Shown: piece after piece, positions 1-32,234 of the stretch
Numbering within the stretch: position 1 is the stretch's first letter
How the letters are laid out: each line of letters opens with the position of its first letter
NCBI GenBank assembly: GCA_027037055.1
Contig: JALWBR010000019.1
Coordinates: 1 to 32,234, forward strand
Source of the DNA: Aquificales bacterium
Lineage (GTDB): Bacteria; Aquificota; Aquificia; Aquificales; Aquificaceae
DNA length: 32,234 nucleotides
Direction of reading: 5' to 3'
Notes under the pieces: generated by a model
What the model saw: only the letters and a program-made list of their open reading frames with translations
Database searches by the model: none
What the model was told of the DNA's origin: nothing
Translations under genes and position numbers: made by a program

Positions 1-231
1 GATTACATGAGGGCGGAGGATAAAGCGAGGGAATTTAATCTTGAAATTGTTGGTGTTTATCATTCCCATCCCGACCATCCCGATAAACCTTCCAAGTTTG
101 ATGAGGAGAGGGCTTTCCCCGATCTGTCTTATATAATACTCTCAGTTAATAAAGGGAAAGTTACATCCTACAGAAGCTGGGAGCTTGTGAACGGCAAGTT
201 TGTTGAGGAGGAGATATACATCTTCGGTTAA
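1..231 (+). CDS. JAMM/MPN-domain metalloprotease, C-terminal part (cut by window edge)
   Basis: The reading frame is open from the first base, so the ATG at 7 is probably internal and the gene begins outside the window. The visible 76 residues hold a complete JAMM zinc-protease signature: His-Ser-His, seven residues, then Ser-x-x-Asp (HSHPDHPDKPSKFD). Prokaryotic members of this family (Mec/CysO-peptidase type) cleave the C-terminal tails of ubiquitin-like sulfur carriers such as ThiS, MoaD or CysO, or deconjugate them. The catalytic Glu upstream of the motif is not visible. The gene ends 9 bases before gatC and probably shares its transcript. The family call is firm; the substrate is unknown. 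Confidence 0.85.
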   Translation, partial: DYMRAEDKAREFNLEIVGVYHSHPDHPDKPSKFDEERAFPDLSYIILSVNKGKVTSYRSWELVNGKFVEEEIYIFG

Positions 232-240
232 AATATTACT

Positions 241-528
241 ATGAGTATTGATATAGAAATAGTAAAAAAGGTAGCCCATCTTGCCCGTTTGGACTTGAAA
301 GAGGAGGAATTGGAAATTTTATCTTCTCAAATGGCGGATATTGTTGATTTTGTAAATCAGTTGGCGGAGCTTGACACGGAAAATGTTGAACCCTATATTC
401 ATACTGTTAGTGAAACACCCATGAGGGAAGATAAGAAGGGAGATACCCTTGAAAGGGAAAAGGCTTTAATGAATGCACCCGAGAGGGAGAAGGGGTTCTT
501 TGTGGTGCCGAGGATAGTGGAGATATAA
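241..528 (+). CDS. gatC: Asp-tRNA(Asn)/Glu-tRNA(Gln) amidotransferase subunit C
   Basis: This is the small stabilising subunit of the GatCAB transamidosome. GatCAB converts misacylated Glu-tRNA(Gln) or Asp-tRNA(Asn) to the amide form in the cytoplasm. The 95-residue length is normal. The N-terminus ([19 protein letters not shown]) is the characteristic GatC helix, followed by the usual Asp/Glu-rich linker with a Val-Glu-Pro, an Arg-Glu-Asp segment and the C-terminal 'FVVPRIVE' tail. gatA and gatB are not in the window, so GatC is encoded apart from its partners. The stop codon is one base before the recA ATG, which suggests translational coupling. Confidence 0.95.
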
Positions 529-529
529 T

Positions 530-1531
530 ATGGAGACCGTTGAAAAGAAAAAGGCTTTTCAGACTTCCCTTGCCCATATAGAAAGGCGTTTCGGAAAGGG
601 AGCTATAATGCCCTTGGGGGCGAGGGAAGGTATAAGGGTTGAGACCATATCAACTGGTTCAATAGCCCTTGATCTTGCTACCGGCATAGGCGGAATACCC
701 CGCGGGAGGATAACCGAGCTTTTCGGTCATGAATCTTCTGGTAAAACCACAATAGCCCTCCATGTTATTGCGGAAGCTCAGAAGGACGGAGGTATAGCGG
801 TATTTATTGATGCGGAGCATGCCCTTGATCCCTCTTATGCCAAAAGGATAGGTGTTAATACGGAGGAGCTGTATATATCCCAACCCGATTACGGTGAGCA
901 AGCCCTTGAGATTGTTGAGAATCTTATAAACAGCGGTGCGGTTGATGTGATCGTGGTGGACTCGGTGGCTGCCCTCGTCCCGAAGGAGGAACTTGAGGGT
1001 AAGATGGAAGATACAAAGGTTGCCATGCAGGCCAGGTTGATGTCTCAAGCGCTGAGGAAACTGAAGGGTATAGTCCACAGGAGTAACACAGCCCTAATAT
1101 TCATAAATCAGATAAGGGAAAAGATAGGGGCTTACGGTAATCCAGAGACAACACCGGGAGGAAGGGCTCTTAAGTTCTTTGCGGATATGAGGATTGAGGT
1201 GAGAAGGGGACCAGATATTAAGGACGGTGAGAGGAGAATAGGTAACAGGGTAAGAGTGAAGATAGTTAAAAACAAACTCGCACCTCCTTTCCAGGAAGCG
1301 GAGTTTGATATCATTTACGGTGAGGGCATTTCTAAGATCTCCGATATTGTGGACACCGCGGTTGAGAGGAAGGTTATAACAAGAAGCGGTTCGTGGTACA
1401 GTTACGGGGAGGTGAGACTTGGTCAGGGAAGGGAACAGGTTAAAAAATTCCTCCTTGAAAACGAAGATATACTTGAGGAAGTCAGAAGGAAACTATTGGA
1501 GGTCTCCGGTCTTGCTTCAGTTGATACTTAA
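530..1531 (+). CDS. recA: RecA recombinase
   Basis: DNA-dependent ATPase that forms filaments on single-stranded DNA for homologous recombination and activates LexA-type autocleavage. It has 333 residues, against about 350 in E. coli, and the acidic C-terminal tail is short. Walker A is at residues 66-73 (GHESSGKT); the second position is His where E. coli has Pro. The Walker B region ([14 protein letters not shown]), the L1/L2 DNA-binding loop region with 'NQIREKIG', and the 'TPGGRALKF' segment are all intact. The start is the ATG one base after gatC; an AG-rich stretch inside the gatC end would serve as ribosome-binding site. The 3' end overlaps the proposed pilT start by 20 bases. Confidence 0.98.
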
Positions 1532-2615
1532 AAAGGCTGTTGAGATAGGAGCATCGGATGTACATATAAAAATAGGTACGAGGCCCGTTTTCAGGGTTCA
1601 TAAAAAATTAAGGATTCTTAATGACTTCCCCCCGGTTGACAGTTCTGTGTTTTCCCTGTTTCTTGAAGAGGTACTTGGGAAGAATCCAAAAAAGAAAATA
1701 GAATTTGAAGAATTCGGTGAGGCGGATACATCCTATTCACTTCCGGGTATCTCCCGTTTCAGGGTAAATGTTTATAAACAGCGCGGTAGTGCGGGGATGG
1801 CTTTCAGAACCATACCCTTTGAAATTCCCCGTTTTGATACACTCAATCTTCCTCCAGTGATGTTAAAGGTTTCCCTTGAGAAAACAAAAGGATTGATCCT
1901 CGTTACGGGTCCTACGGGATCGGGTAAATCTACAACATTGGCGTCTATTATTGAGCATATGAATCAGACGAGGGAATGCGTTATAGTTACCATAGAGGAC
2001 CCGATAGAGTATCTCTTTAAAGATAAAAAATCCTTCATCATCCAGAGGGAAGTCGGTATAGACACATCCAGCTTTGCGAGGGGATTAAGGGCTGCATTGA
2101 GGGAGGACCCCGATGTAATCATGGTGGGTGAGATAAGGGATAAAGAAACCGCCCAGATAGCCCTTCAGGCGAGTGAAACGGGTCATCTTGTGCTTGCCAC
2201 CCTCCATACCCTTGATGCCAAGGAGACCATAAACAGGCTTATAAGTATGTTTTCCCTTGAGGTAAGGGATCAGATAAGGATACAGCTTGCGGAAACCCTC
2301 ATTGCCATATTCTCTTTAAGATTGCTTCCGAGGGCGGACGGAAACGGTTCTGTACCCGCGGTTGAGATAATGCTGAATACGGGAGCCATCAAGGAAGCCC
2401 TCCTTGATCCAGAAAGACTCAACGAGATTCCCACCCTTATAGAAAGGGGAAGGGCTGCTTACGGTACACAGACCTTTGACCAACATCTTGAAGAACTTTA
2501 CAGGAAAAGATGGATTGATTATGAAACCGCCATATTGGCGGCAAGCAAGCCTACTGATCTTGAACTTAAGCTTAAAGGAATATCTTCAGGATCAACGGGA
2601 TACGCTTCCTTCTGA
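1512..2615 (+). CDS. pilT: Type IV pilus retraction ATPase PilT
   Basis: Hexameric secretion-type ATPase at the inner membrane that powers pilus retraction and twitching. The frame stays open upstream through recA to an ATG at 1419. I place the start at TTG 1512 because GGAGGT (1498-1503) lies 8 bases before it and the product then begins at the normal PilT N-terminus ([18 protein letters not shown]). The protein has 367 residues. Visible motifs are Walker [10 protein letters not shown], the Asp box with 'TIEDPIEY', Walker B '[12 protein letters not shown]' and the His box '[11 protein letters not shown]', all in family order. No other pilus genes are in the window. The stop overlaps the cmk start (TGATG). 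Confidence 0.93.
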
Positions 2616-3277
2616 TGAAGATAACCATTGACGGACCAGCGGGTAGCGGTAAATCAACGGTAGCAAGGCTTATCTCTTTAAGGTTAAAAATCCCTTACCT
2701 TGAAACGGGAACCGTCTATAGGGCTTTTGCCTACATACTTTCAAGGGAAGAGGAAAATCCGAATGAAGAAAGGGCTGTCAATCTTGTGAGGGGGAGACCC
2801 TTAGAGGTAAAAATGGATGTGGGTTCAATGGAAATACATTATAAAGGTAAAGATATAACAGGTGAACTGGGAGGGGAGGATGTGGGAAAGGTGGCTTCAA
2901 TTATAGCGTCTTTTCCTTCTTTCAAAGAAGAAATAAATAAATACTTCAGGGAGATCGTAAAGGGTCAGGCTGTCATTGAAGGAAGGGATGCGGGTCTTTA
3001 TATATTTCCTGACGCGGATATAAAGTTTTTTATCACCGCGTCCCCAGAGGAGAGGGCAAAAAGAAGGTGGAAGCAGTTAAGGGACAGGGGTGAAGAGGTT
3101 TCTTATGAGGAGATCCTTAGGAGTATAAGGGAAAGGGATGAGAGGGATGCAAAAAGATCCAAATATCCTTTTAAGCCCGCGGAGGATGCCCTTATTATTG
3201 ATACAACCAATATGACCGTTGAAGAGGTTACAACCCACATTTTAAAGGAGATATACAGGTGTGTCTCCGATATGTAA
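2615..3277 (+). CDS. cmk: Cytidylate kinase
   Basis: Phosphorylates CMP and dCMP with ATP in pyrimidine nucleotide salvage and supply. It has 220 residues, normal for bacterial Cmk. The N-terminal P-loop is 'IDGPAGSGKST'. The CMP-binding insert follows, then the 'VIEGRDAGLYIFPDADIKFF' segment (many homologues have 'GRDIGT.V.P.A..K.F') and the lid segment rich in Arg (EERAKRRWKQL, RDERDAKR). The 'DTTNMTVEEV' C-terminus is also typical. The start codon overlaps the pilT stop by one base, so it is the last gene of this cluster. Confidence 0.95.
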   Translation: MKITIDGPAGSGKSTVARLISLRLKIPYLETGTVYRAFAYILSREEENPNEERAVNLVRGRPLEVKMDVGSMEIHYKGKDITGELGGEDVGKVASIIASFPSFKEEINKYFREIVKGQAVIEGRDAGLYIFPDADIKFFITASPEERAKRRWKQLRDRGEEVSYEEILRSIRERDERDAKRSKYPFKPAEDALIIDTTNMTVEEVTTHILKEIYRCVSDM

Positions 3278-3280
3278 ATG

Positions 3281-3299
3281 CCTTTAACAGCTGTAAAGG
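3281..3299 (+). other. Short inverted repeat just after cmk
   Basis: CCTTTA, a 7-base loop, then TAAAGG forms a 6-base-pair hairpin 3 bases after the cmk stop. No U-rich run follows, so it is at best a weak terminator or RNA 3' end. It is the only structure I see separating the housekeeping cluster from the sigma-54 operon. Confidence 0.25.
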
Positions 3300-3312
3300 A
3301 AGTTTACAACAC

Positions 3313-3326
3313 ATCAAGTTGTTGAT
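3313..3326 (+). promoter_or_regulatory. Candidate upstream activator site (ATCAA-N4-TTGAT)
   Basis: A dyad of two 5-base arms separated by GTTG lies about 107 bases upstream of the -24 element. Enhancer sites for sigma-54 activators usually lie 80-150 bases upstream. The arms are short, so the dyad could be chance. The activator encoded at 28437-29864 is one possible ligand. Confidence 0.3.
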
Positions 3327-3432
3327 ACACAAAGACATTCCGCAATTTTACCGAAATTTTGTAAAGGGTTTTAACATTGCTCAGGATATAAGAAAAACCT
3401 AATATACCAGTCTTATCAATGACTTACTCATT

Positions 3433-3448
3433 TGGCACGGTTTTTGCA
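3433..3448 (+). promoter_or_regulatory. Sigma-54 (-24/-12) promoter of the fibre operon
   Basis: The sequence TGGCACGGTTTTTGCA matches the RpoN consensus TGGCACG-N4-TTGCA at every defined base, with the exact GG-to-GC spacing. It lies in the only long intergenic gap of this strand (3278-3480). Transcription should begin about 12 bases after the GC, near 3459. That puts an in-frame ATG at 3451 upstream of the transcript and fixes the first gene start at 3481. Sigma-54 promoters need an AAA+ activator and ATP, so the operon should be switched on only under a specific signal. Confidence 0.87.
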
Positions 3449-3480
3449 TAATGTTTAGCATGGAAAAGGGAGGTGGAAGC

Positions 3481-3732
3481 ATGAGGAAGCTGGTTGCGGT
3501 AATAGGGATAGGGTTGGGAGTTACAACCTTTGTATCTGCGGACGATATGCTGTTTCCTCCCGACGGAGAAATGCCGGGTGATAGACGCCCGCCCGTTGAT
3601 ATACCCGTTATACCGGAAAGGCCCGATGTGCCGAGAGTGGTACCCGATATTCCGAACAGACCCGAGATACCCCGTCCTCCGAGACCCGGCAGACCGGAAA
3701 TTCCCCGTATTCCCTTTGATGAGATATCATAG
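3481..3732 (+). CDS. Small exported proline-rich protein
   Basis: First gene of the sigma-54 operon, 83 residues. Residues 1-20 are a Sec signal peptide (Arg-Lys, hydrophobic core, likely cut at VSA/DD). The mature part is about 63 residues and holds 19 prolines, many spaced two residues apart and separated by charged or aliphatic pairs (PDIPNRPEIPRPPRPGRP). This predicts an extended polyproline-II rod. It lacks the double-glycine-like motif and the Asn/Gln repeat of the later gene products. The start at 3481 follows GGGAGGTGG and lies downstream of the expected transcription start. I do not recognise a family; an anchor, spacer or chaperone role for the fibre is a guess. Confidence 0.75.
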   Translation: MRKLVAVIGIGLGVTTFVSADDMLFPPDGEMPGDRRPPVDIPVIPERPDVPRVVPDIPNRPEIPRPPRPGRPEIPRIPFDEIS

Positions 3733-3744
3733 GGGGCAATCATG

Positions 3745-3996
3745 ATGAAGAAGTTGATAGGTTTGTTTATGGTCCTTGGCGCGGGTGTTGCAATTGCGGG
3801 TGATAAGGGATTGAAGGAAGTTACCCTTGATGAGCTTGACGAAATAACTGGGGGCGGTGTAAGGGATCCTAAGATAATTCTTTGGGATGAAGCACACAGG
3901 AATACGGGTATCAATCAGGAAATAAACGGAAGTGCAAACGGTAACAGTGCCACTTACAGCACGAGTATCAGCAATAATGAGGTTAGCATGAGATGA
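3745..3996 (+). CDS. Small exported protein with double-glycine-type propeptide
   Basis: The product has 83 residues. A Sec signal peptide (MKKLIGLFMVLGAGVAIA) is followed by an acidic stretch ending in 'LDELDEITGGG', which has the form of a double-glycine leader (L-x-x-x-E-L-x-x-I-x-G-G). The remaining 43 residues are polar and Asn/Ser-rich (NQEINGSANGNSATYSTS) and resemble part of the repeat found in the next two products. Two adjacent ATGs are possible (3742, 3745); the second has the better spacing to AGGGGG at 3731-3736. It could be a minor fibre subunit or nucleator. The role is inferred from its neighbours. Confidence 0.75.
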   Translation: MKKLIGLFMVLGAGVAIAGDKGLKEVTLDELDEITGGGVRDPKIILWDEAHRNTGINQEINGSANGNSATYSTSISNNEVSMR

Positions 3997-4043
3997 GCTT
4001 GCAATCTTTGATAGCAATAAAAACTTTTAAAGGAGGTAGAATC

Positions 4044-4613
4044 ATGAAGAAGCATCTTCTACTCTCAGCACTGTTGGTGGGAGCTTTGAGTGTACCTGCG
4101 ATCTCTGGGGAAGTTCTTTCCGAGGAGGAGCTGGAAGAGGTAAGCGCTAAGGGTATCCAGACTGTCATCAACGACGAATACCTTGATGACGAGCAGTTCA
4201 ACAACAACGGATCTCTCCAGCTTGCCAATCAGGCACAGCAAGATATTGAAAATGTGGTTGTCAACAACAACGCCCAGTCCGCGGCAAACACGGGTGTAAA
4301 CCTCTTGGGCAACCTTGACACCAGCGGTGATATAGACGCTACCCAGACTAATGACCAGTATGCTGACAACTATGTAGCTTACACAGAGCAGTATGTTTTC
4401 ACAGAGGAACATGTTGATGATGAACAGTACAATAACAATGCTTCCGTACAGCTCATAAATGAGGCTCAGGAGTTTGCTAATGCTGTAGCTGCGGTCAACA
4501 GCGCCCAGTCATCCTCAAACCTCGGTCTTAACGCGGTCGGTAACCTCGCTACCGCTACAAGCATAACCACACACCAGACCAACGACCAGACAGCTTACAA
4601 CGATGTATTCTAA
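4044..4613 (+). CDS. Repeat protein, probable major subunit of a Fap-like fibre
   Basis: The product has 189 residues. The start at 4044 is set by AAAGGAGG and a normal signal peptide (cut near AIS/GE); an upstream in-frame ATG at 3993 has no ribosome-binding site. An acidic segment (LSEEELEEVSAKG) follows, then two imperfect repeats of about 77 residues. Each repeat runs from 'DDEQ(F/Y)NNN' through 'AQ' and 'N(T/L)G(V/L)N' to 'QTNDQ' (residues 101-105 and 178-182). After residue 37 there is no Lys, Arg, Cys or Pro, so the mature chain is strongly acidic and polar, like amyloid subunits. Asn is coded AAC in about 18 of 25 cases, against about 23 of 71 in the next gene, which suggests high expression. 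It resembles FapB/FapC of Pseudomonas in organisation; direct homology is unproven. Confidence 0.8.
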   Translation: MKKHLLLSALLVGALSVPAISGEVLSEEELEEVSAKGIQTVINDEYLDDEQFNNNGSLQLANQAQQDIENVVVNNNAQSAANTGVNLLGNLDTSGDIDATQTNDQYADNYVAYTEQYVFTEEHVDDEQYNNNASVQLINEAQEFANAVAAVNSAQSSSNLGLNAVGNLATATSITTHQTNDQTAYNDVF

Positions 4614-4639
4614 ACGGAGGGAAAAAGAAAAAGAAAAGC

Positions 4640-4664
4640 CGGAAGGGGGCTTTCCTCCCTTCCG
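4640..4664 (+). other. Intra-operon stem-loop after the probable major-subunit gene
   Basis: CGGAAGGG and CCCTTCCG form a perfect 8-base-pair stem, extendable by G-U and G-C to 10 pairs with a CTTTC loop. It lies 27 bases after the stop at 4613 and 26 bases before the next start. No U-tract follows, so a full terminator is unlikely. A stem at this place could protect the upstream mRNA from 3' decay and so raise the amount of the major subunit relative to the later genes. Confidence 0.6.
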
Positions 4665-4689
4665 TCCCTAATAATATAGGGGGAATGTG

Positions 4690-6048
4690 ATGAAAAGGCA
4701 AGTGTTAAATTTAACACTGCTTACTGCTCTGCTGACGCCCATCGCCGTGGGAATGGAAATAATCTCCGACGAGGAGCTTGATGATGTGAGCGGTGGACAG
4801 GTTCAGCAGATAATAAACGGCGGTAATATTAATGCTCATCAGGATAATGATAATGGTTCGGTGGTCCTTCATGGTAATGTTCAGCGCTATGCACCGAATG
4901 TAATTAATGTTGCAGCGTCTGTGGATAATGTGGCTACAAACATTGCTAATGTTTCAGGAACAAATGTAAATGTAATACAGACTAACAATCAGTGTGGAAA
5001 TAATACTGTGCACAGGGAACATCAGGAAATCTTTAACGGCGGAGATCTAAATGATACTCAGGATAATCAAAATGCTTCTGTGCTTATAACAGAGAATGTT
5101 CAAAGAAATGGTAATGCTATCTATACGGTGAATGCTGCCGTATCAGGTGTTGGTGTGGCTACCAATATTGCCACTGTAACAGCGCCTGGTGGTATTGCTG
5201 ATGTTGACCAAACTAATGAGCAACACACGGAAAATAATGTTGCCCTGAATGATATTGATACCTTGAACCCATCTATGGGATGCGGAGGCAAAGATAGGGA
5301 AGGTTGTCAATATGTTGAAAATGCTGGAGATAATAGTGGTGGTTACCAAAGGAACAGTCAGGGATCTGTATACATATCGGATGATGCTCAAAGTGAAAGG
5401 GATAGCCTTAATCTTATTAACATCGCCATTTCCTCTGTGAATTCAGGCATCAACATTGCTGATGTACGGGATCCAACGGATACAGCGATTATAGATCAAA
5501 GCAACGTTCAGGATGCGGCAAACAATGTTGCTGCGGGAAGCATCAATGAAGATTATGAATTTAGGCAGGAAATAAACAACTTAGGACCTACAGGTCCACA
5601 AGATAATAACAACCTTTCCGTTTTCATCACAGGGAATGCTCAAAACTCTGCTTCTGGAATTATTCTTGTAAATGGCGCCGCCAGCGCCATTAATGCGGGT
5701 GTAAATATAGCTAACGCAACCACAACGAACGATATAACGGTGAATCAAAGCAATGAACAGGCTGCGTGTAACTGGGTGCAAACGGATCATCCGCAGTATG
5801 TTAACAACAGCGGTCCTTTATTAGGTCCTCAGCGTAATAACAACGGGTCGGTTATACCCAGTGGGTCACCTACGTTTCTTGCAATTGTGAACACTACACT
5901 TTCCGCTGTAAATGAAGCTGTAAATATAGCAAGTGCTACTTGTACTGGAGCGGGTTGCTCTATTACTATTAATCAAACGAATACACAAAATGCAACCAAT
6001 GTTTTGGGCGCGAGTACAACCAATCCGGGTTGTGTCGCGTGTCCATAA
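4690..6048 (+). CDS. Large five-repeat Asn/Gln-rich exported fibre protein with C-terminal CxxC
   Basis: The product has 452 residues from ATG 4690 (AGGGGG 6 bases before it; an in-frame GTG lies directly upstream). A signal peptide ends near AVG/ME, followed by 'IISDEELDDVSGG', a double-glycine-type motif. Then come five repeats of roughly 75-95 residues, each closed by Q(T/S)NxQ near residues 97, 174, 270, 353 and 429. A typical unit has a 'QDN.N.SV.I..NAQ' strand region, 'VN.A.S.VN.G.NIA', and 'I.QTN.Q.A.N.V'. The chain ends with Cys-Val-Ala-Cys-Pro; a C-terminal CxxC is also described for FapC. Other cysteines sit between repeats. It may be a second subunit, a tip or a surface anchor. Confidence 0.8.
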   Translation: MKRQVLNLTLLTALLTPIAVGMEIISDEELDDVSGGQVQQIINGGNINAHQDNDNGSVVLHGNVQRYAPNVINVAASVDNVATNIANVSGTNVNVIQTNNQCGNNTVHREHQEIFNGGDLNDTQDNQNASVLITENVQRNGNAIYTVNAAVSGVGVATNIATVTAPGGIADVDQTNEQHTENNVALNDIDTLNPSMGCGGKDREGCQYVENAGDNSGGYQRNSQGSVYISDDAQSERDSLNLINIAISSVNSGINIADVRDPTDTAIIDQSNVQDAANNVAAGSINEDYEFRQEINNLGPTGPQDNNNLSVFITGNAQNSASGIILVNGAASAINAGVNIANATTTNDITVNQSNEQAACNWVQTDHPQYVNNSGPLLGPQRNNNGSVIPSGSPTFLAIVNTTLSAVNEAVNIASATCTGAGCSITINQTNTQNATNVLGASTTNPGCVACP

Positions 6049-6062
6049 GGGGGTGAACGGAA

Positions 6063-6407
6063 ATGAAAAAGTTGATAGCTGTACTGCTTGCGGTAAGTTC
6101 CTTATCCGCGGGTATGGAGATAATAGGTGACAGGGAACTGGAAGAGGTGTACGCAGGTAACATATACTATTCGGATATAGTTTATAAGACTGCAAGCGGT
6201 GGAAGCGGTTTGGGAGGACCTTACGATCTTGTCAACTCCGTATTCATAGACGGCAATGCTCAACAGAACTCCTTTGCTCCCATCAATGCTGCCAACTCCG
6301 CGGTGAGCCAAGCCATCAACCTCGTCATCATTATGGGTGATGTAAACGGGAATGTGGATATAGACTTCAATAACAATCTGAACAGCAACTTAAGCATAGT
6401 ACAGTGA
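6063..6407 (+). CDS. Small single-repeat exported fibre protein
   Basis: The product has 114 residues and a strong ribosome-binding site (AAGGGGG) before ATG 6063. The signal peptide (MKKLIAVLLAVSSLSAG) is followed by 'MEIIGDRELEEVYAG', nearly the same propeptide as in the preceding product but ending Ala-Gly instead of Gly-Gly. The mature part carries one repeat unit ('NSVFIDGNAQQNS', 'INAANSAVSQAINL', then an Asn-rich end). A minor subunit, capping protein or nucleator would fit. The C39 gene begins 11 bases after its stop. Confidence 0.75.
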   Translation: MKKLIAVLLAVSSLSAGMEIIGDRELEEVYAGNIYYSDIVYKTASGGSGLGGPYDLVNSVFIDGNAQQNSFAPINAANSAVSQAINLVIIMGDVNGNVDIDFNNNLNSNLSIVQ

Positions 6408-6418
6408 GGAGGATGGGC

Positions 6419-7168
6419 GTGGTAAGGCTTGTCCTCCTGTCCCTTCTCCTTTTTACATTATCCTTAGCCCATGATTTCGGTTTCGGTGAATCCGACGAAT
6501 GGGAAGAGATAGAGAAGTATGAAAAGGCAGAGGGCAAGGAGGCGATTGTAAGGGTAATTTCAGGCGATGGGTTTTCTTATGTAACAAAGGTAAAGAAACC
6601 CCAATCTTATCTTAAGGAAAAGCACCTTGTAAGACAGAAACTTGATTTTAGTTGCGGTTCCGCTGCTGTAGCGACCATATTCAATTATTATCTCGGCGAA
6701 CATGTAACCGAGAAGGATGTTATAGAAGGATTGTTCAAGGTCGGAAATGTGAAAAAGATTATAAAAAGAAAGGCTTTTTCCCTTCTGGATATTAAGAAAT
6801 TTGCGGAATATAAGGGATACAAGGCTGTCGGTTACAGAACGGATGTGAAGGGTTTGGTTAAGCTCGGCAAACCTGCCATAGTTACACTTGAGTTGGGTAA
6901 CTACAAACATTTTGTCGTATTCAGGGGAGTAAGGAAAGGAAGGGTATTCTTGGCGGATCCCGCCCTCGGTAATACAATACTTTCCGTGGAAGAATTTGAA
7001 CGCATGTGGTATAAAAACATAGCCCTTGTTATAGAACCAAAAGAGGAGCCTAAGGAAAACAGGCTCGCTATAACCGATGAGGATATGCAGTGGGTGCAGG
7101 AAGAGAAAGTAAGACAATATATAGGATCTTATGATATAATTTCCCCCAAATTACCTATTGACTTTTAA
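6419..7168 (+). CDS. Periplasmic C39-family cysteine peptidase (FapD-like)
   Basis: C39 peptidases cleave after double-glycine leaders. Usually they are fused to ABC exporters; this one is free-standing with its own signal peptide, as FapD is in Pseudomonas. I chose GTG 6419 because GAGGAGG (6406-6412) lies 6 bases before it; GTG 6404 and ATG 6413 are alternatives. The product has 249 residues. With this start, the oxyanion Gln73 and nucleophile Cys79 lie in 'QKLDFSCGSAA', His164 in 'YKHFVVF' and Asp180 in 'LADPALGN', so the catalytic set looks complete. No membrane or ATPase domain is attached. The four preceding genes encode plausible substrates carrying the double-glycine-like motif or a variant of it. 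Confidence 0.85.
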   Translation: MVRLVLLSLLLFTLSLAHDFGFGESDEWEEIEKYEKAEGKEAIVRVISGDGFSYVTKVKKPQSYLKEKHLVRQKLDFSCGSAAVATIFNYYLGEHVTEKDVIEGLFKVGNVKKIIKRKAFSLLDIKKFAEYKGYKAVGYRTDVKGLVKLGKPAIVTLELGNYKHFVVFRGVRKGRVFLADPALGNTILSVEEFERMWYKNIALVIEPKEEPKENRLAITDEDMQWVQEEKVRQYIGSYDIISPKLPIDF

Positions 7169-7174
7169 AAGATA

Positions 7175-8197
7175 ATGAAAAAGCTATGCCTTATTCTTAT
7201 CATAGTTCTTTCCTCAGTTTATGTATTTGCGGAAGAGAAATCCCTTGAGGAAAGGGCAAGAGAAGCCCTGCAGGAGCAAACCGCTCAACCCGAAGAGATC
7301 CTCACGATATTTGAAAGGGATTATGTTCTTGTAAAAAGGTGCAGATTTGAGATGGAGGAGATATTTTCCTATGTCTTCTATTCCGCTAATAGTATATACC
7401 TTGAGAGTTTTGCTATACTTGATCCAGTTTTTCTTACCCTCGGCGAATTCGGTGTGGAGAGGGTAAGAAGGAGTATATTTACAAATCTTATAAATCTTCG
7501 CTACGGTTTGAGGGACTATCTTCAGCTTGATGTGGTGATACCTTATATATACAGGCATGATAGGATGGTTGTTGTTGAAACGGCAACTGAAAAGAGTATT
7601 CAGACTGCCAACATAGGCGACATAACCTTCAGCCTTACCTATCAACCAGTAAGAGAAGGAAGGGTAAAGCCCGCGGTGTTAACAAGCCTCGGATTTAAAA
7701 CAAAAACGGGTATAAGTCCTTTCCTCATAGATCCGGTGGAAGGCATACCTACAGGTAGCGGTTATTATTCCCTGAAGCTCGGATTTACTTTTATAAAGTC
7801 GGTTGATCCCGCCGTTATATTTGCAAGCCTTGCTTATGCCTATAACATTAAGGAAACCGGTTTGGATACAGCGGTTATCACAGAACAGGAGGTTTACAGA
7901 TTTCAAGCTGTTGATCCGGGTGATACTATAAGTGCGAGCCTTGGCATAAGCTATGCTATAACCTATAATTTTTCCATAAGCTTTCAGCTTTTGCAGGACT
8001 ATACCATGGATACATATATATGGGTTAACGGAGAAAAGAGGAGATCAATTAACTCTTCCCTGAATCTGGGTATGTTTAAGTTTAATGCTGGCTGGGCTTT
8101 TTCTTATAGGACTGGGCTTAATCTCGGGGTTGCCATAGGTTTGACCGAGGATTCCCCCGACTACTCTTTGGAGGTAAGGGTACCTATAAGGTTTTGA
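7175..8197 (+). CDS. Outer-membrane beta-barrel, probable fibre-subunit exporter (FapF-like)
   Basis: The product has 340 residues. After a signal peptide (cut near VFA/EE) there is a helical, Glu/Gln-rich stretch (about residues 20-60), then alternating hydrophobic/polar strands with frequent aromatic residues. It ends in '...VRVPIRF'; the terminal Phe is a typical BAM-recognised beta-signal. The barrel region begins like meta-pathway/'transporter' porins ('YGLRDYLQLDVVIPYIY'). FapF, the amyloid exporter of Pseudomonas, likewise has an N-terminal helical plug before its barrel. It starts 6 bases after the peptidase gene, and its stop abuts the next ATG. The barrel assignment is firm; the export role rests on context. 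Confidence 0.78.
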   Translation: MKKLCLILIIVLSSVYVFAEEKSLEERAREALQEQTAQPEEILTIFERDYVLVKRCRFEMEEIFSYVFYSANSIYLESFAILDPVFLTLGEFGVERVRRSIFTNLINLRYGLRDYLQLDVVIPYIYRHDRMVVVETATEKSIQTANIGDITFSLTYQPVREGRVKPAVLTSLGFKTKTGISPFLIDPVEGIPTGSGYYSLKLGFTFIKSVDPAVIFASLAYAYNIKETGLDTAVITEQEVYRFQAVDPGDTISASLGISYAITYNFSISFQLLQDYTMDTYIWVNGEKRRSINSSLNLGMFKFNAGWAFSYRTGLNLGVAIGLTEDSPDYSLEVRVPIRF

Positions 8198-8959
8198 ATG
8201 AGTGGGATAGTTGAGATAGTTGACCTTACAAAATATATAAATGGAAGGTTGATCCTTGAGAATGTAACCTTTAATGTGGAGAAGGGGGAGATATTTACCA
8301 TCATAGGTGGGAGCGGAAGCGGAAAAACTTCAATTACAAAACACATAGTGGGGTTATGGAAGCCGACGAAGGGCTATGTGAAGGTATTTGGTAAAGATGT
8401 TGCAAGTATGTCTTTTATAGAGATAGAGGAGCTAAGAAAAAATATAGGCTATGTTTTTCAGCAAGGTGCCCTTTTTGATAGTTTAACAGTATGGGAAAAT
8501 GTGGGTTTTTTCTTCCTTGAGCATGAAGATATGGAGGAGACGGAAATAAAAAATATAGTGAAGGAGAAGCTTAAGCTCGTTAACCTCGGCGAAGAGGTTA
8601 TGGATCTGCTCCCTTCCGAACTTTCGGGGGGTATGAGGAAAAGGGTTGCCATTGCAAGGGCTATAGCTACAAATCCACAACTTATTATATATGATGAGCC
8701 TACATCTGGACTTGACCCCATAACGAGCAGGGTTATAGATGATCTTATAGTAAGTTTGAGGGACAAGACTGGAACCACATCAATTGTGGTAACCCACGAT
8801 ATGGTTTCCGCATTTAGGATATCGGACAGGATGCTCATACTTAACAAAGGCAGAGTTGTTCAGATAGGTACACCTTCGGAGATTATGAAGTCCGATATTC
8901 CTTTTGTTAGGGATTTCATAAAGAAAGGATTGGGAGATGTAAGCCTCAGGACCTCATAA
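8198..8959 (+). CDS. mlaF: ABC transporter ATPase of the MlaF type
   Basis: The product has 253 residues. It has Walker A 'GGSGSGKT', a Q-loop ('YVFQQGALFDSLTVWENV', with the 'FQ.GALFDS.TV..NV' stretch typical of MlaF/Ttg2A), the signature 'LSGGMRKRVAIARA', Walker B 'LIIYDEPTSGLDP' and the switch His in 'VVTHD'. In the Mla system this ATPase works with permease MlaE and substrate-binding MlaD to move phospholipids between the membranes. No mlaE or mlaD is present here; the start codon directly follows the barrel stop. It probably works with a permease encoded elsewhere and is co-transcribed with the fibre operon. The 3' end overlaps the convergent cfa gene by 14 bases. Confidence 0.85.
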   Translation: MSGIVEIVDLTKYINGRLILENVTFNVEKGEIFTIIGGSGSGKTSITKHIVGLWKPTKGYVKVFGKDVASMSFIEIEELRKNIGYVFQQGALFDSLTVWENVGFFFLEHEDMEETEIKNIVKEKLKLVNLGEEVMDLLPSELSGGMRKRVAIARAIATNPQLIIYDEPTSGLDPITSRVIDDLIVSLRDKTGTTSIVVTHDMVSAFRISDRMLILNKGRVVQIGTPSEIMKSDIPFVRDFIKKGLGDVSLRTS

Positions 8960-10145
8960 GATTTTCCCCGAAAATTCTTCTCATCACGGGGTATGAGTTG
9001 TTTACCCCCTTGGACATAAGGATCTGGAAAAGATGGTTACTTCCCACAAGAAATGACACACTTGCACTTACGAGATAAAGGTGCCACATCCTAACGAAGG
9101 CCTTTCCGAATCTTTCTTCAAAGATACTCTTTTTGGATAAAAACCTTTTCTGCCACTCTTTCAGTGTAAGGTAATAGTGTACTCTCCAGTCATCAATGTC
9201 TATAAGATTGAAACCCGCTTCCGTCATTGCGGTTAATATTTCCTGTAGCCCTGGAAGATAACCGCCCGGAAATATCCTTTTTCTTATCCACCTGCTTTGG
9301 GATGAGGGAACCTGTTTACCTATTGTGTGAAGAAGGAAAATAGCTCCTTCTTCCGCCACATCTTTAACAACCTTAAAAAATCTCCTTATATTTCTTTTAC
9401 CTACATGTTCAAACATGCCGACGGAAACTATCTTGTTGAACTTCATTCCGCTTGAAGAAAGATCATTGTAATGCATAAGGTAAACATTTACCCTGTTTTC
9501 AAGCTTTCTTCTTTTAATCTCTTCCTGTATGAACTTATATTGATTTTCCGAAAGGGTTATACCCGTCGCATTTACACCGTACTTTTCCGACGCTTCAATG
9601 ATAAGGGATCCCCATCCGCATCCTATATCAAGTAGCCTTTCACCCTCGGTGAGCCTAAGCTTTTCGTATATTATTTCCCTTTTCTTTGATTGGGCTTCTT
9701 CCAATGACATATTGGGATTTTCAAAGAAGGCGCAGGAGTATGTCATGCTTTTGTCAAGCCATTCCCTGTAGAAATCATCATCAATGTCATAATGGTACTC
9801 TATATTTTCCGCTTCTTCCTTCATATTTTGGGGTTTCAATGAGGAGAAGAATACACCTATACCGTACAGTAAACGGCTTAATAGGGAGGCTTTACCCGAG
9901 CTTATTCCGTACTTAATAACCTCTTCAAGACTTCCTTCAACTTCTATGTTTCCTTTCATATAGTTTTCACAGAAACCCATTTCCTTGTCTATTAAACACT
10001 CAAGAAGTGCTTTCCATGTTTTAAATACTAAGGTTGTATCTGAATGCATATCCCATGTTTCACCCGAAGGAAGTCTTACATTAAAAGGCACATCAAAGTT
10101 CTTAAGTACATTCCGCAGGATAACCTTCCCTATGACTATGTTCAT
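8946..10145 (-). CDS. cfa: Cyclopropane-fatty-acyl-phospholipid synthase family methyltransferase
   Basis: The product has 399 residues. Members transfer the SAM methylene to cis double bonds of membrane phospholipid acyl chains. The N-terminal lipid-binding domain (about 1-110) leads to a Rossmann methyltransferase domain with motif I 'LLDIGCGWGSL', the 'YHYD' and 'MTYSCAFFENP' active-site loops, 'EHVGKRN' and 'HTIGKQ' segments, all normal for CfaA. The gene is convergent with mlaF and overlaps its end. A TATAAT-like -10 lies about 24 bases upstream of the ATG. Related enzymes can methylate other lipids, so the exact product is less certain than the family. Confidence 0.93.
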   Translation of the reverse strand: MNIVIGKVILRNVLKNFDVPFNVRLPSGETWDMHSDTTLVFKTWKALLECLIDKEMGFCENYMKGNIEVEGSLEEVIKYGISSGKASLLSRLLYGIGVFFSSLKPQNMKEEAENIEYHYDIDDDFYREWLDKSMTYSCAFFENPNMSLEEAQSKKREIIYEKLRLTEGERLLDIGCGWGSLIIEASEKYGVNATGITLSENQYKFIQEEIKRRKLENRVNVYLMHYNDLSSSGMKFNKIVSVGMFEHVGKRNIRRFFKVVKDVAEEGAIFLLHTIGKQVPSSQSRWIRKRIFPGGYLPGLQEILTAMTEAGFNLIDIDDWRVHYYLTLKEWQKRFLSKKSIFEERFGKAFVRMWHLYLVSASVSFLVGSNHLFQILMSKGVNNSYPVMRRIFGENLMRS

Positions 10146-10168
10146 CCTTACCCACCCCCATACTTATA

Positions 10169-10174
10169 ATTATA
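10169..10174 (-). promoter_or_regulatory. Candidate -10 box for cfa
   Basis: TATAAT on the minus strand lies 23 bases before the cfa start codon. No good -35 is visible at 16-18 bases, so this is an incomplete promoter match. A GGGTGGGTAAGG stretch just before the ATG would serve as ribosome-binding site. Confidence 0.4.
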
Positions 10175-10200
10175 GACATCTTTAAGAATACAGTATCAGA

Positions 10201-10215
10201 TGCAATTTTATTGCA
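10201..10215. promoter_or_regulatory. Perfect dyad TGCAAT-TTT-ATTGCA between divergent genes
   Basis: Two perfect 6-base arms with a 3-base centre lie between the cfa promoter region and the promoter of the ribbon-helix-helix gene. The size fits a dimeric regulator site that could affect either gene. It is not followed by a U-tract. Confidence 0.35.
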
Positions 10216-10251
10216 AAAACCAAATATTCTCAGGAATTTTTGAATAAAAGT

Positions 10252-10281
10252 TTGATTTTTTCAATGAAAAATTGGTATTAT
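10252..10281 (+). promoter_or_regulatory. Sigma-70-type promoter of the ribbon-helix-helix gene
   Basis: TTGATT (10252-10257) and TATTAT (10276-10281) are separated by 18 bases. Transcription would begin near 10288, only about 4 bases before the ATG at 10292. The message would then be almost leaderless, which agrees with the absence of a ribosome-binding site there. Confidence 0.5.
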
Positions 10282-10282
10282 A

Positions 10283-10299
10283 TTTCCCATTATGGGAAA
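10283..10299 (+). promoter_or_regulatory. Palindromic candidate operator over the start codon
   Basis: TTTCCCATTATGGGAAA is a perfect 8-base inverted repeat around a single central T. It covers the space just after the -10 box, the expected transcription start and the first codons of the ribbon-helix-helix gene. A regulator bound here would block its own transcription. Ribbon-helix-helix dimers bind short dyads of this kind, so autoregulation is the simplest reading. Confidence 0.55.
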
Positions 10300-10462
10300 A
10301 AGAGGAAGGAATTTGAGGGAAAAAGAGGTCAGAACAACCATAAAATTGTCGGAAAGCTTGTGGAAAAAGCTGAAAATAGAAAGTGTGAGGAAGAAAAAAT
10401 CTCTGAGCGAGCTGATAGAGGACAAAATAAGGGAGCTTGAAAAAATGAAAAAGTCAACTTAG
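10292..10462 (+). CDS. Ribbon-helix-helix (CopG/Arc-type) DNA-binding protein
   Basis: The gene encodes 56 residues (MGKRGRNLREKEVRTTIKLS...). A short basic N-terminus leads to a beta-strand 'VRTTIKLS', then helix 1 'ESLWKKLKIESVRK' and helix 2 'SLSELIEDKIRELEKMKK', the exact layout of a ribbon-helix-helix dimer subunit. The strand would enter the DNA major groove. No toxin gene lies next to it, so an antitoxin role is not supported. A palindrome spans its start codon (10283-10299). A longer open frame in another register (10240-10440) covers the same bases, but its low-complexity product looks like a shadow. Confidence 0.75.
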   Translation: MGKRGRNLREKEVRTTIKLSESLWKKLKIESVRKKKSLSELIEDKIRELEKMKKST

Positions 10463-10491
10463 GGGTGCATTGATTTTTATATATAGTGAGG

Positions 10492-10998
10492 TTATTGACC
10501 GATTTCTTTCTTTTTTGTGAAAAACAAAGCCAAAGAAATACCTACCGCTCCCGCTGATAGATATAGAAGATCAATAGGTGTACTATACTTCATGTTAAGG
10601 GCTGTTTTGAAAAAGATAACTATGAGTACCATTATGACCACCCTTCCGAGCTTTTCTTTTAAGTCTTCCAAGTTTCTTATAAACAGCACCTTTGAGCTTC
10701 TTTCGTCCCTCTGAGCCTGGTCAATTTTAGATATGAATATCTCATATATACCCAAGGCAAAGATTAAAAGGAAGGTGCCTATGAGGAACATGTCAATGGA
10801 ACTTATGGCTGAACTGAGGAGTTTTTTTTGAAATATCTCATAATCTTTGATTGATGATTTTGTTATAACTACAAAGAATTCATAAAAGCCTGCCATGAAG
10901 AGGGCTAATGCGTACAGAATGGAACTTATTACCGCGAATAGGACTAAAAGTCTTGATTTCCATAAAATGCCTTCAAATATCTCTTCAAGCCTTTTCAC
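10492..10998 (-). CDS. UPF0114 (YqhA-like) integral membrane protein
   Basis: The product has 168 residues. Three or four hydrophobic segments are visible: about 15-40, 65-90, 115-132 and 140-160. The family hallmarks 'LWKSRLLVLFAVISS' near the start and 'DMFLIGTFLLIFALGIYEIFIS' followed by 'KID' in the middle match UPF0114/COG2862. The function of this family is unknown. It lies 15 bases downstream of priA on the same strand and is probably the last gene of that operon. Confidence 0.85.
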   Translation of the reverse strand: MKRLEEIFEGILWKSRLLVLFAVISSILYALALFMAGFYEFFVVITKSSIKDYEIFQKKLLSSAISSIDMFLIGTFLLIFALGIYEIFISKIDQAQRDERSSKVLFIRNLEDLKEKLGRVVIMVLIVIFFKTALNMKYSTPIDLLYLSAGAVGISLALFFTKKKEIGQ

Positions 10999-11013
10999 AA
11001 GAAAAATAGTATA

Positions 11014-13029
11014 TCAATCTACGGTTATTTCAAAGGCAAATTTACGAAAGTCATTTCTGAGGAAATCAAGGATATTTCTTATAAGATCTGTGTGATGCCT
11101 GTTAACCCTTATGGTTATCCTTACACCTTCTGGTATCCTTAAAGATCTTACATCCGCGGAGGAGTCCCTTAAAAAATCTCTTAGAAGTTTAACCTCCTCC
11201 GTACCTTTTACTTTCACATTTATTATTCTGGTAAAAGGGGGTAGGTTTTCATCCCTCCTTCTTTCCAATTCTCTTTTAAGGAACAAGAAAGGGTCCTTCA
11301 TCTTTATACTTTCTATGGCGGGGTGATTGTCTATAATTGACTGGATTATTACACCCTTTTTGGCGGTGGTAAGACATCTCCATAGAAAGTAGTAAAACTG
11401 TTCGTCCGCCCTGTAGTCCGGCACAGATAATATATTTTCACCGTTAACAACTATAACATAATCAAACTGGGAGGACCAGGGAGCGTTGGTATCAAAGAAA
11501 ATATCTTCCCTTATACCCCACCTCTTTTCAATTACCTCCATAACCTTTTCTATTCCTATACCGAGATCGCGGAGGGGATGCCCGCAGTCGGGACAGCGGT
11601 TTTCTCCTTCAGTTAATCTACATTTGGTACAGATGGTGTAGCCTTTGGATCTGAAAAAGGTAAGAAAAGTACCGCAGTCGGGACACTGGGCAATAAACTG
11701 GCATTTTTCACAGTACATGTAGCTGTACCCCCTTTTATGGGAGATTATGAGTTTTGTTGCACCCTTTTCGTTTAAAATGCTTACGGATTCCCGCGTCAGT
11801 ATCTCGTTGTAATGTCTTTTTATAACCTGCGTTCTTATTCTTTTCAAAAGACTGACATCCTTTTTAAACACACCCCTTTCCTTGAGGTAGTAGCTTTCCA
11901 AGGATGGAGCGGGACTTCCTATACTGAAGCCCGACCCTAATTCCTTTGCTACTAAGAAGGCGAGATTTCTTATGTCAATATGAGGCTCCTTAAAATGTTT
12001 CACGGAAGGCAAATGATCGTCAAGTATTATTAAATTATTTAAATCCTCCAAAGGAAGGAGAGAGGCAGGGAAACTTCCGCCCACCAATGTGCCACCCCTG
12101 TGGGCTAAGAACCATCTATCCCTCAATAATCTTTCTTTTAGGTCTCCTCTTATTACAGGTACGCCTTCTTCTTCAATCTTGAGAAGGTGGTTTTTTGATG
12201 TTGACAAAACAAGGGTTGAACCTCCGGTTTCCTCGTGTTTTGCCCTTATGTAGTCCCATACACTGTCAAAGTGTCCCCAAATAAGATAATTTTCACCCTT
12301 TACCTTTCTTAAGGGTTTCTTTTCGGGTTTAACATTGGTCTCTTCTTCCGATTGCTCCTTTACCGTAACTATAAGTCCCTTTTTTATTAAAGAGTTTATA
12401 TGCCTTTTTGAAAAGCCTTCCTTAAGAAGGTCCTCTTCCCTTACCTTTACCTCACCTCCGATCTTTAAAAGTATCCTTTTTATTTCCGGTTTTTTAATGC
12501 TGGCTAAGGCATCCTTCAAATCAGTACCGAGACTAAACACCCTTTCCTCTTCTCCTCTGCTGACCCACTCTTCCCTTACACCTAGAACACCCTTTTGTAT
12601 TAGTGAATCTATTAGATTTTTACCGTATCTCCTTACAGCCTTTTCGTATGTGTAGTCTTTTTTCTTTTCAATATAGTTGATGACTTCACGGGTCTTTTTA
12701 TCAAGACCTTCCTTTATTTTGGGGAATATGATTTTCTCTTTGTACTTTATGAAGGATGAGGGTATAAGTTGAAACAATAAGGCTGTGAAGGGAACCCTGT
12801 AAAATCTTGAAAGCTCCTTGAGGGCTGATATATGATGGGGGAGGATAAGGGGAAGTTTGTCCGGATAGGTGGAGGTTACCTTTTTGCCTTCTGTAGCTTT
12901 GTCCGTTATTATCCCCGTATTACCCTCTTCTTCAACTATGACCCTGAATCCTACGAAAGGTTCTGAGGGGGGTTCGGGGAGATCAAGATTTTTTACCCTT
13001 CCCGTATCAAAGGCTACCTTAAAGAACAT
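11014..13029 (-). CDS. priA: PriA-family primosomal protein with degenerate helicase motifs
   Basis: The product has 671 residues. PriA recognises stalled forks and reloads the replisome. The N-terminal DNA-binding domain (1-100), the eight zinc-binding cysteines (440, 443, 449, 452, 467, 470, 479, 482) and the C-terminal 'ELERRRDENLPPF' region are conserved. The helicase core is not: Walker A, normally G-x-T-G-S-G-K-T, reads WGHFDSVW (about 251-258); the DEEH box reads DDHL (337-340); the motif VI region, normally QVAGRAGR, reads WRCLTTAKKG (about 550-559). It should not hydrolyse ATP. Actinobacterial PriA proteins are a known parallel. The frame is intact, so it is a maintained gene, not a pseudogene. 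Confidence 0.88.
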   Translation of the reverse strand: MFFKVAFDTGRVKNLDLPEPPSEPFVGFRVIVEEEGNTGIITDKATEGKKVTSTYPDKLPLILPHHISALKELSRFYRVPFTALLFQLIPSSFIKYKEKIIFPKIKEGLDKKTREVINYIEKKKDYTYEKAVRRYGKNLIDSLIQKGVLGVREEWVSRGEEERVFSLGTDLKDALASIKKPEIKRILLKIGGEVKVREEDLLKEGFSKRHINSLIKKGLIVTVKEQSEEETNVKPEKKPLRKVKGENYLIWGHFDSVWDYIRAKHEETGGSTLVLSTSKNHLLKIEEEGVPVIRGDLKERLLRDRWFLAHRGGTLVGGSFPASLLPLEDLNNLIILDDHLPSVKHFKEPHIDIRNLAFLVAKELGSGFSIGSPAPSLESYYLKERGVFKKDVSLLKRIRTQVIKRHYNEILTRESVSILNEKGATKLIISHKRGYSYMYCEKCQFIAQCPDCGTFLTFFRSKGYTICTKCRLTEGENRCPDCGHPLRDLGIGIEKVMEVIEKRWGIREDIFFDTNAPWSSQFDYVIVVNGENILSVPDYRADEQFYYFLWRCLTTAKKGVIIQSIIDNHPAIESIKMKDPFLFLKRELERRRDENLPPFTRIINVKVKGTEEVKLLRDFLRDSSADVRSLRIPEGVRITIRVNRHHTDLIRNILDFLRNDFRKFAFEITVD

Positions 13030-13292
13030 CAGTAATTGTCAAGGATCATGTCAAGTATATGGGCTAATATTTCAAATTCCCACTGGTGAAAGTGATCATC
13101 CCTGTTAAGTATGTGGATTATTCCTATACTCTCAAAGTAAAGGAGCATCTTTGCAAGATCCGCCAGACCGCATATCTTTGAAGACTTTAAATCGTGCATC
13201 TTTATGCGGGGAACGGGTTTCTGAGATTGCTTAAATATATCTATAAGTTCCTCTTTAAGGGTATAGTATAGGGTTTCAAAATCACAGCTCAT
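13029..13292 (-). CDS. Hypothetical 87-residue protein
   Basis: I do not recognise a family. The protein is largely alpha-helical by composition, with His and Asp in the centre ('RDDHFHQWEFEIL') and two cysteines (Cys3, Cys41). It lies between murE (upstream) and priA, and its stop overlaps the priA start codon by one base (TGATG), which suggests translational coupling with priA. This is the main reason to believe it is real. Confidence 0.65.
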   Translation of the reverse strand: MSCDFETLYYTLKEELIDIFKQSQKPVPRIKMHDLKSSKICGLADLAKMLLYFESIGIIHILNRDDHFHQWEFEILAHILDMILDNY

Positions 13293-13302
13293 GTTAGTCT
13301 TA

Positions 13303-14697
13303 TTATTTTATCAGGTCAATTATTACATCCCTGTCGCTAAATTTTATCTTTTTGTCTCCTATCTCTTGATAATCCTCATGTCCTTTACCAGCAACCAGTA
13401 TTATGTCGCCCTCCTTTGATATCTTGAAGGAGAAACGTATGGCTTCTTCCCTGTCTTCTTTTATGAACACTTTGTCTTTGTTTGAGATGCCTTTGAGTAT
13501 ATCTCCTATTATGGAAAGGGGATCTTCATTCCTCGGATTGTCTGAAGTGAGTATAACTATATCGGAGAGTGCTTCCGCCACCCTACCCATGAGAGGCCTT
13601 TTGCCCTTGTCCCTGTTGCCCCCCGCTCCGAATACGGTAATTATCCTTCCCCTTTCCCTTATCCTGTTTATCGCTTCAAGTACATTCCTGAGGGCATCGG
13701 GTGTGTGGGCATAATCTATGATAAATATCCTTCCCTGCTTTTCTATCCTCTCAAACCTTCCCGGCACCCTTATCTTTTTAACAGCCTCCTTTATTATTCT
13801 TTCCTCTATACCTCTGTCAATACAGTAGGAAACTCCTGCGGTTATGTTATAAGCCTGGAATTCCCCTACGAGGGGTGAATTGAGTACGATCTCCTTACCC
13901 CTGTGATATATTTTTACATCCGTACCTTTAAAGGTTGAATGTACCGCTATTATTCTTGTGTCACCTGAAAAGCCGAAACCGATTACATCCTTTCCTGCCC
14001 TTTTTAATTCCTCATAGAGCCTCTTTCCGTAAGGGTCATCGGTATTTATGTAGGCTGTGTTATATCTGTATTCTTTAAAAAGCTTTGCCTTTGCCTTAAA
14101 GTATTCTTCCATATTTTTGTGATAATCTAAATGATCTTGTGAAAGATTAGTAAATATTACCGCATCAAAGGAAGTTCCCCTTATCCTTTCCTGATCAAGG
14201 GCATGAGAAGACACCTCAGCGCTTACATATCTTACCCCCTCTTCCCTCATCCTTTTAAGGATACTAAACCACAGGTGTGGAGGCGGTGTTGTTCTCCCTT
14301 CAGAGATTATATCCCCTTTTATTCTGTAATTTATTGTTCCTATTACTCCTGTGGAAAATCCCGCCTCTTTGAATATGCCTTCAATTATATAAGTTACAGT
14401 GGTCTTTCCGTTTGTTCCGGTAACTCCTGCGATGTTCAGCCCCTCCGAGGGGAATCCGTAAAATATGTTTGATGCTATTGCAAAAGCCTTTCTTACATTT
14501 TCAACCCTCTTTACACGTGGATGTTTGATGGGTTGATCGGTTACAACCAGCAATGCTCCTTTTTGGAAAGCTTCATCTATAAACATATTACCGTCCGTTG
14601 AAGAGCCTTTTATTGCGAAGAATATATATCCTTCCCTTACCTCCTTTGAGTTGTTTGTAATACCTTTGCATATTTTCAGGGCGTCAAGTAAGTCCAT
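13303..14697 (-). CDS. murE: UDP-MurNAc-L-Ala-D-Glu:meso-diaminopimelate ligase
   Basis: Adds the third residue of the peptidoglycan stem peptide in the cytoplasm. The product has 464 residues. ATP-binding P-loop 'GVTGTNGKTT' is near residue 92, then the substrate segment 'GRTTPPP', 'AEVSSHAL', 'NLSQDHLDYH', the 'IDYAHTPDAL' stretch and 'GAGGNRDKGKRP'. The motif Asp-Asn-Pro-Arg ('TSDNPRNEDP') marks the meso-DAP-adding type rather than the lysine type, in keeping with a Gram-negative wall. It lies 4 bases downstream of uvrA. Confidence 0.96.
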   Translation of the reverse strand: MDLLDALKICKGITNNSKEVREGYIFFAIKGSSTDGNMFIDEAFQKGALLVVTDQPIKHPRVKRVENVRKAFAIASNIFYGFPSEGLNIAGVTGTNGKTTVTYIIEGIFKEAGFSTGVIGTINYRIKGDIISEGRTTPPPHLWFSILKRMREEGVRYVSAEVSSHALDQERIRGTSFDAVIFTNLSQDHLDYHKNMEEYFKAKAKLFKEYRYNTAYINTDDPYGKRLYEELKRAGKDVIGFGFSGDTRIIAVHSTFKGTDVKIYHRGKEIVLNSPLVGEFQAYNITAGVSYCIDRGIEERIIKEAVKKIRVPGRFERIEKQGRIFIIDYAHTPDALRNVLEAINRIRERGRIITVFGAGGNRDKGKRPLMGRVAEALSDIVILTSDNPRNEDPLSIIGDILKGISNKDKVFIKEDREEAIRFSFKISKEGDIILVAGKGHEDYQEIGDKKIKFSDRDVIIDLIK

Positions 14698-14701
14698 ACT
14701 A

Positions 14702-17473
14702 CTAATTTAAGAATTTTTTTAGAAATCTCCCCGTATATGATTTTTTTATTTTCACAATTTCTTCAGGCGGACCTTCCGCTATAACCTCTCCTCCCCCGTC
14801 TCCGCCTTCTGGTCCGAGATCTATTATCCAGTCCGCGCACTTTATAACATCAAGGTTGTGTTCTATAACCACGACCGTGTTGCCCCTGTCAACCAGTTTT
14901 TGTAGGACATCAATTAGTTTTTTTACATCGTCCATATGAAGACCCGTAGTAGGTTCATCAAGAAGATACAGGGTCCTGCCCGTCTCTTTTTTGGAAAGCT
15001 CCCTTGCGAGCTTTATCCTTTGAGCCTCTCCCCCAGACAGGGTGGGGGCGGGTTGACCCAGCTTTATATATCCGAGACCCACATCCTTAAGAAGCTCAAG
15101 CCTCCTCTTTATGGCGGGATTGTGTTGGAAGAATTCGTAGGCTTCGTCAACAGTCATATCAAGGACTTCCGCTATATTCTTACCTTTATATAAGACATCA
15201 AGGGTTTCCCTGTTATACCTTTTCCCTTTACACACATCGCAGGTTACATATACGGGCGGTAAGAAGTGCATCTCCACCTTTATAACCCCTTCACCTTGAC
15301 AGGCTTCGCACCTTCCCCCTTTTACATTAAAGGAGAATCTTCCCGGCTTGTAGCCTCTTGCCCTTGCCTCCAATGTGTTGGCAAACAGATTCCTTATTAA
15401 ATCAAATATCTTTGTGTAGGTTGCGGGATTGCTACGGGGAGTTCTTCCTATGGGTGACTGATCTATATTTATAACCTTATCAATATGTTCAAAACCTTCT
15501 ATCCTTTCAACCTCACCGTGGGTTTCTTTGGATCCGTAAAAAAGCTGTCTTGCATACTTCCATAGCACATCGTAAACCAAGGTTGACTTACCGCTTCCCG
15601 ATACGCCCGTTATACAGACGAAAAGCCCTATGGGAATACTTACCGTTATATTTTTTAGGTTGTGTTCCTTTGCGCCTATTATCTTAAGCCATTTATCTGA
15701 GGGTTTCCTCCTTTCTTTTGGAACTTCTATTTTTAACCTTCCGGAGAGATAGGCGCCCGTAAGAGATTTTTTATTCTTTTTTATCTCCTCAACGGTCCCT
15801 TGGGCAACTACATAACCGCCGTCCTTTCCCGCACCGGGACCAAGATCAATAATGTGGTCCGCGGACTCTATGGTTTCTGGATCGTGTTCAACAACTATAA
15901 CCGTATTGCCCAGATCCCTAAGCTCTTTAAGGGTTTCTATGAGTCTGTGGGTATCCCTCGGATGTAAGCCTATGGAAGGCTCATCAAGTACATAAAGTAC
16001 CCCCGTAAGCTTTGATCCTATCTGGGTTGCAAGCCTTATCCTTTGCATCTCCCCTCCCGATAGGGTTGTTGCACTCCTTCCAAGGGAAAGATAGTCAAGT
16101 CCTACATTTACAAGAAACCCCAACCTCTCCGTAATCTCCTTTATAAGCCTCTCGCCTATCTGCAACTCCTTTTCTGAGAGCTTTCCAGGAAGATGTTTAA
16201 AAAATTCGTAAGATTTACCCGCTGGCATTGAAACAACATCCCATATACTTTTGTTGTCAACAAGTACGGAAAGGGCTTCTTTCCTCAGTCTTGCCCCTCC
16301 GCACTCGGGACACGGTACTTCTCTAATAAAATCCTCTATCTCCTCCCTTATCCTTTCCGCATCTTCTTCCATAAATCTTTTCTGCAGGTGATTGACTATA
16401 CCTTCATACTCAAAGCTTTCCTGTCCCCTCGTTCCGTACAGGAGTATGTCCTTGGCATGTCTGGAAAGTTTTGAGAATTTGGTATAAGGGTTTATACCCA
16501 GCTTCCTTAGAACATTGGCTATAGAAAATTTCAGATATCCGAAGTAGCCCGAGTTGGTTATCCTAAAGGCGGAAACCGCAGGCTCGTCCTCATCAACCAA
16601 GAGACCCACATCTATCTCCCACTTCACCCCCAGTCCTTTACATGAGGGGCAGGCACCGTAGGGTGAGTTAAAGGAAAACAGTCTCGGAGACAGCTCTGGT
16701 AGTGAAAAGCCGTGATCAGGACATGTGAGCTTCTCGCTCATTAATTCTTCCTTCATTGTTTCTGTATCTTCCACCTTTATTAATCCCTTTGAAAGCTCAA
16801 GGGCTTTCTCTATTGAGGTGAGTAACCTTGCCCTCTCTTCATCCTCAACGACCAGTCTGTCCACAACCACATCAATGTCGTGCTTCTTGTTTTTCTCTAA
16901 GGGTGGTACCTCTATGACCCTTCTTAGATCACCGTCAACCTTTACCCTTGTAAATCCCATTCTTTCAATATCCCTCATAAGATCCCTGAATTCTCCCTTC
17001 TTGCCCCTTACAAGGGGTGAGAGGATCATTATCCTCTTGCCCGCATACTTTCCCATTATTCTGTCCAATATCTCATGGGCGGAGAGACCTTCAAGGATCC
17101 TTCCGCATACGGGACAGTGGGGCTTGCCTATGTTAGCCCACAATACCCTTATGTAGTCGTATATCTCCGTTACTGTTCCCACCGTTGAACGTGGATTTTT
17201 TGAGGTTGTTTTTTGATCTATGGCTATGGCGGGAGAAAGCCCTTCTATAAGCTCAACATCGGGCTTTTCCATAACGCCAAGGAATTGCCTTGCGTAGGAT
17301 GAGAGGGATTCAACATACCTCCTCTGTCCTTCCGCATATATGGTATCAAAGGCTAAGGAAGACTTTCCTGATCCGGAAGGTCCGGTAATGACAACGAGTT
17401 TATACTTTGGAATGTCAACATCTATGTTCTTAAGATTATGCTGTCTTGCACCTCTTATTATTATCTTATCCAT
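14702..17473 (-). CDS. uvrA: Excinuclease ABC subunit A
   Basis: Damage-recognition ATPase of nucleotide excision repair. The product has 923 residues, a normal length. The first Walker A 'GPSGSGKSS' is near residue 32 and the second 'GVSGSGKST' near 620. Both 'LSGGE' signatures are present ('[14 protein letters not shown]', '[14 protein letters not shown]'), each followed by its Walker B. The C-terminal zinc finger is CxxC...CxxC ('CEACQGEG', 'CDVCKG'). In the first zinc module the leading pair is Cys-Pro-Asp-His rather than Cys-x-x-Cys, a variant also found in other UvrA proteins. The start is one base after the upstream oxidoreductase stop. Confidence 0.97.
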
Positions 17474-17474
17474 T

Positions 17475-18536
17475 TCAACTTAAAAAGCCCCTTTTGTACT
17501 GCCACGGTATTAAATTGTCAATATTTAATCTTTTGCTCCACCTTAAAGGGAAATAGGGATCCCTTAAAAACTTCCTTCCGAAGGCAACAAGATCCGCCCT
17601 TCCGTTTCCTACTATATCTTCCGCCTGTTCCAATGAGTTTATCATCCCCACCGCCATTGTTCTTATACCCGTTTCCCTTTTTATCCTTTCCGCAAAGGGG
17701 ACCTGAAATCCCGGGTATTCCTTTATACTTTCTTCTTCAATTATCCTACCGGAAGAGCAATCTATAACATCAACGCCTTCATCTTTAAGCTCCTTTGCGA
17801 GTTTTACGCTGTCCTCTATACTCCATCCACCCTCAACCCAGTCAACTGCGGATATCCTTACAAAGAGGGGCATTGAATCGGGTATAACCTTCCTCACACC
17901 CCTTACAATCTCCTTTAAAAGTCTCGTCCTGTTTTCAAAACTACCTCCGTACTCGTCCCTCCTTTTATTTGAGAGGGGAGATAGGAATTCGTGAAGTAGA
18001 TAACCGTGGGCGGAGTGAATTTCTACTATGTCAAAACCCGCATTAACCGACCTTTCTGCACCTTTAACGAAAGCTTTTTTAACTTCCTCTATATCCTCTT
18101 TTGTCATTTCCTTAGGTATCTCCCAGTTTTTACCAAAAGGTATTGAAGAGGGGGCTATTGAGTTTTTTGATCCCCTCCTTTTCTTTTTTGCCCTTTCCCA
18201 TCCGGGACAATCCTCTGCCTTTCTGCCCGCATGGGCGAGCTGTATTCCCACCTTTGCACCCGCTTCTTTGCAAGTCTTTACCAAGTGAGCAAAGGCTTCT
18301 ACGTGTTCGTCGCTCCATATTCCGAGGTCATTTATAGAGATCCTTCCCCTTTCCTCAACAGCTGTGGCTTCAATAAATATAAGTCCTGCTCCTCCGTAGG
18401 CACGCGTTGAGTAGTGTATTATATGAAACTGATTGGGATAGCCATTTTCCGCTGAATACATACACATAGGGGACATTACAATCCTATTTCTCAGTTCAAT
18501 ACCCCTTATTTTGAGGGGGCGGAAAAGAAAACTCAT
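17475..18536 (-). CDS. Old-yellow-enzyme family NADPH dehydrogenase (YqjM/NamA type)
   Basis: FMN-dependent ene-reductase acting on alpha,beta-unsaturated carbonyls and related electrophiles. The product has 353 residues. The start '[26 protein letters not shown]' includes the Cys that is redox-active in the YqjM subclass. FMN and substrate residues follow: 'QLAHAGRKA', '[31 protein letters not shown]' (the catalytic His/His pair and the 'NKRxDxYGGS' signature) and 'AVGMI...[16 protein letters not shown]'. The true substrate is not known for most members. It precedes uvrA by one base; a TATAAT lies in the 25-base gap upstream. Confidence 0.93.
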
Positions 18537-18561
18537 GAACTTTTTATTATATTATACAATG

Positions 18562-18918
18562 TCAGAATTCACATGTTTCGCCCTTTATAACGCTTATACT
18601 TTCAAGCCAGTAATTACCCCTTTCCTTACTCCCCCTGAAGGTGATATCCGCCTTTATAAGCCTGCCGAAGATCCACGGGGGTACGGAACCTTTGGAAAGG
18701 ACGGACAGAATTGGACCTTTTGCAAAGGCGGGTTTTTTCTCTCCTTTCAGATGCAGGGTTATCCTGTAAACGGGCATATCGGGTTCTATATTCAGCAGTT
18801 TACCGCTTAGCACGGAGTACTCAACAACGCACCCCTCAACCTTTTCCGTTTGGGAAAGGGGTGAGACTGCAAATACTGTTAACAATGGTAAAAGGGCGGA
18901 AGTTAAAAGTCTGATCAT
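18562..18918 (-). CDS. Small secreted protein of unknown function
   Basis: The product has 118 residues with a signal peptide (MIRLLTSALLPLLTVFAVSP). The mature part is beta-rich by pattern and has two cysteines, one near the start (GCVVEY) and one three residues from the end (TCEF), possibly bonded in the periplasm. The ribosome-binding site AGGAGGG is strong. I recognise no family. It is 25 bases upstream of the oxidoreductase gene and may lead that operon. Confidence 0.6.
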   Translation of the reverse strand: MIRLLTSALLPLLTVFAVSPLSQTEKVEGCVVEYSVLSGKLLNIEPDMPVYRITLHLKGEKKPAFAKGPILSVLSKGSVPPWIFGRLIKADITFRGSKERGNYWLESISVIKGETCEF

Positions 18919-18944
18919 GTTGAACCCTCCTTTCTGATCATGTT
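18910..18944. repeat. Direct repeat of TCTGATCATGTT
   Basis: The 12-base sequence occurs at 18910-18921 and again at 18933-18944, 23 bases apart. Each copy contains the palindrome TGATCA. The first copy covers the start codon of the minus-strand secreted-protein gene; the second lies just upstream of its ribosome-binding site. It may be a regulatory pair or a local duplication. Confidence 0.5.
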
Positions 18945-18962
18945 AATCCATAAGATAAGATC

Positions 18963-18991
18963 TTGCACAACTTGTTTGTTTGTTAGATAAT
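18963..18991 (+). promoter_or_regulatory. Promoter of the tRNA pair
   Basis: TTGCAC (18963-18968) and GATAAT (18986-18991) are 17 bases apart, close to the sigma-70 consensus. Transcription would begin near 18998, a few bases before the mature 5' end of tRNA-Asn at 19002. Confidence 0.65.
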
Positions 18992-19001
18992 ATATATTTC
19001 A

Positions 19002-19077
19002 TCCGGGGTAGCTCAACCGGCAGAGCGGGTGGCTGTTAACCACCTGGTTGGGGGTTCGAGTCCCTCCCCCGGAGCCA
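19002..19077 (+). tRNA. tRNA-Asn (anticodon GTT)
   Basis: The cloverleaf is complete: acceptor TCCGGGG pairs with CCCCGGA, the anticodon stem GGTGG pairs with CCACC around CTGTTAA, and the T arm is GGGGG-TTCGAGT-CCCTC. The anticodon is at 19035-19037 and CCA is encoded (19075-19077). The presence of gatC in the window leaves open whether Asn-tRNA is made by transamidation. Confidence 0.97.
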
Positions 19078-19082
19078 TAAAA

Positions 19083-19159
19083 GAGCCGGTAGCTCAGCCT
19101 GGTAGAGCAACGGACTTTTAATCCGTGGGTCGCGGGTTCGAATCCCGCCCGGCTCACCA
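19083..19159 (+). tRNA. tRNA-Lys (anticodon TTT)
   Basis: Acceptor GAGCCGG pairs with CCGGCTC. The anticodon arm ACGGA-CTTTTAA-TCCGT gives anticodon TTT (19117-19119), and the T arm is CGGG-containing with TTCGAAT. CCA is encoded at 19157-19159. It follows tRNA-Asn by 5 bases and must share its transcript. Confidence 0.97.
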
Positions 19160-19187
19160 TTTAATCTGAAGCCAGGGGGAGGCGAAG

Positions 19188-21740
19188 ATGAGGAGGAGGA
19201 GGATACTTATATTATTTTGCGGATTTATTCCTGCTTTGCTTCTCTGCGGTTGTAGTAAAAAATCTCCTTCCTCTGATTCAGTTGCGGTGAGCGGTAGGGT
19301 AAGTGTTTCAAATGCCCTTGTTTACATTAACTCCGTGGATTCCGATGGAAAGCTAATAAAAAGGGTTAAGGTGGAGGCTAAAGGTGGAAAATTCACGGCG
19401 GATGTACCCTATTCTGAGAAAGGAGGATTATTGGTAATTGTAGCGGATGGCGGAAGTAATTTTATAAGATCTACCAAAACTGTCAGATACAAGAGTAAAA
19501 ACGACATAGACGGTTTAAGGATTAACTTGGATCTCCTCCGTGTTAATATAAAACGGATAAATGTTAAGGATGGGCTTACAATTACGGATACGGGAAAAAA
19601 GTATGTAAGGGTAAGGTTGGATAAGGGTGGAGTCAGAAGTACAGATAAGGATAAGGGGAAACTCATTGAGTTAAATATTCCCCTTGATCTTATTAAGGCG
19701 CAAGACACGATAGAGGTAAGGTACAGAAGTTTTACCCCTTCCGACCCCCAAGATTATCGCTTCTTTCCGGGAGAAGAGAATGAAAGGGGAGGGAGGCTCC
19801 TTTCGGTGGGTTTTGACTATATAGATATAGTGAATCCTGTCAACAATAAGACCGTATTTGACAAAAGCATAGTAAAGCAGAATCAGGAAGTTATAAGGAT
19901 GCTGAGATGGGTAGATAAGGAGCAGCTCCTGAAGATAAAGAATAGAAAAGGATCCGTTGACGAAGATCCTTCCAAGGGGGGAATTCAGGTTACCTTTTAT
20001 GCCTTTGATAGTGATAAAGGTGCGTGGGTCGTTGCGGGTAAGGGTGTTTTTGTCAACAGCGGTTCGGTTAACTATACGAGTCAAGCATTTGACAACATAC
20101 TTCAAAACGGATGTGCTGATCAGCAGGAGTGTGACAATAACGGCGTTTATTGGAATGAGGATGATATGTTCCTTCCTTCCGCGGAAGTTTATGCTGTCGT
20201 TAGCATAACAAATCCTGATCTTAGGTGGAAAAATATTGACTATATTGCACCGGGAGATCCCGCGGAGTGTGAAATAGTAATAGTTGATTCAAAGGGCAAC
20301 CCTGTGGGAACATGGGTTGAAGCATCTCCTGATGATAACGGAAATATAGAATATACCTACGGCTTTACATCGCCTTCAACGGGAAAGGTAACACTTCGTA
20401 CTATTACTTACGGATTTCCCGAGAACGGCATCATCTCTTATTACAATCCTAAGAATGAATGGGTTATAAGTCCTATATGTAAGGAGACCGCATCTCCCAT
20501 TGTTAAATTTGTAAAGGGTTGCAGATGTACAATAAATCCCGATGATGAAAAGGTTTGTGAGGTAAAAGGACAGGTCACGGATCAGGGCGGAAATCCTGTA
20601 ACCGGTGTGACTATTGAGATTAGGGGATTCGGATTTTCTACATTCACCTTTACAGATTCTCGGGGAAATTACAATGCCAAAGTACCGTGTAAGAGGGATC
20701 TTAATATGTATGTGGATAATTCCGCGGATCCTCTTGTTTTTAATGTTAACGGGGTGGTAGGCGGAGACGAAAACTCCGATAACGGTACAACCGCGGTGGT
20801 CAATGTAACACTGGGTACATGTTATGCTGAAGGAAAGATTCTGTTTGAAGGGAATCCTGTTGAGGGAGTTCTAATAACAAGCGGTAAGGAAAGTGTTTAT
20901 ACGGGGGCGGAAGGGAAATACAGGATTAGGGTTAAATGCGAGACTTCTGAACAATTGTATTTATTTAAGGATAAGAATAAAGGACCTTGTAATTGCAGTG
21001 TTACTACATACCTTCGCATAGATGTTAACGGGAGAATTGATAAGGATGAGGTTTTTGATGACGGGGTGACGGTTAGAGTAGGGGATTTTGAGTTGGCTCC
21101 CTGTTTTGTAAGGGGAAGATTCACCGACACGCTGGTTCAGAATAAGGATCTTGCAGGTGCTTATGTTCATGCTTATACCATTATGTCTATCTATCAGAAC
21201 TTCAGGTATTATAACTCTTCCATGGAAACGGACAGTTACGGTGCGTATCAGCTTCCGATCCTTTGTGAGCTTGACGCCGAATTTATAATGTCCTACGGGT
21301 TTGGAACCGGTGATCCTGACATAAAGTATATGGATAAGTTTAAGGTTGACGGTTATGTAGGTGGTTCAGAGGTTTCTGATGACGGGAGGATTGTGGATAT
21401 GGGTACGGTGGATGTGGCGGAGTGTAAGGTAAGCGGTTCGGTTACGGATCAATCTTCCCAACCCGTGGGGGGTGCGACTATTGAGCTAATTAACGGTTCT
21501 TCCGTTTCAGCGCTAATTTCTTGTAGTATATACCCCTGTATGAGCTATTCTGATATTACAGATAACAGCGGTAACTATACCCTCGGTACTTTGTGCAGTA
21601 GGGGAGGAGTCATTAACACACTCTTTATTTCATGCACTCCTTCATCACCCGCATCCTTTAATGTTAACGGTACGGTGGAATCTCCCGAAAACGGTGACGA
21701 TGGTACTACGGTTACATTGAACTTTACAAACTGTCAGTGA
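19188..21740 (+). CDS. Large surface lipoprotein with cysteine-marked Ig-like/carboxypeptidase-regulatory repeats
   Basis: The product has 850 residues. A basic N-terminus and hydrophobic core end in the lipobox LCGC, so it should be lipidated. Residues 30-450 hold beta-rich regions without an obvious family. From Cys457 there are four tandem units beginning at Cys457, Cys545, Cys639 and Cys746, each with the form 'C-x-V-x-G-x-V-T-D...G-x-P-V-x-G-V/A-x-I' then '..D..G.Y' and a second Cys ('VPC', 'VKC', 'ILC', 'TLC'), closing with 'F.V(N/D)G.V...E.SDDGT.V'. This matches the carboxypeptidase-regulatory-like fold often found in adhesins. GGGGAGG precedes the ATG. It begins 28 bases after tRNA-Lys and may be read through from the tRNA promoter. 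Confidence 0.8.
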   Translation: MRRRRILILFCGFIPALLLCGCSKKSPSSDSVAVSGRVSVSNALVYINSVDSDGKLIKRVKVEAKGGKFTADVPYSEKGGLLVIVADGGSNFIRSTKTVRYKSKNDIDGLRINLDLLRVNIKRINVKDGLTITDTGKKYVRVRLDKGGVRSTDKDKGKLIELNIPLDLIKAQDTIEVRYRSFTPSDPQDYRFFPGEENERGGRLLSVGFDYIDIVNPVNNKTVFDKSIVKQNQEVIRMLRWVDKEQLLKIKNRKGSVDEDPSKGGIQVTFYAFDSDKGAWVVAGKGVFVNSGSVNYTSQAFDNILQNGCADQQECDNNGVYWNEDDMFLPSAEVYAVVSITNPDLRWKNIDYIAPGDPAECEIVIVDSKGNPVGTWVEASPDDNGNIEYTYGFTSPSTGKVTLRTITYGFPENGIISYYNPKNEWVISPICKETASPIVKFVKGCRCTINPDDEKVCEVKGQVTDQGGNPVTGVTIEIRGFGFSTFTFTDSRGNYNAKVPCKRDLNMYVDNSADPLVFNVNGVVGGDENSDNGTTAVVNVTLGTCYAEGKILFEGNPVEGVLITSGKESVYTGAEGKYRIRVKCETSEQLYLFKDKNKGPCNCSVTTYLRIDVNGRIDKDEVFDDGVTVRVGDFELAPCFVRGRFTDTLVQNKDLAGAYVHAYTIMSIYQNFRYYNSSMETDSYGAYQLPILCELDAEFIMSYGFGTGDPDIKYMDKFKVDGYVGGSEVSDDGRIVDMGTVDVAECKVSGSVTDQSSQPVGGATIELINGSSVSALISCSIYPCMSYSDITDNSGNYTLGTLCSRGGVINTLFISCTPSSPASFNVNGTVESPENGDDGTTVTLNFTNCQ

Positions 21741-21761
21741 AATTGGGTCTTTTCGTAGGGG

Positions 21762-21790
21762 AAGGGAAAGCTTATATTATATAGTCCCTT
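21762..21790 (+). terminator. Weak hairpin between the lipoprotein gene and ilvB
   Basis: AAGGGA (21762-21767) and TCCCTT (21785-21790) form a 6-base-pair stem with a 17-base loop, followed by TATTTTCG. The stem is short and the loop long, so termination here is only possible. Confidence 0.25.
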
Positions 21791-21827
21791 TATTTTCGTG
21801 TTTTAATATAAGTTGGAGGTCCGTTTT

Positions 21828-23579
21828 ATGTCAAGAAAGGGTGCTGATATAGTAATAGAAACCCTCATAGAGGAAGGTGTTGAATACATCTTCGGATTGC
21901 CAGGCGGAGCCATTATGGAGGTGTACGACGCCCTTTACAGGGTGGGCGGTATAAAGCATATACTTGCCCGACATGAGCAAGGGGCGGGTCACATGGCGGA
22001 GGGTTACGCTAAGGCGACAGGTAAAGTTGGTGTAGCAATGGTAACCTCCGGACCCGGGGCTACCAACCTCGTAACCCCGATAGCGGACGCCTATATGGAT
22101 TCGGTCCCGACAGTGTTCATAACAGGTCAGGTGCCTTTGCATCTTATAGGTAACGATGCCTTTCAAGAGGTGGATATAATAGGTATAACAAGGCCTATAA
22201 CCAAGCACAGTTTTCTGGTTAAAAGGGTTGAAGATCTTCCTTATGTAATAAGACAGGCATTTCACATAGCCAGAACCGGAAGACCTGGTCCTGTTGTCAT
22301 AGATCTTCCCAAGGATATAACCCAGCAACTTTCTGATGTTTCCATACCTTCAAAAGAAGAAGCTATAAGTTCCCTTATAGGATATAAACCCCATCTTACT
22401 GGTAATCCCCAGCAGATAAAGAAGGCTGTCAAACTGATAACAGAGGCAAAGAAACCTGTCCTTTATGTTGGTGGAGGGGCGGTTAATGCGGAAGCCCAGG
22501 ATGAACTTTTGGAACTTGCAGAGCTTATGAGGATACCCGTAACAACGACCACCCAGGGCAAGGGTGCCTTTCCCGAAGATCATCCCCTTTCTCTTAGGAT
22601 GTTGGGCATGCACGGTACATACTATGCGAATATGGCTGTGTATAACTGCGATCTTCTTATAGCGGTGGGAGCAAGGTTTGATGATAGGGTAACTGGGAAG
22701 GTAGAGGAGTTTGCACCCAATGCAAAGATAATTCACATTGATATAGATCCCGCTTCCATATCAAAGAACATAATTGTTGATGTACCCATAGTGGGGGATG
22801 TAAAGATAGTACTTAATAAGATATTGGAAGAGATAAAGAAAAAAGGTGCCAAAATATTACACGAGAGGGAAAGGGAAGAATGGCTTGAGCAGATAAATAA
22901 GTGGAAGAAGATGTATCCCCTTACCTATAAAAATTCGGACAAGGTAATAAAACCCCAGTATGTTATAGAGCAGATATATGAAGTTACACGAGGGGAAGCC
23001 ATACTTTCTGCGGGGGTGGGTCAACATCAGATGTGGACAGCCATGTTTTACAAGTTTTCCTTTCCCAGACAGTTTATAAACTCGGGTGGACTCGGTACTA
23101 TGGGATTTGGTTTGCCCGCGGGGATAGGTGCGAAGGTGGGAAGACCGGATATTCCCGTCTTTGTGGTGGACGGTGACGGTTCTTTTATGATGACCATGCA
23201 GGAGGTGGTAACCGCTGTCCATTATAAGATACCCGTAAAGGTTGCCATTATAAACAACGGGTATCTCGGAATGGTCAGACAATGGCAAGAGCTTTTCTAT
23301 GAGAAGAGGTACTCGGAGGTGGATCTTAGTATCCAACCCGATTTTGTTAAGCTTGCGGAGGCATGCGGTGCGGTAGGATTCAGGGCGGAAAAGCCTTCGG
23401 AAGTTAGGGAGATTCTGGAAGAAGCCATGAGGATAGAAGACAGACCTGTTATCATGGATTTCCATGTTGACAGGGAAGAGAATGTGTTCCCCATGGTGCC
23501 TGCTGGAAAATCTTACAAGGATATGATCCTTGAGGACGGTAAAAGCCCCGATGTTGAAACCATGTATCTTGTGGGATAA
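21828..23579 (+). CDS. ilvB: Acetolactate synthase large (catalytic) subunit
   Basis: ThDP-dependent enzyme that condenses pyruvate with pyruvate or 2-oxobutyrate, the first shared step of Val, Leu and Ile synthesis. The product has 583 residues from ATG 21828 (GGAGGT 7 bases before). The catalytic Glu lies in '[14 protein letters not shown]', the substrate region in '[18 protein letters not shown]' and the ThDP motif in '[15 protein letters not shown]...[13 protein letters not shown]'. It leads the ilvB-ilvN-ilvC operon; the gap to ilvN is 12 bases. No leader peptide or T-box is visible upstream. Confidence 0.97.
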
Positions 23580-23591
23580 GGGGGTATCTGT

Positions 23592-24155
23592 ATGAGTGAA
23601 TTTACCGTTATTGAAACGAGAAAGTTAAGGGAAGTTCGTAAAGGTGCAACAAGGAAACACATAATAAATGTAACCGTAAGAAATGAGTTCGGAGTACTGG
23701 CGAGGATAGCCACACTTATAGCGGGTAAGGGATACAATATAGAGAGCTTGAGTGTGGGTGAGACGCACGAAAAGGGTATTTCAAGGATGACAATAGAGAT
23801 AATAGGGGATGATATAGTGATAGATCAGGTGGTTAAACAGCTAAGGAAACTTATAGATACAATTAAAGTTAGGGATCTTACGGATATTCCTCATGTTGAG
23901 AGGGAACTCGTTCTTATAAAGGTTCATACGCCTACAGCAAGGGCAAGGGATGAGGTATTGAGGATAACGGAAATATTCAGGGGAAAGGTTGTTGATGTAT
24001 CTCAGGAGACATATACCGTTGAGGTTACGGGTGATGAAGACAAGATAAGGGCAATAGTGGAACTTTTAAAACCCTTCGGTATCAAAGAGATGGCGAGGAC
24101 TGGGAAGATAGCTATGAAAAGGGAATTGGGATGGGAAGAAAACCCTCAGGATTGA
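23592..24155 (+). CDS. ilvN: Acetolactate synthase small (regulatory) subunit
   Basis: Activates the large subunit and gives valine feedback inhibition. The product has 187 residues. The N-terminal ACT domain reads 'HIINVTVRNEFGVLARIATL' then 'GYNIESLSVG', which is the family signature, and the C-terminal domain contains 'EIFRGKVVDVSQETYTVEVTG'. GGGGGT before the ATG is the ribosome-binding site. The first 15 residues are an extra charged extension compared with the shortest family members. Confidence 0.95.
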   Translation: MSEFTVIETRKLREVRKGATRKHIINVTVRNEFGVLARIATLIAGKGYNIESLSVGETHEKGISRMTIEIIGDDIVIDQVVKQLRKLIDTIKVRDLTDIPHVERELVLIKVHTPTARARDEVLRITEIFRGKVVDVSQETYTVEVTGDEDKIRAIVELLKPFGIKEMARTGKIAMKRELGWEENPQD

Positions 24156-24192
24156 TATAATTTTAAGATTGAAATTGTTCGGGGGTTTTTAG

Positions 24193-25194
24193 ATGGCAAA
24201 GATCTATTACGACGATGATACCCATCTTAATGTTTTGGTGGGTAAAAAGATAGGTATTTTGGGTTACGGAAGTCAGGGTCATGCCCACGCCCTTAATCTG
24301 AGGGACAGCGGTCTTGAGGTTATCATAGGCTTGCATGAAAGGAGCAGGTCAAGACAGAAGGCTGAAGCGGACGGCTTTAAGGTTCTCACCCCTTCCGAGC
24401 TTGCAAGGGAAGCGGATATAATAATGTTTCTTGTTCCCGATACCGTTCAACCCCAGATATACAAAAGGGATGTTGAACCCTATCTTGATGAGACAAAGAC
24501 CCTCGCCTTTGCCCACGGTTTTAACATACATTTCCATCAAATAGTACCGCCTAAGGATGTGGATGTATTTATGGTTGCCCCCAAAGGACCCGGACATCTT
24601 GTGAGGTGGATGTATGAGGAAGGGAAGGGTGTCCCCGCTTTGGTTGCGGTTCATCAGGATGCTTCCGGTATATGTCTTGAAAAGGCACTCGCATACGCTA
24701 AAGGTATAGGGGCTACGAGGGCGGGTGTTATAGAGACTACCTTTAAAGAGGAAACCGAAACGGATCTTTTCGGCGAGCAGGCTGTTCTTTGCGGGGGTGT
24801 AACAGCCCTTATAAAGGCTGGTTTTGAGACATTGGTAAAGGCGGGATATCAACCGGAGGTTGCTTACTTTGAATGCCTCCATGAGCTTAAATTAATAGTT
24901 GATCTTATATATCAGTACGGCATATCGGGTATGAGGTATTCCATATCCGATACCGCAAAGTACGGAGATGTAACGAGGGGTGAAAAAATTTACAAGGCGG
25001 TATTACCCTTAATGGAAGAGATGCTTGAGGAGATTCAAAAGGGAGAGTTTGCAAGGGAATGGGTCCTTGAAAATCAAGCAGGCAGGCCCGTTTTCAATGC
25101 ATTGCTCAACAGGGACAGAGAACACCAAATTGAAAAGGTCGGAAGGAAACTGAGAGAGATGATGCCTTGGATAACCTCTAAGGAGCTGAAATGA
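24193..25194 (+). CDS. ilvC: Ketol-acid reductoisomerase
   Basis: Converts acetolactate or acetohydroxybutyrate to the dihydroxy acid with Mg2+ and a nicotinamide cofactor. The product has 333 residues, the short class I form. The cofactor site is '[16 protein letters not shown]'; the following loop '[12 protein letters not shown]' carries Ser and Arg residues expected for NADPH phosphate binding. The metal-site segments '[12 protein letters not shown]' and '[16 protein letters not shown]' are intact. The stop overlaps the next start (ATGA). Confidence 0.97.
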
Positions 25195-25814
25195 ATCTGA
25201 CGAGTAAAAGGGAATACTTAAAGAAAGTCTATGCACCCGTCGGTATGGCGGCTGCCCGATTTCAGATACCGCCCAATCTTATAACCCTTGCATCCCTTAT
25301 ACTGGGTTCCGCATCCGCCTACTTTTTCTATCACCATAAACCCTTTGCGGGGGCGGTACTTCTTGCCATATCTGGCATCCTTGATCTTGCGGACGGTATG
25401 GTAGCAAGACTTAACGATAAGGCTTCAAAGTTCGGGGCTGTTTTTGACTGGCTTGCAGATAAATGGGTTGACGGACTTGTCCTCGGCGCCATAGGGCTTG
25501 CCTACTCTTCCCCCTTCATAGCATTGCTTGCTGTAACATCTTCTATGCTTCACTCTTTCATAAAACCCGTTGTGTATGCGGAAATAGGTTATTCCGAAAG
25601 GACAAAGGGTAAAATTGAGGATCCTTTGGAAAATACGGGCTTTTTCGGGCGACCAGAAACACATATAGCGATACTTGTCTTTTCTCTTTCCGAATTTATG
25701 AAACTACCCTTCGGCCTCAGTTTTGGAATAAAGGTTATTACCTTCCTTACCCTTCTTTCACTTATCATGAGGATAAACTATCTATTTAAACGCTATGGAA
25801 GGGAATATGAATAG
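25191..25814 (+). CDS. CDP-alcohol phosphatidyltransferase family membrane enzyme
   Basis: Transfers a diacylglycerol- or archaeol-phosphate group from a CDP-lipid to an alcohol in the membrane. The product has 207 residues. The diagnostic D-G-x2-A-R-x8-G-x3-D-x3-D motif is complete ('[20 protein letters not shown]' then 'WLAD'), and several hydrophobic helices follow. The start overlaps the ilvC stop by four bases. The form is closest to archaetidyl- or phosphatidylinositol-phosphate synthases. Phosphatidylinositol is known from Aquificales lipids, so that product is plausible, but the alcohol cannot be read from the sequence. Confidence 0.85.
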
Positions 25815-26469
25815 ACCTTATGTAATTATAGTTTCAGAAGTAACCGTTGACGGAAAACTTACCCTATATAGAGGGGCATCCAGCAAGGAGCTTATGACCC
25901 TTATGGATCAAGAGGCTTACAGGTATCTCCATGAGATAAGGGCTAAGGTGGACGGTATAATGGTAGGCTGTGAGACGGTAAGAACCGATAATCCCAGCCT
26001 GACGGTGAGGTATGTTGAGGGTAAAAATCCCATAAGGATAATACCCTGTTCAACCGCCAATGTACCCCTTGACGCTAACATTTTCTCCCCGGATGCAAAA
26101 ACTATAATCGTAACAACAAAAAGGGCACCTGAAGAAAGAATAAGGAAGATAAGGGATAAGGGTGCGGAGATAATATTCGCAGGTGAAGATCTCGTGGATT
26201 TTGAAGAGCTTCTGCCTATACTTTACAGCAGGGGAATAAACAGCCTTATGGTTGAAGGGGGTTCTTCCATCAACTGGGAGTTTATAAGAAGAGGATTTGT
26301 TGATGAAGTAAGATTGATACATCTTCCCGTTATTGTGGGAGGTGAAAATGTGCCGACCCTCGTGGGCGGAGAAGGGTTTAAGAGCCTTAAAAATGTGATG
26401 AATTTAAGATTAAGGTCTCATTTTAAAAGGGGGCATCAGCTTATCACGGAATGGGAAGTTATAAGGTGA
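25807..26469 (+). CDS. Archaeal/RIB7-type diaminopyrimidine phosphate reductase (riboflavin pathway)
   Basis: RibD-C/dihydrofolate-reductase-like fold. Expected reaction: NAD(P)H reduction of the ribosyl group of 2,5-diamino-6-ribosylamino-4-pyrimidinone 5'-phosphate in riboflavin synthesis. The product has 220 residues. '[18 protein letters not shown]' and 'VDGIMVGCETVRTDNPSLTVR' are the substrate-side motifs; 'LMVEGGSSINWEFIRRGFVDEV' is the cofactor side. There is no deaminase domain, unlike the fused bacterial RibD. ATG 25807 gives the normal N-terminus; ATG 25795 is also in frame. It overlaps the previous gene by 8 bases. Confidence 0.82.
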   Translation: MNRPYVIIVSEVTVDGKLTLYRGASSKELMTLMDQEAYRYLHEIRAKVDGIMVGCETVRTDNPSLTVRYVEGKNPIRIIPCSTANVPLDANIFSPDAKTIIVTTKRAPEERIRKIRDKGAEIIFAGEDLVDFEELLPILYSRGINSLMVEGGSSINWEFIRRGFVDEVRLIHLPVIVGGENVPTLVGGEGFKSLKNVMNLRLRSHFKRGHQLITEWEVIR

Positions 26470-27341
26470 TACTGCTTCTTATTTTAATCTTTCCCTTTCT
26501 TGCCTTAGCGGAAGAGGATCCTATATTTAACTGCTTTGAATACTATAAGGACGGTAATATAAAAAAGGCGGAATTTTGGTCAAAAAGGGCTATAAAGGAG
26601 AAGCCAGATAATGCTTATTCTTATATATGTCACGGAATGGTTCTTTATAAAAGGGGTTATATAAACAGATCCTTAAACTGTTTTAAAATTGCGGAGGTTA
26701 AGGCAAAAAATCTTGCCCAACTTAATCTTGTCTATCACTGGCTCGGCATTCTTTACGAAGAGGTCGGAGATCTTTCCCATGCTTTGATTTACAATCTCTT
26801 TTATCTTGAAATAGCCAAGGGTTCGGGCAACCTTGAGGCTGTGGGTGTTGCCCTTAACAACATAGCTTCCCTTTATGAGAGGGTGGGAGATGTTAACAAT
26901 GCCATACTCTACTACGAAGAGTCCCTTAAATATCCCAGAAGCTCCGTGTCCGTTGCGTCCACATACAACAATCTTGCCCTCATATATGCGGAGAGGGACA
27001 AACTTGATAAGGCGGAGGAGCTTATAGAGAAGGCTATATACTACGGCGAAGGTTCTGGGCTTGATGAGGGTATATACAGGCTTAACAAAGGGTATATCCT
27101 GTGGAAAAAGGGGAAACTTAAGGAGGCTCAAAGGGAGATAAACAAGGGTCTTGAAACTGTAAGGAAATACAAAGATAAATACTGGGAGGCTGTGGCTTAC
27201 AAATATCTTGCCCTTATTTATAGGGATACGGGGGCAATATTCCTTGCCAAAAAGTACATGAAGCTTTCAAGGGATATTGCAAAAAAGGTGGGTGCTTATC
27301 AGCTTTACAGGGATGCGGATAGGGCTTTGAGGAACATGTAA
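26451..27341 (+). CDS. Exported TPR-repeat protein
   Basis: The product has 296 residues. A signal peptide (to about LALA/EE) is followed by six or seven tetratricopeptide repeats covering most of the chain ('ALNNIASLYERVGDVNNAILYYEESL', shown here as a 34-residue-type unit, and 'TYNNLALIYAERDKLDKAEELI'). TPR proteins scaffold protein-protein contacts; a periplasmic partner is not evident. It overlaps the previous gene by 19 bases. GTG 26466 is an alternative start. Its stop directly abuts the convergent hydrolase gene. Confidence 0.82.
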   Translation: MGSYKVILLLILIFPFLALAEEDPIFNCFEYYKDGNIKKAEFWSKRAIKEKPDNAYSYICHGMVLYKRGYINRSLNCFKIAEVKAKNLAQLNLVYHWLGILYEEVGDLSHALIYNLFYLEIAKGSGNLEAVGVALNNIASLYERVGDVNNAILYYEESLKYPRSSVSVASTYNNLALIYAERDKLDKAEELIEKAIYYGEGSGLDEGIYRLNKGYILWKKGKLKEAQREINKGLETVRKYKDKYWEAVAYKYLALIYRDTGAIFLAKKYMKLSRDIAKKVGAYQLYRDADRALRNM

Positions 27342-27968
27342 TCAGAGCATCTCCCTAAGGAAGGGGTTGAATCTTTTTTCATCCCCTATGGTTGTCTCTT
27401 CGTTATGACCGCATATTACTACAGTTTCGTCCGGTAACATGGAAAAGATTCTCTTTAAAGATCTTTTTATATCTTCAAAATTGCCTCCGGGTAAATCCCA
27501 CCTCCCTATACCCCCTTTAAAGAGCAGATCTCCCGCTATAAGTATCTCCTTTTCCTCAATATAAAAACAGCACCCGCCGGGTGTATGACCGGGTGTGTGT
27601 ATAACCCTTAAGACGGTCTCCCCTACCTTTACCGTATCTCCGTCTTTTATATAATCATCTGGTTCTGGACAAGGCACCGCACCCACATAGGAACCAAAGC
27701 CTTGCCATATTTCGTCCTTCAGGAGGAACACATCTTCTTTATGAAGATAGAAGGGAATATCAAAGTACTCTTTTATAACCCCAACCTGACCTACATGATC
27801 TATGTGTCCGTGAGTGTTAACTATAGCCTTGGGTTTTAAACCGTTGAGGCTTTCTATTATTTTCTCACCTTCGCTCCCTGGATCAATAATGAGTGCCTCA
27901 CCGCTTTCCTCATCTACCACTATTGAGCAGTTAACACTTAACGGTCCTACGGGAACAACCTTTATCAT
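27342..27968 (-). CDS. MBL-fold metallohydrolase (glyoxalase II-like)
   Basis: The product has 208 residues. Metal ligands are visible: 'THGHIDH' (H-x-H-x-D-H), 'HTPGHTPGG', 'AGDLLF' with the bridging Asp, and the final His in 'ICGHNEETTIGDEKRFNPF', which replaces the more common 'PGH'. This subgroup includes hydroxyacylglutathione-hydrolase-like enzymes and is often annotated only as MBL fold; the substrate is unknown. It overlaps the DUF167 gene by four bases. Confidence 0.9.
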   Translation of the reverse strand: MIKVVPVGPLSVNCSIVVDEESGEALIIDPGSEGEKIIESLNGLKPKAIVNTHGHIDHVGQVGVIKEYFDIPFYLHKEDVFLLKDEIWQGFGSYVGAVPCPEPDDYIKDGDTVKVGETVLRVIHTPGHTPGGCCFYIEEKEILIAGDLLFKGGIGRWDLPGGNFEDIKRSLKRIFSMLPDETVVICGHNEETTIGDEKRFNPFLREML

Positions 27969-28192
27969 TTTCCTATCCTGATAGTTTTTATCCTTGATCT
28001 TTCCCCCCTTATTATTTCAATATCTTCTTTACCGCATGAAAAGAATTCAGAGAGCATATCAATAAGCATCTTGTTTGCCTTTCCCTTTTCTGCCCTTTCC
28101 TTCACCCATACCTCAAGGCTTATCTCTCCATTCACTTCCCTTATCATATTCTTTTTTGCACCCGGTTTAACCCTTACCTTTATTATTTTCAT
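27965..28192 (-). CDS. DUF167 (YggU) family protein
   Basis: The product has 75 residues. The family signature 'RVKPGAKKN' near the start, 'VWVKERAEKGKANKMLIDMLSEFF' and 'EIIRGERSRIKTIRI' at the end are all present. Function is unknown for the family. Four-base overlaps join it to both neighbours, so the three genes form one transcript. Confidence 0.92.
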   Translation of the reverse strand: MKIIKVRVKPGAKKNMIREVNGEISLEVWVKERAEKGKANKMLIDMLSEFFSCGKEDIEIIRGERSRIKTIRIGK

Positions 28193-28371
28193 TTTTTCCT
28201 GTAGAGAATAGTGTAAACTATGACAAAACCGTCAACCCCGTGTTCCCTTGAATAGGCAACCTTTATATCAACTATCTCGTTACCCTTTTCCTCAATCTCC
28301 TTTATTACCTTCCTCAGCCCTTCCGTTATCTCGTAAGAAGTACCTTCCAGGTCTATAACAAGTACATCCAT
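28189..28371 (-). CDS. Hypothetical 60-residue protein, Cse60-like
   Basis: I place the start at ATG 28371 (MDVLVIDLEG...); the open frame extends upstream but the extra residues look non-coding. The order strand-helix-strand-strand, with 'IEEKGNEIVDIKVAYS' and 'GFVIVYTILY', resembles the small Cse60 family named from sporulation genes, although this organism probably does not sporulate. The function is unknown. It heads the three-gene minus-strand operon and is divergent from the sigma-54 activator, with 65 bases between. Confidence 0.65.
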   Translation of the reverse strand: MDVLVIDLEGTSYEITEGLRKVIKEIEEKGNEIVDIKVAYSREHGVDGFVIVYTILYRKK

Positions 28372-28436
28372 ATTCACGGATGAATTATATGATAATATAA
28401 TTGTAAAGATAGAGTAAAAGGAGCAGGGGGGCTGAC

Positions 28437-29864
28437 ATGAGAGTAGCACCTCGCATATACTACAGGGGTACCGTCCGTATTAATTGTAACGGTAATTTGA
28501 TTGATTTGCCTGCCATTGACCTTTCCCTTTTTGCGGTAAAGGTCCAGAACAGATTTTTGGATCTGTGTAAGGATTTTCAGGAAGTCAGCATACATATAAA
28601 TTTGGACAAGGAGACGGTTCTAAAGGGTAAGATCTTCAGAACTGGCGGAGACCATGCTGTTATCCTTTTTAATGAGGATGATGAGTTTATAGCGGAAACT
28701 GTAGGGGGATTTCTTACGAGGGAGATAGAAAGGACGGGTGTATGTCCTTACTGCAAGGCACCTTTAAACGGTAATTCTAAGATATGCAAGGGTTGCGGAA
28801 TGAATCTTGACTTTACCAATGTTCATATTGTCAGAGCCCTTAAGGAGTTCAGATTGGGAAAACTTATAAGTAAGGTTGTTGAGGAGAACGGTGAATCAAA
28901 GGAGGAGGAGGATGTTGAATTTATAGGTGCAAGCAAACCTATGAAGGAGGTTTTTAAATTAATAAGGAAATATGCCACCACCGATTACCCCGTGCTTATA
29001 ACGGGAGAAACGGGGACGGGTAAGGAGCTTACCGCTCGTGCAATACATGAAAGAAGTATAAGAAGAGATAAACCTTTTATTGCTATAAACTGTACCGCTG
29101 TTCCTCCTGACCTGTTAGAGGCGGAGTTGTTCGGTTATGAGAAGGGTGCCTTCACTGGGGCATATAAGACTAAGCAGGGAAAAGTTGAGCTTGCGGACGG
29201 CGGTACCCTTTTCCTTGATGAGATAGGGGATATGCCCTTGGATATTCAAAGTAAGTTATTGAGATTTCTTCAAGACTATAGCTTTGAAAGGCTTGGTGGT
29301 ACAAAGACCCTTAAGGCTGATGTAAGAATCATTGCCGCTACAAATGTTGATTTGGAGAGGGCTGTAAAGGAAGGTAGATTCAGGGAAGATCTATTCTACA
29401 GACTCAATGTGCTTACCATAAAACTTCCTCCCTTAAGGGAGAGGGGTGAGGATGTTGTTATAATGGCACAGTATTTTCTGGAGAAGTCCGCAAAGGAACT
29501 TAATAAGAATATAAAGGGATTTACGGAGAAAGCCCTGGAAGCTATCAGGAATTATACATGGCCCGGTAATGTCAGGGAGCTTATAAATGTGGTCAGGAAG
29601 GCGTGCGTTCTTGCCAAAGGAGAGTACATAGATGTGGAGGATCTTAACATAAATGTTGATGCCCTCGCTGTGAACGGAGGGGAAGGTGTAAATCTTAACC
29701 TTGAAGAGAATATAAACAAGCTTGAAAAGGAGCTACTTGAGAGGGCATTTAGGATATCTTCGGGTAATGTGAGTAAGATAGCTGCTCTCCTTGGTGTAAG
29801 CAGACCTACCGTTTATAAATTAATGGAGAAATATGGTATAGGAAGGATAGAGGAGAAGCAGTAG
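28437..29864 (+). CDS. Sigma-54 activator with PilZ-like domain and zinc ribbon
   Basis: The product has 475 residues. Residues 1-95 look like a PilZ c-di-GMP domain: R2-V-A-P-R6 fits RxxxR and D28-L-S-L-F-A33 fits DxSxxG with Ala for Gly. Four cysteines (103, 106, 117, 120) form a zinc ribbon. The AAA+ domain has Walker A GETGTGKE (190-197), the sigma-54 contact loop GAFTGA (237-242), Walker B 'GTLFLDEIGD' and the 'FREDLFYRLNV' arginine region. A Fis-type helix-turn-helix ends the chain. There is no receiver domain, so it should not need a kinase. It could activate the promoter at 3433-3448; that link is inferred. Confidence 0.9.
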   Translation: MRVAPRIYYRGTVRINCNGNLIDLPAIDLSLFAVKVQNRFLDLCKDFQEVSIHINLDKETVLKGKIFRTGGDHAVILFNEDDEFIAETVGGFLTREIERTGVCPYCKAPLNGNSKICKGCGMNLDFTNVHIVRALKEFRLGKLISKVVEENGESKEEEDVEFIGASKPMKEVFKLIRKYATTDYPVLITGETGTGKELTARAIHERSIRRDKPFIAINCTAVPPDLLEAELFGYEKGAFTGAYKTKQGKVELADGGTLFLDEIGDMPLDIQSKLLRFLQDYSFERLGGTKTLKADVRIIAATNVDLERAVKEGRFREDLFYRLNVLTIKLPPLRERGEDVVIMAQYFLEKSAKELNKNIKGFTEKALEAIRNYTWPGNVRELINVVRKACVLAKGEYIDVEDLNINVDALAVNGGEGVNLNLEENINKLEKELLERAFRISSGNVSKIAALLGVSRPTVYKLMEKYGIGRIEEKQ

Positions 29865-29881
29865 TATAATCTTAAAGATAC

Positions 29882-30979
29882 ATGGGAGATATATGGGCTT
29901 CCCTTGAGAGGATACAGAACCTTCTGAACTATGTTATATTCGGTGTTCCCCTTTACAAACTTGCCCTTTCCCTATTTGTATTCTTTTCCTTTTTGGTTCT
30001 CAGAAAGCTTTTTATATTCTTTGTTATAAAGTCAATAAAGAGATTAACCGCAAGAACGGAGACAGAGATAGACGACATCCTGCTTAGTATCGTTTCCAAA
30101 CCCGTCAGCTTTCTTATAGTGATAGGGGGTGTGTACATTGCCCTGCGGATTGTGGGTATTGAGTACGAAATAGTTTCTTCCGTATTTAAAACGCTTGTAA
30201 TATTTGTTATTTCTTGGACCCTGTATAATTCTGTTGTTGCATTTGAAGGTCACTTTTATAAGTTTGCGGAAAAATTCGGAAGGGAGTTTGCTAAGGAGGT
30301 AGGGGGATTTTTAATAAAGATAACCAAAGCCTTTGTTATAGTGGTAGGTGGTGTTGCTATACTTCAGGAGTGGGGTATAAATGTAAGTGCCTTACTTGCA
30401 TCGCTTGGTATAGGCGGTCTTGCCTTCGCCCTTGCGGCAAAGGATACCGCAGCAAATCTTTTTGGCGGATTGACAGTACTTATAGATAAGTCCATGAAGG
30501 TGGGGGATTGGGTGAAAATAGGGGATGTTGAGGGTATAGTTGAGGATATAGGTTTGAGGACTTCAAAGATAAGGAGCTTTGAAAAAAGCCTTATAGTTAT
30601 ACCCAATCAGGTGCTTGCAAATCAATCCCTTGAAAACTTCTCAAGAAGGAATGTAAGAAGGATAAAGATGACCATAGGTGTTACATACAGTACAACAAGG
30701 GAACAGATGGTTAATATACTGAGGGATATTAGGGAAATGCTGAAAAATCATCCAGGTATAGCCAAGGATCAGCTTCTTATGGTTTACTTTACGGATTTTG
30801 GAGATAGTTCCCTCAACATCTTTATTTACTGTTTTACCAATACAGCTGTTTGGTCAGAATATCTTGCCATAAGGGAGGATGTAAATCTTAGGATAATGGA
30901 GATAATTGAGAAGAACGGTGCCTCCTTTGCCTTCCCAAGCAGATCCATATATATTGAGCAGATGCCTAAGGAACAATAA
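29882..30979 (+). CDS. MscS-family mechanosensitive channel
   Basis: The product has 365 residues. Four or five hydrophobic segments occupy the N-terminal half. The pore helix 'LLASLGIGGLAFALAAKDTAANLFGG' (about 26 residues, glycine/alanine-patterned) and the beta domain 'IDKSMKVGDWVKIGDVEGIVEDIGLRTSKIR' with 'VIPNQVLANQSLENFSRR' are diagnostic. Such channels open under membrane tension in the inner membrane to release solutes. It follows the activator gene by 17 bases and is convergent with the peptide-binding protein, 2 bases apart. Confidence 0.92.
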   Translation: MGDIWASLERIQNLLNYVIFGVPLYKLALSLFVFFSFLVLRKLFIFFVIKSIKRLTARTETEIDDILLSIVSKPVSFLIVIGGVYIALRIVGIEYEIVSSVFKTLVIFVISWTLYNSVVAFEGHFYKFAEKFGREFAKEVGGFLIKITKAFVIVVGGVAILQEWGINVSALLASLGIGGLAFALAAKDTAANLFGGLTVLIDKSMKVGDWVKIGDVEGIVEDIGLRTSKIRSFEKSLIVIPNQVLANQSLENFSRRNVRRIKMTIGVTYSTTREQMVNILRDIREMLKNHPGIAKDQLLMVYFTDFGDSSLNIFIYCFTNTAVWSEYLAIREDVNLRIMEIIEKNGASFAFPSRSIYIEQMPKEQ

Positions 30980-30981
30980 TA

Positions 30982-32234
30982 TTACTTTACAAACATGTAT
31001 TCGTCCTTATACCATCCCCATACGGTGGGGAATACATTCTCAAATTTGTCATATACAGCGGTTATGCTTTTAGGTGTTGCTATAAATATCATGGGCTGTT
31101 CTTCCGTTATTATCCTGAAAGCTTCCCTGTATATGGCTATGCGCTTTTCCCTGTCAAGCTCAACCGCCCCCTTGTCAAATAACTCATCAACTTTCCTTTC
31201 CCAATCTGTTGAGGGCTTTTCTTGTCTCGGATTCCACATGTGTAGCAGTCCCGAAGAGTGCCATACATTTCTGCCGAAGTGGGGATCCATGGATCCCGTA
31301 AGCCCTATTATTACCGCTTCCCATTCGTAGGGCGGTGATGTAAGCCTTGAGACCAAACTGTTAAAATCCACGGGCAGAAAGTTTACCTTTATCCCTATCT
31401 TTTTAAGATCTTCTTTTATTATGTTTCCTATGGTTTCCCTTTCTTTGTTGCCCGCATTAGTTAAGAGGGTAAACTCAAGGGTATGCCCTTCCTCATCCTC
31501 CAAGTAACCGTCTCCGTCCCTGTCCTTGAATCCTATGCTTTCAAGTAATGATCTTGCCTTTTCAAGATCGTATTCAAACTTCGGATAGTATCCTTCAATA
31601 TAATAGGGTCTGTTTGCCTCCGTTATGGGGGTGTAAAGGGGTTTTGCAAGACCGTTGTAAACAAGGTAGCATATACCTTCCCTATCTACCGCATGGGATA
31701 TTGCTTTTCTGAATACCTTGTTTCTGAACCACTTCAGTTTATACTTGGGTATCTTTGCGTCGGGGTTCTGATTGAATACTAAGAAGGTCGTGGAAGGTGT
31801 TGAACCGAGATCAAATATATTTATATCCTTATTTATATTAAAAACATACTGAAGATCCTGAATCCTTACGCCCATTATATCAACCTCACCCCTTGAAAAC
31901 TTTAAAAGGGCGGTATCGGGATCCTGTACGATGATACCTATCTTTTTTTCAATGTAAGGTATGTCCTTTTCATAATAAAAGGGATTTTTTTCATAGACTA
32001 TCTTCTGACCCTTTACATATTCCTTCATGATGTAAGGACCGGTGCCTACTATCTCGGAAGGTGGTGTATTAACATTCCAAGCGGAGTTGAATGTCCCTTC
32101 CTTAACGTACCTTTCCAGCTTATGCTTGGGTAATATAGGTTCTCCCACCGCCCTGAGGAAGGGGGCGAATTTTTCTGGAAGGGTAAACCTTACGGTATAT
32201 TTATCAATCTTTTCTACCTTTATCTTTTTTCCGT
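30982..32234 (-). CDS. Family-5 extracellular solute-binding protein (peptide ABC transporter), partial
   Basis: The frame stays open to the right edge, so the N-terminus and signal peptide lie outside; the internal GTG at 32148 is not the start. About 417 residues are visible. The added upstream part reads 'TVRFTLPEKFAPFLRAVGEP', which continues naturally into 'ILPKHKLE' and 'VGTGPYIMKEYVKGQKIVYEKNPFYY', the standard family-5 segments. 'FRKAISHAVDREGI' and 'ATPKSITAVYDKFENVFP' are also typical. Members bind oligopeptides, nickel or sugars in the periplasm; the ligand here is unknown. Confidence 0.92.
   Translation of the reverse strand, partial: GKKIKVEKIDKYTVRFTLPEKFAPFLRAVGEPILPKHKLERYVKEGTFNSAWNVNTPPSEIVGTGPYIMKEYVKGQKIVYEKNPFYYEKDIPYIEKKIGIIVQDPDTALLKFSRGEVDIMGVRIQDLQYVFNINKDINIFDLGSTPSTTFLVFNQNPDAKIPKYKLKWFRNKVFRKAISHAVDREGICYLVYNGLAKPLYTPITEANRPYYIEGYYPKFEYDLEKARSLLESIGFKDRDGDGYLEDEEGHTLEFTLLTNAGNKERETIGNIIKEDLKKIGIKVNFLPVDFNSLVSRLTSPPYEWEAVIIGLTGSMDPHFGRNVWHSSGLLHMWNPRQEKPSTDWERKVDELFDKGAVELDREKRIAIYREAFRIITEEQPMIFIATPKSITAVYDKFENVFPTVWGWYKDEYMFVK

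Follow-up and report, generated by a model that had tools for sequence, protein, structure and literature searches.

A sigma-54-associated operon of an Aquificales bacterium encoding a probable Fap/Fil-type export system and leader-bearing repeat proteins

Gene content and putative promoter of the operon

In the window, i.e. the whole analysed stretch of 32,234 nucleotides from an Aquificales bacterium, seven open reading frames are located on the plus strand between positions 3451 and 8197, with successive gaps of 9, 47, 76, 14, -4 and 6 bases. They form a seven-gene operon. The first-pass annotation had described seven same-strand genes with gaps of 76 bases or less, whose products comprise five small proteins for export, a C39 peptidase with a signal peptide and a barrel of the outer membrane, and all of these were found:

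3432..3448, plus strand: predicted sigma-54 (-24/-12) promoter TTGGCACGGTTTTTGCA, agreeing with the consensus at 13 of 13 positions
3481..3732, plus strand: proline-rich small exported protein without double-glycine leader (the ORF as called begins at 3451)
3742..3996, plus strand: exported protein of 84 aa, Sec signal and leader VTLDELDEITGG (3820-3855; leader profile E 1.3e-9)
4044..4613, plus strand: repeat subunit of 189 aa with two Q/N-rich repeats (repeat profile 3.6e-37)
4116-4151, plus strand: leader LSEEELEEVSAK of the 4044 protein, which also has a Sec signal (leader profile E 4.2e-11)
4690..6048, plus strand: major repeat subunit of 452 aa with five Q/N-rich repeats (repeat profile 1e-79)
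4762-4797, plus strand: leader ISDEELDDVSGG of the 4690 protein, which also has a Sec signal (leader profile E 4.0e-13)
6063..6407, plus strand: minor subunit of 114 aa, with homologues adjoining the C39 gene in most lineages
6123-6158, plus strand: leader IGDRELEEVYAG of the 6063 protein, which also has a Sec signal (leader profile E 3.0e-11)
6404..7168, plus strand: periplasmic C39 peptidase, FilB/FapD-like (profile matches, catalytic residues)
6635-6637, plus strand: oxyanion Gln78 of the C39 peptidase
6653-6655, 6908-6910 and 6956-6958, plus strand: its catalytic Cys84, His169 and Asp185
7175..8197, plus strand: FapF/FilC-like outer-membrane barrel without long N-terminal coiled coil (profile and PDB matches)

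The perfect match upstream of the first gene agrees with the earlier proposal that the operon is driven by sigma-54. Only three perfect sites, this one included, are present in the whole genome, and none of the reversed control pattern; matching sites precede the operon in most relatives, and rpoN, which a sigma-54 regulon requires, is encoded in the genome. Transcription is expected to start only downstream of ATG 3451, so that ATG 3481 is the probable start codon of the proline-rich first gene. This gene is kept in genus g1, and the missing leader of its product counts against the export mechanism proposed below. A full-length reverse gyrase encoded in the same genome speaks for the guess that the host is a thermophile.

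Predicted export machinery, leader and repeat subunits

By profile comparison, the C39 peptidase is a homologue of FapD and FilB. It was matched by Pfam PF03412 (4.8e-21), by NCBIfam FilB (2e-53, below the curated cut-off) and, with FilB outscoring it, by FapD NF058616 (1.9e-33; 115.7 bits, below the equivalog cut-off of 330), as well as by PDB 6mpz (4.3e-9). Q78, C84, H169 and D185 are invariant in ten diverse homologues, in line with the annotated catalytic residues. The protein carries a predicted signal peptide and is judged to be periplasmic.

The barrel can likewise be assigned as a homologue of FapF/FilC, with matches to FapF NF058560 (2.8e-41, below the equivalog cut-off), to NCBIfam FilC (4e-40, below the curated cut-off) and to the FapF structure PDB 5o67 (2.7e-29). 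Its AlphaFold model, built from four close sequences, reached a pLDDT of only 30. The long N-terminal periplasmic coiled coil of FapF, reported to be essential in Pseudomonas (PMC6173795), is absent in all 16 Aquificota homologues checked, in which the stretch from the signal peptide to a FERDYVL motif is short; this counts against the export model proposed below.

That the small proteins are exported had been recognised before, but double-glycine-like leaders at four sites had been overlooked. Four of the five carry such a leader directly behind the Sec signal, with the consensus [VIL]SDEELDEV-x-[AG][QG]. Position frequencies from 43 distinct Aquificota leaders, the four in the window among them (V/I/L at -12, S at -11, E at -8, L at -7, V/I at -4, A/G at -2, Q/G at -1), fit the class II bacteriocin leader rule LSX2ELX2IXGG (PMC7494827), with hydrophobic residues at -12, -7 and -4 and a small one at -2, which is Ala in 28 of the 43. 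Position -1 is occupied by Q in 24, G in 14, K in four and A in one of these leaders, and by G, K, G and G in those of the window. Because it is mostly Gln and not Gly in the Aquificota subunits, cleavage at this position is an extrapolation. A regular expression for the 12-residue leader gave 42 matches in 658 ORFs (110,528 aa), all just behind the Sec signal of operon subunits and none elsewhere in these ORFs. Searched against the own genome at E<=10, the leader profile returned no genes besides the four of the operon and a single unlinked paralogue.

In Proteobacteria (Acinetobacter with FilA, Cupriavidus, Croceicoccus, Polymorphobacter, Photobacterium, Vibrio) and in Deinococcus, similar leaders occur together with periplasmic C39 genes. 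In Aeromonas, the FapE protein of a genuine fap operon bears one as well; the evidence for a FapE leader comes from this protein and from FapE-like proteins of Photobacterium and Acidithiobacillus.

Three repeat proteins had been described. The repeats are clear in the 4044 and 4690 proteins, whereas the 6063 protein contains only one divergent partial copy (repeat profile E 5e-4). The Q/N content of the mature repeat and minor subunits is 22-27%. In the AlphaFold model of the major subunit, two long beta strands per repeat were predicted with pLDDT of about 76-93, the overall pLDDT being 58.7, i.e. of low confidence. The structure prediction suggested earlier gave beta strands in each repeat but no significant structural match, since a Foldseek search of this model against the PDB returned no significant fold match. 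CsgA and FapC appeared at ranks 2 and 3 (E ~1, TM <0.16) and were not counted as structural likeness. Many of the insignificant matches were beta-solenoid proteins.

The proposed profile search of the repeats did not detect homology to FapB/FapC. This homology was rejected on the basis of hmmsearch against 100 shuffles per protein, in which Aeromonas FapB/C scored no better than shuffled sequence, and of hhalign (probability 0.8%). None of the seven proteins gave an NCBIfam match to FapB or FapC, with their repeats of the type GN-x-G-N-x2-AG-x2-NQQ-x-N, nor to FapA, FapE or FilA; with FilA the leader alone is in common. Of the Fap-type amyloid system claimed by the first-pass annotation, the secretion machine is well supported by the sequence profiles and gene neighbourhood, while the amyloid part found no support from FapB/FapC homology or from a fold match.

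Distribution in Aquificota and possible matrix context

The gene-neighbourhood search confirmed a conserved C39/barrel locus in Aquificota: among 136 genomes, the set of 23 with the C39 gene is identical to the set with the barrel gene (Fisher 1.6e-26, relatedness ignored). Each of these 23 genomes gave a match to the leader profile at E<1e-7, as did one further genome, and the other 112 gave no match at E<1e-3 (Fisher 4e-25 for the association, relatedness ignored). Both p-values are inflated because the genomes are related. The association of leader and C39 holds in genome G075 as well, where the subunits are located more than 120 kb from the C39 gene, while in G074 a leader protein is present and no FapF-type barrel was detected. 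A second Aquificota system combines a C39 peptidase and a mini-barrel with small bacteriocin-like cargo.

In all ten genomes of the sister genus g3, a BcsA-PilZ (cellulose synthase) gene lies directly downstream of the operon, mostly with a sigma-54-like site of its own, and BcsS is the next gene in the g3 locus tested. The orthologue of BcsA-PilZ in the own genome has a sigma-54 site 51 bases upstream. This linkage in the sister genus, together with the site of the own orthologue, suggests a sigma-54 biofilm-matrix regulon in a reverse-gyrase-bearing thermophile. A GGDEF gene is found inside the G075 locus.

Proposed mechanism, alternatives and relation to known systems

It is likely that the operon encodes a two-component Fap/Fil-type outer-membrane export system together with its own fibre subunits. 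The operon would be transcribed by sigma-54 RNA polymerase from the predicted promoter, and each subunit would be exported by Sec with removal of its signal peptide. The periplasmic C39 peptidase would then recognise and cut the second, double-glycine-type leader, as the motif, the catalytic residues and the co-occurrence indicate, and the unfolded mature subunits could exit through the barrel, in keeping with its homology to FapF. Outside the cell, the Q/N-rich repeat subunits would build up a beta-rich fibre of the biofilm matrix that is probably amyloid-like, with 4690 as major and 4044 as minor subunit and 6063 as a possible nucleator or anchor. Sigma-54 probably controls the fibre jointly with the PilZ-domain cellulose-type polysaccharide synthase, both in this bacterium and in the sister genus. 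A biofilm matrix of fibre and cellulose would then depend on sigma-54 in a thermophile bearing reverse gyrase.

The steps up to export would also hold if the exported proteins formed, instead of amyloid, a surface layer or an adhesive coat, with a folded beta-solenoid or S-layer-like product. Such a product is possible but rather unlikely. In its favour, the repeats show no detectable sequence relationship to those of FapB/FapC, many of the insignificant Foldseek matches are beta-solenoids, and the related Fil system of Acinetobacter carries the annotation of a putative pilus system. Against it, the subunits are rich in Q/N, their repeats are short and N/Q-anchored, and a FapF-type channel passes unfolded amyloid subunits in Pseudomonas. 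The leader might also be a docking tag, by which C39 binds the unfolded subunits and hands them uncut to the barrel. The frequent Gln at -1 and Ala at -2 would fit this, and some type 1 systems have catalytically dead C39-like domains that act in this way without cleaving (PMC5557850). We regard docking without cleavage as improbable, however, in view of the invariant catalytic residues, of the C-to-A mutation of Pseudomonas FapD that abolishes secretion (PMC5557850), and of FapE, which is leader-bearing in Aeromonas and the only Pseudomonas Fap protein seen completely N-terminally processed. A role in producing bacteriocin-like or signalling peptides, as in the Neisseria nap island, is very improbable for the operon. 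The leaders are of bacteriocin type, with weak Lactococcin and lantibiotic leader matches, and the second Aquificota system carries cargo of this kind; here, however, the main products have about 150 to 1,050 mature residues and are repeat proteins rich in Q/N, their genes are linked to cellulose synthase, and no immunity gene was recognised.

Beyond the cleaved, fibre-forming subunits proposed here, we lean slightly towards the view that a Sec signal followed by a double-glycine leader serves as a general address code for a widespread C39/FapF-like-barrel pathway, used by fibre subunits (Aquificota, Fil, FapE) and by bacteriocin-like peptides (Deinococcus, Tistrella, the second Aquificota system, Nap). 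According to Rouse et al. 2017, Fap proteins are without canonical C39 sequences and the FapD target is unclear; if the address code holds, the substrate of FapD in classical Fap would be the FapE leader. The leader gives a testable answer, extending to FapE, to what the poorly understood FapD-type C39 peptidases cut. As the subunits carry an obvious double-glycine-type leader, the cleavage rule can be tested directly with a small enzyme and short peptides. The repeat proteins might also serve as a source of thermostable fibre materials.

Homologues of fapD and fapF located together are already on record from five phyla outside Proteobacteria (PMC6173800), so that the machinery in another phylum is not in itself surprising. 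With fapABCDEF of Pseudomonas and Aeromonas the operon shares a homologous C39 peptidase (FapD) and barrel (FapF) and exported Q/N-rich repeat proteins in one operon, and FapE of Aeromonas has a leader of the same kind. It differs in that four of the five small exported proteins, repeat subunits included, bear the leader, the repeats have no detectable FapB/FapC homology, the FapF coiled coil is missing, and no FapA, FapB, FapC or FapE family match was found. Acinetobacter Fil provides the closest C39 profile (FilB) and a close barrel (FilC); here too a FilB-type C39 gene adjoins a FilC-type barrel gene, both below the curated cut-offs, and FilA combines a Sec signal with the leader MDDAALSAATGQ. 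The cargo is different, as the Fil locus showed no Q/N-rich repeat subunits like those described here, and FilE/FilF-like genes are lacking in the present operon.

Class II bacteriocin/PCAT export follows the same leader rule with the same peptidase family (represented by PDB 6mpz), but there the C39 domain works in the cytosol as a fused part of an ABC transporter, whereas here it is predicted to be a free enzyme that is exported, with the leader placed behind a Sec signal. In the Neisseria nap island (PMC11798529), the C39 peptidase NapP and the FapF-like NapF are proposed to process and secrete GG-leader peptides; the cargo consists of small cationic autolysis peptides instead of repeat fibre subunits, and one gonococcal Nap peptide lyses human erythrocytes.

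Operon organization and promoter

Analysis of the ORF calls in the window bore out and extended the seven tightly packed same-strand genes described in the first-pass annotation; they occupy 3451-8197, with spacing of -4 to 76 bases. The features, with genes by start coordinate, are as follows:

3432-3448: sigma-54 promoter TTGGCACGGTTTTTGCA, matching 13/13 consensus positions
3481 (alternatively 3451), +: proline-rich small exported protein
3742, +: small exported protein
4044, +: small exported repeat protein
4690, +: small exported protein, major repeat subunit
6063, +: small exported protein, minor subunit
6404, +: C39 peptidase
7175, +: barrel

Only three perfect sigma-54 sites, including that of the operon, occur in the 1.67 Mb genome, while a reversed control pattern gave none. 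Together with the rpoN gene found in this genome, the promoter sequence supports the proposed sigma-54 control. The expected transcription start, about 12 bases beyond the -12 element, makes ATG 3481 the most likely start of the first gene, in place of 3451. The earlier guess of a thermophilic host is sound, as the genome encodes a full-length reverse gyrase.

The remaining two perfect sites (loci L083, G000:C17, and L084, G000:C45) precede genes judged by eye to be multihaem cytochrome-like and uroporphyrin methyltransferase-like. An ABC-transporter ATPase gene (8198-8959), Mla-like by eye, starts immediately past the stop codon of the barrel gene and may share its transcript; the same arrangement is seen in genome G059.

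Relationship to Fap and Fil systems

The C39 peptidase matched Pfam PF03412 (4.8e-21) and the NCBIfam models of FilB (2e-53) and FapD (1.9e-33), and the barrel matched FapF (2.8e-41) and FilC (4e-40), but all four NCBIfam scores lie below the curated cut-offs, and both proteins are therefore relatives rather than orthologues by that standard. Gln78, Cys84, His169 and Asp185 of the peptidase were invariant in an alignment including Aeromonas FapD, Acinetobacter FilB and homologues from Cupriavidus, Croceicoccus, Tistrella and Deinococcus. The barrel also matched the solved FapF structure 5o67 (2.7e-29). In Pseudomonas, FapF has a long coiled coil in the periplasm that is reported to be essential (PMC6173795), whereas this element was absent from all 16 Aquificota barrel homologues checked.

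The repeats of the 4044 and 4690 products, two and five copies respectively, belong to a single family of the form Q-D-N-N-N-N-S-V-Q-L-N-D-x-A-Q ... N-x-A-x-S-A-x-N-x-G-x-N ... Q-T-N-x-Q-x-A-x-N; repeat subunits of relatives reach 1,091 residues. No detectable relationship to FapB/FapC was found. In the AlphaFold model (overall pLDDT 58.7), each repeat contains two long beta strands, at pLDDT about 76-93, and the linkers are disordered; Foldseek gave no significant structural match to it. This speaks against a helical fold of the repeats but does not demonstrate amyloid.

The proposal of a distant Fap-type amyloid system thus stands in part. The sequence evidence identifies a Fap/Fil-type export system, and an amyloid product is plausible but unproven. 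Membership in Fap proper was rejected because Fap proper has FapA/FapE and FapB/FapC repeats, none of which were found in the operon, and because the coiled coil is missing.

Distribution and cellulose synthase context

Strong C39 (E<1e-43) and barrel (E<1e-38) matches occurred in an identical set of 23 of the 136 Aquificota genomes (Fisher 1.6e-26, counting genomes as independent, uncorrected for relatedness). The neighbourhood is conserved in these 23 genomes: C39 precedes the barrel, and in most of them subunit genes lie ahead and a sigma-54-like site lies 5' of the operon. In G075 the subunit genes are >120 kb from C39 and barrel, yet carry the leader described below and a sigma-54-like site. 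At L088 (G079:C2:984000-1003000) a long-repeat plus minor subunit module, recognized by leader matches, is present three times in tandem upstream of a single C39 and barrel. Many relatives encode a conserved small exported protein (SFGDGG...) between repeat and minor subunits (L039, 7708-8040, and homologues in the sister genus g3 and the related group f2); it had no Pfam match, and none was seen in the window's genus.

A BcsA-like glycosyltransferase gene lies directly 3' of the barrel in 10/10 sister-genus genomes, in most cases just behind a sigma-54-like site. At L048, the sole g3 locus tested with Pfam, its product has a PilZ domain and a BcsS outer-membrane protein is encoded next. Within the window's family, the genomes with an orthologue of this BcsA (E<1e-230) are the same 14 that have the operon; the orthologue in the window's own genome has a sigma-54 site, ATGGCACGGTTGTTGCT, 51 bases before the start codon. 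In G075 (L035), the C39 and barrel genes are separated by an inserted gene for a GGDEF diguanylate cyclase (oriented 8817-9704). The BcsA linkage, the sigma-54 sites and this GGDEF gene would fit a biofilm matrix of fibre and cellulose-like polysaccharide under joint sigma-54 control.

Double-glycine-type leaders

A leader of the form [VIL]SDEELDEV-x-[AG][QG] (VTLDELDEITGG, LSEEELEEVSAK, ISDEELDDVSGG, IGDRELEEVYAG) sits right behind the Sec signal in four of the five small exported proteins. These leaders also obey the rule LSX2ELX2IXGG of class II bacteriocin leaders, which are C39 peptidase substrates (PMC7494827). Among 658 ORFs (110,528 residues) from the window and the loci of 22 relatives, the 12-residue pattern occurred 42 times, every time in an operon subunit after a Sec signal. 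At whole-genome level, the leader profile gave matches at E<1e-7 in G074 and in every one of the 23 C39-plus-barrel genomes; the remaining 112 had none at E<1e-3. Within the window's own genome, with the cut-off relaxed to E<=10, the profile's matches were limited to the four operon genes and a single unlinked 4044 paralogue. About 55 bases ahead of this leader-bearing orphan (L082; G000:C53, reverse strand, oriented 4720-5289) is a sigma-54-like site, and G061 (L085) holds a similar unlinked orphan with such a site.

According to Rouse et al. 2017 (PMC5557850), FapC secretion requires the catalytic Cys of FapD, Fap proteins lack canonical C39 sites and the FapD target was unclear; of the Fap proteins, FapE alone was found fully processed at its N-terminus. 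A 2025 review (PMC12822426) still gives processing of the FapE N-terminus and of the periplasmic part of FapF as the presumed role of FapD. The Aeromonas caviae fap operon is genuine (FapC 1.2e-50, FapB 7.9e-22, FapD 2.8e-74, FapE 2.3e-12), and its FapE has a leader, LADGELAHLRGR, as does Acinetobacter FilA (MDDAALSAATGQ). Leaders in other phyla were recognized by eye: similar ones are present on C39-adjoining small exported proteins of Cupriavidus, Croceicoccus, Polymorphobacter, Photobacterium and Vibrio, and degenerate ones in Indioceanicola. The operon probably works like Fap with one added feature: a second leader, presumably directed at the operon's own peptidase in the periplasm, is present on most subunits and not just on a single accessory protein. 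No description of a Sec-plus-double-glycine leader on Fap-type subunits was found in the literature searched, which mostly leaves out subscription journals.

The leader also occurs on bacteriocin-like proteins of Deinococcus (L069), Tistrella (L070) and a small Acinetobacter plasmid (TR11, L068), where a periplasmic C39 adjoins these Sec-signalled proteins; L069 and L070 have a barrel gene nearby. A second, divergent Aquificota system with bacteriocin-like cargo (L072, G086:C46; L073, G076; L074, G074; L077, G073) combines a leader-like small exported protein, a mini FapF-like barrel and a divergent C39.
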